Of a DNA stretch of 64,000 nucleotides, positions 1 through 64,000 are shown piece by piece. Positions within the stretch are counted from its first letter, which is position 1. Each line of letters opens with the position of its first letter. A program made the position numbers and the translations under genes. The notes under the pieces are model-generated. The model ran no database searches. It saw only the letters and a program-made list of their open reading frames with translations, and had not been told where the DNA came from. The stretch comes from Fimbriimonas sp. (lineage in GTDB: Bacteria; Armatimonadota; Fimbriimonadia; Fimbriimonadales; Fimbriimonadaceae), in contig JARXAE010000004.1 of assembly GCA_029866005.1 (NCBI GenBank), positions 1 through 64,000 of the forward strand, written 5' to 3'.

Positions 1-315
1 TACCTGAGCAACCTCGTTCGCACTCAAGTTGGTGAGTTCTTTCTTGAGGGAGCTCAGCACCCCAAGGAAGCCACCCTTGATCGACTCATCCCGCTCGCGA
101 CAGCCCTTCAACCGATGCCGAGCCGTGAACTGAGTGAGACGGAACTCTTCCGAGTTCGGAACGGAAACCCTGTCGCAAACACGATCGTCGAAGACGGTCA
201 CCATTGCATGCTGGTGGACGCAAACGGTCAAGTCATGGCTGTTGCCCACGCTGATGGCAACGTATTGCAGCCCGAATGCGTTCTACCCACTGAGGCATTT
301 GATGAAGCTCTTTGA
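1..315 (+). CDS. truB: tRNA pseudouridine(55) synthase TruB, C-terminal part
   Basis: The frame is open from base 1 to TGA at 313-315, giving the last 104 residues; the start lies outside the window. TruB converts U55 of the T-loop of tRNAs to pseudouridine. The first residues (SNLVRTQVGEFFLEGA) match the end of the TruB catalytic domain, where an (R/L)RT.xGxF segment is conserved. The remaining 60 or so residues fit the PUA-like C-terminal domain (GNPVANTI, then a short beta-rich stretch ending VLPTEAFDEAL). The gene is followed with a 14-nt overlap by a DUF2752 gene. The catalytic Asp lies upstream and cannot be seen, so the call rests on the C-terminal region only. Confidence 0.75.
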   Translation, partial: YLSNLVRTQVGEFFLEGAQHPKEATLDRLIPLATALQPMPSRELSETELFRVRNGNPVANTIVEDGHHCMLVDANGQVMAVAHADGNVLQPECVLPTEAFDEAL

Positions 316-775
316 GGCCGACTCCAAACTAAAAATCCGAGCCCAGATGATATGGTTCTTCCTATGGCTCGGCGTAACTTGTGTCGGTCTATTCCTCAAG
401 CAAGACCCGCACCTCCACGGCACTCACCAGCAGCTTGGCCTACCACCCTGCCCGAGTGTCTTGCTGTTCAATCGCCCTTGCCCGGGTTGCGGACTCACGA
501 CGTCATGGACCGCACTTTTGCATCTTGATTTCGTTACATCCTGGCGTGCCCATCCGCTCGGGATTCCGATGTATCTTGGGTTCACCTTCGTTGCCCTCGG
601 TTGCCTCTACGGCAATATCAAAGGGCTTCGAATGCTCATCGACTCCAACTGGGCCAACATGGCCTTCGTAACTTTTGTTGTCATCTTCTTCATCTATGGC
701 GCCGCCCGGATGGCGATGACCACCAACTACCAAACTCAGAAGGAGCAGATCTGGAGTTCTGCGCTGAGGAGGTGA
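302..775 (+). CDS. DUF2752 domain membrane protein
   Basis: 157 residues with three predicted membrane segments (about residues 14-32, 80-100 and 118-138). Between the first two is the family signature FNRPCPGCGLTTSWTALLHLD, whose paired Cys residues (CPGCG) are characteristic of DUF2752. The function of the family is unknown. The ATG at 302 is chosen because the frame upstream of it reads through the truB C-terminus in another frame and has no similarity to anything, and because TGAGG lies about 8 nt upstream. It overlaps truB by 14 nt, so it is probably translationally coupled to it. Confidence 0.7.
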   Translation: MKLFEADSKLKIRAQMIWFFLWLGVTCVGLFLKQDPHLHGTHQQLGLPPCPSVLLFNRPCPGCGLTTSWTALLHLDFVTSWRAHPLGIPMYLGFTFVALGCLYGNIKGLRMLIDSNWANMAFVTFVVIFFIYGAARMAMTTNYQTQKEQIWSSALRR

Positions 776-881
776 GCGGTGAACAGTTACCGGTGAATAG
801 CGAGCAGTAAACTGGGCTCCTCGAAAGAAAACCGCAAACTTCTACCCTCGCTTCTCAACCATACACAGCTCACTGCTCACC
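771..881. repeat. imperfect inverted repeat before rsmE
   Basis: GGTGAGCGGTGAACAG at 771-786 matches, in inverted orientation and at 13 of 16 positions, the segment 866-881. A further degenerate copy (GGTGAATAGCGAGCAGT) starts at about 792. The stretch between DUF2752 and rsmE is otherwise without features. It looks like a degenerate simple-repeat element; no function can be assigned. Confidence 0.3.
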
Positions 882-890
882 GAAAACCGA

Positions 891-896
891 TAACCT
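891..896 (+). promoter_or_regulatory. TANNNT -10 box of rsmE
   Basis: TAACCT ends 5 nt before the rsmE ATG at 902 and there is no Shine-Dalgarno sequence. This is the arrangement seen upstream of several other genes in this window (TANNNT about 6 nt from ATG) and suggests a leaderless transcript. Confidence 0.4.
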
Positions 897-901
897 CAAC
901 G

Positions 902-1588
902 ATGTCTATTCGCGCCCTCCCTCGAATCTTCATTTCTGGAGCCGATATGGCGGCACCGTTCGAGATTCCGCGCGCGGAGTTCGACAAACTCCACAACGTC
1001 CTCCGCCTCCGCTCTGGAGCGCGGATCGGTGTTTTGCCAAACGACGGTTCTTTTTGGGAGTGCGAACTCGATGGTCGGTACGCCAAGCCCCTCGAAAAGC
1101 ACTTGCCCAATACCGAGCCTTCGCTCCACATCACCATTGCGCAGGCGCTACCGAAGGGTGACAAGTTGGATGATGTTGTCAGAGCCTGCACTGAGCTCGG
1201 CGTGAGCCACTTCATCGTTTTCCCCTCAGACCGAAGTATCGTTAAGTGGGAAGATAGAAAGCTGAACGACAAGATGCGCCGGCTTGAATCTCTCTCCAAA
1301 GAAGCCGCCGAAACAGCCTTCCGGACCAAGATTCCTCTCGTTGAGTACCGCCAAACGCTGGCAGATGTCATGCGAGAACCAAATCTCATTGCGCTCAGCG
1401 AGTCGGAGAAGGAATTCAAACAACTCTCAACTTCGAACCTCGAACCGTTAACCCTCGCCGTCGGCCCCGAAGGTGGTTGGTCCCCCAGAGAAGTCGAACT
1501 GCTAAAGCCCTACGCCGTAACGCTAGGCCCCAGAGTTCTCAGGACTGAGCACGCGGGCTTCGCCGCCGCCGCGAAGCTCCTAATTTAG
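902..1588 (+). CDS. rsmE: 16S rRNA m3U1498 methyltransferase RsmE
   Basis: 228 residues, the usual RsmE length. RsmE methylates N3 of U1498 in helix 44 of 16S rRNA with S-adenosylmethionine. The C-terminal SPOUT fold is diagnostic: LAVGPEGGWSPREVELL near residue 186 and LGPRVLRTEHAGFAAAA near 207-223, which form the trefoil-knot SAM site. The N-terminal part is the PUA-like domain, with LRLRSGARIGVLPNDG (about residues 38-53). The ATG at 902 is the first start and has a TANNNT box just before it. The gene is convergent with dsbD, the two 3' ends overlapping by 9 nt with no terminator hairpin between them. Confidence 0.92.
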   Translation: MSIRALPRIFISGADMAAPFEIPRAEFDKLHNVLRLRSGARIGVLPNDGSFWECELDGRYAKPLEKHLPNTEPSLHITIAQALPKGDKLDDVVRACTELGVSHFIVFPSDRSIVKWEDRKLNDKMRRLESLSKEAAETAFRTKIPLVEYRQTLADVMREPNLIALSESEKEFKQLSTSNLEPLTLAVGPEGGWSPREVELLKPYAVTLGPRVLRTEHAGFAAAAKLLI

Positions 1589-3412
1589 ACCTGAATCGAG
1601 CTTGCTCAGGAACTCATCCAGCTTATCGGTGAATGCCCACGAGGTCTTGACTACCTCACCGTCCGGTGAGACAATTGCGTAGGTTGGCAGAGTAACGGTT
1701 CCCACCATCCGCTGCATCATCTTTGCATTCTCCGCATCTTGCTTCGCATGAACGGGATCGTTGACACGGTCAATGTAGATCGACACAGGGACGTATTTTT
1801 TGAACCTTTCTTGAGTCTCTTTTCGAGTGAAAATGTTTTGCTCAACGACCCGGCAGTTGGTGCAATAAACGCCGGTGAAGTCTACAAAGATGGGTTTTCC
1901 GGTTTCCTTCGCTTTGGCTTTTGCCTCTTCCCACGATTCGACAAACAAGCTTTTCCATCCGGTGGCGGTTCCCGCCATGGTCTTGCCGGGGTATGGCGAT
2001 GGAGGCAAGAATCCTTCTAGCTGGCCTAGCTTCGTATCTCCAAACGCCATCAGGACCCAGACGCCTAGGCCCAAGGTGAACGCCCCAACTCCGCGCCGGA
2101 ACCACCCAATTTTCCCGTCATCTACCTTTGGCAGCTTGATCGCTCCGAAGCAGTACAGTCCGGCACCCAGAAGTAGCGCGAACCACAGTGACAGCATCAC
2201 CTCGCGGGTTAGAAAACCGTACGAGTAGCCGAGATCGAACGAACTGAAGAATTTGGTCGCGGCAATCAACTCAATGAAGCCCATATAAGCCTTGATGACA
2301 ACCATCCAAGCCCCCGATCGTGGGACCTTGCTGATGGCAGAAGGAAAGATGGCGAGCAAGAAGAACGGAATCGAAAACGTCGCCGAGAATCCAAGCATCC
2401 CTATGATTGGCCAGACATAGTTTCCGTTGGCCGCCGAGACCAGAACTCCGCCAACAAACGGCAGAGTGCATGTGAACGAAGTCAAGCTAAAGGTCAGTCC
2501 CATCAGAACCGGTGCTATCCAACCCTTTTTCCCGCTCGCGTCAAACCTGTTGACCAACTTTGGGGGGAGCCCGATCTCAAAAACTCCGAAAAGCGAGAGA
2601 GCAAGGATCACGAAAAGCGAACCCATTCCAAAGTTGAACCACGGATTATTAACGAGTTGGTTCAGCCCCGTCGCTCCAAAAGCCGCCGCAACGATGATTC
2701 CGAGGAACGTAAATGTTCCCACTATCCCACCGCAGAACAATAAAGCTTGCTTGACTCCTGACCCTTCTTCCTTTCGTTTGCTGAAAAACGAGACAGTGAT
2801 CGGAATCATTGGAAATACGCAAGGCGTTAAAAGCGCCGTTGCGCCCGCCGCAATTGAAAGCAGAAGGAACGGAATGATTCCCGCCTCCTGAGCCTTCTTA
2901 ATCTGCTCCGCTTCAGAAGATCCAGATGTTGATGTTCCAGCCGCCTGCTTGGGCTCGGCGACTTTTGCCTTCGGTTGCGTCACCGTTTCGCTGATAGGAA
3001 CGCCCGTCAACGGCAGTTCGGCATCGGTCGGAGGGATACACACTCCATCCTTACAAACCTGGTACTTCACCGCCAATTTCGCATCCGCCGACTTTACTGG
3101 TACCCAAAATCGCCCTGTTTCTTTGAAGAAGTCGACATTCTTGCTGAAGCCCTTGTCGAACTCGGTGTGCAGGCCCTCTTCTCCGATCTTTGCCGAAATG
3201 GGCTCGTCACCAACCCGAAACGTTGTGGGAAACGGTCCAGCCTCAATTTCCACCGTCGAGTACAAGTGCCACCCTGGTTTGATCGTTGCCTCGACCACCG
3301 CAGTAAGAGTAGGGGCCTTGCCCTCCAGACGCAAAACCTTCCAAGAGACCTCCCCCGCCGCAAACCCTAGGGCAGTCAAGATCAGAAGGATGAGGCTCGA
3401 GAGAAGTTTCAT
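1580..3412 (-). CDS. dsbD: thiol:disulfide interchange protein DsbD
   Basis: 610 residues. DsbD moves electrons from cytoplasmic thioredoxin across the inner membrane to extracytoplasmic disulfide reductases. Domain order is canonical: signal peptide (MKLLSSLILLILTALGFAAG), N-terminal immunoglobulin-like domain to about residue 145, a transmembrane domain with the two redox cysteines in TPCVFP (about 195) and FTCTLPF (about 314), and a C-terminal thioredoxin domain with CTNC near 516. The N-terminal domain contains KDGVCIPP, part of its redox pair. The ATG at 3412 is preferred to an in-frame upstream start at 3445 because it begins the signal peptide and the upstream codons lie inside the hppD terminator hairpin. 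That hairpin ends only 4 nt from the ATG. Confidence 0.93.
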   Translation of the reverse strand: MKLLSSLILLILTALGFAAGEVSWKVLRLEGKAPTLTAVVEATIKPGWHLYSTVEIEAGPFPTTFRVGDEPISAKIGEEGLHTEFDKGFSKNVDFFKETGRFWVPVKSADAKLAVKYQVCKDGVCIPPTDAELPLTGVPISETVTQPKAKVAEPKQAAGTSTSGSSEAEQIKKAQEAGIIPFLLLSIAAGATALLTPCVFPMIPITVSFFSKRKEEGSGVKQALLFCGGIVGTFTFLGIIVAAAFGATGLNQLVNNPWFNFGMGSLFVILALSLFGVFEIGLPPKLVNRFDASGKKGWIAPVLMGLTFSLTSFTCTLPFVGGVLVSAANGNYVWPIIGMLGFSATFSIPFFLLAIFPSAISKVPRSGAWMVVIKAYMGFIELIAATKFFSSFDLGYSYGFLTREVMLSLWFALLLGAGLYCFGAIKLPKVDDGKIGWFRRGVGAFTLGLGVWVLMAFGDTKLGQLEGFLPPSPYPGKTMAGTATGWKSLFVESWEEAKAKAKETGKPIFVDFTGVYCTNCRVVEQNIFTRKETQERFKKYVPVSIYIDRVNDPVHAKQDAENAKMMQRMVGTVTLPTYAIVSPDGEVVKTSWAFTDKLDEFLSKLDSGLN

Positions 3413-3416
3413 GTTC

Positions 3417-3453
3417 AAAAAGGAGAGGCTCCTTGGGCAACCCAAAGAGCCTC
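3417..3453 (-). terminator. rho-independent terminator after hppD
   Basis: A 13-bp stem with one G-T/mismatch position (GAGGCTCYTTGGG pairing, 3425-3437 with 3441-3453) and a 3-nt loop, followed on the minus strand by CC and five T (3421-3417). It terminates hppD transcription. The next gene, dsbD, starts 4 nt after the T run. Confidence 0.8.
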
Positions 3454-3475
3454 TTCTATTGTATTCGTTTAAGGC

Positions 3476-4564
3476 CTAAAGAGTTCCCCGAAGCTCCTGC
3501 TCCCGCTCGATCGACTCAAACAAAGCCTTGAAATTCCCCTTTCCAAAGCTCGTCGCTCCTTTGCGGTGAATGATTTCATAGAACAACGTCGGTCGGTCGG
3601 TGATCGGCTTGGTGAAGATCTGGAGTAGATACCCCTCATCATCTCGATCAACTAGGATTCCGAGCTCGGCTAGAACCTCAACGTCCTCGTCAATCTCACC
3701 AACGCGGTCTGTGAGGACCTCATAGTACGTCTTGGGAACTCTTAGGAACTGCATCCCCCGTGCCTTCAAAGCTGAAACGGTTGCGACAATATCGTCGGTA
3801 CGAAGTGCAACATGCTGAACTCCGGCCCCGCCGAAATACTCCAGATACTCGTCGATTTGGCTCTTCTTCTTGCCTGCTGCCGGTTCGTTGATGGGGAACT
3901 TGACGCGACCATTCCCGGAGGCCATGACCTTCGACATCAACGCTGTGTACTCCGTCGAAATGTCGTTGTCGTCGAACGAAATCAAGTTCTTGAAGCCGAG
4001 GATATCCTCGTACCACTTCACCCAAACATTCATCTGACCAAGTTCAACGTTGCCGACGCAGTGGTCAATCTCAACGATCCCAATCCCTTCGCCCGGCTCG
4101 TTCATCTCGGCGAAGCCCGGTAAGAAGTGACCCTTAAAATTATCGCGGTTGATGAAGGTGTGGAGCGTATCGCCGTAAGTGTGAATCGACGCAATACGAA
4201 CGTAGCCGAGTTCGTTTTCTAAGGAGTAAGGCTCGATTGCCGCCTTTGCCCCTCGCCGAACCGCTTCGTTGAATGCCCAATCGACGTCATCTACTTCGAA
4301 AGCGATGTCCCGAACGAAGTCACCGTGGATCGCCAGTGCATCGGCGATGTGGTGACCTGGCTTCACCGGAGCGGAGAACAGCAACTTGATGTCATTTTGC
4401 TCCAGGAGGTAGTCAACTTCGTGTCGAAGACCGGTCTCTAGTCCGTGTCGAGCGGTGATATTGAAGCCGAAGACGTGCTGGTAATAGAACGCCGACTGGC
4501 GCGCGTTTCCAACGTAGTGGCGAATGTGGTCAACCTTTCGAATCGGGAAGTTATCTTGCATCAT
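3476..4564 (-). CDS. hppD: 4-hydroxyphenylpyruvate dioxygenase
   Basis: 362 residues, full length for bacterial HPPD. It converts 4-hydroxyphenylpyruvate to homogentisate in tyrosine breakdown (or toward tocopherol/pyomelanin-type products). The iron ligands are present: His in VEIDHCVGNV (about residue 168), His in GVQHVALRTDDI (about 250) and Glu in LFYEIIHRKG (about 329). The C-terminal GATSFGKGNFKALFESIE is the conserved gating-helix region. The ATG at 4564 has GGAAGGA about 7 nt upstream. No other tyrosine-degradation gene (hmgA, maiA, fahA) is in the window, so the gene stands alone with its own terminator. Confidence 0.95.
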   Translation of the reverse strand: MMQDNFPIRKVDHIRHYVGNARQSAFYYQHVFGFNITARHGLETGLRHEVDYLLEQNDIKLLFSAPVKPGHHIADALAIHGDFVRDIAFEVDDVDWAFNEAVRRGAKAAIEPYSLENELGYVRIASIHTYGDTLHTFINRDNFKGHFLPGFAEMNEPGEGIGIVEIDHCVGNVELGQMNVWVKWYEDILGFKNLISFDDNDISTEYTALMSKVMASGNGRVKFPINEPAAGKKKSQIDEYLEYFGGAGVQHVALRTDDIVATVSALKARGMQFLRVPKTYYEVLTDRVGEIDEDVEVLAELGILVDRDDEGYLLQIFTKPITDRPTLFYEIIHRKGATSFGKGNFKALFESIEREQELRGTL

Positions 4565-4600
4565 CGCAAATCCTTCCCCACAGTTTACTAGGCGGTTAAC

Positions 4601-5875
4601 CTAGCTCAACCGGAAGATCGTCCGAAATATTGAAAGCCATGACGTAACTTCGGCGGGGGCCTGAGTTCCAGAAGGAGGCATTGCCGCGCAAGCGATTCCC
4701 AAACCGTCGATCGTCTCGGGTTTCAACTCCCAAAGCGGCTTTGGATCGGTCGTCTGGCCGTTGGAGGTAATCACCACTCCGCCTGGTGTCGAATGGATAT
4801 CGGCCTGATTCCCCTTTAGCAGTGCCGCCAGTGGCCTCTCCTGGGTTGTGATGTCGATTTCCTTCGACAACCAGCCGCGAAAAGCTGCTAGCGCCTGGTA
4901 GTGCATTAACATCGTCTGACCCTCTGGAACTGAGATGTTGGGGTTCTTTTGGAGCAAAGCTACGGCTCCATCAAAATCGTAAGCGTCTCGATGTCCCTCT
5001 AGCTCAGACATTTCCGCAGGCGTTAATGCAAATGCTGCGGTGGCAGGGGTGTTTGTTGAAGAAGCGTTTGTGTCTTCCGCTGGTGCGTTCGTCGCTTCGT
5101 TCTCGCCGCCAAGTTTCTTTCCGATGCTTTTGAGTGTGTTCTTGTCTGCTTTACCGCGAGGTATCGCCGCCATTCCGGTTTTTGAGGACTTCTGAGCCTG
5201 CGCCATCATGTAAACCGGAACCGCTGCCACGCCAATCATGATCAGCGTCAGGACCAGCATCAAAATCGCCCGCCGTCCGGTCGCACCACTTGGCCCTTCC
5301 CCGGCCGCTGGCGGTGTAAACAGAGCTTCCGCCGCTTGGAGCTTAAGCATCTCGTCAATCGCGGGCACTTCGTAGGTCGGAATCGGAGTTGGAATGTTCT
5401 TCGCCATCTGCCCCGGAACGTATCGGGCATCCATCTTCACCTTGTCTCTCACCAGCTTGTAAAACTCGGTTGACATCTTGATTGAATCTGGCTTCGCCAT
5501 CGACTGAATTCGCGCAGCCTGATTGACACCATCGCCGATGGTATTGCGCCCATTCAGGTGAATGTCTCCGATGTTGAGTCCGATACGATGCGACAGAATC
5601 CCGTCTGGTGGGTTCGATTGCTTCAAAGCATGAAAGGTTTGCTGTATATCCAGCGCGCACTGCATACACTGGGTTGCCGACTGGAAATACACCATCATGC
5701 CGTCGCCCATCGTGTTCAGAACTTCACCCTTGTAAGCCGTGACCGAGCGGAAAATGAGGTCAAAGTCGCGACGAAGAGCCCGCATTGTCCGCTCTTCATT
5801 GATCGCTGTCAGCTTACTGAAGCCCACCACGTCGGTGAACATAATTGACGCCAACGTTCGCTGTTCCTGATCCAT
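4601..5875 (-). CDS. class III nucleotidyl cyclase-homology protein
   Basis: 424 residues. An N-terminal cyclase homology domain (about 7-175) has both metal-binding aspartates (MFTDVVGFSKL and MGDGMMVYF) and the transition-state Asn and Arg (DGVNQAARI). The two purine-specifying positions are unusual: the Lys of adenylate cyclases is Asn (EVLNTMGDG) and the Asp before the WG/IG turn is also Asn (GRNTIGDGVN). The nucleotide made, if any, is therefore uncertain. One membrane segment follows (about 203-228, LMLVLTLIMIGVAAVPVYMM), then an Ala/Thr-rich linker and a C-terminal extracytoplasmic region of about 130 residues with no recognised fold. This topology, cyclase domain cytoplasmic at the N-terminus and an unknown outer domain, suggests signalling across the membrane, which is inference. 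Confidence 0.8.
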   Translation of the reverse strand: MDQEQRTLASIMFTDVVGFSKLTAINEERTMRALRRDFDLIFRSVTAYKGEVLNTMGDGMMVYFQSATQCMQCALDIQQTFHALKQSNPPDGILSHRIGLNIGDIHLNGRNTIGDGVNQAARIQSMAKPDSIKMSTEFYKLVRDKVKMDARYVPGQMAKNIPTPIPTYEVPAIDEMLKLQAAEALFTPPAAGEGPSGATGRRAILMLVLTLIMIGVAAVPVYMMAQAQKSSKTGMAAIPRGKADKNTLKSIGKKLGGENEATNAPAEDTNASSTNTPATAAFALTPAEMSELEGHRDAYDFDGAVALLQKNPNISVPEGQTMLMHYQALAAFRGWLSKEIDITTQERPLAALLKGNQADIHSTPGGVVITSNGQTTDPKPLWELKPETIDGLGIACAAMPPSGTQAPAEVTSWLSIFRTIFRLS

Positions 5876-5998
5876 GACTCTTTCCCCTTGTCACTAAGAC
5901 AACATTAAGACGACGAGTTTCCGACAATTGTGCCTCAAAAAAGTGAAGTCGAACTAAAACCCGCACGACCCCACTCCCCAGTCCGAGCTTCAAACGGG

Positions 5999-6004
5999 TA
6001 TATT
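5999..6004 (+). promoter_or_regulatory. -10 box of the tRNA-Thr gene
   Basis: TATATT lies 13 nt before the mature tRNA 5' end, the expected spacing for a tRNA promoter. No good -35 box is seen. Confidence 0.4.
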
Positions 6005-6017
6005 CTTCTTCCGATAA

Positions 6018-6092
6018 GCCGATGTAGCTCAGTGGCAGAGCAAGTCTTTCGTAAAGATTAGGTCGCGGGTTCGATTCCCATCATCGGCTCCA
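6018..6092 (+). tRNA. tRNA-Thr (anticodon CGT)
   Basis: A complete cloverleaf: perfect 7-bp acceptor stem (GCCGATG/CATCGGC), D-arm GCTC-AGTGGCA-GAGC, anticodon stem AGTCT/AGATT with loop TTCGTAA, 5-nt variable loop, T-arm with loop TTCGATT, discriminator T and encoded CCA (6090-6092). The anticodon at loop positions 3-5 is CGT, reading ACG (Thr). G1-C72, C2-G71 and the G35-U36 pair agree with known threonine identity elements. The T-stem has a C-A mismatch at the second pair and a G-T at the first, so it is slightly weak. A run of six T follows at about 6094. Confidence 0.85.
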
Positions 6093-6497
6093 GTTTTTTC
6101 GGTCTTCGTCTTTAAGACCCGATTCAGCCCGCTCAACTGCAATTTTCCAGACGAGGAAGCAATAGGCAAGCCCTCCGCCGAAGTGGAGCGCATCTCGAAG
6201 TCCCCTAATTGCATGGACTGCGGCAAGTTCATCACCGGGGCCGCTCCAGGCAAAGACTCCGATCTGAGGAGCAAACAGGATCATGGCAATGACCACTGGA
6301 TACCCCCGCCGAAAAAGCGCTGACAACACTCCCCCTGGCAGAAGGAAATGCAACCAAGTCCTGCTGGGTTTGAAGAAGCCAACTGTTCTGGAAGTGTGCA
6401 ACAAGGGTTCGCTTGCGAACTTCAAGATGACGGTCATGATCCCGTAGATCGCTAGGCATCCGAGGACAGACCACAAAACTCTTGCACCCAGTTTCAT
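6081..6497 (-). CDS. small integral membrane protein, unknown
   Basis: 138 residues with three or four hydrophobic segments (about 7-27, 47-60, 66-85, 105-122) and a charged C-terminus. I do not recognise the family. The last 12 nt lie antisense to the 3' end of the tRNA-Thr gene. The hydrophobic pattern and absence of any other gene in the 500 bp suggest it is real, but codon evidence was not computed. Confidence 0.5.
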   Translation of the reverse strand: MKLGARVLWSVLGCLAIYGIMTVILKFASEPLLHTSRTVGFFKPSRTWLHFLLPGGVLSALFRRGYPVVIAMILFAPQIGVFAWSGPGDELAAVHAIRGLRDALHFGGGLAYCFLVWKIAVERAESGLKDEDRKNWSR

Positions 6498-6634
6498 TCA
6501 GACACGCTAGAACACATTCTATTGGGATAATCCTATCACTGTGGTGCTCTATCGACAACCGAGCGTCTGATCAACAGCACAACTCTTAACTCCAAACCAG
6601 CAATTTCCCCTACTTTTCAGGTGCTAATGGATGT

Positions 6635-6640
6635 TATGCT
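6635..6640 (+). promoter_or_regulatory. TANNNT -10 box, probable leaderless promoter
   Basis: TATGCT is followed by exactly 6 nt and then the ATG of the DUF4253 gene at 6647. There is no room for a leader with a ribosome binding site. Confidence 0.5.
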
Positions 6641-6646
6641 AAGGCA

Positions 6647-7417
6647 ATGCTGAAGTGGTTGCAAGGGAGGAAGGAGAGAATCGAGGCCTCGCGAGACTCG
6701 ATCACTCACGCCGTAACCCGTCCTGCGCAGCAGCCGAGTACGCCGCTTCCCGTCCAAAAAGTCCGCATGGTTCGCATGCTCACAGGACACCTAGCGCTTA
6801 AGGAATTCCCCAATTCTCAAGCCCATTCCCAATGGCTCGCACTGCGGGCAAAGGTGAACGGCTCGCTCATCATTTTTGCCGACATTGAAGATCATAGCGA
6901 GATGCGTGCACCGGAGGCTCACCCTCAGCCCTCCCAAACCGAACACCCCGACTACAACGCCATCCTCGCCACCCATCTTCAGGTCCTCAGCGAAAAAGAC
7001 TTCCAACGGCACCGCCCCAACCCCTCGTCGCTGACCACCGGCGAGGTCGTGAAAGATTTCTTCACCCTGAAGGGAAGCAAAGCTACCACCCACCTCGGCG
7101 TAGTTCCAGTCAAGGAGCCTTGGAAAGTCCCCGCTACCGCTGCTTTTGGTAATTGGGAGCGCATTACTGACGACGATATTGTCACCGCTCACCTCAAATC
7201 ATGGTACGAGAAATACGGGGCAACTCCCGCCTTGATCGGTGCCGGACACCTCGAACTCTGGCTTGACCGTCCGATTACCGATCCCGAGATCGCCGCTGAC
7301 CTAGCCCTCGAGATGTTTTCGCTTTGCCCTGACATCATTGACGAAGGTCTGGAGACTACCGAAGCCCTCGCGATGTCGATCCTCGAAGCGCATGTCTGGT
7401 ACTTCTGGTGGGATTGA
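6647..7417 (+). CDS. DUF4253 domain protein
   Basis: 256 residues. The C-terminal third (about 160-256) matches DUF4253: a W near the start (NWERI), a helix with HLKSWYEKYGATPALIG, an aspartate/proline region and the family-typical end SILEAHVWYFWWD, in which W-(F/Y)-(F/W)WWD is the hallmark. The N-terminal part is basic and Pro-rich and resembles nothing known to me. Members of this family are found in scattered bacteria with no known biochemical role; some occur among immunity-like genes, but no toxin gene is adjacent here. No signal peptide is present, so it is probably cytoplasmic. Confidence 0.65.
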   Translation: MLKWLQGRKERIEASRDSITHAVTRPAQQPSTPLPVQKVRMVRMLTGHLALKEFPNSQAHSQWLALRAKVNGSLIIFADIEDHSEMRAPEAHPQPSQTEHPDYNAILATHLQVLSEKDFQRHRPNPSSLTTGEVVKDFFTLKGSKATTHLGVVPVKEPWKVPATAAFGNWERITDDDIVTAHLKSWYEKYGATPALIGAGHLELWLDRPITDPEIAADLALEMFSLCPDIIDEGLETTEALAMSILEAHVWYFWWD

Positions 7418-7528
7418 GAGTTGCTCGAACTTTCCAGAAACTCTGCCTGAACAGGATCGTTAGATTAACGAAGTCAAACTTGTGGCAAAATCTCTAACGA
7501 GACCGACCGCGCGTTTCCAAACAGTCAT

Positions 7529-8248
7529 ATGATCCTTTCCGCTGCCCTTGCAATTTCAATCGCTCAACCCACGGTCGTTGTCGTGGGCGATACCGTCGTG
7601 GCGGAGAAGACAGCTAAAGGCTGGAGGTCGCCCGAAAAGAACCTTCATCGTCAGAAGGTGAGCTTAAAGAGCTGGAGGCTAGACAGCACCGTTGCCGGGT
7701 TCGATGAGGAAATTGAATACGATGAGGGACCGCCAATGGAGTCCGTGCACATCAAGGGCATCGAATTGCCGGATAAAGATATTCTCTCCGTCTCCGGAAA
7801 TCCAAAATTTGCTCCGGTCACTCGGATCAGTCCCGAGAACCCGGAATACAAAAAGATTGCAGTGGAGTATGGCAAGTCTCGCGGTCGCAAAGCTGTGCCC
7901 GGAATCGAAGCTGGATTCCTCGCTGACCTCGACGGTGACGGTCGTCAAGAAGCCCTCTTGGTGATCGCCACCGACGCAAGCGTCAAAAAAGAAACCGGGT
8001 TCTGCGCCATCGTCCTCCGACACATGTCCGGTAAAAAGGTTGTTACCACCACCTTAGAATTCAACGGAATATGGGGCTACATGCGCGGTCCCTATCACGG
8101 CCGCGTTTACGGGGTCGGCGATTTCGACGGTAACGGCACCCGAGAGTTCATTTACACTTTCGAAGACCCCTGGGGAACCGACACCAAGCTTAAGCAGTTC
8201 AAGAACGGCAAAGTGAAGAATCTCTGCACAACCGCTTGGGGTGAGTAG
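7529..8248 (+). CDS. secreted protein with VCBS/FG-GAP-like repeats
   Basis: 239 residues with a short N-terminal hydrophobic segment (MILSAALAISIAQPTVVVVG) that looks like a signal peptide. Two segments, FLADLDGDGRQEALLV (about 130-145) and GVGDFDGNGTREFIYTF (about 197-213), have the D-x-D-G-D/N-G pattern of calcium-binding VCBS/FG-GAP repeats. The number of blades is too low for a complete propeller. The function is unknown; the pattern suggests an extracytoplasmic, possibly surface-associated protein. An inverted repeat lies between it and the following DUF1592 gene. Confidence 0.6.
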   Translation: MILSAALAISIAQPTVVVVGDTVVAEKTAKGWRSPEKNLHRQKVSLKSWRLDSTVAGFDEEIEYDEGPPMESVHIKGIELPDKDILSVSGNPKFAPVTRISPENPEYKKIAVEYGKSRGRKAVPGIEAGFLADLDGDGRQEALLVIATDASVKKETGFCAIVLRHMSGKKVVTTTLEFNGIWGYMRGPYHGRVYGVGDFDGNGTREFIYTFEDPWGTDTKLKQFKNGKVKNLCTTAWGE

Positions 8249-8272
8249 CCACCGTTGCTTCCGAGCGAAACA

Positions 8273-8321
8273 GGGTCAGTGATTCCCGTGATTTAACGAT
8301 CTTTATCGTCATAACTGACCC
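8273..8321. repeat. 8-bp inverted repeat with nested hairpin
   Basis: GGGTCAGT (8273-8280) and ACTGACCC (8314-8321) are perfect inverted arms. Between them is a second small hairpin, ACGAT-CTTT-ATCGT (8296-8309). No T run follows, so it is not a standard terminator. It sits 13 nt before the ATG of the DUF1592 gene and could be an operator or a structured leader; either is inference. Confidence 0.45.
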
Positions 8322-8334
8322 AGCTCGTTGTAAC

Positions 8335-10620
8335 ATGAATGTTAGAGTGAAAAAGGCGCATCTGCTCCTCTTGACGACGTCGTCACTACCGCTCCTGGTT
8401 GCCCTCCAGGCTCCGGCGAAGCCTTCCGCGCCAGCCTCTACCGGCGAGGCTTTGTTTGCAAAGAATTGCGCATCGTGTCATGGGAAGGAAGGCGTCGGCG
8501 GACCTGGATATCCCAAAGCTCTTACCGGCACCAAGGCTCCGGCGGACCTTGGGACCTACATCTCCAAATCTATGCCCCCTGGCGGCAAAACTCCCCCTGC
8601 CCAGGCGACGGAGATCGCAAAGTACATTTACGGTGCGTTTTACTCCCCCATTGCCCAAGAGCGAATCCGCCCGCCCCGGGTTACGCTCCAGAGACTAACT
8701 GTTAAGCAGTTCCGAAACGCCCTGGCTGACCTCATCGGGCCTGACCATCAAGCTCTGACGGGTGAGCCAGGCGGGATGAACGGCAACTACTATAAGAGTC
8801 GACCATGGGATGACAAGAATCGTCTGATTCAGCGCAAAGACTCGACGATCAATTATGATTTTGGAACCAAAGGTCCAAGTGATGCTGCCTTCGATCTCTG
8901 GAATTTCTCTGCTGTCTGGACAGGCTCCATCATTGCTCCTGAAACCGGAGAGTACGAGTTCATCATTCAGTCCAACCAGAATGCAAGACTCCAACTTAAT
9001 GGGGACAGGCCACTCATCGACAACCGCGTCAGGAGTTTGAACGAAGTGGAGTTCAAAGCCTCCACCTATCTGATTGCGGGTCGGAACTACCCATTCTTTC
9101 TTGAGTTCACGAAGCAAACGGCTGGTGTGAACGACGAAGAAAAGAAGAAGAAAACTCCTCCGTCGTCCGCTTTCGTTAAGCTCCTTTGGAAGCGTCCCAA
9201 GATGGCCGCAGAGATCATTCCTGCCCAATACTTCAGTCAAGGCTGGAACCAGAACACCTATATTAGCGACACACAGCTTCCGGCCGATGACCGCAGTATT
9301 GGCTACGATCGTGGCAACGCTGTTAGCAAGGACTGGGACGAAGCAACCACCCGCGCCGCCCTCGAAACCGCCGAGTATGTTGTCGCGAATATTGATCGGC
9401 TCAGCGGCACCAAGGCCGGCGATGCCAATCGTGCTGCCAAGATCAAAGAAGGGGCCAAGCTCTTCCTCACTAAAGCTTTCCGCCAACCGTTGACCCCCGA
9501 GCAGGAGCAGCTCTACCTTGAAAAGCCTTTCGCCTCTGCCTCTAGCCCGGAAGTCGCACTTAAGAAAATCATAGTGCTAGGCCTCAAATCTCCCCGTTTC
9601 CTATATCGCGAAATCGGTTCCCGTAAAGATTCGTTCCAGACTGCTTCCGAACTTAGCTTTGGACTTTGGGACACGATACCGGACGTTCAGCTTTTACAAG
9701 CGACAGGGAGAGGAGAGCTCAAAACTCCGGACGGAAGGCGCAATCACATCCAACGCTTGGTCAACGACTCGCGCACCTACACCAAGCTCCGCGAGTTTGT
9801 AATGAGCTGGCTCAAGGTTGACGATATTCCCGATATCGTCAAGAACGCCAAAGCTTTTCCTCAGTTCGACCAAGCTACCGTGAATGACCTCCGGACCTCT
9901 CTCGATCTTTTTGTCAAGGACGCGGTGTGGACTCCAGATGGCTCATTTACCAAACTCATGACGAGCAAGAACCAGTTCCTTAATGGAAGGCTAAGCAAGC
10001 TGTATGGAGGAAATCTTGCACCAGATGCGGGCTTCCAGCCGGTGATTGCGACCGACCGTACCGGAGTGCTCACGCATCCTTATCTTCTGAGCAAGTTTGC
10101 CTACAATGAAGGAACCTCCCCCATCCACCGTGGTGTTCTAATCGCCCGAAACATGATGGGTCGAGTCCTCGCCCCGCCTCCCGTTGCCGTCGCTCCTGTG
10201 GCTGCCTCGCTTCAACCAAGCCTTACGACGAGAGAGCGAGTTCAGCAACAAACCAAGCCCGAGGGCTGCTACAGTTGTCACCAGCTCATCAACCCGCTTG
10301 GATTTACTCTCGAAAAGTATGATGCGATTGGAAAAGTCCGGCTTATCGATAACAATAAACCCGTTGATACGTCCGGAAGCTATGTGAACTCAAAGGGTGA
10401 AACCGCTAAGTTTAACGACATCAACGATCTTGCTAACTACATCGCGAATAATCCCGACAGCCATGCTGCGTTTGTGGAAAAACTATTTCAGTACTTCACG
10501 AAACAGCCTATTCGAGCCTACGGAAAGGATGCGTTGCCAAACCTCGTAGCACAATTCAAAAAGGACAACTATAATATCCGCAGTCTCATCGTGAACGTGA
10601 TGATGACGGCGACCCAGTAA
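8335..10620 (+). CDS. DUF1592/DUF1588-type cytochrome c protein with PA14-like domain
   Basis: 761 residues. It has a signal peptide (about 1-28) and an N-terminal c-type haem site, NCASCH at 44-49. Then come a DUF1587-like stretch (RLTVKQFRNALADLIG, about 121-136), a PA14-like beta domain (about 185-305, with TGEYEFIIQSNQNARLQLNG), DUF1592/DUF1595 regions, and a second CYSCH at 645-649 in DUF1588 (CYSCHQLINPLGFTLEKYD), ending in DUF1585. Such proteins are common in Planctomycetes and relatives and are nearly always paired with a DUF1552 protein, as here. The pair is presumed to act in extracytoplasmic oxidation or polysaccharide breakdown, but no substrate is established. PA14 suggests carbohydrate binding. 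Confidence 0.85.
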   Translation: MNVRVKKAHLLLLTTSSLPLLVALQAPAKPSAPASTGEALFAKNCASCHGKEGVGGPGYPKALTGTKAPADLGTYISKSMPPGGKTPPAQATEIAKYIYGAFYSPIAQERIRPPRVTLQRLTVKQFRNALADLIGPDHQALTGEPGGMNGNYYKSRPWDDKNRLIQRKDSTINYDFGTKGPSDAAFDLWNFSAVWTGSIIAPETGEYEFIIQSNQNARLQLNGDRPLIDNRVRSLNEVEFKASTYLIAGRNYPFFLEFTKQTAGVNDEEKKKKTPPSSAFVKLLWKRPKMAAEIIPAQYFSQGWNQNTYISDTQLPADDRSIGYDRGNAVSKDWDEATTRAALETAEYVVANIDRLSGTKAGDANRAAKIKEGAKLFLTKAFRQPLTPEQEQLYLEKPFASASSPEVALKKIIVLGLKSPRFLYREIGSRKDSFQTASELSFGLWDTIPDVQLLQATGRGELKTPDGRRNHIQRLVNDSRTYTKLREFVMSWLKVDDIPDIVKNAKAFPQFDQATVNDLRTSLDLFVKDAVWTPDGSFTKLMTSKNQFLNGRLSKLYGGNLAPDAGFQPVIATDRTGVLTHPYLLSKFAYNEGTSPIHRGVLIARNMMGRVLAPPPVAVAPVAASLQPSLTTRERVQQQTKPEGCYSCHQLINPLGFTLEKYDAIGKVRLIDNNKPVDTSGSYVNSKGETAKFNDINDLANYIANNPDSHAAFVEKLFQYFTKQPIRAYGKDALPNLVAQFKKDNYNIRSLIVNVMMTATQ

Positions 10621-10640
10621 CTACCCACTAAGTGCCAGCA

Positions 10641-11957
10641 ATGAACGAATCCACACGAAGAGATTTTCTGAGAACCCTTGGGGTGAGCGCGGCGGCGATG
10701 CCGTTCCTCATGGGTCTCCCGAGCTTTGCCTTCGGCAATCCGGCTCCGTTGCGCAAGAAGCGGCTGGTGGTTCTCTTCAGCCCTGATGGAATCGTTCCAA
10801 GTACATTCTGGCCGGATACTCCCGGTTCAGGTTTCATTTTCAAAGAGTCCCTCAAACCACTCGCAAACTACCGCGACAAAATGCTGATCCTTAAGGGAGT
10901 TGGCGACCGCATTCGCGGTGATGGCGACGGTCACATGCGTGGAATCGGTTGTTTGTTGACCGGCATTGAGTTGTTCCCAGGCAACGTGCAAGGTGGCTCT
11001 GACACCCCTGCGGGCTGGTCAAGCGGTATTTCGATCGACCAAGAAATCAAGAACTACCTCCAGAAGAGTGCTGCTACGAAGACCCGTTTCGGCTCACTTG
11101 AGTTTGGGGTCATGGTTCCTGAACATGCTGATACATGGACTCGAATGTGTTATGCAGGGCCAAACAAGCCGATCGCCCCGATCGACGATCCATACCAGAT
11201 GTTCAATAAGCTGTACGGCTCCATGAAGGATCGCGAGCTAATGAAGTCCGTGCTTGATGACCTGAAGCAGGACATGGACAAGGTTCGGTCGCAGATTTCC
11301 AAGGACGACCAACGGTTGCTCGACGACCACATGCAGCTTGTCCGCGAGATGGAGAAGGATATTTCGAACCACAAGAACGAAACTCTGAACCATCCAGTCC
11401 CACAACTCGAACCTGGCGTCCGGCGTGACAACGACAACATGCCCAAGATCAGCAAGCTGCAGATCGACCTCATGGTAAGTTCGTTTATCGCCGATTCGTG
11501 CCGCGTAGCTACCCTTCAGTACACGAACTCCGTCGGTCAGCCCCGCTTCACCTGGCTGGGCATTACTGAAGGTCAACACGACCTTTCCCACGAACCGGAC
11601 AGCAATACCGGAGCCCAAGAAAAGCTCACCCGAATCAACAAGTGGTATGCCGAGCAAATGGCTTACCTGCTCAAGAAGCTTAGCGAAACCAAAGAGCCGG
11701 ACGGCAACGGCACCCTTCTCGACAACACAACCGTCATCTGGACCAACGAGCTTGGCCAAGGAAACAGCCACACCCTAGAAAACATACCGTGGGTGTTGGT
11801 CGGCGGCGGCCTCGGATTCAAAACTGGCCGCTACATCGACTTCAAAGGCGTCCACCACAACCGGTTGCTGATGGAACTGGCGCACGGTTTTGGACACAAT
11901 GTCACGAGCTTTGGCAACAAGGATTACTGTGGACAGGGAGTTTTGGGTCTTTCCTAG
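10641..11957 (+). CDS. DUF1552 domain Tat-exported protein
   Basis: 438 residues from ATG 10641; a GTG three codons upstream is possible but has no ribosome binding site. The N-terminus [20 protein letters not shown] is a twin-arginine signal with RRDFL. The rest is the full DUF1552 family, with [20 protein letters not shown] near residue 38 and a C-terminal [15 protein letters not shown] segment resembling the alkaline-phosphatase-like DUF1501 superfamily. It lies 20 nt after the DUF1592 cytochrome and forms a two-gene operon with it. Tat export implies folding, and perhaps cofactor loading, in the cytoplasm. Function is unknown beyond that pairing. Confidence 0.85.
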
Positions 11958-11982
11958 GCACCTCTTCGGGAATCAAAGCTTA

Positions 11983-12219
11983 ATGAAAGAGAATCCTAAG
12001 TTGTTAAAGTTCCTGTTGAGATACCGCATTGTGCTAGCTGCTGTAGTGAACGCTACGGTTTTTGGTCTGCTTCGCGGACAGATGAACATGTGGCTTGCGG
12101 CACTTATCGCTGCCAGTTTATTCGGAATGATTTCTACTTTGCCGACCTACTGGGAGGAACGACTCCGGAAGAACGTGGCGACTGAATTAACAAGCGACGC
12201 GAGTTTAAGCTCCAAGTAA
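11983..12219 (+). CDS. small membrane protein, unknown
   Basis: 78 residues from ATG 11983 with two hydrophobic segments (about 15-31 and 34-50) and charged ends. It lies 25 nt after the DUF1552 gene. No family is recognised and the ribosome binding site is weak. It might be a third gene of the DUF1592/DUF1552 operon or a spurious frame. Confidence 0.4.
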   Translation: MKENPKLLKFLLRYRIVLAAVVNATVFGLLRGQMNMWLAALIAASLFGMISTLPTYWEERLRKNVATELTSDASLSSK

Positions 12220-12298
12220 ATGCGCCTCAAGATCATCATCTAGTTCAGCTTTGCAGCTGATACCGCACTCGTGCGCTGGCTAAGAGACCTTTAATTCA

Positions 12299-15200
12299 TC
12301 AACCCACCAGGAAATCAGCAGTCACAATTGGCAACGGAGAATGTCCCCAGCCCATATCGCTCGAACCGGTCGCTGCTGCATCCGGAACCCCCAACAGAGA
12401 AGTAATCAACGGCTTATAAGGAAAAACTCGGCTCGCCAAAAACGCCACGTGGTCGTCCCGAACCTGCGCTTCGCCGATGATTGTTACATACGGCGAGCAG
12501 ACAATCGCGTGCCCATCACGCTGATAAGTTTCATCAAAGCAGGTGACGTTGAGTAGCCCGGTTTCATCTTCCAGATCGAAGAAGACGACCCGTTTGCCGC
12601 TCGGAGTTGGCGGAAATCGCAAGCGGATTGGGTTGCCGACGACAATCGCTTTTCGACCATGCTCCAGCCTTCTTGCCACTGTAGTCGTCACTCCGCCCCG
12701 GCTCGCAACTCGCTCCCGCTCAAAGCTCATGAGGTGCTGGTCAATATCCAAATCTAGATACCTCCGCTCGTGGATTGCCCGCTCCGCCTGATTGAAATCC
12801 ACGATATCCTCGGGGAGTAGTGGAATAGGTGCCCCGAGTGGCAATGTTCCTGGAGTGTTGTAAGCTCGTGCGTAATCCAGAATCGCCGGTAAAGCCCACA
12901 ACAACTGTCGCCGATTCGGATGGAGTTCATCAAAAGCTCCGACAAGGATGAGCCTCTCAAGATCATCACGAGAAGGGTTCGTCTTCATCGCGAAGTCAAA
13001 AATGCTCTCGAAAGGTCGAGTCAAAGAGATCCGAAGTTGTAAATCCCGGTTTAACCCGCTAATCTGCGCCAACGCAACCCGAATCCCTCCGTTCGGAACA
13101 ACGATCTTGGGGTCCATTGTCGACTTCACATTCTCAACCGCAAACCCCACCTCACTTAGGTTCACAGCCACTGGAAGCACCGCCACTCCCCGGTTTCGTG
13201 CCTCATTGACCAACGTACAGGGCCCGTAGTAACCCGCTGGCTGAGCATCCAATAGCGAAGCAAAATACTCGGCCGGATAGTGCTGCTGGCAGTAGATTGA
13301 CCTCACCGAGATCTCGGCAAACGCCAGTGCATGACCTTGCGCGAAACCATAACCCTTGAACCCGGCAATGAGTTCAAAGACTTCCTCAGCTATCTGAAGT
13401 CCGTACCCATTTGCCTGAATCCGCTGGATGACCCTTTCCCGTATCTCCCGCCCAAAATCCTCTCTTCTTCGCTTATGAATCTGCTCACGAGTGTCCTCCG
13501 CTTCACCTCCTGAATACCCAGCGAACTTCTGGAGGAGCTGGTCAACCTGCTCCTGAAAAACGATGATTCCGTATGTAATCCCAAGAATCTCCTCAAGATC
13601 GGGATGTGAAAAGGTGAATGGCTTTCCATGTCGCCGTGCGATCATCTCGTTCAGCTTCACCGCTCCGCCTACGCCTGGCCTAATGCCAGCTTGAACCAGC
13701 GAAGCATCCTCAAGGTTCTTTGTCTTGAGACGAATATGCGCTTGACGCATTGCAGGCGATGCTGATTGAGGGATGCCGATCAATTCACCGCTTCGCATCG
13801 TTGCATATACATCCGGATCATCCGAAGGCAGATTCGCAACATCAAACGTTCGATCTCGCACCACAACCCGATCCTGAGTCCCCTCCAAAACATCTTGCCC
13901 GCGTAGGCACAAGATGTCGAACTTATCGAAGTAGTGCTTCGCCGAGCGCTTATCCCACTGAATGATCCTAAGGTTGCCTCCGTTTGGATCCTCGGTTGCC
14001 GACCACATGACCGGGACAGTTTCATGCAAAGGACGAGAAGATATGACCACCCCTGAAGAGTGCGCCCGCATGTTCCTCGGAATATCCATCATCCGCTCCG
14101 CCAAACTCAAAACCCACCTGAATCGCTCCTTTGGAATGTTGCTGCCTTTCAGTTCAGGACGCTTTTCGAGAGCCGCTTCCAGCTTGTCGGGTGCAATTCC
14201 TCCATGGACCCGCTTGCTCAAAAAGCTAATCGTTGAATCCGGTAGGCCAAACACTTTGCCAACCTCGCGAATGATCCCTCGCGTGCAATAAGCCCCAATT
14301 GCCGCCACCGTTGCCACCCGTTCCTCGCCATACTTCTGCACCATATAGGACCTCACCTCGTTCCGTCGCTTCGCCGGAAAGTCGATGTCTATATCTGGGC
14401 GCTTAGTTCCATCAGCCGGTAAAAAACGATCGAAGTGTAAACGATGCTTGTAAGCATCAATTCTGCTCAGATCAAGACAATAAGCCACAACCGAATCAAC
14501 AACAGATCCCCGACCACTAAACTGATATCCCCGCCGAGAAGCCCAGCGACAAGCGTCCCAAATCGTCAAAAAATGATCAGCATATTGTAAGCGACAAATT
14601 CTCTCTACCTCCATATCAATCCGTCGACGAATTCCCGTCGTCATCAGTGGATACTTCTGATGCGCACCTGCATAGGTCACCTCTCTCAAAGCGTTCTCCG
14701 GATCATCGAACAGCTTTGGCAAAGTAGTGCGAGGTGGCATCACATCCCGATCACACTTCGACAGCAGCTGAAGGCTGTTCGATACCAACTCTGGCATCTC
14801 CGAATACAGTTCATGCATCTCGAAAGGCGTCCGAAGAAACCTTTCCGCATTAATTGATCGGAAAGGGAAGCCATCCTCGTGAAAGCGAGGTTTACGCCCC
14901 TTTACTTCGTGAATGAGACTCAAATTGTGCGCACATCCGATCACTTCCTGTACGGGGAAGTGGTGGGGACGAGCATGCGTTACCAGCCCACCTGCCACCA
15001 TCGACACCTCCATTTCCTTGGAAAGCTCGCAAAGCCCCCTCAAGTGCGCAATATCCCAAGGTTGGTATGCAAAATCTGCCTCGAGATACAGTCGATCTCG
15101 TCCAAAATGCTCTCGAAGTAGACCTAGAAAGTTACGAGCAGAATCTATCTGTCCTCTTAGTAGCATTGGCAAAAGAGGACCATGTGATCCGCCTGTCAAA

Positions 15201-15862
15201 CAGATCAGATCTTCGCACAGTGACCATAAATGTTGAAGGCGAAGAATAGGTAGTAGCCGCTCTTCTTCTAAATGGCATCTTGTAATCAAAGTGGATAGCC
15301 CTACATATCCCCGCTTCGACTGAGCTATCAATACAATCTCACCACCCGTCTCAAGCTCAAATGATGCCCCGATCAAAGGATGAATCCCCGCATCCCTGCA
15401 CCCTCTGGCCAGCTCAACCGCACCCACTAACGAAAAACGATCTGCGATACAAAGCCCAGGAAGACCGTTCATAACTGCAAACTGAACCGCTTCTTCTGGC
15501 AACATCACTCCCCGCCCAAAGTCGTAGCCACTTGCAATATGTAGTGGTACATAGGGCGCATCCGAAACTCCCGCAGGGAGAGCAGAATATAACCGAGGCG
15601 GCTCAGAAGCAAATGGGTGCTTCATCTTCCCGTCGCGCAACTTTCGAGTTCGCAACGACCAATCCTCCGAATGATCAACCTCTTCCGTTGAACCAGTCAC
15701 AAACGGCAAGTGACGAAACCCTAGCTCAAACGACTCCTCTCTCCTCGAACCCGCTGACACATATCGAATCCATTCTTGCGCCGACTCGCCATCCCACCAT
15801 TCACCTGACTCTCGCCATCGCGCCGATAGGTTAGTACCATCCGGTAGTCGCCCGAAGCACAC
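12299..15862 (-). CDS. dnaE2: error-prone DNA polymerase III alpha DnaE2 (ImuC)
   Basis: 1187 residues from GTG 15862. DnaE2 is the polymerase of the SOS mutasome and extends past lesions with ImuB. Residues 1-60 carry an extra segment (ARWRESGEWWDGESAQEWIRY) resembling the small DUF6504 proteins found beside imuB in other phyla. A PHP domain starts at about 100 but has lost its metal ligands: HxH reads LHIAS, the TDH motif reads ADRF and GxE reads GAS. The polymerase core has GRGS, catalytic RPDIDIDF (about 488-495) and the third acidic residue in KFDILCL (about 645). Helix-hairpin-helix and OB-fold regions follow to the end. It overlaps imuB by 32 nt and is clearly cotranscribed. The GTG start is chosen because the overlap and the N-terminal domain support it; ATG 79 codons in is an alternative. 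Confidence 0.88.
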   Translation of the reverse strand: MCFGRLPDGTNLSARWRESGEWWDGESAQEWIRYVSAGSRREESFELGFRHLPFVTGSTEEVDHSEDWSLRTRKLRDGKMKHPFASEPPRLYSALPAGVSDAPYVPLHIASGYDFGRGVMLPEEAVQFAVMNGLPGLCIADRFSLVGAVELARGCRDAGIHPLIGASFELETGGEIVLIAQSKRGYVGLSTLITRCHLEEERLLPILRLQHLWSLCEDLICLTGGSHGPLLPMLLRGQIDSARNFLGLLREHFGRDRLYLEADFAYQPWDIAHLRGLCELSKEMEVSMVAGGLVTHARPHHFPVQEVIGCAHNLSLIHEVKGRKPRFHEDGFPFRSINAERFLRTPFEMHELYSEMPELVSNSLQLLSKCDRDVMPPRTTLPKLFDDPENALREVTYAGAHQKYPLMTTGIRRRIDMEVERICRLQYADHFLTIWDACRWASRRGYQFSGRGSVVDSVVAYCLDLSRIDAYKHRLHFDRFLPADGTKRPDIDIDFPAKRRNEVRSYMVQKYGEERVATVAAIGAYCTRGIIREVGKVFGLPDSTISFLSKRVHGGIAPDKLEAALEKRPELKGSNIPKERFRWVLSLAERMMDIPRNMRAHSSGVVISSRPLHETVPVMWSATEDPNGGNLRIIQWDKRSAKHYFDKFDILCLRGQDVLEGTQDRVVVRDRTFDVANLPSDDPDVYATMRSGELIGIPQSASPAMRQAHIRLKTKNLEDASLVQAGIRPGVGGAVKLNEMIARRHGKPFTFSHPDLEEILGITYGIIVFQEQVDQLLQKFAGYSGGEAEDTREQIHKRRREDFGREIRERVIQRIQANGYGLQIAEEVFELIAGFKGYGFAQGHALAFAEISVRSIYCQQHYPAEYFASLLDAQPAGYYGPCTLVNEARNRGVAVLPVAVNLSEVGFAVENVKSTMDPKIVVPNGGIRVALAQISGLNRDLQLRISLTRPFESIFDFAMKTNPSRDDLERLILVGAFDELHPNRRQLLWALPAILDYARAYNTPGTLPLGAPIPLLPEDIVDFNQAERAIHERRYLDLDIDQHLMSFERERVASRGGVTTTVARRLEHGRKAIVVGNPIRLRFPPTPSGKRVVFFDLEDETGLLNVTCFDETYQRDGHAIVCSPYVTIIGEAQVRDDHVAFLASRVFPYKPLITSLLGVPDAAATGSSDMGWGHSPLPIVTADFLVG

Positions 15863-16961
15863 GCAGCACCTCCTTGCGACGAGGAACCTTCACTGAGGAT
15901 CCTGCCACCACCACCGACGACCCGTACTTCCGCGACAACCGATCCACTGCCTCAGAAGGCAAGGATTCCTCACGATCAACTAAACCAGATAAAGAAACCT
16001 GCCGCCGAGAAGCCGCCCCCACCTCGTGAGCCACTGCCCGCAACCGGACAACCCCCTCGGCAACCGCCATGTCTGCCCAAAGTTGCAAAAGTGCCATCCG
16101 AAAACGCAAGGCTGAGTTCAAAGCCCGCCCAAACTGTCGCCGCAAACTCCGCTCACCAGCCTCGCCTTCCACAAAAAGCTCCAAGCCCTTCGCCTCTTGG
16201 TCCCCCTCGCTTAACGCACAAGCTAGCTCACGAGCCAACCGTTCCAAGCCCAAAGCGACCGCAGATGAGTCCGAACACAACCCATCAAATGTCAACCGAC
16301 GCGAGATGGAACAAGGCGGATAGTTTCCAACCACAGGCTCATGAAGCATCCCCATCGCCGCTTGACGAATCGTTAGGCCGTACAGCCCAAACTGCGACTT
16401 TAAAGTCGCCAAAGAGAGTCCCTGAATTTCCTTAATCTTCCGGTAACCCAGAAACGCCAGCCGCTCCCGTACCGACATCTCGACCGGTGCCAACTTATCT
16501 AATCCGCACTCTGCCAAAGCCGCGAAAGGTTGAGGGAAATGCAACAACCCTGAAGCAGGAGCTAAAGCTTGAGCCACCCAACGGCACGCCGAAACCGCTC
16601 CCCGATACTCAAATGGCAACGAGGAACAAACCTCCAACGCTGTCAAAAAGGGGTCCGGATGACCTGTTAAATCCACGTAGGCCTGATGAGGTGAAACCAT
16701 CTCAACTGAATCCGAAACCGCACACAGTCGGTTTAACCAACATGCCGAGGCCTCTTCATACAGAGATGAATCAAACGAAAAACCAGTCAGCTCATGCAGA
16801 ATCGCCCGGGCCTGACCAGCACTCATCCCAACCCGTATCCCCGCCGCTAAAGAGACCTGACAGGCATCCAAAACCACCTTTTCTCGCACCACAACCGCCG
16901 GCGAAACAGGCTCATGGCACGTTAGATACAATCCAGAGACTTCGATAAAAAGAGTAGACAT
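15831..16961 (-). CDS. imuB: ImuB-like Y-family polymerase homologue
   Basis: 376 residues. ImuB is a catalytically dead Y-family protein that bridges DnaE2 and the sliding clamp. The N-terminal motif reads LFIEVSGLYLTCHE rather than the IDxDxFF of active polymerases, and the palm SxDE motif is replaced by HQAYVDLTG, so the acidic triad is absent. A helix-hairpin-helix (ERLAFLGYRKIKEIQGL, about 165-182) and a little-finger-like C-terminal part follow. Its 3' end overlaps dnaE2 by 32 nt. No ImuA/SulA-like gene lies upstream; the next gene diverges. A palindrome covers the start codon, suggesting a damage-responsive operator. Confidence 0.82.
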   Translation of the reverse strand: MSTLFIEVSGLYLTCHEPVSPAVVVREKVVLDACQVSLAAGIRVGMSAGQARAILHELTGFSFDSSLYEEASACWLNRLCAVSDSVEMVSPHQAYVDLTGHPDPFLTALEVCSSLPFEYRGAVSACRWVAQALAPASGLLHFPQPFAALAECGLDKLAPVEMSVRERLAFLGYRKIKEIQGLSLATLKSQFGLYGLTIRQAAMGMLHEPVVGNYPPCSISRRLTFDGLCSDSSAVALGLERLARELACALSEGDQEAKGLELFVEGEAGERSLRRQFGRALNSALRFRMALLQLWADMAVAEGVVRLRAVAHEVGAASRRQVSLSGLVDREESLPSEAVDRLSRKYGSSVVVAGSSVKVPRRKEVLRVLRATTGWY

Positions 16962-16998
16962 ACATCTACATTATTGCAACGATATGTTTCAAAATCAA
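16954..16998 (-). promoter_or_regulatory. imuB promoter with palindromic operator candidate
   Basis: On the minus strand, TTGATT (16998-16993), 17 nt, AATAAT (16975-16970) form a sigma70-like promoter; read as TANNNT it is TAATGT (16973-16968) exactly 6 nt from the ATG at 16961. The palindrome GTAGA-N6-TCTAC (16954-16969) covers the predicted start site and the start codon, an ideal place for a repressor such as LexA. The binding protein is not in the window, so the LexA assignment is inference. Confidence 0.5.
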
Positions 16999-17042
16999 TA
17001 TCTTCATTGACTTTTATCGAAGAGTAGTTGAAACTAGACCCA

Positions 17043-18056
17043 ATGACACGACGCGACCTTCTTGCCGGAGCCGCTGGAGTCGGCCTTGCCGCCTCTATTC
17101 CAGCTCAAACCAACCAACGGGCATCTACCCGCCCGATCCTCGGCGAGAAGGCGCACACTTATGAGGCGTACCACGACTGGCTCGTTCCGCCGAAGAACTT
17201 GGCCTGGGGTGACACCCACGGGGTTACCACGGATAAGAACGGCTTCATCTACATCGCCCACACCGTCGGTTCGGGAAGTATTAGCCGCGACACGATCTGC
17301 GTCTTTGACCCGAAGGGCAAGTTTGTTAAGTCATTCGGCTCCGAATGGGCGGGCGGCGCCCACGGCCTCGACCTCCGCAAAGAAGGAAGGGAAGAGTTCC
17401 TCTACATCTGCGATGTCAACCGAAAGGTAGTTGCCAAAGCCGACCTTAATGGTCGAGTCATCTGGGAACTGGACTACCCGAAGGAGTCTGGCAAGTACCG
17501 AAACCGAGACGGCTGGAACCCCACCAACGTCGCATTTCTCCCCTCCGGAAACATCCTCGTCGGTGACGGCTACGGCAGCAGTTTCATCCATGAATACACC
17601 AAGGACGGTGCCTATGTTCGTACCATTATCGGCCCCGGAAACGGAGCCGGGCAAGTCAGCTGCCCCCACGGGCTGTGGGTCGACCAGCGCACCCCCGGCC
17701 AAGCCCAGCTCGTCGTCGCCGACCGAGGTAACCGGCGACTCCAGATGTTCGACCTTGATGGCAAGCACAAAGGCTTCGTTACCGAGGGCGTTAGGATGCC
17801 CTGCCACATCCACTTCAACAGCGGTCTCATGCTTATCCCTGACCTTGAGAGCCGCATCACCATCCTTGGAGTCGACAACAAACCGGTCGCCCAACTCGGC
17901 GATGGTCACCCCACCAACCTCAGAGGCAAGGCAAAAGACCAATTCCAACCCGGCAAGTTTGTTCATCCGCACGGTGCGGCTTGGATCAACAAGACGGACA
18001 TCGTGGTCGCCGAATGGGTTCCGCAGGGAAGAATTACTCTGTTGAAGCGGGTTTAG
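17043..18056 (+). CDS. Tat-exported NHL-repeat six-bladed beta-propeller protein
   Basis: 337 residues from ATG 17043 (a TTG five codons upstream is not needed). The N-terminus MTRRDLLAGAAGVGLAASIPA is a Tat signal with RRDLL. Several NHL-type blades follow, with GVTTDKNGFIYIAH, HGLDLRKEG, VAFLPSGNILVGDG, PHGLWVDQ and VADRGNRRLQMFD recurring about every 45-50 residues. The architecture resembles peptidyl-alpha-hydroxyglycine lyase-like and 6-bladed lactonase-like proteins, but I see no decisive catalytic residue. It may bind or modify an extracytoplasmic ligand. It is divergent from imuB and convergent with a thioesterase gene. Confidence 0.75.
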   Translation: MTRRDLLAGAAGVGLAASIPAQTNQRASTRPILGEKAHTYEAYHDWLVPPKNLAWGDTHGVTTDKNGFIYIAHTVGSGSISRDTICVFDPKGKFVKSFGSEWAGGAHGLDLRKEGREEFLYICDVNRKVVAKADLNGRVIWELDYPKESGKYRNRDGWNPTNVAFLPSGNILVGDGYGSSFIHEYTKDGAYVRTIIGPGNGAGQVSCPHGLWVDQRTPGQAQLVVADRGNRRLQMFDLDGKHKGFVTEGVRMPCHIHFNSGLMLIPDLESRITILGVDNKPVAQLGDGHPTNLRGKAKDQFQPGKFVHPHGAAWINKTDIVVAEWVPQGRITLLKRV

Positions 18057-18077
18057 ACCGAAACTAGACCCGCGATT

Positions 18078-18102
18078 TCCGAGGCTCTAATCTAGCCTCG
18101 GA
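18078..18102. terminator. hairpin between convergent genes
   Basis: TCCGAGGCT and AGCCTCGGA form a perfect 9-bp stem with a 7-nt loop between the NHL protein gene and the thioesterase gene, overlapping the last codons of the latter. No T run follows on either strand, so it is a weak or bidirectional terminator candidate. Confidence 0.4.
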
Positions 18103-18521
18103 ACATCTCCGGGCTTTCGATCCAACATCTCCCGAATCTTCGCCGGAATTGAGACCGCTTTTCGTTCCGACCCCATCAAGACGTGCCAGGTGTAACCCTC
18201 GGTAGAAACAAGTCCCGTCGACTCATTTAGAACTGAGTAGTCAAACCGGATCGCCGCGCGCTTGATCTCACTCACCCAAACTCGAACCTGAATCCAATCG
18301 TCGTACTTCACTTCGCCCTTATAGCGAGCGTGAACCTCCACGACGGGCAGAAAGTAGCCCTCATTTTCCAGATCGAGATAGGCAAATCCTCTATCACGGC
18401 ACCATTCGCCGCGAGCCTGTTCGAACCAGAAAAGGTAGTTCGCATAGTAGGCGTGTCCCATCTGGTCCGTCTCGCCATAACGAACCCGGATGCGTGCCGA
18501 TGACTCATTCATAAGCTTCAT
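18087..18521 (-). CDS. acyl-CoA thioesterase, YbgC/FadM type
   Basis: 144 residues, a single hotdog fold (4HBT). The motif VRYGETDQMGHAYYANYLFWFEQAR (about residues 12-36) is the YbgC/FadM active-site signature with the catalytic Asp in GETDQ and the conserved YANY. It hydrolyses acyl-CoA esters; the chain length cannot be told from sequence. The ATG at 18521 (or 18512) is chosen because this family starts about 10 residues before the motif; the longer reading frame upstream is low complexity and overlaps the divergent GNAT gene. Confidence 0.85.
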   Translation of the reverse strand: MKLMNESSARIRVRYGETDQMGHAYYANYLFWFEQARGEWCRDRGFAYLDLENEGYFLPVVEVHARYKGEVKYDDWIQVRVWVSEIKRAAIRFDYSVLNESTGLVSTEGYTWHVLMGSERKAVSIPAKIREMLDRKPGDVPRLD

Positions 18522-18568
18522 TATGAAGTCCCAGATGCCCAAACCGACCGTAGGTAGACTCCCAACGC

Positions 18569-19126
18569 ATGGAATCCTGGCTGTTTGAGACTGAGCGTTT
18601 ATGGATTCGCCAAACCGAGGATTCGGACATCGACGACATGTTGGCCATTTACAGCGACATCGAAGTGATGCGGTATCTCGGTGCCGAGCCGAAAGCCATC
18701 GAGACAAAGGAGGAGATCCAGGTGATCATCGATCGCCGCAAGGCTATGGCGCAAGACTTCGGCGATCGGCTGGGTGGTTGGTCCGTCGTTCTCAAAGAGA
18801 CGAATCAAGTGATCGGTGCCGTGCTGTTCAAACCCCTTCCTGGTCGCGACGCAAAAACTCCTTCTGGCGAGATCGAAATCGGCTGGCACGTTGGTCAGGC
18901 CCATTGGGGCAAAGGGTACTCGATCGAAGCTTCAAGAGCATGCCTTCACTATGGATTTGACAAGAATCCCGAGCTGGGACGAGTCCTCGCCTGCTTCTAT
19001 CCGGAGAACACAAGATCCGAACGGATCATGCAAAAGCTAGGGATGAGCTACCTCGGGGAATCCGACGAGTACTACGGAGTTCCCCTTAGCGTCTACCAAA
19101 TCACCAGAGAGTCAGCTGGCCACTAG
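18569..19126 (+). CDS. GNAT N-acetyltransferase, RimJ/RimL-like
   Basis: 185 residues. It begins LFETERLWIRQTEDSDIDDM, typical of the Acetyltransf_3 family that includes RimJ and RimL. The acetyl-CoA loop is present in EIGWHVGQAHWGKGYSIEAS (about residues 105-124), including the QxxGxG/A-like QAHWGKGYS. The end (NTRSERIMQKLGMSYLGE) is also typical. The substrate, protein N-terminus or small molecule, is unknown. TAGACT at 18555 lies 8 nt from the ATG, a possible leaderless promoter. The 3' end overlaps leuA, which converges, by 15 nt. Confidence 0.85.
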   Translation: MESWLFETERLWIRQTEDSDIDDMLAIYSDIEVMRYLGAEPKAIETKEEIQVIIDRRKAMAQDFGDRLGGWSVVLKETNQVIGAVLFKPLPGRDAKTPSGEIEIGWHVGQAHWGKGYSIEASRACLHYGFDKNPELGRVLACFYPENTRSERIMQKLGMSYLGESDEYYGVPLSVYQITRESAGH

Positions 19127-20257
19127 TTCTCGCAGGTGTTCATCTCCCACTTCGGAGAGCGTGTCCGCCATCTCCAAGAACTTAGAGTAAATCTGCTCAA
19201 ACCTCTCTGGAGTGAACTCATATCCCAGTTCTTGGAGACGGTGCTTCAGACCGTGCCGCCCCGACCGTGCCGTCAAGATAATCTCGCTCTTGGCCGCACC
19301 CACGAGGGATGGATCGATGATCTCGTAAGTTGAACGATCCTTCAGAACGCCGTCTTGGTGGATGCCCGAGCTGTGGGCATAAGCATTCGCACCGACTACC
19401 GCCTTATTGCGTTGTACGAGCATTCCAGTGAGCTGCGAGACCAGTCGCGATGTGATCAGCAGTTGAGTCGTGTCGATCCGAGTCGCAATATCTAAGACAT
19501 CTCGGCGCACGTAAAGAGCCATCACAACCTCTTCCAAGGCTGTGTTGCCCGCCCGTTCGCCGATGCCGTTGATCGTCACTTCAACCTGGCGGGCTCCGCC
19601 CAACACTCCCGCGACAGTGTTCGCAGTGGCCATTCCGAGGTCATTGTGGCAGTGGCAGCTCAGGATCGCTTTATCGGCGTTCGGTACGTTGTTCAGAATC
19701 CCCGCCATCAGGTCCCGATACTCATCTGGGTAAGCATAACCAGTAGTGTCGGGCACGTTGATCGTTGTCGCTCCGGCCTTGATGACCTCTTCGACAACTT
19801 TGTAAACGTAGTCTCGATCTGCCCGACCTGAGTCCTCCATGAAGTACTCAATGTCGTCTGTGAATTGTCGAGCACACTTAACCGCGTTGATTCCTGTCTC
19901 CAGCGCCTGCTCTTTGGTCATCCGGAGCTTGTTGTCAAGGTGATTCTGAGAGACCCCAAGACCAGTGTGAATGCGTCTTCTCTCGGCGGGGGCAAGGGCC
20001 TCGGCTGCGACTTCAATATCTCGTTGTCGCGCGCGGGTAAGTCCGCAGATGGTAACTCCCTTGAGCTCGGTTGCCAACGTGTGAACACTCTCAAAGTCCC
20101 CCGGCGAAGAGATCGGAAATCCTGCTTCGATGATGTCGACCCCGAGGCGGACCAACTGGTGTCCAATCTCCAGCTTTTGAGCTAACGAAAGCCGCACACC
20201 TGGACTCTGCTCACCATCGCGCAGGGTCGTATCGAAGACAAAAAGCCTCTGGTTCAT
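19112..20257 (-). CDS. leuA: 2-isopropylmalate synthase, short form without regulatory domain
   Basis: 381 residues. The DRE-TIM metallolyase core is complete: [13 protein letters not shown] at 7-19 (catalytic Arg and metal Asp), [15 protein letters not shown] (about 200-214) and NGIGERAGN (about 233-241). The region after it ([18 protein letters not shown]) matches LeuA/homocitrate synthase subdomain I. The protein ends near [14 protein letters not shown] and lacks the roughly 120-residue C-terminal LeuA_dimer domain that binds leucine. It could be an unregulated LeuA, or a homocitrate synthase-like enzyme; the sequence overall resembles LeuA. The ATG at 20257 is preferred to an upstream TTG because it directly precedes the family start and has a TATAAT box 10 nt upstream. 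No other leu genes are nearby. Confidence 0.85.
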
Positions 20258-20267
20258 ATCTATCTGG

Positions 20268-20291
20268 ATTATAACAGGCGAGAGGTACAAT
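20268..20291. promoter_or_regulatory. divergent promoter pair leuA / NIL-domain gene
   Basis: On the minus strand TATAAT (20273-20268) lies 10 nt from the leuA ATG. On the plus strand TACAAT (20286-20291) lies 10 nt from the NIL-domain ATG. The two boxes are only 12 nt apart. Predicted leaders are 3-4 nt, so both transcripts would be close to leaderless. The -35 boxes are poor on both sides. Confidence 0.55.
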
Positions 20292-20301
20292 TCAGTTCAA
20301 T

Positions 20302-20541
20302 ATGACCTCCGTGCTGGTGAACCTTTCCGCAAACGCAGACCAAGTCTCCGAACCATGGATTTGGCGAATCAGTCGCGACTTCAACGTCAAAGTCAGCATT
20401 GTCAAGGCCAACATCGACGCCGACTTCGGTTACATGCAGGTCGATCTGAGCGGGGAAGTCGAGGACATCCAGCGCACGATCGCATGGCTGATGACCACGG
20501 GGCTGCACGTCGAAGCCTTGAGTCGCGCAGTCGGCGCCTAA
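20302..20541 (+). CDS. stand-alone NIL domain protein
   Basis: 79 residues that correspond to one NIL domain (ferredoxin-like fold), normally found at the C-terminus of MetN methionine transporter ATPases and in some ferredoxins, where it senses methionine or related ligands. The features are VSEPWIWRISRDFNVKVSIVKANI (beta-alpha-beta) and GEVEDIQRTIAWLMTTGLHVEAL. Here there is no ATPase or ferredoxin domain. It is divergent from leuA and shares its promoter region, so a small ligand-binding role in amino-acid metabolism is possible but unproven. Confidence 0.7.
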   Translation: MTSVLVNLSANADQVSEPWIWRISRDFNVKVSIVKANIDADFGYMQVDLSGEVEDIQRTIAWLMTTGLHVEALSRAVGA

Positions 20542-20606
20542 CTCGAGAGCGGACAACACGTCCTTTGCTGAGCGAGCATTGCGCGAAGCAAGCCAGGCGA
20601 CCATCC

Positions 20607-21497
20607 ATGATTGAGCTCCCTTACGAGAAACCAGAAGACTTCGAAGCCTTTTGGCATCAAACGACATATGAGGCGCTGCATCATCCTCTGCAAGTTGTGG
20701 ATTGGCAGTTTCGTGCGACGACCACCGAAAGTCATCACGTTGACACGTTCACTTTCATCGGAATCGATGGCACGGAGAAACATGGCTGGCTTGCCTACCC
20801 GGAAGGGGCGAGAAGTCTAAAATCCTTCCTATGGCTACCGCCTTACGGGCGCGAATCCAAACTCCCTGATCAGTACGGCACCCGCCCCGGCATGGTGAGC
20901 CTTAGCTTCAACTTCCATGGCGAACCCGCCTTTCACCAAGAGAGTTACGTGCAAGAGCGGGGCTACTTCGCCACGGGTGCCGACGAGCCTGAAACTTGGG
21001 TTTTCCGCCGGATGTTCCAAGATGCCGTCATCGCCTCTCGAATCCTTCAAGCCCAAGTCCAGGTTGACGCCGATCATGTAAGCGTTTCCGGAATGTCTCA
21101 GGGTGGTGGCTTAGGTATTTGGCAAGGAGCTTGGAATCCGATCATCAAGCGCGTCTGCTCCGACATGCCGTTCCTGAGCACGATTGGAAAAACGCTTGTG
21201 AAAGGTGTCTACCGTTACCCACTGAAGGAGTTAAGGGACTTTATGGAAACGATTCCTGTTGGTGAGGCCAGAGTCCTTCACACCCTCAGCTACTTCGACA
21301 CCGCCTTTCAAGCCGAGTACTGCACCATTCCAACTCAAGTAAGCCTCGGCCTCAAAGACCCAGCATGTCGTCCCGATACCGTTCGAGCCGCGTACAATGC
21401 CCTCCGAGGTGAGCGAAACCTGATCGAATATGATCACGGCCATGACTACCACCCGGATATGATTTTTAACAACTTAAGCTGGTTTGCGGCTAAGTAG
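20607..21497 (+). CDS. acetylxylan esterase / cephalosporin-C deacetylase family hydrolase
   Basis: 296 residues, AXE1 family alpha/beta hydrolase. The catalytic Ser is in SGMSQGGG (Ser about 164), the Asp is probably in GLKDPACRP (about 251), and the His in DHGHDYHPD (about 280). A GRESKLPDQYGTRPG-like N-terminal segment and oxyanion-tyrosine region fit the family. These enzymes remove acetyl groups from xylan or antibiotics. No signal peptide is present, so it acts in the cytoplasm on small acetylated sugars. ATG 20607 gives the canonical start (PYEKPEDFEAFW); longer frames upstream run through the NIL gene. Confidence 0.85.
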   Translation: MIELPYEKPEDFEAFWHQTTYEALHHPLQVVDWQFRATTTESHHVDTFTFIGIDGTEKHGWLAYPEGARSLKSFLWLPPYGRESKLPDQYGTRPGMVSLSFNFHGEPAFHQESYVQERGYFATGADEPETWVFRRMFQDAVIASRILQAQVQVDADHVSVSGMSQGGGLGIWQGAWNPIIKRVCSDMPFLSTIGKTLVKGVYRYPLKELRDFMETIPVGEARVLHTLSYFDTAFQAEYCTIPTQVSLGLKDPACRPDTVRAAYNALRGERNLIEYDHGHDYHPDMIFNNLSWFAAK

Positions 21498-21578
21498 AGA
21501 AATCCCTGCTCCTGTAGGAGGCATCGATTTTGCTTTCCAAGCACTGATCTCCCTGCACAACTATTCGTTAGTGCTTAC

Positions 21579-21905
21579 ATGAGCCACACAGTGAGAGTCC
21601 TCGATATGTACGACTACATGAACGAGGAAGCAAATAGCACCGTTACAGGATTCGAAACCGCCGAGCTCGCCGTGGAGTATGCCCGACGCCGAACTCGCGC
21701 TTCCGTCGAAGAACAGAGAAAACCCAACATGGACCCCGAGCTACTCAAAAGCCTCTGGTTCAGCTTCGGGGAAGACTGCCTAGCCGAGGACTACATCGGT
21801 GGCAGGGAGATTGATTTCTTCATCGCCAACCCCGCGCCTAAGGAAACTCATCCCGAGCTTACCGACTGGACTGCGCTAGAACCCCAAAAGCAAAAAGCTC
21901 AGTGA
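21579..21905 (+). CDS. conserved-looking small protein, unknown
   Basis: 108 residues, acidic, no membrane segment or signal peptide. The pattern VTGFETAELAVEYARRRTRASVEEQRK followed by LLKSLWFSFGEDCL resembles a small uncharacterised family of soluble proteins that begin with YxVxGxFxSxEEAxAYAR-type segments. I cannot name it. It lies alone between the esterase and pepX. Confidence 0.5.
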   Translation: MSHTVRVLDMYDYMNEEANSTVTGFETAELAVEYARRRTRASVEEQRKPNMDPELLKSLWFSFGEDCLAEDYIGGREIDFFIANPAPKETHPELTDWTALEPQKQKAQ

Positions 21906-21951
21906 GTTAGAAAATGAACTGACACGTTGTCGTTGATCCTAGATCAGGCGA

Positions 21952-21973
21952 GGAGTGCCTAACCTGGCACTCC
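21952..21973. terminator. hairpin between convergent genes
   Basis: GGAGTGCC and GGCACTCC form a perfect 8-bp stem with loop TAACCT, between the small gene ending at 21905 and pepX ending at 22000. No T run follows, so it is a moderate terminator candidate for either gene. Confidence 0.4.
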
Positions 21974-21999
21974 CGTCGACATCAATAGTTCAGCCCGAA

Positions 22000-23856
22000 C
22001 TACTGACCCCCAAGCACCTTGAGCAGTTCCGGAGCACCGCCAACCACGGGCAAAATCAGCCGGGTTCCCGCTAGGTCAACCGTCAACCGAGTTCCGGCCT
22101 TCGGCCACAGCGTAAACTCCCGATCACTTGAAAAGATCATTAATCCGATCTTTCGGCCGGTGGGAATCACTTGGTCGTCAGGTTGCAAGTCAAACGTCAG
22201 ATTCACGAATTCGCCGGGTTTCAACGGCGTCCCTGGTTCGAAGGATGCGAAATTTCCGCCGGTCCGAAGCGACCGGTGGTTCTGAGGATCGGCCCAGCCA
22301 CGAGTGATCAGGTTGTTCAGGATCGGAGATCCGTCCGTCCAAGGCAACTGAACCAAGCACACCGACAAATTGGCGGCTGGTGCGCTCGATGCCAACCGAA
22401 GGGTGATCTTAGCGGTGCCTGAGATGTGCAGCGGAGTTTTCAACTCCTCAGTGGCAAACAGTAATCGGTTGGGCGAGGTTGCCGCCTTCGCCAAGGCTGG
22501 AGCACCTTGCGAGACGTCGTCAACGAACTCAAGCTTCTTTACGGGACCGACTGCAGATAGCGCGAGTTTGCCAGTCGCCAAGCCGTCGCCGCTTGGCAAT
22601 AGAGTCACGTTACGAGCCTCCGGATTAGGATAGTCGCCATACGGCGTTGGATCCCCACGCCGACCAGCGGCTTCCCGTACGATCAGCGCCTTCGGTCCCT
22701 TCTCGACACCGTTTTCGACACCGTACAGGAACCGCGAGAACCACTTATTCTGCAACTCAAAAGGTGGGTCGCCTCCGTGCCCGCCTTGGTGGAAGTATTG
22801 GATCAAAGGCACTTGCCCTTTGAGTGCTTCGCTGATCCGGACGGCATGCTCCGGAACCACGTTCCAGTCGTTAAACCCGTGAGCCATCAATACCGCGCAC
22901 TTGATGTTCTTGGTGAATCGAAGCAAGTCTCGCTCTGCCCAGAACTGGTTGTAGTCGCCGGTTCGTCGATCCTGATTGGCCGCAAAGAGCCCATCTCGGA
23001 AAATTTTGACTCCTCGGTCCCGGTTTGCTGGATCTCCACTGTTCACAAAATCAAACAGCGAGTCGACGTCTTCGCCCAAGTATCCGCCGGGGCTTCGGAC
23101 TAAGCCGTTCGAGCGGTAATAGTGGTAGTAAGAGGTGTTCGGAGAAACTGGGATGATCGCCTCTAAACCCTTGACTCCCGTGGTTGCAGCCGCAATCGGA
23201 AGCGTCCCTTCGTAAGACGTGCCCATCATCCCCACTTTGCCCGTGCACCATTTTGCGTACACCTGAACCGAACCGTCAATTGTCGTGAAACCCTTCGCCC
23301 GCCCGCAAAGCCAGTCAATCACTGCCTTTGGCGCAAACCTCTCGGGTACTCCGCCAATCGTGACCGCCCCGTTCGAGCGCCCTGTTCCCGGAGCCTCCGA
23401 GTGAACGATCGCGAACCCACGCGGGACCCACTCCCGTGTCATCGAGCGGGCGATCACCGTTCGGTTCGGGTCGAACTTGATGTTCGGATGAGACTTGCGA
23501 GCCGGAGACGCCTCTCCAAGCTCCTGCTTTACATCCCAAAGATCGGAAACCCCATCCGACGTCCCAGCAAAGTACGGCGAGGAGTGATAGATCACCGGAA
23601 CCTTTAGTCCTTCGGTTTCCGTCTGCTTTTGTCGAGTCACGTTGACGAAAACTCGGTCCTTCTTTCCATCCTGGTCGGAATCGAACTCTGTCTCCACCCA
23701 CAGGAACTCCCGAATCCAATCCTTCTGCTCGGAGAATGCCGGCACAACCTCGGCCATACCGTCCGAAAACATGGGTAGGGCCCGACCAATTTGGGCATGC
23801 CCAGAGGAAGCGCAGAGGACAAAACCCAAGGCTCCCAGAATTCCGCGATTCAACAT
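22000..23856 (-). CDS. Xaa-Pro dipeptidyl-peptidase, S15 family (PepX-like)
   Basis: 618 residues. An N-terminal signal peptide (MLNRGILGALGFVLCASSGHA) implies export. The S15 catalytic triad is visible: Ser in MMGTSYEGTLP (about 213), Asp in HGFNDWNVVPEH (about 335) and His in FHQGGHGG (about 365). The C-terminal jelly-roll domain (X-Pro dipeptidyl-peptidase C-terminal) is also present. It cleaves Xaa-Pro dipeptides from peptides, or acts on related esters such as cocaine-esterase-like substrates. ATG 23856 is chosen because the frame upstream runs antisense through metH. CATACT lies 6 nt from the ATG, a possible leaderless promoter in the metH-pepX gap. Confidence 0.85.
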   Translation of the reverse strand: MLNRGILGALGFVLCASSGHAQIGRALPMFSDGMAEVVPAFSEQKDWIREFLWVETEFDSDQDGKKDRVFVNVTRQKQTETEGLKVPVIYHSSPYFAGTSDGVSDLWDVKQELGEASPARKSHPNIKFDPNRTVIARSMTREWVPRGFAIVHSEAPGTGRSNGAVTIGGVPERFAPKAVIDWLCGRAKGFTTIDGSVQVYAKWCTGKVGMMGTSYEGTLPIAAATTGVKGLEAIIPVSPNTSYYHYYRSNGLVRSPGGYLGEDVDSLFDFVNSGDPANRDRGVKIFRDGLFAANQDRRTGDYNQFWAERDLLRFTKNIKCAVLMAHGFNDWNVVPEHAVRISEALKGQVPLIQYFHQGGHGGDPPFELQNKWFSRFLYGVENGVEKGPKALIVREAAGRRGDPTPYGDYPNPEARNVTLLPSGDGLATGKLALSAVGPVKKLEFVDDVSQGAPALAKAATSPNRLLFATEELKTPLHISGTAKITLRLASSAPAANLSVCLVQLPWTDGSPILNNLITRGWADPQNHRSLRTGGNFASFEPGTPLKPGEFVNLTFDLQPDDQVIPTGRKIGLMIFSSDREFTLWPKAGTRLTVDLAGTRLILPVVGGAPELLKVLGGQ

Positions 23857-23896
23857 GAAAACAGTATGCCCCAACCCATAGGAATTGCGATTGTCC

Positions 23897-25879
23897 TTAC
23901 GCTTCTGCAAACGCCCTGCGATCAAACACCAGATCACTCGCCAGTTTCCAAACTTCCGATTCGATCTTGTTCTCTGGCAAAATCTTGGAAGCGTGGACAA
24001 TTGCCGAGGTGAGGCCCGCCTCTCGAGCAAAGTGGAGGAAGGTGGAGTTAAGGACTTGGCGCAGCGCTGGTTTGAGACCGAAGCTGACGTTGCTGACACC
24101 AAGCACGGTATTGACGTTCGGATAGTGCTTCTTGAGCATCGCAATCGCATCAATGGTCGCAATCGCCGAGGTCCGGAACTCTTCGTCGCCAGAGCCAAGG
24201 GTAAAGGTTAGGGTATCGATAAAGAGGTCATGGTCGGGCAGACCAAATTCGCGAGTCCGGGCAATCAGACGCTCGGCGACCGCATATTTTTCGTCGGCCG
24301 ATTTCGCCATTCCTTTCTCGTCAATGGTCAGACCAACCACGGCAGCGCCGTACTTCCGGCAGAGCGCGAGGACCTTGCGCGTGCGCTCCTCGCCATCCTC
24401 AAAGTTGATTGAGTTCACAATTGGCTTTCCAGCCACCATTTGTAGTGCGGCTTCGATGACGTTGACTTCCGTCGAGTCGATCATCAAGGGAACCTGAATG
24501 TGCCGGTTGTAGTAACTGAGGAGAGTCCGCATATCCTTCTCTTCGTTTCTACCGACATAAGCAGTGCAGACATCGAGAACGTGGGAACCTTCGCCTTCAA
24601 GTTCACGAGCCAGCTCGGTCAGTCCCTCCCAGTTCTCAGCGGCAAGCATTTCGCGGAATGCCTTTGAGCCGTTGGCATTCGTCTTCTCGCCGATGATGAG
24701 GAAGCTAGTGTCTTGATCATACGGCTGGAATTGGTAGAGGGACGAGATCCCGACCAGTGAGTTGGGAGTGGGGAGTTCTGGGGCAGGTGTGGAGAAGTCA
24801 AAACCGGGATAGGTGTTGCGAACTTTGATCCAGTGAGCGTCTGCGGTGTGCTTGTGTCCACCGACCGCGTCGGAGATAGCTTTAATGTGCGCAGGAGTCG
24901 TTCCACAGCAGCCCCCACACAGGGCAACGCCGTACTTTTCGACGAACTCTAAGTGGTGCTGACCGAGTTCCTCTGGTGAGAGCTTGTAAACGGCTTGTCC
25001 CTTCTCCATGATCGGCAGTCCGGCATTCGGCTGAACGGCAATTGGTCGAGTGGAGTTTTGGCCCAGGAATCGAACGTGCTGTGCCATCTCCACCGGTCCG
25101 GTTGCACAGTTGAGTCCGAATGCCACCACTGATGGGAAAGCCTCAATCATATTGAGGGCAGCGCCTATCTCTGAGCCGAGGAGCATCGTGCCAGTCTGCT
25201 CCATCGTGACTTGAACAAAAATTGGTAGCCTCGTTTGGCAGGCTGCAAGCGCTCTTTCGGCGGCTACAATGCTCGCCTTCACCATGAGCAAATCTTGGGT
25301 CGTCTCGACGAGGAGTGCATCTGCTCCCCCCTCAATCATCCCTCGAAAGCCATCGAAGAAGCTCGTTTCGACATCTTGGAAAGATGCTTGACCAAGTGAG
25401 ACAAGCCGGGTTCCTGGTCCGATTCCGCCAACGACGAATCGGGGCTTGTTTGAAGTAGAGAAAAGATCCGCCTGCTCGCGAGCAATCTGGGCTGAGGCGA
25501 GCGCTAAATCATAAACAAGTTCAGAAATCTCATATTCGCCCAGTACGTAACTAATTGTTCCGAAAGCGTTTGTCTCGATCAGATCAGCCCCGGCCTCGAG
25601 ATAAGAAGCGTGAACTCCAGCGACGACCTCGGGTCGAGTTAAACACAGAAGTTCATTGCAACCGTCAAGAGAAATTCCGTTGAGGCGCATTGCCACGGCC
25701 TGAAGGGAAGCAGAATCTCCGACATCAGTTCTTTCCACTTCGCGCCGGAGCGAAAAAGGGGAGGGGCTTCGGAGGACAAAGTCGTCCGGCGTTAATCCAG
25801 CCGCTTGCAACTGCGTACCCATCGCACCGTCGTAAACAAGAACGCGATCAGCAAGGCAGTCAAGCAGAAGAGACTTCAT
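23897..25879 (-). CDS. metH: methionine synthase MetH, homocysteine and folate-binding half
   Basis: 660 residues, corresponding to about the first half of cobalamin-dependent MetH. The homocysteine-binding barrel starts YDGAMGTQLQ and has the zinc cysteines GLNCATGP and GGCCGTTPAHI (about 235 and 327). The second barrel binds methyltetrahydrofolate, with GEKTNANGSKAFREML (about 397), DVCTAYVGRNEE and SNVSFGLKPALR (about 608). The protein ends at VWKLASDLVFDRRAFAEA, the linker where the cap and cobalamin domains of full-length MetH begin. Those domains, and the reactivation domain, are missing and no remnant follows; pepX begins 40 nt later. Split MetH is known in some lineages; the partner must be elsewhere. 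The linker around residue 365-375 is encoded by a G/T-rich simple repeat. Confidence 0.9.
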   Translation of the reverse strand: MKSLLLDCLADRVLVYDGAMGTQLQAAGLTPDDFVLRSPSPFSLRREVERTDVGDSASLQAVAMRLNGISLDGCNELLCLTRPEVVAGVHASYLEAGADLIETNAFGTISYVLGEYEISELVYDLALASAQIAREQADLFSTSNKPRFVVGGIGPGTRLVSLGQASFQDVETSFFDGFRGMIEGGADALLVETTQDLLMVKASIVAAERALAACQTRLPIFVQVTMEQTGTMLLGSEIGAALNMIEAFPSVVAFGLNCATGPVEMAQHVRFLGQNSTRPIAVQPNAGLPIMEKGQAVYKLSPEELGQHHLEFVEKYGVALCGGCCGTTPAHIKAISDAVGGHKHTADAHWIKVRNTYPGFDFSTPAPELPTPNSLVGISSLYQFQPYDQDTSFLIIGEKTNANGSKAFREMLAAENWEGLTELARELEGEGSHVLDVCTAYVGRNEEKDMRTLLSYYNRHIQVPLMIDSTEVNVIEAALQMVAGKPIVNSINFEDGEERTRKVLALCRKYGAAVVGLTIDEKGMAKSADEKYAVAERLIARTREFGLPDHDLFIDTLTFTLGSGDEEFRTSAIATIDAIAMLKKHYPNVNTVLGVSNVSFGLKPALRQVLNSTFLHFAREAGLTSAIVHASKILPENKIESEVWKLASDLVFDRRAFAEA

Positions 25880-25960
25880 GTCTATCTATTGTGGCGGATT
25901 TGGGTTGGATTTCTGGGGAAGCTACTAGGTTCATGTTGACCTGCTTCGGGAATGAATTGT

Positions 25961-26083
25961 ATGGAACCTGATATGCCTACGATTGTGACCCTCCTTGCAA
26001 CCTTAGCCATCATCTCGGCAGGCGTTTGGGCGGTCGCGATTTTGGTTAATCAGCACATGCGTGAGCGAAAACACCTCGTTTAG
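25961..26083 (+). CDS. 40-residue single-pass membrane peptide
   Basis: Short frame from ATG 25961 (or 25973) to TAG 26081-26083: MEPDMPTIVTLLATLAIISAG..., one hydrophobic segment (about 8-28) then a basic tail (MRERKHLV). It is too short for common gene callers. Its end is followed after 52 nt by a strong terminator, which supports transcription. The role is unknown. Confidence 0.35.
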   Translation: MEPDMPTIVTLLATLAIISAGVWAVAILVNQHMRERKHLV

Positions 26084-26135
26084 ATGTGTTCTGTGGGAAA
26101 AACTCCCACATCTACGAAAATCAAGCTCGAAAATC

Positions 26136-26174
26136 GGCACCAATGAACCTGCATTGGTGCCTGTGGCTGTTTTT
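26136..26174 (+). terminator. rho-independent terminator upstream of mraZ
   Basis: GGCACCAATG and CATTGGTGCC form a perfect 10-bp stem (26136-26145 and 26152-26161) with a 6-nt loop, followed by TGTGGCTG and five T (26170-26174). It isolates the dcw promoter from upstream transcription. A second hairpin, TGTGGGA/TCCCACA at 26092-26110, precedes it. The rest of 26175-26312 is AT-rich and shows no gene. Confidence 0.7.
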
Positions 26175-26312
26175 CATGACTCAAGAATTTGATCTGAAAA
26201 ATGATTTAAGTATATATACGTCTACATAAAAATCAAACATAAGAGTAGACAAATACCCCAATAAAGACTTAACTCATTATCTGCAAAAAACTTTTGAAAA
26301 AAAGAGTTTAAA

Positions 26313-26346
26313 AGTGGTTGTAAAGTGGGAGAGTAGTGTCTATACT
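26313..26346 (+). promoter_or_regulatory. mraZ (dcw) promoter with MraZ-type operator repeats
   Basis: TTGTAA (26318-26323), 17 nt, TATACT (26341-26346) form a sigma70-like promoter. AGTG repeats start at 26313, 26324 and 26335, each 11 bp apart: AGTGGTTGTAA, AGTGGGAGAGT, AGTGTCTATAC. In E. coli and others MraZ represses its own operon by binding direct TGGGN repeats spaced about 10 bp. The repeats here overlap -35 and the spacer, matching autorepression. The binding assignment is inference from the known mechanism. Confidence 0.65.
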
Positions 26347-26364
26347 ATTCACACCAAAGCCAAG

Positions 26365-26449
26365 GATTGGCGAAGGGGCAGGAAAGGCTGGGGTGCCAAT
26401 CTGAAGAATTAGGGCCGCGATGCACGGATGCAGAGCGGCCCTTCCTAAT
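26365..26449 (+). other. structured mraZ leader with two hairpins
   Basis: The predicted leader is about 130 nt. GATTGGC (26365-26371) pairs with GCCAATC (26395-26401), and GGGCCGC (26412-26418) pairs with GCGGCCC (26435-26441), with an outer ATTAG/CTAAT extension. There is no T run, so it is not a simple terminator. It may stabilise the mRNA or control its start; there is no known riboswitch match. Confidence 0.4.
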
Positions 26450-26481
26450 CCCCAAAAATACTCGATGTGAAAGGAGATCTG

Positions 26482-27000
26482 ATGAGCAAGAAACCTGCGC
26501 CCGCTCGCTCATCAATCAACCTTAACGAGCCCTGCAGTGTCGATGTCAAGGGTCGAGTTCTTCTCACCAAAGAGTTGAAAGAGGCTTTTGTGGGCGAGGT
26601 GAAGCTCGTCCAAGACATCCAAAAGTTCATCCGCGTTTACACCAAAGAGGTTTTTGAGGAGGAGGAGCTTGACATCAAGCAGACTTTTTCACGTGGAAAC
26701 CGCTCGGCGTCGAAGTATCGCATGGCATATCTTTCGAACGCGCGCGATGCGAAGGTTGATGCTGCCGGCCGACTTTTGATCCCTGCTGACTTCCGAGCTT
26801 GGAGTGGAATCGCAAACAAGTGTGTGATGATTGCCAACGGAGAGGAGTTTCTGATCATGTCGCCGTCTGACTACGAGCTTTGGCAGAAATCGCCATCAAA
26901 GTATCGCTCGGAAGAGGCTGCTGAACTGAACTCTCTTCGTAAGGATGCTTACGACGAAGAGCGAACCATCCGTGATCTCAAAAGCGGAGTGTTGAAATGA
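26482..27000 (+). CDS. mraZ: transcriptional regulator MraZ
   Basis: 172 residues. MraZ is the first dcw gene in most bacteria, a DNA-binding repressor of its own operon and a nucleoid-associated ring-forming protein. Two SpoVT/AbrB-like half-domains carry the family motifs DVKGRVLLTKELKEAF (about residues 20-35) and DAAGRLLIPADFRAW (about 93-107). The C-terminal tail (about 30 residues) is charged. ATG 26482 has AAGGAGAT 5-6 nt upstream; a GTG five codons earlier lacks a site. The stop overlaps the rsmH start (ATGA). The direct repeats at its promoter are its likely target. Confidence 0.93.
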   Translation: MSKKPAPARSSINLNEPCSVDVKGRVLLTKELKEAFVGEVKLVQDIQKFIRVYTKEVFEEEELDIKQTFSRGNRSASKYRMAYLSNARDAKVDAAGRLLIPADFRAWSGIANKCVMIANGEEFLIMSPSDYELWQKSPSKYRSEEAAELNSLRKDAYDEERTIRDLKSGVLK

Positions 27001-27899
27001 CCGCCACTTATGCTCACGATCCCGTCATGGTCGATGAGATTCTTGCGGCGCTCGCCCTCAAAGCTGGAGATGTCGTCGTTGATGGAACGCTTGGACTCGC
27101 TGGTCACTCGATGAGGTTTATCGACGCGATTCGTCCTGGTGGAATCTTGGTTGGTTTGGACTGGGATGAGTCGATGCTTGCGATCGCTAAGCAACGGGTC
27201 GGGAAGCCTGAGGGTGTGACAGTTCACCTTGTTCACTCGGACTTTCGGGACATGAAGGAGGTCTTGGTTGAGTACGGTATTCGTCCAAATGGAATCTTGC
27301 TTGATCTTGGTCTTAATTCGGCTCAGATAGAAGACCCTGCTCGAGGAATCACGTTCAAGGAGGATGGCCCCTTAGATATGCGGATGGATCGCTCCAAAGG
27401 CGAGCCTGCGTCAGCGCTGCTCAATCGGATGTCGCCACAAGCGATTCAGGATGCTCTGGAAGATTTTGGTGATGAGAAGTGGGCCCACCGAATCGCGCAG
27501 AAAATTCTTCTTCGAAGGAAAGAGCAACCACTTCGGACGACAAACGACTTGATCGAGTGTGTTCTGGCAGCGATTCCGGTCAATGCAAGAGAGAAGCGCA
27601 TTCATCCGGCTACCCGCACGTTTCAGGCAGTTCGAATTCTCACAAACGCCGAGTTTGACGGTCTGAGAGAGGCGATTTTGGAAGCCGCCTCGATGCTGGC
27701 CGAAAACGGAAATCTTGCGATCTTAAGCTATCACAGCGGCGAGGATCGCATCGTCAAGCGAGCTTATCAGGAGCTTGCGCAAGAAGGTTTTGTCCTCACG
27801 GACAAGAAGCCAAGGATTCCATCCGAGGCAGAAATTGGTCGCAATGCGCGGAGCCGCTCAGCCAAGCTCCGGGTGATTCGCAAGGAAGTGAAATCATGA
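26997..27899 (+). CDS. rsmH: 16S rRNA m4C1402 N4-methyltransferase RsmH (MraW)
   Basis: 300 residues. It methylates N4 of C1402 in the decoding centre. SAM motif: VVVDGTLGLAGHSMRF (about 22-37) and VGLDWDESMLAIA (about 51-63). Signatures DFRDM, GILLDLGLNSAQIEDP and the C-terminal HSGEDRIVKR are all RsmH-specific. It overlaps mraZ and ftsL by 4 nt at both ends. The ATG at 26997 gives the family start, with THDPVM-like HDPVMVDE at residue 7. Confidence 0.96.
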   Translation: MTATYAHDPVMVDEILAALALKAGDVVVDGTLGLAGHSMRFIDAIRPGGILVGLDWDESMLAIAKQRVGKPEGVTVHLVHSDFRDMKEVLVEYGIRPNGILLDLGLNSAQIEDPARGITFKEDGPLDMRMDRSKGEPASALLNRMSPQAIQDALEDFGDEKWAHRIAQKILLRRKEQPLRTTNDLIECVLAAIPVNAREKRIHPATRTFQAVRILTNAEFDGLREAILEAASMLAENGNLAILSYHSGEDRIVKRAYQELAQEGFVLTDKKPRIPSEAEIGRNARSRSAKLRVIRKEVKS

Positions 27900-28270
27900 G
27901 TGCAACAACAATCGCAAGGGGTCGACAGGAAGTTAGCCCTAAAGCAAAATCATTATCGAAGCCTAAAGTTAAAATCTCAGCTCGCCAGCAAAGCATGGTG
28001 ATCAATCAAACCATCCAGGGTTCCTGGGTATTTGGTTTGGTGTTCGTGGCAACCTACGTGGTCGGCGCAATTTCTGGATACGTGATGATGGAGTCACAAC
28101 GCGCAACCGTTAAGGCTCTCTCACCCGTCCTTACAGAGGTTCGAGAAAGTGAGCTTGAGCATCGCACCACCAGTGCAGTCGATGGATCCCTGAAAACTGT
28201 TAATGACTGGGCGCGGTCACGAGGCTGGTCTCAACTCGAAATGAAGAAGACCTATGTCGCGAGTCGTTAA
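27896..28270 (+). CDS. ftsL: cell division protein FtsL-like
   Basis: 124 residues: a basic cytoplasmic N-terminus (about 1-40), one membrane segment (SWVFGLVFVATYVVGAISGYVM) and a short extracytoplasmic helix. Sequence similarity to FtsL is low, as always, but its size, topology and position between rsmH and ftsI fix the assignment. FtsL acts with FtsB and FtsQ to activate the FtsW-FtsI synthase. The coiled-coil region after the membrane segment is shorter than usual. No ftsB-like gene is seen nearby. Confidence 0.75.
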   Translation: MSATTIARGRQEVSPKAKSLSKPKVKISARQQSMVINQTIQGSWVFGLVFVATYVVGAISGYVMMESQRATVKALSPVLTEVRESELEHRTTSAVDGSLKTVNDWARSRGWSQLEMKKTYVASR

Positions 28271-29951
28271 GAAGAAAATCAATTTCGCCCCCGTCGGGAT
28301 GCTAATCCTTTTCGGGGGGACTGCGCTTTCGCAAGTAAAGCTACAAGTCTTTGAACGGCAGAAGACGATTGATCTCGCGAACGATGTTCGCAAGTACGAG
28401 GTCACCAAGACCACTCGAGCCCGTCGCGGGACCATCCAAACCGCCGATGGAAAACCGCTAGCGCAAGACGCCAAGAAGTGGAGGCTCCAGATTGATCTTG
28501 GTAAAGTGCCGCACACTCCCAGCTTCGCTATTGCACTCTCTGAAGCCACGGGAATCCCCGCCCATGAGTTTTCTGATCAACGAAGAGGTGGCCGGGATTG
28601 GTCGATCGATCTGAGTGAATACCAGATGGCCAAGGTTGCACAGATCAAGAAAGATTTTGATGCTACCGGCGTGACGCTGATGGAGCTAGCCGCGCGAAAC
28701 TATCCACTTGGCAGTCTTGCGAGTGGACTGGTCGGGCGTCAGTACATGAGTGGGAAGGGCGGAGAAATCGTTCAGCGGTTTGGGCTGGAGTCTTCGCTGG
28801 ATAGCATTCTCGGTGGTCGGGATGGCAAACAGACTGGGCTTCAAGACAAGAATGGTGAGTTCTTGCCGATGCGATCAGAGTCACCAGAAGTTGTAAAGCA
28901 AGACGGAGCAAAGGTGGTGACCACCATTGATAGCGAAATCCAAGCTGCCGCTGCTCTTGCCGTGCGACGGGCGGTCGAAAAGAACCGGGCTACAAGCGGA
29001 GTCGCCGTAGTTACCGATCCAAAAAGTGGCGATGTCTTAGCGGTTGCATCTTGGCCCGTGGTGGAACCCAATGAGCAAGGTCTGTCGCCGCTTGACGAGA
29101 AGAACCCAGCTTATACAACCCTCCTCGAACCAGGTTCGACCTTTAAGATTTTGACTCTGACCAAAGCGGTTAGCGATGGAACCATCTCGGAAGGGCAGAC
29201 GACAAACTGTACTGGCCAATTGATGATCGGTGCTAGGGCACGGATTAGGTGCGACGAGCACCACGGCAACCGAGCTCATGGCGTCGTTGATCCCACTTTG
29301 GCAATTGCAAAGAGCTGTAACGTAGCGGCAGCGACCTGGTCGCGGAGTATCGGCGTCGACGGATTCTTCGACTATATCCGCGATCTAGGTCTACAAAGCA
29401 GGACCGGGCTTGACCTTCAGGGTGAGATTCGGTCGCGGGCGGCAAAAGACATCGGCAACCCTGGCCTTCAGCTTGCCAATCTTGGTTTTGGACAGGCGAT
29501 GAGCGTCACTCCGATCGCGCTCGCCGGAGCCTTCGGTGCGATCGGGAACGAAGGGAAGCGAATTCCTCTTCGACTTGTGAAAAGTGTCAATGGCATCGAG
29601 CGACCGATTCGTGAGGGACAGCAAGTGCTATCGAAGCAATCGTGCGACTACACTTTGGAGTGCATGGAGCGAGTGATGTCGTCAATTGGTACGGGGTCCT
29701 CTCTAAGGATTCCGGGTTATCGAATCGGTGGGAAAACGGGAACTGCTCAGAAGTTCTCCAAAGGTCAGAATCGGGGCTACGTCTCTAACTTCGTCGGAAT
29801 GATTCCTGCGCAAGATCCTCAAGCGGTGATCCTTGTGATGATTGACGACCCAAAGGCCGGCAAAATATATGGTGCGGATGTTGCGGGCCCGGTGTTTAAG
29901 GACGTGGCAAAGTCCGTCATTACACGACTCAACATTCCCCGCGATCAGTAA
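28254..29951 (+). CDS. ftsI: division-specific class B transpeptidase FtsI (PBP3)
   Basis: 565 residues. FtsI crosslinks septal peptidoglycan with FtsW. Anchoring segment about 13-30, then a pedestal domain with RRGTIQTADGKPLA. The penicillin-binding domain holds SxxK in EPGSTFKILT (Ser 295, Lys 298), SxN in AKSCNVAA (about 354-356) and KTG in GGKTGTAQ (about 493). No C-terminal PASTA domain follows. It overlaps ftsL by 17 nt and is followed by murE after 3 nt. Confidence 0.95.
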   Translation: MSRVVKKKINFAPVGMLILFGGTALSQVKLQVFERQKTIDLANDVRKYEVTKTTRARRGTIQTADGKPLAQDAKKWRLQIDLGKVPHTPSFAIALSEATGIPAHEFSDQRRGGRDWSIDLSEYQMAKVAQIKKDFDATGVTLMELAARNYPLGSLASGLVGRQYMSGKGGEIVQRFGLESSLDSILGGRDGKQTGLQDKNGEFLPMRSESPEVVKQDGAKVVTTIDSEIQAAAALAVRRAVEKNRATSGVAVVTDPKSGDVLAVASWPVVEPNEQGLSPLDEKNPAYTTLLEPGSTFKILTLTKAVSDGTISEGQTTNCTGQLMIGARARIRCDEHHGNRAHGVVDPTLAIAKSCNVAAATWSRSIGVDGFFDYIRDLGLQSRTGLDLQGEIRSRAAKDIGNPGLQLANLGFGQAMSVTPIALAGAFGAIGNEGKRIPLRLVKSVNGIERPIREGQQVLSKQSCDYTLECMERVMSSIGTGSSLRIPGYRIGGKTGTAQKFSKGQNRGYVSNFVGMIPAQDPQAVILVMIDDPKAGKIYGADVAGPVFKDVAKSVITRLNIPRDQ

Positions 29952-29954
29952 GCC

Positions 29955-31427
29955 ATGCTCGTTTCTGAATTACTTTCGTTGGCGCAAGTCGAAGCTTACG
30001 ACCTACGCGGTGACGCTGATGTGGCGCGGATGTGCATGGACTCGCGCAAAGTTCGCCCAGGTGACCTTTTTGTCGCGATGCCTTCGGAGCGAACGGATAC
30101 CTATCAATTCATTCCAGAGGTTCTTGCTTCAGGCGCAGCTGGTGTGGTCGTCTTTTCCGAAGATGGCCTCTCTCTTGCCCCCTGTGCGATTTATCTTCAG
30201 GACTATGAAGACGCCCTTTGGCGACTTTGTGACACGCTCTATGCGCATCCAACTCGCGATCTTAAGATGGTTGGGATTACCGGCACGAACGGGAAGACCA
30301 CCACTGCCTGGATTGTTCAACAACTGCTTGACTCACTCGGTCTGCCAAGTGCTTACATTGGGACTCTCGGGTTCAAAGTTGGCTCTGATCTGCGACCGCT
30401 TGCGAACACCACGCCGTTTGTCATTGAGAGCTACAACTTGTTAATCGACGCCCAAATGGCGGGTTGTGAGGCGGTTGTGATGGAGGTTTCCTCACACGCC
30501 CTTGCCCAGAAGCGGGTTGAAGGATTCGAGTTTGATGCGGCGGTTTTTACGAACCTCACCCAAGATCATCTCGACTTTCATGGGTCTATGGAAGAGTATG
30601 AGAAGGCCAAGCTAAGGCTGTTCAAGGATCTTCCATCCACGAAGACCCTGACGAAGTGCCTGAATCTTGACGACCAAACCGGGTCGGATTGGGCACGGAG
30701 ATTATCTGGTCCGAAAATCGGCTTCCGGACACATTTCGGACTTGAACAGGATCTGGTAGGCGTTCCCTCCAGCATCCGCGTTGATGGTATTGAGATGGAA
30801 CTGAGGTTCCGTGGCGAGACGGCTCAGATTCATAGCCAGCTTGGTGGCTCTTACAATGTCGAAAATCTACTCTCCGCAATATCCGCTGTTCTAGCACTGG
30901 GCTATCCACTCCCCGAGATTGCTGAGCGTTTAGCCCTGGTTACCCCCGTTCCGGGACGATTTGAGGGCGTCAAAAATCCACATGGGATCGGAGTGATCGT
31001 TGATTATGCCCACACCCCCGACGCGATCGAAAAGCTGCTCGAGGCGGCAAGGGAAGTCACGACTGGGCGGCTGATCACCGTCTTTGGATGCGGAGGGGAT
31101 CGAGACGCCACGAAACGCCCGCTCATGGCGACCGCGGCGGCAAAAAACTCAGATGTCGTGTTTGTAACTAGCGACAATCCCCGGACGGAGGACCCCGAGT
31201 CAATTCTTGATCAGGTCTGCGCCGGGCTCTCGGACGGGTTTACTTATGAGCGAATCGCAGATCGTCCGACGGCCATACGACGAGCGATTCAGAGCGCGAG
31301 GCGCGGGGATACCGTCGCCATCGCCGGAAAAGGGCATGAGGATTATCAGATCATTGGGCACGAAAAGATTCACATGGACGACCGCGAACTTGCTCGAGAG
31401 GCCCTGAGTGAACTACTCGCTAAGTGA
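29955..31427 (+). CDS. murE: UDP-MurNAc-tripeptide synthetase MurE (meso-DAP-adding)
   Basis: 490 residues. MurE adds the third amino acid to UDP-MurNAc-L-Ala-D-Glu. The ATP site is GITGTNGKTTTAW (about 108-120); other Mur-ligase motifs are EVSSHALAQKRVEG, NLTQDHLDFHG and DYAHTPDAIEKLL. The substrate-specifying motif reads SDNPRTEDP (about 405), the DNPR form of meso-diaminopimelate ligases rather than the lysine type. The gene overlaps murF by 20 nt. Confidence 0.95.
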   Translation: MLVSELLSLAQVEAYDLRGDADVARMCMDSRKVRPGDLFVAMPSERTDTYQFIPEVLASGAAGVVVFSEDGLSLAPCAIYLQDYEDALWRLCDTLYAHPTRDLKMVGITGTNGKTTTAWIVQQLLDSLGLPSAYIGTLGFKVGSDLRPLANTTPFVIESYNLLIDAQMAGCEAVVMEVSSHALAQKRVEGFEFDAAVFTNLTQDHLDFHGSMEEYEKAKLRLFKDLPSTKTLTKCLNLDDQTGSDWARRLSGPKIGFRTHFGLEQDLVGVPSSIRVDGIEMELRFRGETAQIHSQLGGSYNVENLLSAISAVLALGYPLPEIAERLALVTPVPGRFEGVKNPHGIGVIVDYAHTPDAIEKLLEAAREVTTGRLITVFGCGGDRDATKRPLMATAAAKNSDVVFVTSDNPRTEDPESILDQVCAGLSDGFTYERIADRPTAIRRAIQSARRGDTVAIAGKGHEDYQIIGHEKIHMDDRELAREALSELLAK

Positions 31428-32745
31428 TCTTGCTCGCCGATTTGTTGGAACGGCTTCCTGCGAAGCCACCGTCACCGGGTTTGTAACGGACAATCGCGAG
31501 GTCAAAACAGGCGATCTGTTCATTGCCATCAAAGGTGAAAAGGTTGATGGTCACAACTTTACATCAGATGCTTTTGCAAGAGGAGCTGCCGCCTGTCTAG
31601 TGGAGCGATCCATTGATGGACCGCACATTTTGGTTGAGAACGTGGTCGAAGCCCTTGCCAAAATGGCTCGATCGTTCCGTACGGAGTTTGGCGGACCCGT
31701 CATTGGAATCACCGGCAGTGCCGGAAAGACAACCACGAAGGAGTTTTGTGCCGCGGCGTGTTCCTCTCTCGGTGAAGTTCTCAAGACGCAAGGCAATCGG
31801 AATAGCGAATTCACGGGGCCACTTCTTTGGCCGGAACTCACGGCAAACACGAAGGTTGCGATCACCGAAATGGGGATGCGAGGCTTCGGACAGATTGCCC
31901 ATTTGGCGTCGTTTAACTTGCCCAATATTGGGGTCATTACCAATATCGGATATTCCCACCTCGAATTGGTCGGCTCTCGGGAGGGCATTGCCAAGGCGAA
32001 GGGCGAACTGCTTGAGGCTCTGCCCGAGGACGGGACGGCGATTTTGTATTCGGAAGATGAGTACCTTGGGAACCTGATCGCGGTCGCCGGAGAGCGCCGA
32101 ATTCGCCTCTTTGGTCAGGGGGGAAATGCCGATTGTCAGGTGACCGATTATGCAGCGCTCAGCTGGACTTCGGCGAGAATCGGGGGCGTTTTGGATGGAG
32201 TCAAGTGGGAGGCGGTGATGCCCACAGTTGGTCGGCATCTTGCCAATAACGCCGCCGCCGCGATTCTCGCTGCGACAGAAGCTGGAGTTTCGCTTGTCGA
32301 TGCTTGCGCGGGACTTGAAGGGGCCGTGCTGCCTCCGATGCGAATGGAGATTCGAGATTTCCAAGGCGCGACGCTGGTGATGGACAACTACAATTCCAAC
32401 CCACCGGCCGTTTTGGGAGCTTTGCAGACGCTTGAAGAGGTTCCATGTGAAGGTCGCCGGGTAGCAGTCTTGGGCACGATGCGAGAGCTTGGCGAGGAAA
32501 GCGAAGAGTCGCATCGCTCCATCGGGCGACGGTTATCGAAGGCAAAGATTGATCGGATTATTGTCTATGGAGATGAAACTGAGCTGATCCAAGACGAATT
32601 CCTGCGCCGTGGCGGGGTTGCGGATCGTCTTGTTAAGGTTGAATCGCTGAATGCGATTCGCGAGGAATTGAGTGGTTTTGGAGAGGGAGACACAATTTTG
32701 GTCAAGGGCAGCCGGGCTCTTGAGCTTGAACGAGTGTTCGAGTAA
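31408..32745 (+). CDS. murF: UDP-MurNAc-tripeptide:D-Ala-D-Ala ligase MurF
   Basis: 445 residues from GTG 31408. It adds D-Ala-D-Ala to the tripeptide precursor. ATP motif GITGSAGKTTTKEFC (about 98-112), KTQGNRNSEF, ITEMGMRGFGQI and VMDNYNSNPPAVLGAL are MurF-diagnostic. The GTG start directly precedes YSLSDLARRF, the usual N-terminal region, and lies within the end of murE, so coupling is likely. A 21-nt gap separates it from mraY. Confidence 0.94.
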   Translation: MNYSLSDLARRFVGTASCEATVTGFVTDNREVKTGDLFIAIKGEKVDGHNFTSDAFARGAAACLVERSIDGPHILVENVVEALAKMARSFRTEFGGPVIGITGSAGKTTTKEFCAAACSSLGEVLKTQGNRNSEFTGPLLWPELTANTKVAITEMGMRGFGQIAHLASFNLPNIGVITNIGYSHLELVGSREGIAKAKGELLEALPEDGTAILYSEDEYLGNLIAVAGERRIRLFGQGGNADCQVTDYAALSWTSARIGGVLDGVKWEAVMPTVGRHLANNAAAAILAATEAGVSLVDACAGLEGAVLPPMRMEIRDFQGATLVMDNYNSNPPAVLGALQTLEEVPCEGRRVAVLGTMRELGEESEESHRSIGRRLSKAKIDRIIVYGDETELIQDEFLRRGGVADRLVKVESLNAIREELSGFGEGDTILVKGSRALELERVFE

Positions 32746-32766
32746 ATCGACGTCGGTGGTTTCCCG

Positions 32767-33819
32767 ATGAGCTTCTCCATGCACATGGAGGACCTAAAAG
32801 CGTTTTGGGTCGCCTTCATCGTCAGCGCAATTCTGAGCAAGCCAATTCTGAACTTGCTCATTAGAGCCAAGTCTCGCCAGACGGTTTCGTCTCACTTGGA
32901 AGGGCATGCAACCAAACAAGGAACCCCAACGATGGGTGGTTTCATTATACTGGTCGGATTCCTGGCGAGCTGGCTCGCTGGGTTCAGCGGCACTAACGGC
33001 GGTCCGATCGTCTTGCTAGTGGTTCTGTTCGCGCTCATCGGATTCGTGGATGACTACTTAGTTCCGAGGCTGATGCCAGGAAAGCGGGGCCTAGGTTGGA
33101 AGCAAAAAATTCTGATGCAAGTCTTTGCTGCGGGTGCTCCTCTCGTTTGGGTCGGGCAGTCGCCACTGGTGATTGGAATAGGGATCTTCCTTATTCTCTT
33201 TTTTGCCAACGCTTACAATTTCGCGGATGGCCTGGATGGATTGGCTGGCACAATCCTAGTTGGGCAGTTAGTTGGGCTCGCGTGCCTCGGAACCATGGGT
33301 GGTCGCGTCGAGTTTCCGGTTTGGATCGTTTGGCCGCTTTTGGGGTCACTGACAGTTTTTCTTTACTGGAATGCCCCCAAGGCTAAGGTCTTTATGGGTG
33401 ATGTAGGTTCTCTGCCCATCGGTGCCGTTCTTGGTGGCTTTTGGGTACTTCATGGTTCTGTTGGATCTGACAAGATGGAAGGACCTTCGCTGGAGGCTGT
33501 CGTTCAGTGGTTAAGTCTTCCGGTCTTGCTTTGGTCGATCCCGATGATCTGCGAGCTTGTTCCGGTGCCACTCCAAGTCTTCTCAGTGAAGGTGTTCAAG
33601 AAGAAACTCTTCCCATTCACCCCAATACACCACGCCTTCGAAGAGATCAAGTTGAAGGCTGGGGAGACCGAAGAAACTGAGAGCTACCAGGAGCGGGTTA
33701 AGAACAGCCCGCGCTGGGCGCATTGGCCAGAGACAAGGATTGTCTTCACCTTTGCCATCTTCCAACTCCTTTGTTCGATGCTCGCGATTACGGTCGCCCT
33801 CATGACCAAGCCGAACTGA
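32767..33819 (+). CDS. mraY: phospho-MurNAc-pentapeptide translocase MraY
   Basis: 350 residues, about ten membrane segments. MraY moves phospho-MurNAc-pentapeptide onto undecaprenyl phosphate to form lipid I. Family motifs are present: TPTMGGF, the aspartate pair FVDDYLV, NAYNFADGLDGLAGT (catalytic Asp), MGDVGSLPIGA and FTPIHHAFE (His cluster). The start ATG 32767 is favoured; the N-terminus MSFSMHMED is slightly longer than usual, so ATG 32785 is an alternative. The stop overlaps the murD ATG (ATGA-type overlap). Confidence 0.95.
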   Translation: MSFSMHMEDLKAFWVAFIVSAILSKPILNLLIRAKSRQTVSSHLEGHATKQGTPTMGGFIILVGFLASWLAGFSGTNGGPIVLLVVLFALIGFVDDYLVPRLMPGKRGLGWKQKILMQVFAAGAPLVWVGQSPLVIGIGIFLILFFANAYNFADGLDGLAGTILVGQLVGLACLGTMGGRVEFPVWIVWPLLGSLTVFLYWNAPKAKVFMGDVGSLPIGAVLGGFWVLHGSVGSDKMEGPSLEAVVQWLSLPVLLWSIPMICELVPVPLQVFSVKVFKKKLFPFTPIHHAFEEIKLKAGETEETESYQERVKNSPRWAHWPETRIVFTFAIFQLLCSMLAITVALMTKPN

Positions 33820-35129
33820 TGTTAGAAGGCCAATCTATCGCGGTGTTTGGTCTCGGACGCAGCGGGCTCGCTGTCGCCCGAGCCGCGATCTCGCGGGGTG
33901 CAACAGTTACCGTTTACGACGAAACCCCGCGCGAGAAGCTCGGCAAGCCCGAGCTAGCTGAAGAAGCCGGGGGGCTTGGAGCGAGGCTCGTGCTGGGTCA
34001 CTCGTTTCCTATGAGTGCCTTTGAGGAGACGATCGTCGTCAACCCCGCCATCGACCACCGTCACCCCGCCCTCCAATCTCAAAAGGAGAAAGTGATCGGT
34101 GAGGTTGAGTTCGCCTACCGAATCTCGAAAGCCCCGATCGTCGCCATTACGGGCACTAACGGAAAGAGCACCACGACGGCAATGACCGTCGTCGCCCTCC
34201 GAGCGGCCGGGATCGACGCTATCCTCTGTGGAAACATCTTCGGCTCTGGCCTCCCCGAAATGCCCCTCACCGACGCCGCCGATCAATCAACCCCCGATCA
34301 AGTCCTAGTCGCCGAAATCTCTTCCTTCCAACTCGACTGGGTTCGCGATTTCGCCCCCATCGCCGCGGCGATCACGACGATCACCCCCGATCACCTCGAC
34401 CGATACGACTCGTTCGAAGACTACGCCGCAACGAAGCTCAGGATTTTTCAGAATGCGGCGGTCAAGATTGATGCCCGTGAACAGGGTTACCTCATCCTTG
34501 AAGCTACAACCGGATTCAAAGCAATCGGTGAGCACAACGTGCGCAACGCAGGCACTGCGGCGGCTCTCACGGTTGCGACTTTAGAGTGGCTGCTGTCTCA
34601 GGGGTCTTCTTCGCAGGCGATTCAGGCGTACCGAAGGGAACGAGAAAGCAAAGGAAATCAAGCAACGCTCCCCAACAACGCCCTCGAAGCCCTCCGCGAG
34701 TTTCCCGGTCTCGCCCACCGCATGCAGTTTGTGGCCGAAGTCCAAGGCGTCAGATACATCAACAACTCGATGTGCACAAACCCAGCCGCCGTCATCGCAT
34801 CCATCGAAAGCTTGTTGACAGAACCGGTTCATGTCTTAGTAGGTGGGGTGAACAAAGACCTCCCGTTCGGCCCGCTGAGGGACTATCTCCAAGCCAAAAC
34901 TCACAAGGTCTATCTGTTTGGACGCGACGCAACCCAAATCAACGCCGAACTCTCGCAAAATTGGCAGGTTTACGATACAATGAAGCAGGCGTTTGACGCC
35001 GCCGCGAAGGAAGCCAAGGATGGTGAGATCGTGATGCTTGCACCGGGATGTGCAAGCATGGATCAATTCCGAGATTTCCGCCATCGAGGCGACGTCTTTT
35101 GCCAGTTAGTCAAGGATTTGACGCAATGA
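33819..35129 (+). CDS. murD: UDP-MurNAc-L-Ala:D-Glu ligase MurD
   Basis: 436 residues from ATG 33819; the longer open frame upstream runs inside mraY. MurD adds D-Glu to UDP-MurNAc-L-Ala. N-terminal Rossmann motif VFGLGRSGLAVARAA, ATP site AITGTNGKSTTTAM (about 109-122), EISSFQLDWVRDF, TPDHLDRYDSFEDY and the C-terminal NNSMCTNPAAVIASI and APGCASMDQFRDFRHRG are present. It overlaps ftsW by 4 nt (ATGA). Confidence 0.95.
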   Translation: MLEGQSIAVFGLGRSGLAVARAAISRGATVTVYDETPREKLGKPELAEEAGGLGARLVLGHSFPMSAFEETIVVNPAIDHRHPALQSQKEKVIGEVEFAYRISKAPIVAITGTNGKSTTTAMTVVALRAAGIDAILCGNIFGSGLPEMPLTDAADQSTPDQVLVAEISSFQLDWVRDFAPIAAAITTITPDHLDRYDSFEDYAATKLRIFQNAAVKIDAREQGYLILEATTGFKAIGEHNVRNAGTAAALTVATLEWLLSQGSSSQAIQAYRRERESKGNQATLPNNALEALREFPGLAHRMQFVAEVQGVRYINNSMCTNPAAVIASIESLLTEPVHVLVGGVNKDLPFGPLRDYLQAKTHKVYLFGRDATQINAELSQNWQVYDTMKQAFDAAAKEAKDGEIVMLAPGCASMDQFRDFRHRGDVFCQLVKDLTQ

Positions 35130-36355
35130 GAGCAAGGACAGCGAAGCGAGGCGATACCACCCTTTTCTGGTTGGCGATGACGATTAGCGTCATCGGCTTG
35201 TTCTATATCTTGGATGCCGGCTACGCCCAAAGCATGCGCATCGGTGCAGGCATACTCCCGAAGCCCTTCATCCAGCAGATTTTTGCCCTTATTGCATCGG
35301 TTGGAGCTTTCTTCTTGTTGAGAAATGTTTCCCCAGAAAACTGGAAGCGCTTTGCGCCCTGGGGAATTGGGATTGCATTCTTCCTGCTGTTCCTTGTGGA
35401 AAAGATGGGGACAACCACAAACGAGGCAACTAGGTGGCTGCGAATTGGTCCTGTTCAGATCCAGCCGGCTGAGTTCATGAAGGTTGCGGCGGTTCTTTAT
35501 CTGGCGACGGTCCTGGCAAACAAGAAAGATTGGAACGAGACCTGGGAACAGCGCAAGAAAGAGAAAACAATTGAGGCGGCGGTGATTATTCCGAAGCTGA
35601 AGAGGCTCGTTCCCGGTTTCATCATCCTGTTCGCGGTCGCGATGATCGAACATGAAAAGGATATTGGAACTGCGTGTGTCGTTTTGGTAACGGGCATGGC
35701 GATGTTCTTCTCGGCACCCATGAGCCTGAAATCGAAGATCATTGTCCCTGCCCTGCTCGGGGTTTGTCTGCTTGGGGCGGTCGCCAAAGAGCCGTACCGA
35801 GTATCGCGGTTTATGGTGCACCCAAATCGCTGGCAACGCGAACATATCAACGATGAGAGCTTTCAGACCATTCACTCCGAACTCGCGATGGCGAGCGGTG
35901 GAGTCGTGGGAACCGGAATTGGAACTGGCCGTGCGAAGCACCTCATTCCGGCTACGACAAGCGACTTCATCATGGCGACCATCGCGGAGGAGTGTGGAGT
36001 CTGGGGTCCGTGGCTATGTCTCGGAATCGTTGGAGCGATCAGCATGCGTCTGCTGCAACTCGCCCAGAAAGCCGAGGATCGGTTCAAGAAGCTGTTCATG
36101 AGCGGTGTGGCATGGTGGATCGGGATTCAAGCTTGTACGAACATGCTCATGGCAAACGCCACGATTCCAGCAATCGGAATTCCATTCCCATTCGTCAGTG
36201 CAGGGGGTTCAAGCTTGCTCGCGCTTTGGATTGCCGTTGCAATCAGCGATCGACTCAGTTGGTCAACCGCCGCAGAAACGGCAGAAAAGGAGGTCGCCAA
36301 TGCGCGTCGTCGTAACCGGCGGGGGAACCGGCGGACACGTCTATCCGGCGCTTGA
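35126..36355 (+). CDS. ftsW: peptidoglycan glycosyltransferase FtsW
   Basis: 409 residues, about ten membrane segments, SEDS family. FtsW polymerises septal glycan from lipid II with FtsI. Typical motifs: RWLRIGPVQIQPAEFMKVA (about 108-126), ATTSDFIMATIAEECGVWGP (about 275-294, containing the conserved SDFIFA-like loop) and GIPFPFVSAGGSSLLALW near the end (about 350). ATG 35126 is the first sensible start and overlaps murD. Its last 19 codons overlap the start of murG by 56 nt, the longest overlap in the cluster. Confidence 0.94.
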   Translation: MRARTAKRGDTTLFWLAMTISVIGLFYILDAGYAQSMRIGAGILPKPFIQQIFALIASVGAFFLLRNVSPENWKRFAPWGIGIAFFLLFLVEKMGTTTNEATRWLRIGPVQIQPAEFMKVAAVLYLATVLANKKDWNETWEQRKKEKTIEAAVIIPKLKRLVPGFIILFAVAMIEHEKDIGTACVVLVTGMAMFFSAPMSLKSKIIVPALLGVCLLGAVAKEPYRVSRFMVHPNRWQREHINDESFQTIHSELAMASGGVVGTGIGTGRAKHLIPATTSDFIMATIAEECGVWGPWLCLGIVGAISMRLLQLAQKAEDRFKKLFMSGVAWWIGIQACTNMLMANATIPAIGIPFPFVSAGGSSLLALWIAVAISDRLSWSTAAETAEKEVANARRRNRRGNRRTRLSGA

Positions 36356-37364
36356 GATCTGCCGCATCGCCCAGGAGGAAGCCGATCTTCTTTACATCGG
36401 TTCTCTGAGGGGGATGGAGATGGGTGCTTGCGCGGATAGAGGAATCATCGTCCTTGGACTCGATTCTGGACCCGTCTACAACCCACTTTCGTTGGGCGGA
36501 GCGAAGGCGTTGGTGAAGCTTTGGCTCGCCTCCTTCGAGGCAAAAAAGAAGCTACTCCAGTACAAACCGGATGTAGTTTTCTCTACCGGTGGCTATTCCA
36601 GCGCCCCGGTGATGAAGGCGGCTAAGGAACTTGGGATTCCACTGGCCATTCATGCGTGCGATACGATCCCTGGTCGTTCACTGCGGATGTTTGCAAAGCA
36701 GGCAAAGGTTGTAACGAGCACTTTTCGCGCGACAGCCAGGGCGCTTCCGGGATGTAATGTTGTCCGCACCGGACACCCGATTCGGCAAGAACTTCGCGAA
36801 GCAGTGCAGCATCGGCGTCCTGAAGAGAAGTTTGTTCTCGTTCTCGGTGGATCAGGGGGTGCCAAGTTCCTCAATGAGGTCATGCCGCTCGTGAGTCCGC
36901 AGCTCGAGGGGGCCAAGATTCTCCATTCGGCGGGTAAGGGTCAGTATGACCAGTTCAAGCATCTCGTTGATGGGGTTCCAAACTACGACATGCGTCCCTA
37001 TCTTGAATCTGATGCTCTGGCCGATGCGTATCGACGAGCTTCGTTGATCATCGCTCGGAGTGGTAGCGGCATCAGCGAGTACGCGATGGCAAAAATTCCT
37101 TCGATATTAGTCCCGTTGCCGTCGTCAGCCGATGATCATCAGTTCCATAATGCAAAGGAGTTCGAATCTTTTGGTGGAGCATCGGTGCTTACCCAGGACG
37201 TGCGCGAAGGCGAGATTCAAGCAACCCCGGAGTCAATCGCGAGAGAGATTCGGGAGTGGTTTGCCGACGAGACTGGGCATGCAGGGCGAGGTCTTTCCAA
37301 TTGGGACACTCCTGGCGCCACAATTCAGATTTGGAATGAGATCAAGCGCGCGGCGACGAAATGA
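36300..37364 (+). CDS. murG: lipid II-forming GlcNAc transferase MurG
   Basis: 354 residues. MurG adds GlcNAc to lipid I. The N-terminal VTGGGTGGHVYPALEICR is the G-loop of GT28, VVFSTGGYSSAPVMKAAKELGIP and HACDTIPGRSLRMFAKQA follow, and the donor-binding C-terminal region has LVLGGSGGAKFLNEVMP, RSGSGISEYAMAKIPSILVPLP and DDHQFHNAKEFE. ATG 36300 has AAAAGGAGG at good spacing, so the 56-nt overlap with ftsW is real and not a miscalled start. Confidence 0.95.
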   Translation: MRVVVTGGGTGGHVYPALEICRIAQEEADLLYIGSLRGMEMGACADRGIIVLGLDSGPVYNPLSLGGAKALVKLWLASFEAKKKLLQYKPDVVFSTGGYSSAPVMKAAKELGIPLAIHACDTIPGRSLRMFAKQAKVVTSTFRATARALPGCNVVRTGHPIRQELREAVQHRRPEEKFVLVLGGSGGAKFLNEVMPLVSPQLEGAKILHSAGKGQYDQFKHLVDGVPNYDMRPYLESDALADAYRRASLIIARSGSGISEYAMAKIPSILVPLPSSADDHQFHNAKEFESFGGASVLTQDVREGEIQATPESIAREIREWFADETGHAGRGLSNWDTPGATIQIWNEIKRAATK

Positions 37365-39715
37365 GAAAAAGAGCAGAAATTGAGGCTGAATTTGCACCTA
37401 CTGATGCGCTCAATGCATGTCGCTCGTTCTACATGGTTGGTATCGGGGGGGCTGGTATGTCAGCGCTGGCCAGAATGCTTCAGCATCGAAAATTCGGGGT
37501 TGCAGGCTCGGATGTAGTAGCTTCCTTGGAAGTTGAACGGTTGCGAAACGAAGAGATTGAGGTCCACGTCGGGCATTCTGCTACGGCCCTTCGTGAATTC
37601 CTCGGTTCCCACCAGGAGTGCGCGCTGATCGTGACCGACGCCGTTGATCTCAACAAGTCGCCCGAAATTGCGGAGGCACGAAAGAAAGGACTACCAGTTG
37701 TTCGCCGCTCACAAGCTCTCGGCTGGCTACTCAGACCCTACAAGGTGATCGCAGTAACCGGAACTCACGGAAAAACCACGACGACCGGACTCCTCGGAGC
37801 TGGGTTGATCGCCGCTGGACTCGATCCTCTGGTCGTCGTCGGAGCCGCCATTCTTGACTGGGAAGGGCCAATCAGGGAAGGGAACGGTGAGTACGCTGTG
37901 GTCGAAGCTTGCGAGGCTTACGAGGCCTATGCAGACATCAATCCTCATATCGTACTTCTGACTAACCTTGAGCCCGACCACCTGGATTATCACGGCACCT
38001 ACGAAAACCTTCGCGACAGCATGGTGCGGTTTGTTTCAAAGATTCCCCCGAGTGGTGGACTGGTCTACTGTGCCGACGACCGGGGAGCATCCGAGATTGC
38101 AGAGCTTACCGATGTGAAATGTCTTGCCTACGGCCTCTCAGAGGCTTGGCTCCAACAGACATTTAACAAGTTTGGCTTTGGAATGAATGCTAGCGAGAGC
38201 GATGCCGGCAAACTCCTCAAACTTAACCTCCCCGGTGACCACAACCGCATGAATGCAACCGGGGCACTGGCCGCCGCTTCGTTGCTTAACGACGAGGATA
38301 GCGTTGTCGAACTCGATGCAGTTGAGATGGGGATTGCTCGTTTCGGCGGAGCGGAGCGCAGATTGCAAGTCTTGCTGGAAGGTCCAATTACGGTGATCGA
38401 CGACTACGCGCACCACCCCAGCGAGATCGTCGCGTCGATCCAAGGCGTGAGGCAACGCTATCCTGGGCGACGACTTGTCGTCGTCTATCAGCCGCACATG
38501 TATTCAAGAACTCTTGAGCACATCTCAGATTTTCCACCTGCGCTCAATACCGCCGATTTCGTCGTTTTGACCGACATCTATCCCGCTCGCGAAGCTCCCA
38601 TCCCTGGAGTTTCAAGTGCGAGAATTGCCGAAGGTATCACTAAACCGATGCGCTACGTTCCGTCGCGCCACTTGTTGCCACGGCAAGTGAAGCAAATTTT
38701 GAAGCCTGGCGATGTCGTCGTCGGAATGGGTGCCGGAACGATCAGCGAATTTGCTCCTGACTTGATCCGAGAGATTGAAAGAGACGTGAACCCAACCAAA
38801 AAGGTTGTCGTGATCTACGGCGGCGATAGCTCGGAAAGGGAAGTTTCCATCCTTTCTGGCAACGCGATTGCGAAGGCGTTGAACAACGCCGGTTTTGATG
38901 CCGAACTGATCGATGTTACTGAATGCTTGCTGCGGAAAGGGAACGTCATTGACTTCACGGGTTCAATTCGGCCCGATGTTGCCTTTCTCGCCGTTCATGG
39001 AACCCATGCCGAGGACGGCGCTATTCAAGGGTTCTTAGAGTTGATGCACGTTCCCTACACAGGTTCAGGAATCTACGCTAGCGCGGTTGCGATGGATAAG
39101 AACCGAACAAAGCAACTGCTCAGTGCCGTTGGAATTCGGTGTCCCAAAGGGCAGTTTATCAAAACTGAGTCGGAACCAATTTCGATATTGGCTCCAGCCA
39201 TTGTAAAGCCGAATCGAGAAGGATCCACTGTTGGACTCACCTTCGCAGAGACCCATGACCAGATTTCCGAGGGCATTCGGATGGCACTCCAGTATCCAGG
39301 GGGGTGCCTTGTTGAGGAGTGGGTAAAGGGCATGGAAATCTCGGTCCCCGTCCTTTGTGGAGAAGCTTTACCTCCTGTTGAAATCTGCCCGGCAAAAGGA
39401 AGCTACGACTTTGCCAATAAATATACGCCTGGGGCGACGGAGGAAATTGTCCCTGCCCGACTCCCGGAGCATCTCCTAGCTGAGGCACAGCGAGTTGCAC
39501 TACTTGCCCACGAAACCCTCGGTTGTGAGGGTGCTACGCGCACAGACATGATCGTTCGGGGTGAGGAAATATTTGTCCTTGAGGTCAATACTTTGCCTGG
39601 AATGACCGCAACATCGCTTCTGCCAAACTCAGCCCGCGCGGCTGGAATGTCCTTCGAACAGCTTTGTACTCGCATCGTGGAGGATGCGCTGAATCGCCAT
39701 GCGACGACGTCGTAA
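37361..39715 (+). CDS. murC-ddl: MurC-Ddl fusion: UDP-MurNAc:L-Ala ligase and D-Ala-D-Ala ligase
   Basis: 784 residues in one frame. Residues 1 to about 475 are MurC: FYMVGIGGAGMSALARM (about 23-39), VTGTHGKTTTTGLLG (about 130), NLEPDHLDYHGTYENL and IDDYAHHPSEI. Residues from about 480 are a full Ddl (ATP-grasp): VVIYGGDSSEREVSILSG, AVHGTHAEDGAIQGF, PYTGSGIYASAVAMDKN, the omega-loop SYDFANKYTPG (Tyr/Lys of the D-Ala-D-Ala type, not D-Ala-D-Lac) and VLEVNTLPGMTATSLLP. There is no stop or frameshift in the junction. MurC-Ddl fusions are known in Chlamydiae. murB, which normally lies between murC and ddl, is absent from this cluster. Confidence 0.95.
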   Translation: MRKRAEIEAEFAPTDALNACRSFYMVGIGGAGMSALARMLQHRKFGVAGSDVVASLEVERLRNEEIEVHVGHSATALREFLGSHQECALIVTDAVDLNKSPEIAEARKKGLPVVRRSQALGWLLRPYKVIAVTGTHGKTTTTGLLGAGLIAAGLDPLVVVGAAILDWEGPIREGNGEYAVVEACEAYEAYADINPHIVLLTNLEPDHLDYHGTYENLRDSMVRFVSKIPPSGGLVYCADDRGASEIAELTDVKCLAYGLSEAWLQQTFNKFGFGMNASESDAGKLLKLNLPGDHNRMNATGALAAASLLNDEDSVVELDAVEMGIARFGGAERRLQVLLEGPITVIDDYAHHPSEIVASIQGVRQRYPGRRLVVVYQPHMYSRTLEHISDFPPALNTADFVVLTDIYPAREAPIPGVSSARIAEGITKPMRYVPSRHLLPRQVKQILKPGDVVVGMGAGTISEFAPDLIREIERDVNPTKKVVVIYGGDSSEREVSILSGNAIAKALNNAGFDAELIDVTECLLRKGNVIDFTGSIRPDVAFLAVHGTHAEDGAIQGFLELMHVPYTGSGIYASAVAMDKNRTKQLLSAVGIRCPKGQFIKTESEPISILAPAIVKPNREGSTVGLTFAETHDQISEGIRMALQYPGGCLVEEWVKGMEISVPVLCGEALPPVEICPAKGSYDFANKYTPGATEEIVPARLPEHLLAEAQRVALLAHETLGCEGATRTDMIVRGEEIFVLEVNTLPGMTATSLLPNSARAAGMSFEQLCTRIVEDALNRHATTS

Positions 39716-40427
39716 AACCGTCGTCAACTGGGCGGCAGTGTTTGTGGTAGTCCTGCTGGTGAGTCTCGTTGTCGCTAGTTACAAGAGTCCGCTGACGGCA
39801 GTTCGTAACATCAACTTGAGCGGAGTCCGAAAGAGCGAACGGCTGAGGCTTGAGCGAGTTCAGGACCTTGTCAAAGGTGTTCCGGCCATGCAACTTGAGC
39901 CGGCAACAGTGGAGCAGTTGTTCCTTGGTCAGTCTCGAATAAAGAAGTGTCACTTCAGCCGTAACATCTTTGGAAGTGCGAGGCTCGAACTGACCTACCG
40001 GGTGGCCGTCGCGAGCGTTGGCGGTGGCGCCTTGCTCGATCAAGACGGTGAGTTTTTCTCCGATCCAGAGCAGGGTGACAACCTCGTGTCGCTGACACTT
40101 GCACCTTCACTCAAGGTCACTTCCGCAACGCTGATGGGAGTTACCGATTATAGGCGCATCGCTGAAGCTTGTTCGATTGTCGCAGAAAAGCTTCCGGGGG
40201 CGAAAGTAGAGGTTATGGAAACCGGGACCGTCCGGCTGGACCTTGAAGGTGGCAAAGTTGTCCTCGGAAAGCCGGATAAACTTCCTGAGAAAATTGATAC
40301 ACTGCTTGGACTCTTGCACGATCGACCGACGTTGCTAAAGAGTGTCCGTGAGTTGAATATCATGGAACCCGATCACCCTTCAGTCACCCCGATTAAAAAT
40401 GACAAACCCGTTCAGCCGAATCCATAA
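39699..40427 (+). CDS. ftsQ: cell division protein FtsQ (POTRA)
   Basis: 242 residues: a short basic N-terminus, one membrane segment (about 8-27), then a POTRA-like region (AVRNINLSGVRKSERLRLERVQDL) and the FtsQ beta domain (RNIFGSARLELTYRVAVASV, LLDQDGEFFSD). FtsQ recruits FtsL/B and later division proteins. It overlaps murC-ddl by 17 nt and the next gene by 29 nt. Similarity is moderate, but position and topology make the call firm. Confidence 0.85.
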   Translation: MRRRRKTVVNWAAVFVVVLLVSLVVASYKSPLTAVRNINLSGVRKSERLRLERVQDLVKGVPAMQLEPATVEQLFLGQSRIKKCHFSRNIFGSARLELTYRVAVASVGGGALLDQDGEFFSDPEQGDNLVSLTLAPSLKVTSATLMGVTDYRRIAEACSIVAEKLPGAKVEVMETGTVRLDLEGGKVVLGKPDKLPEKIDTLLGLLHDRPTLLKSVRELNIMEPDHPSVTPIKNDKPVQPNP

Positions 40428-41145
40428 CGAAAAGTGGGTTATTCCCGTGAGTGGTCTCAGCGCACTGCTGGGGTTCATGTTGGTCGTCTCATGGCTCAAC
40501 GAAGGTAACCGCCTAGGACGTGCCAAGTTTTTGACACCCGATCAAAACCAGCGGGGCTTCATCAACGAAGTCGGCTTCGCTAGCTATGTCAGCATGAAGG
40601 AGGAAGTTGAAAGGCTGCAAAAACGGGCGACAACACTCGAAAAAGCACTCTCCGAAAATGGTCGCGGTTCGGCGACTCTTAATGATCAGCTGCAATCGGC
40701 AAAATCATTTGCAGGACTGACGGAACTCGTCGGCGGCGGAGTTAAAGTCACTCTGAAGGATAACGCTGGTGCCGGGGGGATGCCCGGAGAGCAAGACCTG
40801 ATCCACGATATCGACATTCTTCGGGTTACGAACGAACTGTTTGCTTCCGGCGCCGAGGCGATTTCGGTGAACGGACACCGACTGATGAGTGCATCTTCCA
40901 TTCGATGCGCTGGGCCAACCGTTTTGATCGATGGTGTTCGACTGGCACCGCCGTACACAATTCTCGCGATTGGCGAAGTCGAGACTCTGTACAACGGATT
41001 TACAATCTCGGGTGGGGTGATGACTGAAATTGCGACGGCCAGCCCAACCATGATCCAGATTCAACGTGAAAAGTCGATTCGAATTCCGGCATACTTGGGT
41101 GCAACTGCGTTAAAGCACGGTTCGGTTCCAAAGGCTACGAAGTGA
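40399..41145 (+). CDS. DUF881 membrane protein
   Basis: 248 residues: one membrane segment near the start (about 14-31, WVIPVSGLSALLGFMLVV), a coiled-coil region (MKEEVERLQKRATTLEKAL, about 63-81) and the DUF881 domain (GGGVKVTLKDNAG, QDLIHDIDILRVTNELFASGAEAISVNGHRL, PPYTILAIGEVETLYNGF). Function is unknown. DUF881 genes sit beside sbp and ftsA/ftsZ in many Firmicutes and Actinobacteria; finding one here in a diderm with KdsB is a useful lineage clue. It overlaps ftsQ by 29 nt and sbp by 4 nt. Confidence 0.85.
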   Translation: MTNPFSRIHNEKWVIPVSGLSALLGFMLVVSWLNEGNRLGRAKFLTPDQNQRGFINEVGFASYVSMKEEVERLQKRATTLEKALSENGRGSATLNDQLQSAKSFAGLTELVGGGVKVTLKDNAGAGGMPGEQDLIHDIDILRVTNELFASGAEAISVNGHRLMSASSIRCAGPTVLIDGVRLAPPYTILAIGEVETLYNGFTISGGVMTEIATASPTMIQIQREKSIRIPAYLGATALKHGSVPKATK

Positions 41146-41549
41146 TTCTCGTCCCCATCATCGCCCTTCTCCTCGGTGCCATTTTGGCACTGGGGCTAAA
41201 GGTGCGTGTTGGAGACAGCATGGCTCAGTACCTAGCCGTCGCCTGCCTCGCCGGGCTGGATACCGTGCTTGGAGGAATGCGATCTGCGTACGAAAGCAAG
41301 TTCCAAACCGACGTGTTTCTAAGCGGATTCTTTGCAAATGTCCTCATCGCCTTCTTTATTGCCTGGCTTGGCGATCAGATTGGAATCAACCTCTACATGG
41401 TGGTCGCTCTGGTGATGGGAATGCGGATATTTACCAATTTAAGCCTCCTTCGACGCTACCTATTGGTGCGTGCCACGGACTGGATCGCAAAGCGGAAGAA
41501 GGAGCGTGAAAAACAACTCGAGCAAACCATGGAAGGTGTCACTGAATGA
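41142..41549 (+). CDS. sbp: small basic protein Sbp (DUF1290)
   Basis: 135 residues from GTG 41142 (GTGA overlap with the preceding stop). Three membrane segments, with the family core YLAVACLAGLDTVLGGMRSAYESKF and DVFLSGFFANVLIAFFIAWLGDQIG. The basic C-terminal tail (about 112-135, AKRKKEREKQLEQ) is longer than in B. subtilis Sbp. Its role in division is unproven. It lies between DUF881 and ftsA, the arrangement of Gram-positive dcw clusters. Confidence 0.88.
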   Translation: MILVPIIALLLGAILALGLKVRVGDSMAQYLAVACLAGLDTVLGGMRSAYESKFQTDVFLSGFFANVLIAFFIAWLGDQIGINLYMVVALVMGMRIFTNLSLLRRYLLVRATDWIAKRKKEREKQLEQTMEGVTE

Positions 41550-42757
41550 AAGAATGCGTCGTTATTGATCTTGGGGGCTCAAAGACGGTAGCCCTAGCGG
41601 CAAAGTCCTCTGGAGACGGGAAGCTAGATATTACTGGCATGATCCGTGTGGACAGCCGGGGGATGAAGAAGGGTGGGATTGTCGACCTTGATGGCGTTGC
41701 CCGGACAGTGGACACGGCGCTTCGGCATTTGGCAAACGACTTGGGACGAGAGTCGATTGACAACGCAGTTGTGATCATTTCCGGGGCACAGGTCGAGGGT
41801 GTCACGGTTCAAGGTTTCAAGCCAATCATTCCGAAGAATCGAACCATCACTTCACAAGACGTGATGGAAGTCGTGAACCACTCTAAGGCCGGGTTCTTGC
41901 CATCCGAGCGGCTCCAAGTTCAGACCGTCCCGCGAGGATTCCGAGTTGACGACGGCAAGATGATCATGGATCCCGTTGGGCTTCCTGGTTCAAAGCTGGA
42001 AGTCAATAGCTACCTGATCACTGGTCAGGGCGCTCACGTGCAGTTGTTCGAGAGAGCGCTTACGCTGAATCACCGCAAGGTTGATCAGTTTATCTTTGGT
42101 CCTTTGGCTTCTGGTCTGGGAATCCTGACCGCTGATGAGATCACCAAGGGTGCGATTTGTATCGACATCGGTGCAACCAAGACCGACTTGGCTATCTTCG
42201 CAGGTGGCTCTTTGGCATTTGCTTGCAGCATCCCGGCGGGTGGAGATAATGTCACGAGCGACCTCAGTCAACTCTTGAACGCGTCTTTAGAAGAATCCGA
42301 GCGGCTGAAGATTCAGGAAGGACAGGCGCTCGCCGCGCCCATCTCGGATCGAGACGCGATCGAAGTCCAACAGCAGGGTCAGCCGAACCCGCGGCCGATG
42401 CAGCGCAGAGTACTCTGCGAAATCATCGAGAGCCGAATGCGCGAAATTGGGCGCATCGCCAAAGTTCATGTCGAAAAAGCAGGTTTTCTGAAGTCTGTTC
42501 CAGGCGGCGTTGTACTGACCGGCGGTGGAGCGAAGTTGAAAGGCATCGAAGAACTGTTTGGTCAAATCTTCCCCGAGCTTCCGGTCCGAGCCGCTGAACC
42601 CAGACTTTTGGGCGGAAAAGATGCCGTCGGCATGGCAGCTTCGCTCGGCGCCGCACAGTTCATTTTGCAAGCAAATGACGACCTCAGCACGATTAGTGGT
42701 GGTGAAAGCTGGCAGGACAAAGTGCGCGGCTTTTGGTCGATTATCAGCGGTAAGTAG
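41546..42757 (+). CDS. ftsA: cell division actin-like protein FtsA
   Basis: 403 residues. FtsA tethers FtsZ to the membrane. ATP-binding motifs: [16 protein letters not shown] (3-18), [16 protein letters not shown] (about 206-221) and [17 protein letters not shown] (about 316-332). The 1C domain lies between. The C-terminal [14 protein letters not shown] is the amphipathic membrane-targeting helix. ATG 41546 overlaps sbp by 4 nt. Three DnaA boxes follow the stop. Confidence 0.93.
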
Positions 42758-42760
42758 GAC

Positions 42761-42790
42761 TTATCCACACTTATCAACACCTTATCCACA
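42761..42790 (+). promoter_or_regulatory. three tandem DnaA boxes between ftsA and ftsZ
   Basis: TTATCCACA (42761-42769), TTATCAACA (42771-42779) and TTATCCACA (42782-42790) lie in direct orientation, 10 and 11 nt apart, so they face the same side of the helix. The first and third are the perfect consensus DnaA box; the second has one change. They fill the 74-nt ftsA-ftsZ gap together with TAAACT (42803-42808), a possible -10 box for ftsZ. DnaA is known to regulate ftsZ in some bacteria (Caulobacter). Confidence 0.8.
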
Positions 42791-42831
42791 CAAGTGTAGT
42801 GATAAACTTGCTAGCTCAGGGGGTTTTTTAC

Positions 42832-43998
42832 GTGGCGAATACAGCGGTAATCAAGGTAGTAGGCGTCGGTGGAGGCGGTAGTAACGCCGTTCAGCGCATG
42901 ATCGAAAGCGGAATCAAAGGCGTCGAGTTCATCGCCATGAACACCGACGTCCAAGTTCTCGATTTATCTCCTGCCACCAAAAAGGTACAGCTTGGCGTCA
43001 ACCTCACCCGTGGTCTTGGAGCCGGAGGCGATCCTGAGGTCGGTCGCAACGCCGCCGAAGAGAGCAAACCTGAGATCCGAAAAGTCCTCGAAGGCGCGGA
43101 TATGGTGTTCATCACCGCTGGTATGGGTGGAGGAACCGGAACCGGGGCCGCCCAAGTTGTCGCAGATGTTGCTCAGGAAATGGGCGCTCTCACTGTTGCT
43201 GTTGTGACTCGCCCGTTCAGATTTGAGGGCCCCAAGCGTGAACGACTTGCGGATGAAGGCGTGCTCGGTCTCACCGGAAAGGTTGATACGATCATCACAA
43301 TTCCGAATGAGAAGCTTTTGGGAGTCGTCGAGAAGAAGACCACATTCCATGATGCATTCCGAGTTGCTGACGACGTGCTTCGTCAAGGAGTTCAGGGGAT
43401 CTCCGACATCATCACCATTCCCGGTCAGATCAACGTCGACTTTGCTGACGTTAGAACGATCATGAAGGATGCCGGCCCGGCGATCATGGGAATTGGTTAC
43501 GGTGTCGGTGATAACCGCGCTGTTCAAGCCGCGCAAGCCGCAACATCTTCTGCACTGCTTGAGCAACGGATTGACGGAGCGAAAGGCGTGCTTGTGAACA
43601 TCACCAGCGGCGACGACCTCACCCTTGCCGAGACAAGTGAAGCGATGATTTACATCCAGTCGCTTTGCGATCAAGATGAAGTCAACATCATTTTTGGCTC
43701 GGTCATCGATCCCTCAATGGAAGGCACAGTTAGAATCTCGGTGCTTGCAACTGGATTCGATCCAATCTCGGCAGTTTCAAGTCGAGCAAGAATCGAATCT
43801 TCGGCTCAACCAGCCGTCGCTGTCCGACAGGCAGTTAATCCGGTCATTCCGTCGGTCACGAGTGCCGATGTTGTTGCAGAAGCCCGAGCTAAGATGTTCG
43901 AGAAGAAGATTGAAGAGACTCCCGACATGATTGAAGAGTCGGATCTGGATATTCCGGCATTCATTCGCGAGCATCGGAATCGGCAGCAGGGTAACTGA
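42832..43998 (+). CDS. ftsZ: cell division GTPase FtsZ
   Basis: 388 residues from GTG 42832, which has AGGGGG 9 nt upstream and precedes the usual [19 protein letters not shown] start; a GTG 11 codons upstream would add [11 protein letters not shown], which is not conserved. The tubulin signature GGGTGTGAA (about 97-105) and the T7 loop region [19 protein letters not shown] are present. The C-terminal peptide [12 protein letters not shown] is the FtsA/SepF-binding tail. It is preceded by DnaA boxes. Its stop directly abuts the stop of convergent miaB. Confidence 0.97.
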
Positions 43999-45435
43999 CT
44001 AGATCAGCTCGCCGACGAGGCCCCACTGCTTAGCTGAAGTGGCGCGGACTTTTGCTAGCCTGCCGACTCTCTCGTTGGCAGCCTCAAAGTGCATCATCGT
44101 GAACTCCCGGCTGTAACCCTGCATCATTCCGGTATTGCGGGGAGAAGTTCCTTCGACCAGCACTTCATACTCGTCGCCGACACGACTCTCATTCACTGAC
44201 TTTGTGATTGAGTTCTGCAGGTCAATGAGTTCATTCAGCCGAGCCTTTTTGGTCTTTTCGTCGATCTGCCCCGACCAATCTGCCGCAGGAGTGCCAGGTC
44301 TGGGTGAGTACGCGAACATGAATGCCCAATCGAACCGGAAACGATTCACCGCCGCCAGGGTTGCTTGAAACTCATCTTCAGTTTCGTCGGGGAACCCGAC
44401 GATTAGGTCCGTTGTGATTCCGACTTTCGGAATCAGTGAACGAATTTCTTCAACGATCTCCCCGAAAGACTCAAGGGTGTAGAGTCTCTTCATTCGGGCG
44501 AGCTCCGTATTCGAGCCCGCCTGGAGTGGCATATGGACATGCTCCATGACTTGAGGTACATCACGGATCACCTCGATCAGATCGCGCCGAAAATCACGAG
44601 GATATGGCGAGGTGAATCGAATTCGCTCTATGCCGGGCACCTCGGCGACTTTGACAAGTAGTTCTGAGAAAGGAACTTTGCCTTCCATGAGATTTTTTCC
44701 GTAGGAGTTGACGGTTTGCCCCAGCAGGCAAATCTCCTTCGTGCCAAGGTCGGCCAAACGCTTAACTTCATCAAGGATCTCTTCGGTTGGGCGCGATCGC
44801 TCCCGCCCTCGAGTTGTTGGAACGATGCAAAATGTGCAGAACTTATCGCATCCGTATTGGATGGGAACATAGGCCTTCAGCTTTCCGTCTCTGCCCACAT
44901 GTCGAGTTGGAAGGTGGGTGACTACCGCTCCCTTGCGTTCCGGAAGTTCAATTCGAGAAGCGAACTGGGCACCTTGGAGCGCCTCTGAAACGAGTGCGGG
45001 TATTTCTGCCAGGTTCCCAGTACCAACAACAAAGTCGACATGGGGAGCCCGTCTGCGAATTTCGTCTGCTCTCAATTGGGCCATGCATCCGCAAACTCCG
45101 ATGACGGTATCTGGAAATCGTTCCTTAAGGAATCGGAGTTCACCTATCAACGAAAATGCCTTGTCTTCTGGTTTCTGCCTGACTGAACAGGTGTTCAGAA
45201 GCACAACCTGAGCTTCCCGAATTGAGCCGACCGGCGAGAATCCAATCTGCTCTAGATACAGAGCCATTTGTTCACTGTCCTCCTCGTTCATCTGGCAACC
45301 CCAGGTCTGAACAAAGTAGGTGCCCGTCCGTCGAAGGGATGCGGGCTGGTCAAGAAGGCTTTTGGGCGAAAGAAGTGTGCTCAAGAGGGAACTACCAGAA
45401 TACCTGTCAGGTTCAATTGAGCATGGTTGCCTCAT
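43999..45435 (-). CDS. miaB: tRNA 2-methylthio-N6-isopentenyladenosine synthase MiaB
   Basis: 478 residues. MiaB is a radical-SAM methylthiotransferase acting on A37 of tRNAs. N-terminal UPF0004 domain: YFVQTWGCQMNEEDSEQ, LLNTCSVRQKPEDKAF and GVCGCMAQL supply the three cysteines of the auxiliary cluster. The radical-SAM CxxxCxxC is YGCDKFCTFCIVPTTRGRERSR. A C-terminal TRAM domain follows (RVGDEYEVLVEG, GYSREFTMMHFEA). ATG 45435 lies 6 nt from a TATACG box and is preferred to an upstream TTG at 45468. The N-terminus is about 35 residues longer than usual, so a later start is also possible. Confidence 0.93.
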   Translation of the reverse strand: MRQPCSIEPDRYSGSSLLSTLLSPKSLLDQPASLRRTGTYFVQTWGCQMNEEDSEQMALYLEQIGFSPVGSIREAQVVLLNTCSVRQKPEDKAFSLIGELRFLKERFPDTVIGVCGCMAQLRADEIRRRAPHVDFVVGTGNLAEIPALVSEALQGAQFASRIELPERKGAVVTHLPTRHVGRDGKLKAYVPIQYGCDKFCTFCIVPTTRGRERSRPTEEILDEVKRLADLGTKEICLLGQTVNSYGKNLMEGKVPFSELLVKVAEVPGIERIRFTSPYPRDFRRDLIEVIRDVPQVMEHVHMPLQAGSNTELARMKRLYTLESFGEIVEEIRSLIPKVGITTDLIVGFPDETEDEFQATLAAVNRFRFDWAFMFAYSPRPGTPAADWSGQIDEKTKKARLNELIDLQNSITKSVNESRVGDEYEVLVEGTSPRNTGMMQGYSREFTMMHFEAANERVGRLAKVRATSAKQWGLVGELI

Positions 45436-45441
45436 CGAAAC

Positions 45442-45449
45442 CGTATACT
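45442..45449. promoter_or_regulatory. shared TATA core of divergent miaB and VKOR-DsbA promoters
   Basis: The 20-nt gap between the two start codons contains CGTATACT. On the plus strand TATACT (45444-45449) is 6 nt from ATG 45456. On the minus strand TATACG (45447-45442) is 6 nt from ATG 45435. Because TATA is symmetric, one core may serve both directions, each producing a leaderless transcript. Confidence 0.5.
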
Positions 45450-45455
45450 GATGGG

Positions 45456-46574
45456 ATGTCTTTTTCAAAGCTCAATCGCGCGATCATTTTTTGCGCTGCG
45501 TTCGGCTTGTTCGTAGCAATGGTTCTGTCGTTCCAGCACGCCTTTGGGCGTGAAGTCCCGTGCATGTCCGGTAAAGGCTGCGTGTTAGTTGCCTCCCACC
45601 CGTCTTCGTACATTGGAAAGATTCCAGTTGCGTACTTTGGAGCCTTTGGCTACTTCGCCATCCTAGTTTTTGCTGCGATGCGAGCCGCTGTCGGGAATAC
45701 GTTTAAGAATCAGCTTGTTCTTGGAGGGTTCTTGCTCAGCGCTTTTGGCTTTGCTGCAAGTTGGTATCTCCAGTACGTGTCCAAGTTTGTGATCTTCGCA
45801 TTCTGCCCCTGGTGCTTCACCTCGGCTGTGGTGATGACCGTGCTCTTTGGCCTTCATGCAAAGCTCTACTCAATGGTTGGAAAGGGAAGTGAGACCGAGG
45901 TCGCCTCGCGTCCAGACACAATTGTTGCCGCCATTGGAGTGGCCGTGGCAATCATTGGTAGCTTTGGTCTGATCAGCACGCAAAACAAGATGTCCGCACT
46001 CAACGAAGTGGTCTCTGAGACGCAATCTGGAGAACTGGTCGCTCAACCCGGAAACATTTTGGGAGATGCAAGCGCGAAGGTGACGTTGGTTGAGTTTGCC
46101 GATCTCTGTTGCCCCGCCTGCCGAAAGGGCTTTCCAAAGCTGATGGAATACAAGCAAAAATACGGGAACAACATTCGCGTGGTCTACCGACACTTCCCAC
46201 TCTTCAAGATCCCAGGTCACGAGATGAGCCCCCTTGCAACCGTTGCGGCTGAAGTCGCCGCCGAAACTGGAAAATTCTGGCAGTTTGCTTCGGCATTCAC
46301 ATCCACTGAAGAGGCGGCAAAGACGCCAGACGAGGTCTTTGCAATTGCAGAAGGTGTCGGAGTCTCGCGGGAATCGATTGAAAAGGCGGTCTCTGACACT
46401 AATTCTGCCGCCGCTCTCCGTGTCGTGCGGGATCAAGAATGTGCGATCGAGACGTTGAAAATTGGTGGGACACCAACTTACTTCCTTCAATACAACGGCA
46501 AAACCAAGAAGCTCAATGGTGAGGGTCTTGAGACAGAGATGAGTAGCTCTGAGGTTCAAGCCCTTCTGAAGTAA
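45456..46574 (+). CDS. VKOR-DsbA fusion: disulfide-forming membrane oxidoreductase
   Basis: 372 residues. The N-terminal half (about 1-150, four to five membrane segments) is a vitamin K epoxide reductase homologue: loop cysteines PCMSGKGC (36 and 42) and active-site CPWC (117-120), all four needed for electron transfer to quinone. After a further membrane segment (about 150-175) comes a DsbA/DSBH-type thioredoxin domain with CCPAC (218-222) and the cis-Pro GGTPTYFL (about 334). The fusion couples substrate oxidation and re-oxidation in one protein, replacing DsbA plus DsbB; similar fusions are known from cyanobacteria and actinobacteria. ATG 45456 is chosen by the TATACT box 6 nt upstream. 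The longer upstream frame is antisense to miaB. It overlaps mnmA by 1 nt. Confidence 0.9.
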   Translation: MSFSKLNRAIIFCAAFGLFVAMVLSFQHAFGREVPCMSGKGCVLVASHPSSYIGKIPVAYFGAFGYFAILVFAAMRAAVGNTFKNQLVLGGFLLSAFGFAASWYLQYVSKFVIFAFCPWCFTSAVVMTVLFGLHAKLYSMVGKGSETEVASRPDTIVAAIGVAVAIIGSFGLISTQNKMSALNEVVSETQSGELVAQPGNILGDASAKVTLVEFADLCCPACRKGFPKLMEYKQKYGNNIRVVYRHFPLFKIPGHEMSPLATVAAEVAAETGKFWQFASAFTSTEEAAKTPDEVFAIAEGVGVSRESIEKAVSDTNSAAALRVVRDQECAIETLKIGGTPTYFLQYNGKTKKLNGEGLETEMSSSEVQALLK

Positions 46575-47692
46575 TGGCTAAGCGACCGACAGTTTTGGTA
46601 GCGATGTCGGGCGGAGTGGATAGCTCCGTAGCGGCTGGATTGATGAAGCAAAGAGGGTACGACGTGGTCGGACTCACAATGCAAATCTGGCAGGAAAGCC
46701 AGACAGATCCTCGTCACGCTGGTTGCTGCTCGTTGGGCGCCGTTGAAGACGCTCGGCGGGTTGCCAGGGTGCTAGACATCCCTCACTATGTCCTGAACTT
46801 TAAGGAAGAGTTTAGAAAATCGGTTATTGACAACTTTGTGGATGAATACGCAAAGGGGAGAACACCCAACCCGTGCGTTCAGTGTAATCGACACGTCAAA
46901 TTCGAGATCCTCATGCAGAAGATGAAGGAACTTGGATGTGACAAGCTGGTCACCGGACACTACGCTCGGATTCGGCGTCGAAACGGGCAGTACCGATTGC
47001 TCAAGGCGGTAGGAAAGGAGAAGGATCAGAGCTACGTTCTTTATATGTTGGGGCACGAGCAACTCCAACATGTGATGTTTCCGATGGGCGAGATTCGCTC
47101 AAAAGAAGTAGTGCGCGAAATGGCACGCAGCCTCGGATTGCATCTTGCCGAGAAGCCAGATTCCCAGGAAATCTGCTTCGTTTCGGAGGCTGGTGGTTAT
47201 AAGGAGTTTCTTCGCAAGGCTCGTCCCGAGCTTTTCGGACCGGGTGCCATCCAGCTTGCGGATGGAACTCAGCTAGGAGTCCACGAGGGAACGGCAGACT
47301 ACACGATCGGTCAGAGAAGGGGCGTCAAAGTCGCCTCAAAAGACGGGAAGCCGATGTATGTCATCGATCTGCAGCCCAAGACAAATACCGTGGTTTTGGG
47401 ATCAGAGAAGGACCTCTTGCAGAGTGAAGTGGTCTGCGAAGATATGTACTGGTCGGAACCTCCAATGGAGTCAATAAAGGTAAAGGCCAAGATCCGCTAC
47501 AACATGATCGCGGTTCCCGCGACTCTCCATCCCTCCGGAAAGTTGGTGTTTGATGAACCGGTCAAGGCAGTCACCCCAGGTCAGATGATGGTGGCTTACC
47601 GTGGAGCGACGGTTGTTGCGGGCGGCCTGATCGCTGATGAAAACCGGACGACGCGGATGGACAGTCTCATTCCTGAGCTAGTGACTGCATAA
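46574..47692 (+). CDS. mnmA: tRNA-specific 2-thiouridylase MnmA
   Basis: 372 residues. MnmA makes 2-thiouridine at U34 of Lys, Glu and Gln tRNAs, using sulfur from the IscS/Tus relay. The PP-loop is VAMSGGVDSSVAAGLM (about 7-22). The two catalytic cysteines are Cys 101 (NPCVQCN) and Cys 201 (QEICFVS). The C-terminal beta-barrel is complete (FDEPVKAVTPGQMMVAYRG). It starts within the stop of the VKOR-DsbA gene (TAATG), so the two are cotranscribed; miaB, another tRNA thiolation gene, diverges upstream. Confidence 0.95.
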   Translation: MAKRPTVLVAMSGGVDSSVAAGLMKQRGYDVVGLTMQIWQESQTDPRHAGCCSLGAVEDARRVARVLDIPHYVLNFKEEFRKSVIDNFVDEYAKGRTPNPCVQCNRHVKFEILMQKMKELGCDKLVTGHYARIRRRNGQYRLLKAVGKEKDQSYVLYMLGHEQLQHVMFPMGEIRSKEVVREMARSLGLHLAEKPDSQEICFVSEAGGYKEFLRKARPELFGPGAIQLADGTQLGVHEGTADYTIGQRRGVKVASKDGKPMYVIDLQPKTNTVVLGSEKDLLQSEVVCEDMYWSEPPMESIKVKAKIRYNMIAVPATLHPSGKLVFDEPVKAVTPGQMMVAYRGATVVAGGLIADENRTTRMDSLIPELVTA

Positions 47693-47720
47693 AGTTGGAA
47701 CGCATTCTACAGGGAGAGAA

Positions 47721-47726
47721 TAGGCT
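47721..47726 (+). promoter_or_regulatory. TANNNT -10 box, probable leaderless promoter
   Basis: TAGGCT followed by exactly 6 nt (GTAGTA) and the ATG at 47733. Although GGGAGAGA lies about 20 nt upstream, it is too far for a ribosome binding site. Confidence 0.45.
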
Positions 47727-47732
47727 GTAGTA

Positions 47733-48233
47733 ATGATCACTCTACTAGCCGCGGTCCTGATTGGACAGCTCAAGATGGACCACCTCGTGCCAGAGCTCAC
47801 CGGCGACCAATGGCTGAACACCGAAAAGCCGATCAAACTTGCCGATCGAAAAGGCAAAGTGACTCTTGTTCACTTCTGGACATTCGCCTGCTATAACTGC
47901 AAGAACAACCTTCCTGCCGTCAAGCGGTTGACTGAACGGTTTAAGAAAGACGACGTCATCACGATCGGCGTTCACACGCCCGAAATCGATATTGAGAAAG
48001 ACTTCAAGAAGGTCACAGAGCAGACAAAGAAGCTTGGAATCGAGTATCCGGTGCTCTTCGACGGCAAACTTGAGAACTGGAATGCCTGGAAACTTGACTG
48101 TTGGCCGACACTTTTCGTGATTGATAAGAAGGGACGATTCCGAGCCGGTTGGCGCGGCGAGTTGAACTACAACGGGCAGAACGGTGAAGACAAAATCCGG
48201 GACGTTGTGATCAAGTTGCTAGCCGAGAAGTAA
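47733..48233 (+). CDS. TlpA/ResA-like thioredoxin
   Basis: 166 residues. It has an N-terminal hydrophobic segment (about 1-12), then a thioredoxin fold with the active site TFACYNCKNNLPAV (Cys 53 and 56), and the cis-Pro DCWPTLFVIDKKGRFRAGWRG (about 127-147). This fits extracytoplasmic TlpA/AhpC-TSA type reductants or the NHL-associated thioredoxins (FACYNCKNxLP is typical of the thioredoxin domain of the DipZ C-terminus). It may be a partner of DsbD or of the VKOR-DsbA fusion; this is inference from proximity. The hydrophobic N-terminus is short, so export is likely but not certain. Confidence 0.75.
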   Translation: MITLLAAVLIGQLKMDHLVPELTGDQWLNTEKPIKLADRKGKVTLVHFWTFACYNCKNNLPAVKRLTERFKKDDVITIGVHTPEIDIEKDFKKVTEQTKKLGIEYPVLFDGKLENWNAWKLDCWPTLFVIDKKGRFRAGWRGELNYNGQNGEDKIRDVVIKLLAEK

Positions 48234-48289
48234 GAAAACCGTAACCCAACCCTTAACTTAGGCGTAAAATAAGCCTACAAGGAGAAGTG

Positions 48290-48526
48290 ATGAGCAATAA
48301 CAACGATAGCGATTCCGGTGCAGTTCTTTACCTTTTGGCTGGGGTTGGCCTCGGCGCGATTATCGGCGCAGCGGCAGGGATGCTGTTTGCACCTAAAGCC
48401 GGTAACGAAACCCGTGACGAGCTGAACGACAAGTTTAAGGAACTGAAGACCAAGACCGAAGAGTGGATCAACGAGCAGAAGGCCAAAAAGGCCGTTGCTG
48501 ATGCTCCCGAAGAGCTTGGCGTCTAA
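48290..48526 (+). CDS. YtxH-like small membrane protein
   Basis: 78 residues with one glycine-rich hydrophobic segment (LYLLAGVGLGAIIGAAAGMLFAPK, about 11-34) followed by a charged helix (ETRDELNDKFKELKTKTEEWINEQ). The APKAGNETRDEL segment is characteristic of YtxH family proteins, general-stress-associated in Firmicutes. AAGGAG lies 6 nt before ATG 48290 (the GTG just upstream is ignored). A TAAAAT box at about 48266 gives a standard leader. It is followed by an AI-2E-type gene. Confidence 0.75.
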   Translation: MSNNNDSDSGAVLYLLAGVGLGAIIGAAAGMLFAPKAGNETRDELNDKFKELKTKTEEWINEQKAKKAVADAPEELGV

Positions 48527-48529
48527 ACT
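48524..48529 (+). promoter_or_regulatory. TANNNT -10 box, probable leaderless promoter
   Basis: TAAACT, overlapping the ytxH stop codon, is followed by exactly 6 nt (AGTTTT) and the ATG at 48536. No Shine-Dalgarno sequence is present. Confidence 0.4.
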
Positions 48530-48535
48530 AGTTTT

Positions 48536-49753
48536 ATGACGTCGGGTCTCGCCGGCTGGAGAATTGCGCTATGGGTAGTGATCGCGATCGCTACCCTGGC
48601 GTTTTTGTATGCGGTTCGCGGAATTCTGTCGCCATTCGTTCTCGCGTTTTTGATCTCAGCAATCTTGCAGCCAGGCGTTAATAGGCTTGTGTCGAAAGGG
48701 TGGAAACGGGGCCGAGCGTCGCTGGCGCTGATGACCATGTTTTTCGGGTCAATCATTGCCCTGTTGGTATTGTTGACTCCGGTTGTTACCCAACAGGTAG
48801 GTGGGTTTAAGGATCGGGCCGAGGAGCTTGCCAGAACGGTGGCTCAGCCCAATCCGAATGACAACTTCTTCATGCGCGGGATCCCAGAAGTGCGCATTGC
48901 GAATGCCGAACGGAAGGACCCTATTGACACCTACTTGGGTCGATACGCAGATTTGTTATCTCAGGCGAATTTGCCGACGACGAAGCGGGCAATTGTCGCT
49001 CAATACATCGAGCCGCAAAGAGGGCAAATTCAGAAGACCCTCCAAGGGGCATTGAAGTCCAGCGTAGGCATTGCAAGCAGCTTGTTATCTCAAGGGCTGA
49101 TGCTCATCTTTGTGCCGTTGCTTGTCGGCCTCATTCTTCCCAACGCAGAAGATCTGAAGAAGCGACTTTTTGGAGTCATTCCGCCCCAGTTAAGAACCTC
49201 AGCAGAAGGTATCTCGGAAGATATCGGCGACGTGTTTAGTAATTACCTGCGAGGAGTTGCGATTGCCGTCTTCGGATACATGGCCTTCATGGCTCTCTTG
49301 CTCTCGCTCCTCGGTGCTCCATATGGAATCTTGCTTGGAGTTTTGTTTGGAGCGCTCTACCTCGTGCCCTATTTGAATGTTGCGATTGCGGCCACGACAC
49401 TGTTCATCCTTACGGGTCTGAGCGGAAAGTCGGACTGGCTGATGATCCATTTCAATTCAAGTTGGGTTTACGCTGGGGTCTTAGTCGCCGTGTATGCGGT
49501 TTGTCACTTTGTCTTTGACAGCATTGTTTATCCCCGATTCGTCGGAAACGCGGTTGGGCTCCACCCCATTCTTTCGATGTTCGTGATCTTCTCCGGAGGC
49601 GCGCTGTTTGGGCTACCTGGCATGATCTTGGCGTTTCCGGTCGCGGGTTCAATCAAGGTTCTGCTTGATAGGGTCATTAGGTTCACCAATAAGACAGACG
49701 GGGAACTCATCCTGCCCGAAGTTCCGTTGAGGCATAGAGAAGTGATTACATGA
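48536..49753 (+). CDS. AI-2E family (PerM/TqsA-like) transporter
   Basis: 405 residues, seven or eight membrane segments. N-terminal segment pair about 8-58, a long extracytoplasmic helical region (about 85-190), then five or six segments with the family motif VPYLNVAIAATTLFILTG and a final HPILSMFVIFSGGALFGLPGMILAFPVAGSIK (about 345-376), which is conserved across the family. Substrates are known for few members (autoinducer-2 export, sodium/proton exchange), so none is assigned. Its stop overlaps the next gene by 4 nt (ATGA). Confidence 0.88.
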   Translation: MTSGLAGWRIALWVVIAIATLAFLYAVRGILSPFVLAFLISAILQPGVNRLVSKGWKRGRASLALMTMFFGSIIALLVLLTPVVTQQVGGFKDRAEELARTVAQPNPNDNFFMRGIPEVRIANAERKDPIDTYLGRYADLLSQANLPTTKRAIVAQYIEPQRGQIQKTLQGALKSSVGIASSLLSQGLMLIFVPLLVGLILPNAEDLKKRLFGVIPPQLRTSAEGISEDIGDVFSNYLRGVAIAVFGYMAFMALLLSLLGAPYGILLGVLFGALYLVPYLNVAIAATTLFILTGLSGKSDWLMIHFNSSWVYAGVLVAVYAVCHFVFDSIVYPRFVGNAVGLHPILSMFVIFSGGALFGLPGMILAFPVAGSIKVLLDRVIRFTNKTDGELILPEVPLRHREVIT

Positions 49754-50520
49754 TTCACCTCGCTCTCGCTTACGCCTTTGCCGCTGGACATCCCGTTTCC
49801 TTTGACGTCACCGTCCAATTTGAAGGTTGGATTTCAATTTTCGGGGGCCGAGAAGGAAAGGCAAATGTGTCGATGATCGTGGTCGCCAACCCGGTTCCCC
49901 CGAAAGAGGCTGGATTTTCGGTTTCTGAAGTCGAGTCGTCGATTTCCAAAATTGAGGCTGAGGCATTTGGCGTTCAGTTACCCCTGAACAGCTCAAACGT
50001 CGACCAGTTCTTCCCCAAGGCGGTTGCGACCTTCGATCTTCAGGGTGTGGTGATTAAGAACACCGCACCAGCGATCAAGATGCCTGCAAAGCTCCCCGGT
50101 TTAGATTCTCAGCGGCTTCCCGAAATCAGCTTCTTGCCTTTGGCTCTGCCCAAGACGGAGATAAAGGAAGGCGAATCGTACTCTTTCAGCCGAACCTACA
50201 GCGGTCAGGAATTCAAATACACCGTGACACTGATGAAGCAGAATGAATCCGGGTCAGACCTCACGATCAAGCTCGTTTCCACTCGGGACGGCTTTGAAGA
50301 CGCTTACGGCAATACACTGGAAACAGTCAAGGGAGCAAAAAAAAAATCCCGCTCGGAGCTAGGCGGCGCCGGGTCCGCGCACTTTTCACGTGCGCTCGGC
50401 AGCTTCGATAAAGTCGAAGTCGAAACCACCGAGACGACAACCACTGAACCGCTGACTGGCGGAAAGCAGACGGTCAAGAAACTTAAAACAACACTCAAAA
50501 TCAAGCGACAAACCCCATGA
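49750..50520 (+). CDS. predicted secreted protein, unknown
   Basis: 256 residues with a short N-terminal signal-like segment (MIHLALAYAFAAGHP). The rest is beta-rich, with an Ala/Pro region, a basic stretch GAKKKSRSELGG, and a Thr/Lys-rich C-terminus (ETTTTEPLTGGKQTVKKLK). No family is recognised. It is ATGA-coupled on both sides, to the AI-2E gene upstream and the M28 peptidase downstream, so it is probably coexpressed with them. Confidence 0.6.
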   Translation: MIHLALAYAFAAGHPVSFDVTVQFEGWISIFGGREGKANVSMIVVANPVPPKEAGFSVSEVESSISKIEAEAFGVQLPLNSSNVDQFFPKAVATFDLQGVVIKNTAPAIKMPAKLPGLDSQRLPEISFLPLALPKTEIKEGESYSFSRTYSGQEFKYTVTLMKQNESGSDLTIKLVSTRDGFEDAYGNTLETVKGAKKKSRSELGGAGSAHFSRALGSFDKVEVETTETTTTEPLTGGKQTVKKLKTTLKIKRQTP

Positions 50521-51533
50521 TGACAACCCTCCTCGCCACCGCGTTTCTGCAGCAGCTTTCCACGTTGCCCGTCGTGAAGCCGGAGGAACTCAAGAGGCAT
50601 GTCACTTATCTTGCTTCGGACGACCTGAAGGGGCGGGGGACGCCTTCACCGGAGCTCATAAAGGCGAGTGAGTACATCGCCGCAGAGTTCGCAAAGATCG
50701 GGATTCAACCTGGAGTTGGTAAATCGTTCTTTCAATCGACAAAGTGGGAGCGAGGAAGAGGCGCGGGTGAAGAAGTTCGGAATGTCGTCGGCGTCCTGCC
50801 TGGCTCTGATCCAGTTTTGAGTAAGGAGTACGTCGTTGTCTCAGCTCACTACGACCACCTTGGCGAAGCCAAAGAGGGCACCGATAAAATTTTCAATGGA
50901 GCAAATGACGACGCGAGTGGTGTCGCAGGAGTAATTGGTATTGCGGCCGCCATCGCGCAGTCCAAGCCGAAGAGATCAATCATCTTTCTCACCTTTTATG
51001 GAGAGGAGCGCGGTTTGGTTGGTTCTACGTTCTATTCGAAGAATCCAGTGTTTCCGCTCAAAAACACCGTGGCAATGCTCAATATCGAGCAGATTGGACG
51101 GACGGATGACAGCGAAGGACCCCGGGTTGGCGCGGTCAACTTGACCGGGTTTGACTTCAGCACAATTGGGCCGGCATGTGCAAAGCTTGGAAAGGAAGTC
51201 GGAGTACCTGTCATTGAGCACCCACAATTCTCTGCGCCATTCTTTATGGCCAGCGATAATGCGGCCTTTGCCGCAGTTGGGGTTCCTGCCCACACGTTTA
51301 GTGTGGCCTATGAGTTCTCGGACTACCACAAAGTCGGCGACCATGCGGACAAACTCGATTACGACAACATGGCGAAGATCACTGCTTTGATTGCCGCGTG
51401 CACGCTCAATATCGCGAACTCCAGCCAAGTTCCCAGTTGGAATAAGTATCAAAAGCGCACCGCTCGCTATATTGAGGCTTACGAAAAGTTGCAGGGGAAG
51501 GCACCGGTAAGCCAAACTAATAAGGGTTCATGA
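50517..51533 (+). CDS. M28 family zinc aminopeptidase, secreted
   Basis: 338 residues. After a short signal-like N-terminus the M28 zinc ligands and catalytic residues are present: SAHYDHLG (about 108-115), GANDDASGVAG (about 125-135), GEERGLVGS (Glu, about 162), NIEQIGR, and DYHKVGDHADKLDYD (final His ligand, about 267). It removes N-terminal residues from peptides. It overlaps the gene before it by 4 nt and guaA by 4 nt (ATGA), so a membrane transporter, a secreted protein, a peptidase and GMP synthase form one coupled run. Confidence 0.88.
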   Translation: MMTTLLATAFLQQLSTLPVVKPEELKRHVTYLASDDLKGRGTPSPELIKASEYIAAEFAKIGIQPGVGKSFFQSTKWERGRGAGEEVRNVVGVLPGSDPVLSKEYVVVSAHYDHLGEAKEGTDKIFNGANDDASGVAGVIGIAAAIAQSKPKRSIIFLTFYGEERGLVGSTFYSKNPVFPLKNTVAMLNIEQIGRTDDSEGPRVGAVNLTGFDFSTIGPACAKLGKEVGVPVIEHPQFSAPFFMASDNAAFAAVGVPAHTFSVAYEFSDYHKVGDHADKLDYDNMAKITALIAACTLNIANSSQVPSWNKYQKRTARYIEAYEKLQGKAPVSQTNKGS

Positions 51534-53056
51534 CCGGAACCCATCAGAAAGTGTTCGTCGTTGATTTTGGCGGGCAGTACACCCAGCTCATCGTTCGCCG
51601 TGTGCGAGAGCAGGGTGTCTACAGCGAGATGGTTCCCTGGAACGCCGCCTTTGAGCGGATTTCCTCGGAAAAACCCACAGCCGTAATTCTGAGCGGAGGG
51701 CCGCGTTCAACTTTGGAAGAGGGTGCGCCCGATTTAGATTTCTCTTGCCTCGACGGAATTCCGGTTCTCGGAATTTGCTACGGCCAGCAGCTGATGGCCA
51801 AGAAACTCGGCGGAGTAGTTGAGAATGCTTCGCACAAGGAGTATGGACTTCGGAATTTGAGTTCCAAATCTGGGTTGGTTGCTCTGATGCAGGACGACCA
51901 GGTTTGGATGTCGCACGGTGATCAAGTCGTTTCCGTACCGGATGGCTTCAAGGTGACTTCATCAACGGATTCGTGCCCGGTTGCGGCAATGGAGAACGTT
52001 GGTCTGAAGCGGTTTGGTGTCCAGTTCCACCCCGAAGTGACTCACACAACTTCCGGCAAGGCTCTTCTGAAGGGATTCTTGGAAGAAGCCGGATTGGTCG
52101 GGGACTGGACGACAGAGAACTTTGTGGAAGAGGAGATTGCCAAGATTCGGGCAATGGTCGGTCCAGAAGAGAAGGTTCTTTGCGCGGTTTCCGGAGGTGT
52201 TGATTCTTCCGTCATGGCGGCACTCCTTATTCGAGCGATTGGAGATCGGGCGGTATGCGTCTTCGTTGATCACGGTCTATTGCGCTACCGCGAGGCCGAT
52301 CAGGTGATCGAGACGTTCGGTGGTCACTTCCATGCAAACCTGAAGGCGTACTACGAACACGATCGATTCTTCGGAGCTCTTGCCGGCAAAAAGGACCCGG
52401 AAGTCAAGCGCAAGACGATTGGCGAGCAGTTTGTCCGAGTTTTTGAGGATCATGCTAATGAGCTTCAGGGCTGCGATTGGTTGGCACAGGGAACACTCTA
52501 TCCCGATGTCATCGAGAGTGGGTCTTCGACTGCGGCCAAGATCAAGACTCACCACAATGTTGGTGGCTTGCCCGATTGGATGCGGATGAAGCTTATCGAG
52601 CCACTTCGCTGGTTGTTCAAAGACGAAGTCCGAGCCGTTGGTCGACTTCTTGGATTGCCAGACGAAATGGTTGATCGCGAGCCGTTCCCTGGTCCTGGAC
52701 TTGGCGTAAGGATTCTCGGTGAAGTCACTCCGGAAAGGGTGAGAATGGTTCAGGAGGCCGACTGGATTTTTCGCTCTGAACTTCGGAAGCGTGATCTTCA
52801 TAAAGGCATTTGGCAGTCCTACGCGGCGCTCCTTGATGTGAAAAGCGTCGGTGTGATGGGTGATGAGCGCACCTATGAGCAGCCAATCGTTCTGCGTGCA
52901 GTCGAGAGTGAGGATGCGATGACTGCGAGGGCCGTCAATATCCCATTTGACGTTCTAGAATTAGTCGCCAGCAGAATCGTCAACGAAGTTGATGGTGTCA
53001 ACCGAGTGTTTTACGATCTAACCAGCAAGCCCCCGGCTACGATCGAGTTGGAGTAG
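51530..53056 (+). CDS. guaA: GMP synthase (glutamine-hydrolysing)
   Basis: 508 residues. GuaA converts XMP to GMP using ATP and glutamine. The GATase class I domain has catalytic Cys 83 in LGICYGQQLMA and the His/Glu pair in FGVQFHPEVTHT. The PP-loop ATPase has VLCAVSGGVDSSVMAALL (about 218-235). The C-terminal dimerisation domain ends NRVFYDLTSKPPATIELE, the canonical end PPATIEWE-type. A 50-nt gap without a clear terminator follows, then a convergent glycosyltransferase gene. Confidence 0.97.
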   Translation: MTGTHQKVFVVDFGGQYTQLIVRRVREQGVYSEMVPWNAAFERISSEKPTAVILSGGPRSTLEEGAPDLDFSCLDGIPVLGICYGQQLMAKKLGGVVENASHKEYGLRNLSSKSGLVALMQDDQVWMSHGDQVVSVPDGFKVTSSTDSCPVAAMENVGLKRFGVQFHPEVTHTTSGKALLKGFLEEAGLVGDWTTENFVEEEIAKIRAMVGPEEKVLCAVSGGVDSSVMAALLIRAIGDRAVCVFVDHGLLRYREADQVIETFGGHFHANLKAYYEHDRFFGALAGKKDPEVKRKTIGEQFVRVFEDHANELQGCDWLAQGTLYPDVIESGSSTAAKIKTHHNVGGLPDWMRMKLIEPLRWLFKDEVRAVGRLLGLPDEMVDREPFPGPGLGVRILGEVTPERVRMVQEADWIFRSELRKRDLHKGIWQSYAALLDVKSVGVMGDERTYEQPIVLRAVESEDAMTARAVNIPFDVLELVASRIVNEVDGVNRVFYDLTSKPPATIELE

Positions 53057-53106
53057 CACTCAATAGGGCTTCTTACTTCCCGCGGACATTGTGCCAGATT
53101 CATTGA

Positions 53107-54015
53107 CTAATCGCGACCAGAACTAAAAAGAACTCGGCAGAATGTGGTCAGCTTTTCTCGTTGTCCGACGATAGCTAGTGGAATTCCGGCGATAATCCTC
53201 GCTACTGCGCCCAGAAAGTTGAGGACTCTACAGGTTGCAGCAGGGAGCGATCCCGATGTGATCCTGAAATAGAGACACTTGCCGTAGTTGTATCGCGCAA
53301 CCGACCGCCAACGATTTTGCTTTGAACTCGATCCTAACTCGTGCGTGAACTCCGCCCGCGGATCGTATACGATCCTCCCTCTTTGCCGTAGCCTGTGGCA
53401 AAGCTCCGTGTCCTCACAGTATAAGAAAAACCTCTCATCGAAGCGTGGATCAGCATCACGGCGGACCATCAGACATGCGCCCATTACCTGATCCACTTCG
53501 CTTGCTCTGTCGGTAGGCAAAAGCCTTGTACGCCAGTAGGAGCGACCAAAGCGCCGAGCGATGCCATCCAGAAAGAATTGCTCCAGAAACACTGCACTCA
53601 GGGTGAGCCTCCCCGCCACGGATTCCTGAAGAGAACCATCTGGATTCAAGAGTCGACCGCCTGCCGCAATCACCGAAGGATCAGAGAAGTTTGAGGCAAG
53701 CTGCGCAATTGCCCCTGGATGAGCGTAGGCATCCGAGTTAAGATAGAGAACAAGGTCGCCTTCAGCGTGGACTAATCCGAAGTTGTTCGCCCGACCAAAC
53801 CCTAAGTTCCGCGACGACGTGAGTGTAAGCGAACCTGGAAAGAGCCTCGGTTTCACCTCTCGCAGCATCTCGACCGAACCGTCGGACGAGGCGTTATCCA
53901 CCACGATCACCTGCGAAACCGCTTGTCCAACCAGAGCCTCCAAGCACCGCCGAAGCTGCTCGCAAGTGTTGTAGCTCACGATAATCACGGTAACGGTTGA
54001 CGATTCGGTTTCCAA
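53107..54015 (-). CDS. GT2 family glycosyltransferase (rhamnosyltransferase-like)
   Basis: 302 residues from TTG 54015. The GT-A domain starts TVTVIIVSYNTCEQLRRCL and has VDNASSDGSVEML (about 36-48), RNLGFGRANNFG, and the metal-binding LYLNSDAYAHPGA (about 90-102). The acceptor part has VDQVMGACLMVRR and FDERFFLYCEDTELCHRL (about 200-217), the ED motif of the rhamnosyltransferase-type family. A C-terminal hydrophobic region may attach it to the membrane. It probably acts in surface-polysaccharide assembly; kdsB lies nearby, but no other glycan genes do. No ATG is available, so the TTG start is used. Confidence 0.85.
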   Translation of the reverse strand: METESSTVTVIIVSYNTCEQLRRCLEALVGQAVSQVIVVDNASSDGSVEMLREVKPRLFPGSLTLTSSRNLGFGRANNFGLVHAEGDLVLYLNSDAYAHPGAIAQLASNFSDPSVIAAGGRLLNPDGSLQESVAGRLTLSAVFLEQFFLDGIARRFGRSYWRTRLLPTDRASEVDQVMGACLMVRRDADPRFDERFFLYCEDTELCHRLRQRGRIVYDPRAEFTHELGSSSKQNRWRSVARYNYGKCLYFRITSGSLPAATCRVLNFLGAVARIIAGIPLAIVGQREKLTTFCRVLFSSGRD

Positions 54016-54048
54016 CTCAACAAGCGTACATTAAAACTGTTAACAAGC

Positions 54049-54054
54049 TACAAT
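54049..54054 (+). promoter_or_regulatory. -10 box of greA
   Basis: TACAAT ends 9 nt before the greA ATG at 54064. AGAGGA lies in between, so either a very short leader or a nearly leaderless transcript is produced. No convincing -35 box. Confidence 0.45.
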
Positions 54055-54063
54055 AGAGGATTC

Positions 54064-54537
54064 ATGGCAAATGCAATTCAAGTGACCCAGGAGGGCTTTG
54101 ACAAGCTTAAGAAAGAGCTTGAAGAGCTACAAGGGCCGACCCGTATGAGGGTCGCAGAGGCGATCCGAGAGGCGAAGTCGCACGGCGATCTTCGTGAAAA
54201 TGCCGCGTATCACGAGGCAAAACTGAACCAGACCCGGCTCGAAAGCCGAATCAATGACCTAGAAAAGGCGCTCATGTACGCCAAAATCGTCGAGCGGAAG
54301 GACGATGGGGGAGTAATCGCTCAGCTTGGTTCGGTCGTCAAGGTTTTGGATGAGGAGTTTGGGGATGAGATCTCCATTACCCTTGTCGGCTCATTCGAAG
54401 CTGATCCAGCTCAGGACATGGTATCTATTGGTTCGCCACTCGGTGAGGCAATCCTCGGCAAGATCGTTGGCGATATCGTCGAAGTTGCGGCTCCCGCAGG
54501 AACGAGCCGCTACAAGATTCTGCAGATTCAGAGCTGA
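54064..54537 (+). CDS. greA: transcription elongation factor GreA
   Basis: 157 residues, the family length. GreA rescues backtracked RNA polymerase by stimulating transcript cleavage. The N-terminal coiled coil (about 8-75) carries the tip acidic residues in GDLRENAAYHEAK (Asp 40 and Glu 43). The C-terminal FKBP-like domain has ISIGSPLGEAILGK (the SPLGxALLG motif). It starts a run with a lipoprotein and kdsB, which follow within a few nucleotides. Confidence 0.97.
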   Translation: MANAIQVTQEGFDKLKKELEELQGPTRMRVAEAIREAKSHGDLRENAAYHEAKLNQTRLESRINDLEKALMYAKIVERKDDGGVIAQLGSVVKVLDEEFGDEISITLVGSFEADPAQDMVSIGSPLGEAILGKIVGDIVEVAAPAGTSRYKILQIQS

Positions 54538-54538
54538 T

Positions 54539-55144
54539 ATGAGACGTTGGCTTATGGGGGTTCTCGGAGGTTGCCTGCTTACTGGTTGCAGCGGCGGAGA
54601 CGCCACGGTTGCCGAAAGGCCTGTAAACCGGCAGATTGGAAGCCAAATGAGCGAATTTCTTTCGCCATCTCAGACGTGTATTCTCAACGGTCGCCGCCGC
54701 CTGTCACTCGGCGAGCCTGCTGAGCGTGCATTGGCGGTTTTTCCTCGTCCGTCACGCGGATTTCCCATTGAAGAGATCGTGCCAGGATTGCCAGAGGGAT
54801 TCAAGTCGGTCGGATGGGAATCCAATACAGACGGGTTTGGCGCAGTGGTTTATGAAAACCAGATCGTCCTTCTCATGCGGCAGTTCGAAGCGCTTGACAC
54901 CGAACAGTTTGCGCAGTTTTTGGAAGCCATACAGGCTGTCAATCCCTCGTTAAAGTATGATTTAAGGGTTGCGAACGGCGTGGACTATTGGTTCGCGGCA
55001 GATTCCAATTCTACTCAAGTAATCTCTCGAATCCCGTCCAAAACGAAGGCGTATCAGGTGACGCTATCTCTGGGTGAAAGCCACTTGATGGCGGCGATGA
55101 ACCTGATTCCACCTGCCGGAGAGGTGTCGAGTATTGCCAGATAA
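54539..55144 (+). CDS. predicted lipoprotein, unknown
   Basis: 201 residues. The N-terminus MRRWLMGVLGGCLLTGCSGG has a clear lipobox (LLTG-C, Cys 17), so it is a lipoprotein. The rest shows no recognised domain. ATG 54539 is used because the longer frame upstream lies inside greA. The gene follows greA by 1 nt and overlaps kdsB by 11 nt. Its presence in this run does not suggest a function. Confidence 0.65.
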   Translation: MRRWLMGVLGGCLLTGCSGGDATVAERPVNRQIGSQMSEFLSPSQTCILNGRRRLSLGEPAERALAVFPRPSRGFPIEEIVPGLPEGFKSVGWESNTDGFGAVVYENQIVLLMRQFEALDTEQFAQFLEAIQAVNPSLKYDLRVANGVDYWFAADSNSTQVISRIPSKTKAYQVTLSLGESHLMAAMNLIPPAGEVSSIAR

Positions 55145-55853
55145 CCTCATCGTCATCCCAGCGCGGATGGCATCGACCCGCTTTCCCGGTAAGCCATTAA
55201 TTGATCTATGTGGCAAGCCAATGATTCGGTGGGTGTACGAGAAAGCTGTTCTTTCAGGGGCTGCCGAGCGGGTTATCATCGCAACTCCTGATCAGCAGAT
55301 TCTCGACGTCGCCAAGAATTTTGGAGCGGAGGCGATTCTCACCCGAGATGACCACCCTACTGGATCGGACAGAATTGCGGAGGTAGCCCTCAAGATTGAA
55401 GCCGACGTTTACATCAACGTTCAAGGAGATGAGCCCCTGATTGACCCCGATACGATCAGGGCGGTTTCAGAGCCGTTTCGGGAGAGCTCCGCGCAGATGG
55501 TCTCTGCCTGGGCTCCGCTCCCGAGGGAAGCAGAATCGAATCCGGCGATTGTCAAAGTCGTCACCGATCTTGTCGGAAACGCGTTGTACTTCAGCCGCCA
55601 CGGAATTCCATTCCCTCGCTCCGAAAGAACGCAGTCTCTCAAGGGCCACATTGGAATTTACGGATACCGCCGAGAGGTCCTACTTACTTACCCAAGCTGG
55701 TCGCAATCCCCACTTGAGTTAGCAGAGAGCTTGGAGCAGCTTCGTTTTATGGAGCATGGGATTCGGATTCGCATGGTTGAAGTAAAGCCTTCCGGACCAG
55801 GAATCGACACCCCAGAACAAGCCGCCGAAGTTCGCGAAATGATGTTGAAATAA
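55134..55853 (+). CDS. kdsB: CMP-Kdo synthetase KdsB
   Basis: 239 residues from TTG 55134, which has GGAGAGG 8 nt upstream. KdsB activates 3-deoxy-D-manno-octulosonate with CTP for lipid A-core assembly, implying an LPS outer membrane. Motifs: VIPARMASTRFPGKPL (about 6-21), TRDDHPTGSDRIAE, INVQGDEPLIDP, NAIYFSR-like NALYFSRHGIPFPR and HIGIYGYRREVL. The next gene, relA, starts after 58 nt. The other Kdo genes (kdsA, kdsC) are not in the window. Confidence 0.93.
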   Translation: MPDNLIVIPARMASTRFPGKPLIDLCGKPMIRWVYEKAVLSGAAERVIIATPDQQILDVAKNFGAEAILTRDDHPTGSDRIAEVALKIEADVYINVQGDEPLIDPDTIRAVSEPFRESSAQMVSAWAPLPREAESNPAIVKVVTDLVGNALYFSRHGIPFPRSERTQSLKGHIGIYGYRREVLLTYPSWSQSPLELAESLEQLRFMEHGIRIRMVEVKPSGPGIDTPEQAAEVREMMLK

Positions 55854-55911
55854 CCTATACTTACCTACCCAAGGCAACGCAACGGAGCGGTAGCTAAGGC
55901 ACAACGCTAAG

Positions 55912-58128
55912 ATGCGCCCACCACTCGAAATTCCGCACGACTGGGAAGAGACGGACGACCTACATCGTCTGTTCACGAAGTTGCGAGAGGCGCGCTCAGA
56001 TGCTGACATTAAAAAGATTCGCTACGCCTACTATGTAGCTGAAAGTGCTCATGTCGGGCAGGTTCGCAAGTCCGGGTTACCTTACATCTTGCACCCGGTT
56101 GCCGTTGCGGAAATCCTGGTTGACCTAGGAATGGATGACAACACGATCTGCGCGGCATTGCTTCACGATGTTGTCGAAGATTCCGAGATGTCGCTTGAAC
56201 AGATGCGCGAACTCTTTGGGGAGGAAGTTGCCCATCTCATCGACGGGGTTACCAAGCTCGCTCTCAAACCCCTCGAAAATGCCACGACCAGAGAGCGAAA
56301 GGCGGCTGAAACGGCTCGGACCGCCGAAACTCTAAGAAAAATGCTTTTGGCGATGGCGAAAGACTTCCGGGTCATGGTCATCAAACTTGCCGACCGGCTG
56401 CACAACATGCAGACCCTGGATGCGATGGAACCTGCGAAGCAGGTCCGCATTGCTGCCGAGACCTTGGACATCTATGCTCCTCTCGCCGCCCGACTTGGAA
56501 TCTGGCAGATGAAATGGCAGCTCGAAGATTTAAGCTTTAAGTATCTCCATCCGTCCGAGTACGACGACATCACGGCAAAGGTGAATCGAAGCCGAAACGA
56601 ACGTCTTGCCGATATCGAGCAGTCGATCGTGATGATCAAAGAGCGGACGCAGGAGCGGGGGATCAAAGTCGTCGAGATTCGAGGAAGGCCGAAGCACCTC
56701 TATTCAATCTACAACAAGATTGTCAAACAGGGCGTCGAGTTTGAGGAGATCTACGACCTGCTTGCAATCCGGATCATCCTCGAAGAAGTCTCAGACTGCT
56801 ACGTGGTTCTTGGCATCGTTCACGAGATGTTCATCCCCATGATGTCGCTCTTTTACGACTACATTGGAAACCCAAAGCCTAATGGCTATCAGAGCTTGCA
56901 TACCAAGGTTTTGGGTCCAACTGGTACGCCGCTGGAGATTCAGATTCGCACAACGCGAATGCACGAGATTGCGGAGTTTGGGGTCGCTGCGCACTGGACT
57001 TACAAGGAAGGCGAGCAAGCAGAAAAGGAGATTGCGACATTCTCAAATCTGCGCCAGCAACTTTTCGATTGGTCCAGTGATGCACGGCTGTCCTCTGACT
57101 TCCTGCGTTCGCTCTCCACGGACCTTTTCGCCGAACAAGTCTTCGTCTTTACCCCCGGTGGGGATGTCATCGACATGCCCGTGGGTTCTACCCCCGTTGA
57201 CTTTGCGTTCCGCGTCCACACCCAGATCGGGATGACACTTGTGGGCGCAAAAATCAATGGCGCAATCGCCCCGCTTTCGACCAAGCTTCAGAACGGAGAC
57301 GTCGTGGAGATTGTTAACCGATCGAACGCGACCCCTTCGTTGGATTGGCTTGAGTACGTTCGCTCAGCCCACGCTCGCAGCAAGATCAAGGCGTATTTCC
57401 GTAAACAGAGCCGAGAACAGCACGCAGCTCGGGGAAGGGAAGCGCTCGTTTCCGAGCTCAAAGCGCAAGGGCTTGAGCCTAAGCAGTACGTTGGCGATGA
57501 GAAACTGGAAAAACTCGCCAAAGAGTTTGACTCAACGGAAAACGGGCAAGATTTGCTGGCCAAAATCGGCAGCGGATTGCTGACGGTTCAGAAGGTTGTC
57601 AGCAAAATTCGCGGCGATCTCCCGGCTGCCCCGGCTGGAGATCGCATCGAGGTGTCCAAGACCCGGGAGGGCAAACTTAAGCTCCATGCCGCCGGGATGA
57701 AGGACGTGCTTCTCGCTCGTGCAAAGTGCTGTACCCCGATTCCTGGCGATGAGATCGTTGGTTACGTCTCACGAGGCCGTGGAATCATGATTCACCGCCG
57801 CTACTGCCCACATGCCATGAAGATGGTAGAAACCGAGCCTGAGCGCCTCCTGCGCTTCCACTGGCCCGCAGATGGTGCCGTCTATAGTGTTTCGATTAAG
57901 GTCGTGGCAATCAACCGTCAAGGGCTGCTGATGGAAGTCTCGACAATCTTTGGTGAATCCAAGACCAACGTCTCGGCCGCCAATATTCGGACGTCCTCCA
58001 ACAACACTGCAGAAATCGAGGCAACCATTGAAGTGACTGATACGAGTCAACTTGCCACGGTGATGACCAAGATTGCGAATTTTAGCGACGTCATATCAGT
58101 GCTGCGAATCAATACTCGGCTCCGCTAG
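55912..58128 (+). CDS. relA: bifunctional (p)ppGpp synthetase/hydrolase, RelA/SpoT
   Basis: 738 residues. The long Rsh enzyme makes and degrades (p)ppGpp. HD hydrolase: LHDVVEDSEMS (about 83-93) and LADRLHNMQTL; the ED and HD pair and the RFG-like loop make hydrolysis likely. Synthetase: RGRPKHLYSIYNKI, YDLLAIRII, GNPKPNGYQSLHTKV. Then a TGS domain (VFVFTPGGDVIDMPVGSTPVDFAF, about 408) and a C-terminal ACT domain (about 657-738). It starts 58 nt after kdsB and ends 15 nt before a permease gene. Confidence 0.95.
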   Translation: MRPPLEIPHDWEETDDLHRLFTKLREARSDADIKKIRYAYYVAESAHVGQVRKSGLPYILHPVAVAEILVDLGMDDNTICAALLHDVVEDSEMSLEQMRELFGEEVAHLIDGVTKLALKPLENATTRERKAAETARTAETLRKMLLAMAKDFRVMVIKLADRLHNMQTLDAMEPAKQVRIAAETLDIYAPLAARLGIWQMKWQLEDLSFKYLHPSEYDDITAKVNRSRNERLADIEQSIVMIKERTQERGIKVVEIRGRPKHLYSIYNKIVKQGVEFEEIYDLLAIRIILEEVSDCYVVLGIVHEMFIPMMSLFYDYIGNPKPNGYQSLHTKVLGPTGTPLEIQIRTTRMHEIAEFGVAAHWTYKEGEQAEKEIATFSNLRQQLFDWSSDARLSSDFLRSLSTDLFAEQVFVFTPGGDVIDMPVGSTPVDFAFRVHTQIGMTLVGAKINGAIAPLSTKLQNGDVVEIVNRSNATPSLDWLEYVRSAHARSKIKAYFRKQSREQHAARGREALVSELKAQGLEPKQYVGDEKLEKLAKEFDSTENGQDLLAKIGSGLLTVQKVVSKIRGDLPAAPAGDRIEVSKTREGKLKLHAAGMKDVLLARAKCCTPIPGDEIVGYVSRGRGIMIHRRYCPHAMKMVETEPERLLRFHWPADGAVYSVSIKVVAINRQGLLMEVSTIFGESKTNVSAANIRTSSNNTAEIEATIEVTDTSQLATVMTKIANFSDVISVLRINTRLR

Positions 58129-58143
58129 CGCGTAGGACAAGAG

Positions 58144-59334
58144 TTGAACGAGATTCTTGAAGCCATCACCAACATGCGCGAGAACTTTCGCCGCACTGTT
58201 CTGACCTCCAGCGGGGTCATGGCTGCGACCATTGCGGTCGTGCTGCTGGCGAGCATCGCGATCGGCGTTCGAAAGGACTTTACCGAGCAGGTCCAAGACC
58301 TTGGAGTCAACACCCTGATCGTCATTCCCGGCAAGCTGAGCGGAGGCTTTAACTTCAACCTGGGAGGTGCTTCCTATCTCAAATTTGCCGACGCTGAGCG
58401 AGTAGCGAAAGTAAAGGGCGTTCAGAGCGTTGGAGCTTGGACGTTCGTGGGCGGCGGAGCGACTTATGGGGGGAACGAGGCGGCGAGCTTCTTGGTTGCG
58501 ACAACGCCGACTTGGTTCAAGATGAAGAAGTTCGATCTTGAGGCGGGTCGTCTCCTGACTTCTGCTGATGATCAGCGGGATGTGGTCGTCATTGGCTCAA
58601 TTGCAAAGCAGGGTCTGTTTGGGGAGAAGCCTGCGCTGGGCAAAAAGATCAAAATCAACGGGCGGATGTTTGAGGTGATCGGGGTCACCAAGGACGACAC
58701 AAAGGATGACTCTCTGATGTCGATGGGAAGTTTTCAGAACCTCATCTACATCCCATTCGCGGGGCTTCACAAGCGGGTTCCAACCTCCCAGACCGATCGG
58801 CTCCTCATACAGCTTGACTCCAAAGTTGAACCCGAACAGCTTCTTGGGACGCTGAAGGCGGAGTTCCGGAAGACGCTTGACGAAGAGCAGTTTGATATCC
58901 TCACCCAAAAGGACTTGCTCAAGGTCGTTTATAAGTTCACGGATATTCTCCAGTGGCTCTTGGTTGGACTTACTGGGATCGCGCTTTTTGTTGGCGGTAT
59001 TGGCATTCTCAACGTGATGATGCTTTCGGTTGGAGAGCGGACGTCGGAAATCGGAATCCGCAAAGCTCTTGGCGCGACCCACTCGTCCATTTTCAGACAG
59101 TTCCTGGCGGAGAGCGTCGGCATTTGTCTATTGGGCTCGATTGTAGGATTGTTGTTCAGCGGCTTCTGTTGTCTGCTGCTTGCGCGGTTCTCGCCCATCA
59201 ATCCCATTGTCACTTGGCAAACCGTCTTTGGCACGCTAGGCGCCTCGTTTGTCACAGGCGTTCTGAGCGGCATTGCACCCTCAATGAAGGCGGCAAGAAA
59301 AGATCCTGTTCGTGCAATTCAGAATCTGGGCTAG
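58144..59334 (+). CDS. MacB-type ABC transporter permease
   Basis: 396 residues from TTG 58144 with AGGAC upstream. An N-terminal membrane segment (about 20-40, VMAATIAVVLLASIAIGV), a periplasmic MacB core (about 45-255, with KMKKFDLEAGRLLTSADDQ and GKKIKINGRMFEVIGV) and three C-terminal membrane segments with NVMMLSVGERTSEIGIRKALGATHSSIFRQFL, the FtsX/MacB permease signature. The partner ATPase is not adjacent. In MacB-like systems it would export or act as a mechanotransmission protein. It is convergent with the next gene. Confidence 0.9.
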   Translation: MNEILEAITNMRENFRRTVLTSSGVMAATIAVVLLASIAIGVRKDFTEQVQDLGVNTLIVIPGKLSGGFNFNLGGASYLKFADAERVAKVKGVQSVGAWTFVGGGATYGGNEAASFLVATTPTWFKMKKFDLEAGRLLTSADDQRDVVVIGSIAKQGLFGEKPALGKKIKINGRMFEVIGVTKDDTKDDSLMSMGSFQNLIYIPFAGLHKRVPTSQTDRLLIQLDSKVEPEQLLGTLKAEFRKTLDEEQFDILTQKDLLKVVYKFTDILQWLLVGLTGIALFVGGIGILNVMMLSVGERTSEIGIRKALGATHSSIFRQFLAESVGICLLGSIVGLLFSGFCCLLLARFSPINPIVTWQTVFGTLGASFVTGVLSGIAPSMKAARKDPVRAIQNLG

Positions 59335-59342
59335 GCTCGGGC

Positions 59343-60239
59343 CTACTTCGGTTTCCAGACGGGAGTCACCCGAAGCCAGGTGTCTAACAACTTGCCAACT
59401 TTGCCCAATGACTCGGCAGAGCACTTGTCAACGGTGTCCTCGAGGGTGTGCCAGTGCTCGTAATCGAAGTCAATCAGATCAACGGTCGGGATTCCTGCGG
59501 CGTTCATGGATAGGTGGTCGTCAAAGATCTCAGGGCCGTACTCCATTGGGAACGTCTTTTCAAGGCCGACCTTCTTGGCGTGACGGTACAGGGCTACGGT
59601 CACCTTCTGGGCTTTTTGGTAGCTGTTTGGCTCGACCGGGACTTTTAGGTCTTTGTCGCCGATCATGTCGAGGAGGATTCCATAATCGGGCTTTGGCGGC
59701 TTGAGGTGACCTGAATAGTAGGTCGCGCCAAGAAACATCTCGCTGAGTTCGGGGCCGAGGTCTTCGCCGTCGAAGAAGGCGTAGCAGACGCCGATGTCTT
59801 CGGGGAGGGACTTGTTGAGTCGCATCAACTCAAGCAAAACGGCGACGCCCGAGGCGCCGTCGTTGGCTCCCATGATGGGCTTCGCCGCTTTCTTAGAATC
59901 GTTTTCCTGGTCTGCCGATGGGCGAGTATCCCAGTGGGCGGCGAGCACGACACGGACTTTTGCCTTTTCCCAGTTGTGAAACGCGAGGACGTTCCACATT
60001 TCGACATCTTTGTTGGTCTTGCTCCGCTGATGCCGGAAGGGTTGGAGCTCGGCCCGGGCGCAGTGCTTACGCGACTCTTCAAGAATCATGTCTCGGCACT
60101 TGATGTGGGCCGGAGAGCCAGGAGTTCGGGGACCTAGGTCACACTGTTTTGTTAGCCAGTTCCAGGCTCGGGCTTGGTCAAACGCCTCGGGTGTCTGTGT
60201 CAACGCGATGTAGCCGAGAAGGAGGGATTGGATAACCAT
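59343..60239 (-). CDS. M28-family peptidase / glutaminyl-peptide cyclotransferase-like
   Basis: 298 residues with a signal-like N-terminus (MVIQSLLLGYIALTQTPEAF). It matches glutaminyl cyclases of M28: LAAHWDTRPSAD (zinc His, about 120), GANDGASGVAVLLEL, FFDGEDLG (catalytic Glu, about 166), DHLSMNAAGIPTVDLID (about 250) and HWHTLEDTVDKC (final His). These enzymes form pyroglutamate or act as peptidases; the fold does not decide. The start codon is inside the preceding gene by 40 nt. It is convergent with the permease, with no terminator between. Confidence 0.82.
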   Translation of the reverse strand: MVIQSLLLGYIALTQTPEAFDQARAWNWLTKQCDLGPRTPGSPAHIKCRDMILEESRKHCARAELQPFRHQRSKTNKDVEMWNVLAFHNWEKAKVRVVLAAHWDTRPSADQENDSKKAAKPIMGANDGASGVAVLLELMRLNKSLPEDIGVCYAFFDGEDLGPELSEMFLGATYYSGHLKPPKPDYGILLDMIGDKDLKVPVEPNSYQKAQKVTVALYRHAKKVGLEKTFPMEYGPEIFDDHLSMNAAGIPTVDLIDFDYEHWHTLEDTVDKCSAESLGKVGKLLDTWLRVTPVWKPK

Positions 60240-60787
60240 CGGAATACCTGAGATTGTACGCCTTTTCCGCGAACGACCTCTCCAATGGTGGGACGAACGA
60301 TTCGGCTAGGAGTTTTGAATTCCCAAATATTGTTGTATCCAAATCCGCCTTTGGCGAGGCTGGCGGGCATTGCGACTTTGTATCTCTTGTCGGCGTCAAG
60401 CGGCTGGTTGAGTTCGCCGATCGTAACAGACAGGATTCGAGAGCCGATTGGCTTGGTCGGATCGAAATTGATCTTGGCTGCACTCACCTGGAGGAAGCTA
60501 CTGAAAGGAGAAGGGAAGAAGCTGACGCTTTTCTCGAAGGCATCTTTGAGCTGCTTTCCGGTGAGCTCTACTTGCCAGAGTTCATCGGTGTCGTAGCCGA
60601 GACATTTAGAAAGGTCCTTGTTATCAGCGGACTCTTTGATTAGACCATCAACAATGAGAGCAACTTCGGTTCCGGCCTCCCGGTTGATAAGATCGGCGAT
60701 GGATTGTCCAACTGCCGAATCCGCACCGATACCGGCCGCCGCGAGGGCAACAAGGCAAAGGGCTAACAGAGTTCGGGCTGATCTCAT
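60200..60787 (-). CDS. stand-alone 5'-nucleotidase C-terminal domain protein
   Basis: 195 residues. An Ala-rich signal peptide (MRSARTLLALCLVALAAAGIGADS) is followed by a domain resembling the 5'-nucleotidase C-terminal fold: ADLINREAGTEVALIVDG, a DELWQVELTGKQLKDAFEKSV segment (ltGxxlxxxle motif), SSFLQVSAAKINFD, and YKVAMPASLAKGGFGY near the end. In full-length enzymes this domain binds the base and follows a metallophosphatase domain; here that catalytic domain is missing and no remnant lies upstream. It may bind nucleotides or another ligand extracytoplasmically. The ATG at 60787 is chosen by the signal peptide. It overlaps the M28-like gene by 40 nt, so they may be cotranscribed. Confidence 0.7.
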   Translation of the reverse strand: MRSARTLLALCLVALAAAGIGADSAVGQSIADLINREAGTEVALIVDGLIKESADNKDLSKCLGYDTDELWQVELTGKQLKDAFEKSVSFFPSPFSSFLQVSAAKINFDPTKPIGSRILSVTIGELNQPLDADKRYKVAMPASLAKGGFGYNNIWEFKTPSRIVRPTIGEVVRGKGVQSQVFRWLSNPSFSATSR

Positions 60788-60836
60788 TCCGCTACTTCTT
60801 GACGTTTCTCTACAATATCTGTTCCATGAAACACGA

Positions 60837-60868
60837 CAGCCAAAATCGGTGAGTTCCGATTTTGGCTG
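60837..60868. terminator. perfect 13-bp hairpin between rplK and the next gene
   Basis: CAGCCAAAATCGG and CCGATTTTGGCTG form a perfect stem with loop TGAGTT, 24 nt downstream of the rplK stop (minus strand). A short T-containing stretch (TCGTGTTTC) follows on the minus strand, so it likely terminates rplK. Confidence 0.65.
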
Positions 60869-60892
60869 CATTGCCGTGATTAAATGAAGGTT

Positions 60893-61318
60893 TTAGCCTT
60901 CGACGCGGACGCCCATGGAGCGTGCGGAGCCAGCGATGATGTTCATCGCCATTTCTTCGTCGTCGGTGTTCAGGTCGGCCATCTTCAACTTCGCTACTTC
61001 GCGGAGCTTGTCCTTGGTAATGACTCCAGCCTTATCGGTCTTGGGGTTTGCGGCACCTTTGTCGAGGCCGATTGCTCGCTTGATGAGGTCAGTTGCCAGA
61101 GGCTGCTTGACCACGAAGCTGTAGGAGCGATCTTCGTAGACGGTGATTTCGACGGGGAGAACGAAGCCCATTTGCGGAGCGGTTTGCTCGTTGAACTTCT
61201 TCAAGAACTCCATCATGTTGATACCGGCTTGTCCGAGTGCAGGTCCAACGGGGGGCGACGGGGTTCCCTTACCCGCCGGAATATTCAGTTTGATATTGCT
61301 TGTGATTTTCTTCGGCAT
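60893..61318 (-). CDS. rplK: 50S ribosomal protein L11
   Basis: 141 residues, exactly the canonical length. L11 binds the GTPase-associated region of 23S rRNA and RelA. Sequence: LNIPAGKGTPSPPVGPALGQAGINMMEFLKKFNEQT (about 12-46) and the C-terminal RNA-binding domain (NTDDEEMAMNIIAGSARSMGVRVE). The ATG at 61318 has AAAAGGTG upstream; 11 more upstream codons are spurious. Neither rplA (L1), the normal downstream partner, nor nusG, the normal upstream one, is present. A promoter lies at 61386 with a 62-nt leader. Confidence 0.97.
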   Translation of the reverse strand: MPKKITSNIKLNIPAGKGTPSPPVGPALGQAGINMMEFLKKFNEQTAPQMGFVLPVEITVYEDRSYSFVVKQPLATDLIKRAIGLDKGAANPKTDKAGVITKDKLREVAKLKMADLNTDDEEMAMNIIAGSARSMGVRVEG

Positions 61319-61380
61319 GGATTCACCTTTTGGGTGTTCGCGGCGCAGCAAGGGAAGCGTTTGCTTTGTCGCGAGTGAAG

Positions 61381-61386
61381 ATTATA
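61381..61386 (-). promoter_or_regulatory. -10 box of rplK
   Basis: TATAAT on the minus strand (61386-61381), about 62 nt upstream of the rplK ATG. A TGAACA-like -35 lies 18 nt further upstream. It supports rplK as its own transcription unit. The 220-nt gap between prepilin and rplK shows no gene. Confidence 0.55.
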
Positions 61387-61478
61387 CCTGAGTCAGGATG
61401 ATGCTGTTCATCACCCAGGATGAAATGACTTTAGCGGACGGGTCTCCGCGAAACCGTAAGAATTGGGTTGTTCAAAGC

Positions 61479-61516
61479 GAGGCAGCCTAACCACTTGGGA
61501 GTGGTTAGGCTGCCTC
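61479..61516. terminator. 17-bp perfect hairpin after the prepilin gene
   Basis: GAGGCAGCCTAACCACT (61479-61495) pairs perfectly with AGTGGTTAGGCTGCCTC (61500-61516) around a 4-nt loop TGGG, 23 nt after the prepilin stop. Only a weak T stretch (GCTTTG) follows. It is the strongest hairpin in the window and probably ends the prepilin transcript. Confidence 0.7.
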
Positions 61517-61539
61517 ATTGATTCGACCAGGGAAGTGCC

Positions 61540-62484
61540 TTAGTTAGGCCACTTGAACATGTAACCACCGCTCAGCGCTCCGCTGAGGGCAAGGTTGATG
61601 AACTGACCGCAAGGCATATCCGGCGCTGGCACCCCGAGGGCGGATGGCTTGATGATCACGTCGGTCATTGAGCAATACATTGGAATGATCGCGCTGGTGT
61701 CCGACGGAACCCCGATGTACCCTTCTCCCTTGACCGCAGTCGTTGGGTTATAGGTGTAACCCTGCATCTTCATCGACTTAGCATGACCGTCAACAAATGC
61801 AAAGTTGAAAGAGCCACCATAGCGAAGCGAGTTGTTCCTTGCAGGACCCGTGTAGTAGGTCAGAATCGAACCAATTGCGCTCATGGTATAACGTCGCCCG
61901 TTGTACGTATCCCCGAATGCCGCCATGCGAGCAGGGTTCTCGACCGCCGTCGCGGAGATTCCTGGAAGGACGGTGTTGGGTGATGAGGCTGTTGGAGTAG
62001 TGGCTCCGTCCCAGTTGTATTGGGCACCGGTCAATCCGCCACCGGCCCAGATTCCAAATCCCCAGTTGTAGCCGAACGAGACACATCGAGTTTGGTCTTC
62101 ACCGGAAGGAACGTAGTAGCCTGGAATCGTGTTAGAGGCTCTGTTATCGCAGCTCGCCGTACTGGTGCCACCAACCGATGCACCGTTCTGTAGACGCCAT
62201 TCATCCGAGAAGAAGATGGTCATGTTCTTCACGTAGGGCTGCATCAGCTGGTAGACGTCTGCGCTTCGGCCGTTAACCGAGTAGACGGATGGTGTGGTGT
62301 CGTCGGCATCTGCTAGGTAGAGGTGCATCGCAGTACCGATGTTCTTTGAATTGCTGAGAGCCGCGGTCTTCTTTGCGGCAAGTTTGGCCTGAGCAAAAAC
62401 CGGGAAAAGAATCGCGGCAAGAATTGCGATGATGGCGATGACGACAAGGAGTTCGATGAGCGTAAAGGCGCGGCGACTATTCAT
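61540..62484 (-). CDS. prepilin-like (pseudopilin) protein, DUF1559 type
   Basis: 314 residues from ATG 62484. The type IV prepilin motif [30 protein letters not shown] starts at 4 and includes the Glu at +5 and the cleavage point before Phe (RRA/FTLIE). The C-terminus carries the H-X9-DG-like region [18 protein letters not shown]. Such DUF1559 proteins are abundant, often in large families, in Planctomycetes and Armatimonadota, where they may form surface filaments or act in secretion. Leader with a TATTAT box about 55 nt upstream. The upstream gap 62485-62742 shows no gene. Confidence 0.85.
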
Positions 62485-62742
62485 GATTTCAACTTGACCA
62501 GGGCAGACGCCCGGACTCACACATAATAACTGGCGAACATTAAGAGGCTGTTTTGAAAGGGATGACTTAACCAATTGTTAAACTAAGTACCACCCAAGTG
62601 ACAAGGCAGAAAGGTGACTCTTACTGGGCCAGGATTCCAGCACCTCCGGATCCAGGATGCTTGTATGGAGTTTGGGCTCCCGGGGGTCTGTGAGGCTCAA
62701 TCTTCGAAATCCGCCGTCACTTGGTATCAGAGCGCCGGTGGT

Positions 62743-63414
62743 TTAAGAGTAGCTGGCTTCGGCAAGGGTGGTGATTCCGGAGTCGGTTTCGCTCATCCAG
62801 AACAGGTGGCCTTCTTCGGTGATGTGTTGGGCGACCACTGTTCGACCGTCGGGTAGGGAGTAGGTTTTCCCTCTGGTAGCGTCGCGGTTCTGCCACTCAG
62901 GTGCGAGGTTGGTCCAGGTATCGACGCAGAGAAGTGAACTTGAGAGAGCGACAAGAATGCGTTTGAGGGCGATCTGGGGGGCAACGATTTCGCCTTTCGC
63001 GAGGTGCAAACTGGTTGCACGGTGGCGAATTTCGGGGGGAAACTCGCCGGTGGTTAGGTTCAGCCCGAGGCCGACGATGGGAACTCCGTCGGTGACTTCG
63101 GTAAGGATGCCACCGATCTTTCGGCCGTCGGAGACGATATCGTTTGGCCACTGGACGTTGAGGTCGAACTCGTTTGCGACGATGACGGCTAGGCCCATTC
63201 CGACGAGATAGGGACTTTGGTGGTGGGTGAACTCGTCGAATCGGAAGGAGGCGGCAAGGGCGGTCCCGGGCGCGCAGTACCAAATCCGATCGTGACGGCC
63301 CCGACCCGCAGTTTGGTTATCGGTCCACACAACGCCAGCCTCAGAGGACTTGATAAGGTCTTGGGTTGACGAGACTTCGCGCAGGTAGATGGTCGGTCCG
63401 GCTGGTGGCTTCAT
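62743..63414 (-). CDS. birA: biotin-[acetyl-CoA carboxylase] ligase BirA, without HTH
   Basis: 223 residues. Biotin protein ligase motifs: TAGRGRHDRIWYCAPG (about 35-50), VQWPNDIVSDGRKIGGILTEV (about 91-111) and VGLGLNLTT. A short C-terminal BirA domain follows (GKTYSLPDGRTVVAQHITEEGHL). There is no N-terminal winged helix, so unlike E. coli BirA it should not repress transcription. It overlaps nadC by 4 nt and is cotranscribed with it. Confidence 0.93.
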   Translation of the reverse strand: MKPPAGPTIYLREVSSTQDLIKSSEAGVVWTDNQTAGRGRHDRIWYCAPGTALAASFRFDEFTHHQSPYLVGMGLAVIVANEFDLNVQWPNDIVSDGRKIGGILTEVTDGVPIVGLGLNLTTGEFPPEIRHRATSLHLAKGEIVAPQIALKRILVALSSSLLCVDTWTNLAPEWQNRDATRGKTYSLPDGRTVVAQHITEEGHLFWMSETDSGITTLAEASYS

Positions 63415-64000
63415 CCTTGGTTGAGTTCCAAATGGAAGGCAAGGGATGGTGCGGAGTGGGTAAGGGCTCCGACGGAGATGACGTTGACGCCGGACTCAGC
63501 GATGGCTCGGACCGTAGAAAGGGCGACCCCGCCGCTGGCTTCGAATACGGCTTTGCCATGGAATTCTTGGATGACTTCGGCCATGACAGCAGGGAGCATA
63601 TTGTCGAGGAGGATGACATCGGCACCGGCGTTGACGGCTTCGGCGACTTGCTCGGGATGATCGCACTCTATTTCGATTTTGTAGAGGTGCGAGATTTTGT
63701 GACGGGTTGCCTCGACGGCGGCGGTGATTGAACCGTGAGCGCGGATGTGGTTGTCCTTGATCATCACGGCATCGTAGAGGCCCATTCGGTGGTTGTGACC
63801 GCCTCCGCAGCGCACAGCGTACTTTTGGAGGTGGCGCATGAGGGGGACAGTTTTGCGGGTGTCAACGATCTTGGCCCCGGTGGCTTCGACGGTTTTGACG
63901 AAGCTGTTTGTGAGGGTGCTGACGCCGCTGAGCATCATCAGGTAGTTCAGAGCGGTTCGCTCAACTTGGAGGGCATGGTTGCCTTCGAGGGAGCCTTTAG
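63411..64000 (-). CDS. nadC: nicotinate-nucleotide pyrophosphorylase NadC, C-terminal part
   Basis: The frame is open to the window end; the 196 residues seen are the C-terminal two thirds. NadC makes nicotinate mononucleotide from quinolinate and PRPP. The visible part begins KGSLEGNHALQVERTALNYL and continues LSGVSTLTNSFV, TRKTVPLMRHLQKYAVRCGGGHNHRMGLYDAVMIKDNHI (PRPP and quinolinate site), then ILLDNMLPAV and EASGGVALSTVRAIAESGV. The N-terminus lies beyond 64000. It runs into birA with a 4-nt overlap. Confidence 0.93.
   Translation of the reverse strand, partial: KGSLEGNHALQVERTALNYLMMLSGVSTLTNSFVKTVEATGAKIVDTRKTVPLMRHLQKYAVRCGGGHNHRMGLYDAVMIKDNHIRAHGSITAAVEATRHKISHLYKIEIECDHPEQVAEAVNAGADVILLDNMLPAVMAEVIQEFHGKAVFEASGGVALSTVRAIAESGVNVISVGALTHSAPSLAFHLELNQG

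Follow-up and report, generated by a model that had tools for sequence, protein, structure and literature searches.

A candidate LexA box of a new type over the imuB-dnaE2 promoter of a Fimbriimonadaceae genome, and its predicted regulon

The LexA box of Gram-positive bacteria and actinobacteria is GAAC-N4-GTTC, and controls lexA, recA, uvrB and polymerases; the box of E. coli is CTGT-N8-ACAG, and that of the Xanthomonadales is TTAGTAG-N5-CTACTAA. LexA is unusual among bacterial regulators in that its DNA motif has changed many times, the postulated route being that the gene is duplicated and the old copy then lost (PMC8565304). That article gives 17 LexA motif types as reported by 2021. LexA-controlled imuA-imuB-dnaE2 cassettes have also been described (PMC3901139, PMC6511836), and the class of catalytically dead ImuB proteins has been reviewed (PMC6511836).

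The element analyzed here, with core TAGAC-N4-GTCTA, lies over the imuB promoter of a genome of the Fimbriimonadaceae (Armatimonadota; 2.81 Mb, 97% complete) and resembles each of these boxes in part. With the Gram-positive/actinobacterial box it shares the inverted repeat, the 4-base spacing and the AC-N4-GT core, but the half-site is GTAGAC/TAGAC and not CGAAC, and the recognition helix of the genome's LexA is SLRGVTVHL and not SSSTVHxHL; other Armatimonadota LexAs, of the SSS type, do resemble the Gram-positive case, having RAAC-N4-GTTY in their own promoters. Like the E. coli box, it is a 16-bp inverted repeat over SOS promoters, although the half-site bases differ and the inner AC/GT part belongs to the motif here. 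The AGTAG/CTACT flanks are common to it and to the Xanthomonadales box, the spacing between them being 8 bases here (filled by AC-N4-GT) and not 5. Among the open-access papers that were searched, none links LexA to Fimbriimonas or, where the SOS response is concerned, to GTAGAC, and none reports a LexA-binding motif or SOS regulon of Armatimonadetes/Armatimonadota. The label that best fits is a candidate new LexA box with its regulon, of a type for which we found no description.

The window, that is, the whole 64-kb stretch of DNA that was analyzed, contains a minus-strand operon (16961-12299) encoding a Y-family protein and then DnaE2. Its relevant features are the following:

12299..15862, minus strand: dnaE2 (imuC), error-prone DNA polymerase III alpha, second gene of the operon (PRK05672/DnaE2 match)
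15831..16961, minus strand: imuB-like gene, 376-aa Y-family (IMS, PF00817) protein; its SxDE catalytic motif reads SPHQ
16954..16969, minus strand: predicted LexA operator, GTAGATGTATGTCTAC on the coding strand, spanning the imuB start codon; ranked first by a matrix made without imuB
16959..16961, minus strand: imuB ATG start codon, inside the operator; homology to relatives runs from residue 1
16970..16975, minus strand: -10 element AATAAT of the imuB promoter, read from sequence and abutting the operator
16993..16998, minus strand: -35 element TTGATT of the imuB promoter, with a 17-base spacer to the -10, inferred from the sigma-70 consensus

As its SxDE motif reads SPHQ, the ImuB-like protein is probably catalytically inactive, and an inactive Y-family ImuB followed by DnaE2 is the arrangement of the ImuA-ImuB-DnaE2 mutasome. 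The operon is thus like the described LexA-controlled cassettes in combining an inactive-looking Y-family protein and DnaE2 under a putative LexA box, but it has no adjacent imuA and its ImuB-like protein is short (376 aa), which brings it near the variants without ImuA that PMC6511836 describes. No imuA was found at the locus, where the upstream neighbour of imuB is a divergent NHL-repeat gene; the sequence-only reading had been correct in this respect.

It had also been correct in placing a palindrome, GTAGA-N6-TCTAC, across the predicted transcription start and the start codon of imuB. The sequence GTAGACATACATCTAC (GTAGA-CATACA-TCTAC) occupies window positions 16954-16969 with the ATG (16961-16959) inside it, and the interval 16954-16998, when read on the minus strand, consists of exactly this palindrome and a TTGATT-N17-AATAAT promoter. 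At the position of the imuB -10, two relatives (G018 and G001) have GATAAT. Because the predicted transcription start falls inside the palindrome, the imuB transcript is predicted to be nearly leaderless. The site thus lies over the promoter and covers its predicted start, a placement that is similar at the Y-polymerases, recA, recQ and uvrB. An imperfect inverted repeat, CTTCGATAAAAAG / CTTTTATCGAAG (window 16940-16952 and 17011-17022), flanks the imuB promoter, and one of its arms encodes LFIE of ImuB.

GTAGA-N6-TCTAC has this sole exact match in the 64-kb window and none in 100 dinucleotide shuffles. Throughout the 2.81-Mb genome it occurs three times and the same pattern read backwards five times, so the count of the 16-mer by itself is not unusual and was dropped as evidence. 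The unusual feature of the exact matches is their position: each of the other two marks the start of a Y-family polymerase gene, a full copy and a truncated one arranged in tandem. The Y-polymerase gene is duplicated along with its neighbours (L001/L002, G000 C20:309147-314996), and the second copy, truncated at 149 aa, has kept the predicted operator.

The form of the motif given in the sequence-only reading had to be amended: GTAGA-N6-TCTAC is one form of it, and the core is TAGAC-N4-GTCTA. When the genome was searched with TAGAHNNNNDTCTA (TAGAH-N4-DTCTA), only 10 places were found, six of them at promoters or starts of DNA-damage genes, namely recA (TTTACTAGACGCTCGTCTATGTATAAT), uvrB (CTAGACAGGCGTCTATAAT), recQ (TTGACAACTAGTAGATTCTTGTCTATACT), imuB and the two Y-family polymerase copies. 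Of the other four, two fall within genes (ruvC and an epimerase gene) and were dismissed as coding chance; one precedes an ArsR gene, and one is intergenic. By our own rough arithmetic, chance would put five independent places of the nine no further than 100 bases in front of some 20 typical SOS genes of a 2.8-Mb genome with odds of the order of 1e-14. The same motif is hence found at recA and at the error-prone polymerases of one genome, as is expected of a LexA operator. Absence of the motif from other damage genes had been named beforehand as the outcome that would speak against such an operator; that outcome did not occur, since recA, uvrB and recQ all have the motif and lexA has a half-site of it. 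The recQ and uvrB sites are kept in two congeners (G018 and G001). Allowing one mismatch added sites at the starts of genes for a UvrA C-terminal half, a glyoxalase-family protein, a DinB_2-superfamily protein and a sigma-70 region-4-like protein.

The sites were compared among relatives. The imuB starts read TATAATAGTAGACATATATGCACTAT, the recA promoters contain TAGAC-N4-GTCTA or GTAGACNNNNNTCTAC, and the Y-polymerase starts have the form TATAAT-N6-ATG-GTAGACNNNNNTCTACC, coding for MVDxxLP. A symmetric matrix built from 81 sites of 85 regions (consensus TAGTAGACATATGTCTACTA, 17 bits) reached at least 10 bits in 27/30 imuB, 24/27 Y-polymerase and 26/28 recA orthologue regions, as against 1/425 shifted control windows; three imuB, three Y-polymerase and two recA relatives stayed under 10 bits. 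When each gene was left out in turn, 26/30 imuB regions still scored at least 10 bits, and 23/28 recA and 25/27 Y-polymerase regions at least 8 bits. With a matrix made from recA and Y-polymerase sites only, the imuB site ranked first of the 64,000 window positions (18.2 bits), the maxima in 20 block shuffles of the window being 9.0-15.0 bits. In the Y-polymerase genes (L199-L225), predicted to be leaderless, the putative operator forms codons 2-6 (GTAGACNNNNNTCTACC = VDxxLP), 6-8 bases behind the -10; the operator sequence would here dictate the N-terminus of the protein.

The genome has one LexA match (TIGR00498, 190 bits versus a cut-off of 111; PF01726 and PF00717), the best named relatives of which come from Armatimonadetes/Fimbriimonadaceae metagenome-assembled genomes, the closest being 96% identical. 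It has the winged helix-turn-helix, S24 peptidase, Ala-Gly site and Ser/Lys dyad of a canonical LexA, and both the cleavage site (A91-G92) and the dyad (S127, K164) are invariant in 10 relatives. Upstream of Armatimonadota lexA genes of this SLRG type, GTAGAC or GTCTAC occurs within about 170 bases in 97/101 cases; for lexA genes of the SSS/SSC type it occurs in 2/37, and RAAC-N4-GTTY in 22/37. That the box would belong to a lineage-specific LexA, as had been suggested, is borne out by this joint change of box and recognition helix. In a LexA tree with the helix masked, the SLRG and SSS types are parted by one branch (SH-aLRT 99). The co-variation therefore reflects essentially a single evolutionary change: the association is strong, but as independent trials it amounts to one only.

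Both LexA types occur together in genomes of several families outside the Fimbriimonadaceae lineage. In such genomes the promoter of the SLRG paralogue contains the whole palindrome in its -35/-10 spacer, e.g., TTGACAGTAGACCTATGTCTACTATATAATG, and similar sites were found upstream of 8/10 second lexA genes examined. These paralogues link the palindrome, on sequence grounds, to LexA of the SLRG type without recourse to the window genome. No ImuB or DnaE2 was found within the 8-17.6 kb stretches around ten of these SLRG-type second lexA genes.

The lexA promoter of the window genome is TTGACAAGTAGACAAACAGGACGTATAATCCGTCTAC. In the relatives the promoter reads TTGACA-GTAGAC-TATAAT, GTAGAC standing between -35 and -10 in 77/79 named relatives; it is mostly a single half-site, the full palindrome not being the rule. 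For autoregulation, which the motif upstream of lexA would suggest, the picture is mixed: the GTAGAC half-site is there, and the full palindrome stands at the SLRG-type second lexA genes. In the window genome the full N4 palindrome is absent (score -0.3 bits) and GTAGAC-N18-GTCTAC surrounds the -10, a spacing that no other target shows; a search of the genome for GTAGAC-N(2-30)-GTCTAC returned only lexA (N18) and one other place. Among 49 non-redundant lexA promoters, 17 have TCTAC 19 bases past GTAGAC, and 10 the full GTCTAC at N18. It seems that lexA uses a strong half-site, sometimes together with a distant second one; this arrangement is the least explained part of the system. Some 50-70 bases ahead of GTAGAC, the lexA upstream regions share another conserved string, ATTATGRCA / GTATGGCATG; read on the other strand it is TGYCATAAT, which looks like the extended -10 of a divergent gene. 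One contig titled Methanoregulaceae archaeon (L097, JADZEW010000021.1) carries a lexA and promoter of Fimbriimonadaceae type, and is probably mislabelled or mis-binned.

Taking into account that the same box stands at the recA, uvrB, recQ and polymerase promoters and changes with the LexA helix, we consider it very probable that the palindrome is a LexA operator repressing imuB-dnaE2, that this box serves recA, uvrB, recQ and the Y-polymerases as well, and that the SLRG-type LexA derives from a duplicate. The case is built on sequence: the site and its promoter geometry, conservation, the genes of the regulon, the joint variation with LexA type and the intact cleavage residues of LexA. Weighing against it are the lack of the full palindrome at the genome's own lexA, the few imuB, Y-polymerase and recA relatives below 10 bits, and the single change behind the co-variation. 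A LexA dimer on TAGAC-N4-GTCTA, behind the -10 and over transcription start and start codon, would block RNA polymerase; upon DNA damage, RecA filaments would stimulate LexA self-cleavage at the conserved Ala-Gly, as in the established LexA pathway, and imuB-dnaE2 would be derepressed. The same box would control recA, uvrB, recQ and the active Y-family polymerases, and lexA through half-sites. LexA control of imuB-dnaE2, which the sequence-only reading had proposed by analogy with other phyla, is supported by conservation of the box at recA, imuB, Y-polymerase and lexA genes in dozens of relatives.

Another repressor, of the ArsR, MarR or TetR type, might instead use the site to control only the translesion polymerases. 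Such a repressor would fit the finding that two of the three exact 16-mers belong to tandem copies of one Y-polymerase gene, and also the presence of a similar palindrome, TTAGACAACTGTCTAA, where an SdpR-type ArsR gene starts. We nevertheless regard it as improbable: the core is also found at recA, recQ, uvrB and lexA and tracks the LexA helix type across the phylum, and the ArsR site of the relatives is TTAGATGNNCATCTAA, with a different half-site. Since the relatives have TTAGATGNNCATCTAA, the palindrome of the ArsR gene was set aside as a LexA box and attributed to probable autoregulation. The SdpR-type repressor genes (L196, L267, L272) have a conserved palindrome, TTAGAYNNNNRTCTAA, at their start, which resembles a LexA box and probably is not one.

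That the sequence at the imuB start arose by chance or by coding constraint, and has no regulatory role, is less probable again. It is kept in 27/30 imuB relatives although the encoded N-terminus varies, and at recA, recQ, uvrB and lexA the element is noncoding and upstream, which contradicts chance, even if the exact 16-mer (three matches) does not exceed the reversed control (five) and part of the site encodes the first ImuB residues. The least probable alternative is an RNA hairpin over the start codon that would control imuB translation. An inverted repeat does span the ATG, and similar arms flank the Y-polymerase starts; at recA, recQ, uvrB and lexA, however, the element coincides with the -10 or precedes it and would not be transcribed; where, as predicted, transcription begins within the palindrome, the RNA would lack the left arm.

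With the LexA operator as the preferred reading, the data suggest that the LexA motif was switched through duplication and loss, and that the intermediate state is still visible; the order of events we infer. The stages would be the ancestral SSS-type LexA by itself, then the coexistence of the two LexAs, the newer of which autoregulates through the new palindrome, and finally the newer one by itself. In the last stage the SLRG-type LexA, having arisen from a lexA duplicate within the Armatimonadota, would have become the sole SOS repressor of this lineage and taken over recA, uvrB, recQ, imuB-dnaE2 and the polymerases, with operators coming to occupy the opening codons of genes that are nearly leaderless. 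The duplication-divergence model (PMC8565304) likewise has a LexA paralogue that diverges, acquires a new motif and later becomes the sole regulator; here, in contrast, a single phylum contains both dual-type and diverged-only genomes, and the paralogue has the new palindrome in its own promoter. On balance we favour, with some reserve, the view that GTAGAC-N4-GTCTAC is an undescribed LexA motif that came from a lexA duplication in the Armatimonadota, that living lineages keep each stage, and that the final-stage operators lie in first codons (ATG GTAGACNNNNNTCTACC, MVDxxLP). Since the states before, during and after the switch all seem to be represented in the Armatimonadota, along with the matching helix change, the duplication-loss model becomes directly testable. 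This is the first SOS regulon prediction known to us for this poorly cultured phylum, and the box would provide a rule for finding its damage genes.

Some further sites were observed. A separate 339-aa gene (L259 499-1515, G000 C33:96316; L241 in G001), whose start codon is touched by a LexA-like box, encodes the UvrA C-terminal half (profile positions 613-943); this lineage may have a split uvrA. A 165-aa protein with weak similarity to sigma-70 region 4 (L254 1425-1919, G000 C18:2856) has a LexA-box score of 20.6 bits, among the best of the genome, and is possibly a damage-induced regulator. Within the window, the second-best LexA-box score (15.5 bits, AAGTATATATACGTCTACAT) falls in the region 26208-26350, which also contains GTAGAC at 26244 and AGTAGTGTCTATACT at 26334 and lies upstream of mraZ (26482) and rsmH (26997), so that SOS control of this division cluster is possible.

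Follow-up and report, generated by a model that had tools for sequence, protein, structure and literature searches.

The question raised by this locus is whether the DnaA boxes found between ftsA and ftsZ of a Fimbriimonas genome can tie the expression of ftsZ to the initiation of replication. Coupling of replication to division by DnaA through ftsZ is an old question, to which the boxes of E. coli gave a negative and the promoter of Caulobacter a positive answer. The DNA analysed here, called the window in the following, consists of bases 1-64000 of contig C23 (the genome comprises 2.81 Mb in 38 contigs), and an earlier note on it had proposed direct action of DnaA at the ftsZ promoter.

In the window ftsA, the upstream dcw-cluster gene as judged from gene order and from reading its translation, occupies positions 41546-42757 of the plus strand. 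The ftsZ gene that follows on the same strand (ftsZ1, 42832-43998, 388 amino acids) most likely starts with the GTG codon at 42832; the mechanically assigned open reading frame starts at 42799, 5' of this codon. Direct reading places a Shine-Dalgarno-like AGGGGG at 42818-42823 (plus strand), 8 nt 5' of the GTG, and with this start the ftsA-ftsZ gap is 74 nt long. The gap holds three DnaA boxes arranged head-to-tail on the plus strand: box 1 (TTATCCACA, perfect, 42761-42769), box 2 (TTATCAACA, one mismatch, 42771-42779) and box 3 (TTATCCACA, perfect, 42782-42790). Boxes 1 and 3 match TTWTNCACA, and box 2 is off by one base. The letters thus bear out what had been claimed, three tandem boxes of the same orientation with start-to-start distances of 10 and 11 nt, two of them perfect. 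The boxes end 33 nt (upstream slot, whose register is matched in relatives), 23 nt (middle slot) and 12 nt 5' of a predicted -10 hexamer. This hexamer, TAAACT at 42803-42808, had also been pointed out before; it is preceded by TGA, giving a predicted extended -10 (TGA-TAAACT, 42800-42808, plus strand) with the top -10 score 3' of the boxes, and the 12-nt gap between box 3 and the hexamer recurs in five relatives (G001, G018, G003, G010 and G002).

Is such an arrangement likely to have arisen by chance? TTATCCACA occurs twice in the window, both times in the ftsA-ftsZ gap, compared with a mean of 0.17 copies in shuffled windows, of which 0/100 reached two. Genome-wide there are 15 copies versus 9 of the reversed pattern, thus the 9-mer shows no great overall enrichment. 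The tandem pattern TTATCMACA-N0-3-TTATCMACA has only two, overlapping, matches in the 2.81-Mb genome, both of which are this array (reversed control 0). When 20 congeneric genomes (about 80.8 Mb) were scanned with TTDTCCMCA-N12-TTDTCCMCA, a pattern picked after inspecting the upstream regions, 7 places were found in 7 genomes, all 7 upstream of ftsZ1, and none with the reversed control. Since this pattern was found solely in front of ftsZ, the array is not a product of chance; the earlier estimate that a chance match was very unlikely is upheld by the window shuffles, by the uniqueness of the tandem in the genome and by the restriction of the N12 pattern to ftsZ. To remove the choice of spacing, the same 20 genomes were scanned with the open pattern TTDTCCMCA-N0-20-TTDTCCMCA. 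The 30 rows obtained correspond to 26 distinct places, 8 at ftsZ1, 8 at the second ftsZ gene (ftsZ2) and 10 elsewhere, compared with 1 for the reversed control. Sixteen of the 26 places precede an ftsZ by no more than about 250 nt; counted as 300 nt apiece, the two ftsZ upstream regions amount to about 12 kb of the 80.8 Mb scanned.

Some of the other places are worth recording. Half of the ten non-ftsZ places are TTGTCCCCACTTGTCCCCA, four in G018 (C1:1427528, C1:1874612, C2:253172 and C2:333420) and one in G000 (C20:5262). The sole other match to the open pattern in the window is TTGTCCCCATCTTTTCCACA at 35395-35414, on the minus strand within a long plus-strand open reading frame (35048-36355). 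Pairs of TTWTCCACA 119-121 nt apart recur in G003 (C14:13744/13863, C41:171498/171617, C47:26348/26469 and C56:296432/296551) and in G002 (C1:48729/48849), as if they were within a longer repeat.

A control by DnaA presupposes a DnaA that reads these boxes. A single match to the family of the DnaA C-terminal domain was found in the genome, on contig C32, which agrees with the earlier remark that no dnaA-dnaN pair is near as far as dnaA is concerned, the only one found being on another contig. Residues 19-452 of the 460-residue protein align with DnaA chains of solved structure. Its domain IV has RDHTSIMH where the best match, 8btg, which we take to be the DnaA of Bacillus subtilis, has RDHTTVIH, and on the evidence of this alignment the box-reading domain IV is intact. 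In the sister family f2 there are origin-like clusters of about seven to eleven TTWTCCACA, one beside dnaA and one beside a RecF/SMC-like gene. Because of these oriC-like clusters and the domain IV match, TTATCCACA is very probably the DnaA box of this order.

Conservation was followed in a set of 61 genomes. Upstream regions of ftsZ1 were taken from 55 genomes, the window's own included, and 54 remained after dropping L212 (G007), in which the contig ends within the gene; the ftsZ1 of G007 is split over contigs, and the piece bearing the start is on G007:C155. The upstream regions of G048, G053, G058, G059 and G060 were left out, and G057 had no ftsZ match. Three boxes with no more than one mismatch each and with starts 10 and 11 nt apart are present in G000, G001, G018, G003 and G009, and the same three slots, one of them weaker, in G010 (two mismatches), G002 (three) and G006 (three). 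Hence 8 of the 19 ftsZ1 upstream regions of the genus retain the array, its register and its distance from the predicted -10, three of them with one weak slot. Seven more of the 19 keep a single box (that of G005 has two mismatches), and four, G008, G011, G016 and G019, have no usable box; among these is the probable type species, since G008 is probably F. ginsengisoli. With the limit set at one mismatch, G005 is added to these and 5 of 19 congeners are boxless at ftsZ1. The register is held while the inter-box bases differ and the single boxes vary among TTATCCACA, TTTTCCACA, TTGTCCACA and TTATCCCCA.

Counted without regard to register, TTWTCCACA occurs within 300 nt upstream of ftsZ1 in 13 of the 19 members of the genus (reversed control 0), in one of the 17 remaining members of the family and in 0 of 18 members of other families, where ftsZ1 and ftsZ2 were separated by score only. 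TTATCCACA alone is present in 11/19 of the genus, compared with a maximum of 2 for 200 scrambles of the 9-mer. Conservation among relatives, which the earlier note had named as a check on its proposal, therefore holds for near relatives, and it does not hold for the four congeners without a usable box or for the other families. In bacteria at large, TTWTCCACA was found upstream of ftsZ in 3 of 78 named-record loci and the reversed control in 2 of 78 (taken from the best 80 loci, two with too short an upstream being left out; one of the three positives, L065, is probably the same genome as G014), so that boxes upstream of ftsZ are not a general bacterial rule.

The relation of the boxes to the predicted promoter was analysed with a -10 matrix of E. 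coli frequencies, run 3' of the last box. The highest-scoring hexamer lay 11-12 nt past the last box in eight of the 15 genomes that have a usable box and 22-23 nt past it in the other seven, which places all 15 at one of these distances, compared with a mean of 2.0 and a maximum of 7/15 in 2000 shuffle trials (distances of 11-13 and 21-23 nt accepted); it must be noted that the accepted distances and the weak boxes (two mismatches in G005, three in G006) were listed after seeing the sequences. In a stricter test, restricted to TTWTCCACA and with the near-duplicates G001, G018 and G015 dropped (G004 and G005 have no strict box), 10/10 distances fell in a single helical phase, compared with a null mean of 4.8, and this was reached in 0/5000 trials. 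As the genomes are related, the counts among congeners are not independent. The middle slot, 22-23 nt from the -10, is the one slot common to both classes of relatives; it has at most one mismatch in 12/15 genomes, two in G010 and G005 and three in G002. The slot 11-12 nt from the -10 is occupied in no genome outside the window's clade, and within the clade only weakly in G006; in an FtsZ tree the eight genomes possessing it correspond to one label change, with weak support (68/89). Of the eight genomes whose third box is 11-12 nt away, seven have TGN before the hexamer; none of the other seven does. Assuming a 17-nt spacer, box 3 covers four of the six -35 positions, and no -35 is recognisable. 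A -35 place occupied by a box, together with a predicted extended -10, fits regulation via a bound protein.

Two ftsZ matches were found in each of the 37 family members searched (some broken over contigs), and upstream regions of the second gene, ftsZ2, were taken from 45 genomes. In the window's genome ftsZ2 is on C33, divergent from peptide deformylase and formyltransferase genes; ahead of the start of the match it carries TTATCCACA at a distance of 164 nt and TTATTCACA at 189 nt. TTWTCCACA lies within 300 nt upstream of ftsZ2 in 13/20 genomes of the genus, 11/17 of the rest of the family and 1/8 of other families (reversed control 0 in each), and TTATCCACA alone in 10/20, 2/17 and 0/8 (200 scrambles gave at most 1 per set). 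Its scarcity in the rest of the family (2/17) means that the signal there depends on TTTTCCACA. In 9 of the 11 box-bearing ftsZ2 upstream regions of the rest of the family the box is a minus-strand one that faces the divergent gene, thus some of these boxes may serve that gene. The pattern TTDTCCMCA-N10-TTDTCCMCA, like N12 picked after inspection, has 6 places in the 20 genomes (G001, G002, G003, G009, G010 and G018), 6/6 upstream of ftsZ2, and none with the reversed control. A -10 search behind the ftsZ2 boxes gave no clear hexamer. These arrays suggest that ftsZ2 is probably under the same DnaA control through a separately arranged array. In several relatives a hairpin-like stretch of the GACGC..GCGTC type was seen by eye 3' of the ftsZ2 boxes (L144 3630-3920 and ftsZ2 upstream regions of relatives). 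Rfam had no match in the two ftsZ2 loci (L144, L151) and the one ftsZ1 locus (L148) tried, and over the window it found one tRNA and nothing else.

On balance we consider it likely that the ftsA-ftsZ gap is a DnaA-controlled ftsZ promoter, at which DnaA activates from the middle slot. What speaks for this is the boxes and their register, the distance to the predicted -10, the concentration of tandem boxes at ftsZ genes and a DnaA with an intact domain IV. From these we infer that DnaA would bind the three head-to-tail boxes on one helix face, at sites starting about -54, -44 and -33 relative to a transcription start predicted near 42815, in a promoter that would have an extended -10, no recognisable -35 and the third box in the -35 place. 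DnaA at the middle slot would aid the binding of RNA polymerase in the style of a class II activator; the middle slot is preferred as the activation site because it is common to both classes and lies beside the -35 place. At high DnaA-ATP the third box could then be filled and the promoter damped, as described at nrdAB in E. coli, and ftsZ output would then track the level or the nucleotide state of DnaA and thereby the replication cycle. The conserved array at ftsZ suggests that the start of replication also controls the making of the division ring. Counting against this reading are the four congeners without a usable box at ftsZ1, the finding of ftsZ1 boxes in no more than 1/17 of the remaining family, the poor middle slots of G002, G010 and G005, the lack of a clear -10 behind the ftsZ2 boxes and the mostly minus-strand ftsZ2 boxes of the remaining family. 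As to the earlier proposal of direct DnaA action at the ftsZ promoter, the kept register, the -10 distance and the boxes at ftsZ2 argue for it, and its reach does not extend to all congeners.

The sign of the regulation could be the opposite. DnaA-ATP on box 3 and its neighbours would then block RNA polymerase, and ftsZ would be released after initiation as DnaA-ATP drops. In the window and its clade box 3 does overlap the -35 place, and a box on the -35 alone would point to repression as readily as to activation; there is also precedent in E. coli, where DnaA is reported to repress its own gene and, when DnaA-ATP is high, nrdAB (PMC8203912). However, the third slot is empty in 7/15 box-bearing genomes and weak in G006, the slot common to both classes (weak in G002) is the middle one by the -35 place, and the absence of a -35 suits a helped promoter. 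We find repression rather unlikely and activation somewhat likelier. A dose-dependent mixed response like that of nrdAB would unite the two.

It is also conceivable that the boxes are kept by common descent without function, or are used by another regulator of the same site. In keeping with this, some members of the genus have lost the boxes or never acquired them, and the boxes upstream of ftsZ in E. coli provide a negative precedent (PMC8203912). This seems improbable to us, as against it stand a register held despite changing inter-box bases and box variants, and a second ftsZ that carries arrays too.

The datA and DARS sites are defined by a specific box layout, by IHF and Fis sites and by exchange or hydrolysis of the nucleotide bound to DnaA, and no promoter spacing is known for them. 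In the reading which the earlier note offered as an alternative, the array would be a site of this kind, located in the gap by coincidence, which would adjust free DnaA by titration or reactivation and would not act on ftsZ. Its three boxes are clustered, indeed they form the densest box cluster (score 8) in the 84 kb of its contig examined, and the dcw cluster may be near the origin. Nevertheless, three boxes would be few for the purpose, a fixed distance to the predicted -10 would not be needed, and 16/26 tandem pairs sit at one or the other ftsZ gene; this explanation accounts for the second ftsZ no better than for the -10 spacing, both of which it leaves unexplained, and we hold it to be quite improbable. 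In E. coli datA, DARS1 and DARS2 are described as non-coding DnaA-binding regions outside oriC (PMC4585315).

The position of the origin was considered in its own right. GC skew in the window switches sign at about 24 kb (minimum at 23974); in 4-kb steps along the contig the skew is negative up to 24 kb and then positive to 84 kb, with no change at 42.8 kb. The third-position skew of plus- and minus-strand frames is -0.21 and -0.18 on the left and -0.01 and +0.26 on the right, the open reading frames being chosen mechanically and uncurated, so that some are probably not genes. In G008, a single contig of 5,231,762 bases, some 47 kb separate dnaA from ftsZ1 when counted across the start of the record. 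GC skew, sampled in 20 stretches each of G008 and G026, was too weak for an origin to be located. The paper on Gsoil 348 discusses the small number of its DnaA boxes and an origin predicted from the skew at 5.13 Mb; the term ftsZ is absent from its main text (PMC4072686). Near dnaA, the search for a box cluster gave just one one-mismatch box in 19 kb. The array has three boxes, versus about seven to eleven TTWTCCACA in the oriC-like clusters of the sister family. An origin at ftsZ is unlikely because the skew is unchanged at 42.8 kb and a denser box cluster lies on the RecF side on C20, and the candidate was rejected on the skew and on a 74-nt gap without an AT-rich unwinding stretch; the earlier suggestion of an origin within the dcw cluster finds no support at this spot, though the cluster is near a possible origin and an origin within some 20 kb is possible. 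That the array is part of an origin, or that the origin lies within the dcw cluster, is thus barely credible, even if the third-position skew flips sign within the window on both strands and the ftsZ1 of G008, at 5.18 Mb, is near the skew origin of Gsoil 348 (PMC4072686), since the switch is at about 24 kb and the denser box cluster is upstream of the RecF-like gene.

DnaA boxes at ftsZ are already known in Caulobacter and in E. coli, and what is new is the layout of this array; no earlier report of it appeared in the titles and abstract openings of the listed papers on DnaA boxes and ftsZ, DnaA and cell division, Fimbriimonas ftsZ, DnaA of Armatimonads or Armatimonadota division. In Caulobacter crescentus two DnaA boxes are found in the ftsZ promoter, with a reported role of DnaA as direct activator (PMC3193534, PMC8203912). 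The present array is similar in having its boxes at the ftsZ promoter, but it belongs to another phylum, has three head-to-tail boxes at 10 and 11 nt with a fixed distance to the predicted -10, and is accompanied by an array at a second ftsZ; moreover, binding and activation are reported for Caulobacter, while the Armatimonadota array is known from its sequence. E. coli has three boxes upstream of ftsZ, situated inside coding genes and described as without action on ftsZ transcription (PMC8203912, PMC10532879), and PMC10532879 treats their role as an open question. These resemble ours in number and in dcw-cluster location, but ours are in the gap itself, beside a predicted -10. High-affinity boxes in the E. 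coli nrdAB promoter allow DnaA both to activate and to repress (PMC8203912); the boxes there are likewise in a promoter region, and nrdAB, a different gene, may serve as a model of dose-dependence. In Bacillus subtilis DnaA binds the ftsL promoter (PMC8203912), so it is again found in front of a division gene, albeit a different one.

We propose, tentatively and as a possibility that we would not yet call probable, that in some of the Fimbriimonas-type Armatimonadota both ftsZ paralogs are driven directly by DnaA through two differently built, helically phased arrays, forming a dedicated transcription circuit from replication to division whose evolutionary origin would be independent of that of the alphaproteobacterial one. 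In this distant phylum the register of the boxes and their spacing from a predicted -10 are conserved at the promoter level, and boxes occur at two ftsZ genes. The relatives with boxes and those naturally boxless at ftsZ1 form a set of promoters in which box number, helical phase and the sign of regulation can be tested.

A few observations concern other parts of the window and of the related genomes. At 23900-26470 the skew switch is followed by an AT-rich gap upstream of mraZ (25.9-26.47 kb), a possible origin region; among 16 mraW upstream regions, that of G000 has no box with one mismatch or less in this gap; G018 has three boxes inside or close to it, G008 and G017 have two each, G031 has one and the others none. 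A possible DnaA-trio-like unwinding element 3' of box 3, considered by eye, was rejected, as it is not conserved in relatives. At 37361-39715 a frame of 784 amino acids reads by eye as MurC followed by D-Ala-D-Ala ligase, a putative fusion. The RecF-like gene on C20 has upstream of it a dense cluster of DnaA-box-like sequences (L007 1330-1700, G000:C20 about 208500-208720), which scores 10 versus 8 for the ftsZ array in a comparison covering two contig stretches, 84 kb of C23 and 80 kb of C20; it is the densest in the 80 kb scored, shows no skew switch and may be an origin candidate or a DnaA target. Finally, inverted DnaA-box pairs 5-6 nt apart, lying in gaps of about 1.0 and 1.3 kb, are origin candidates in G003 and G002 (L305 4750-5123 and L306 4504-5353).
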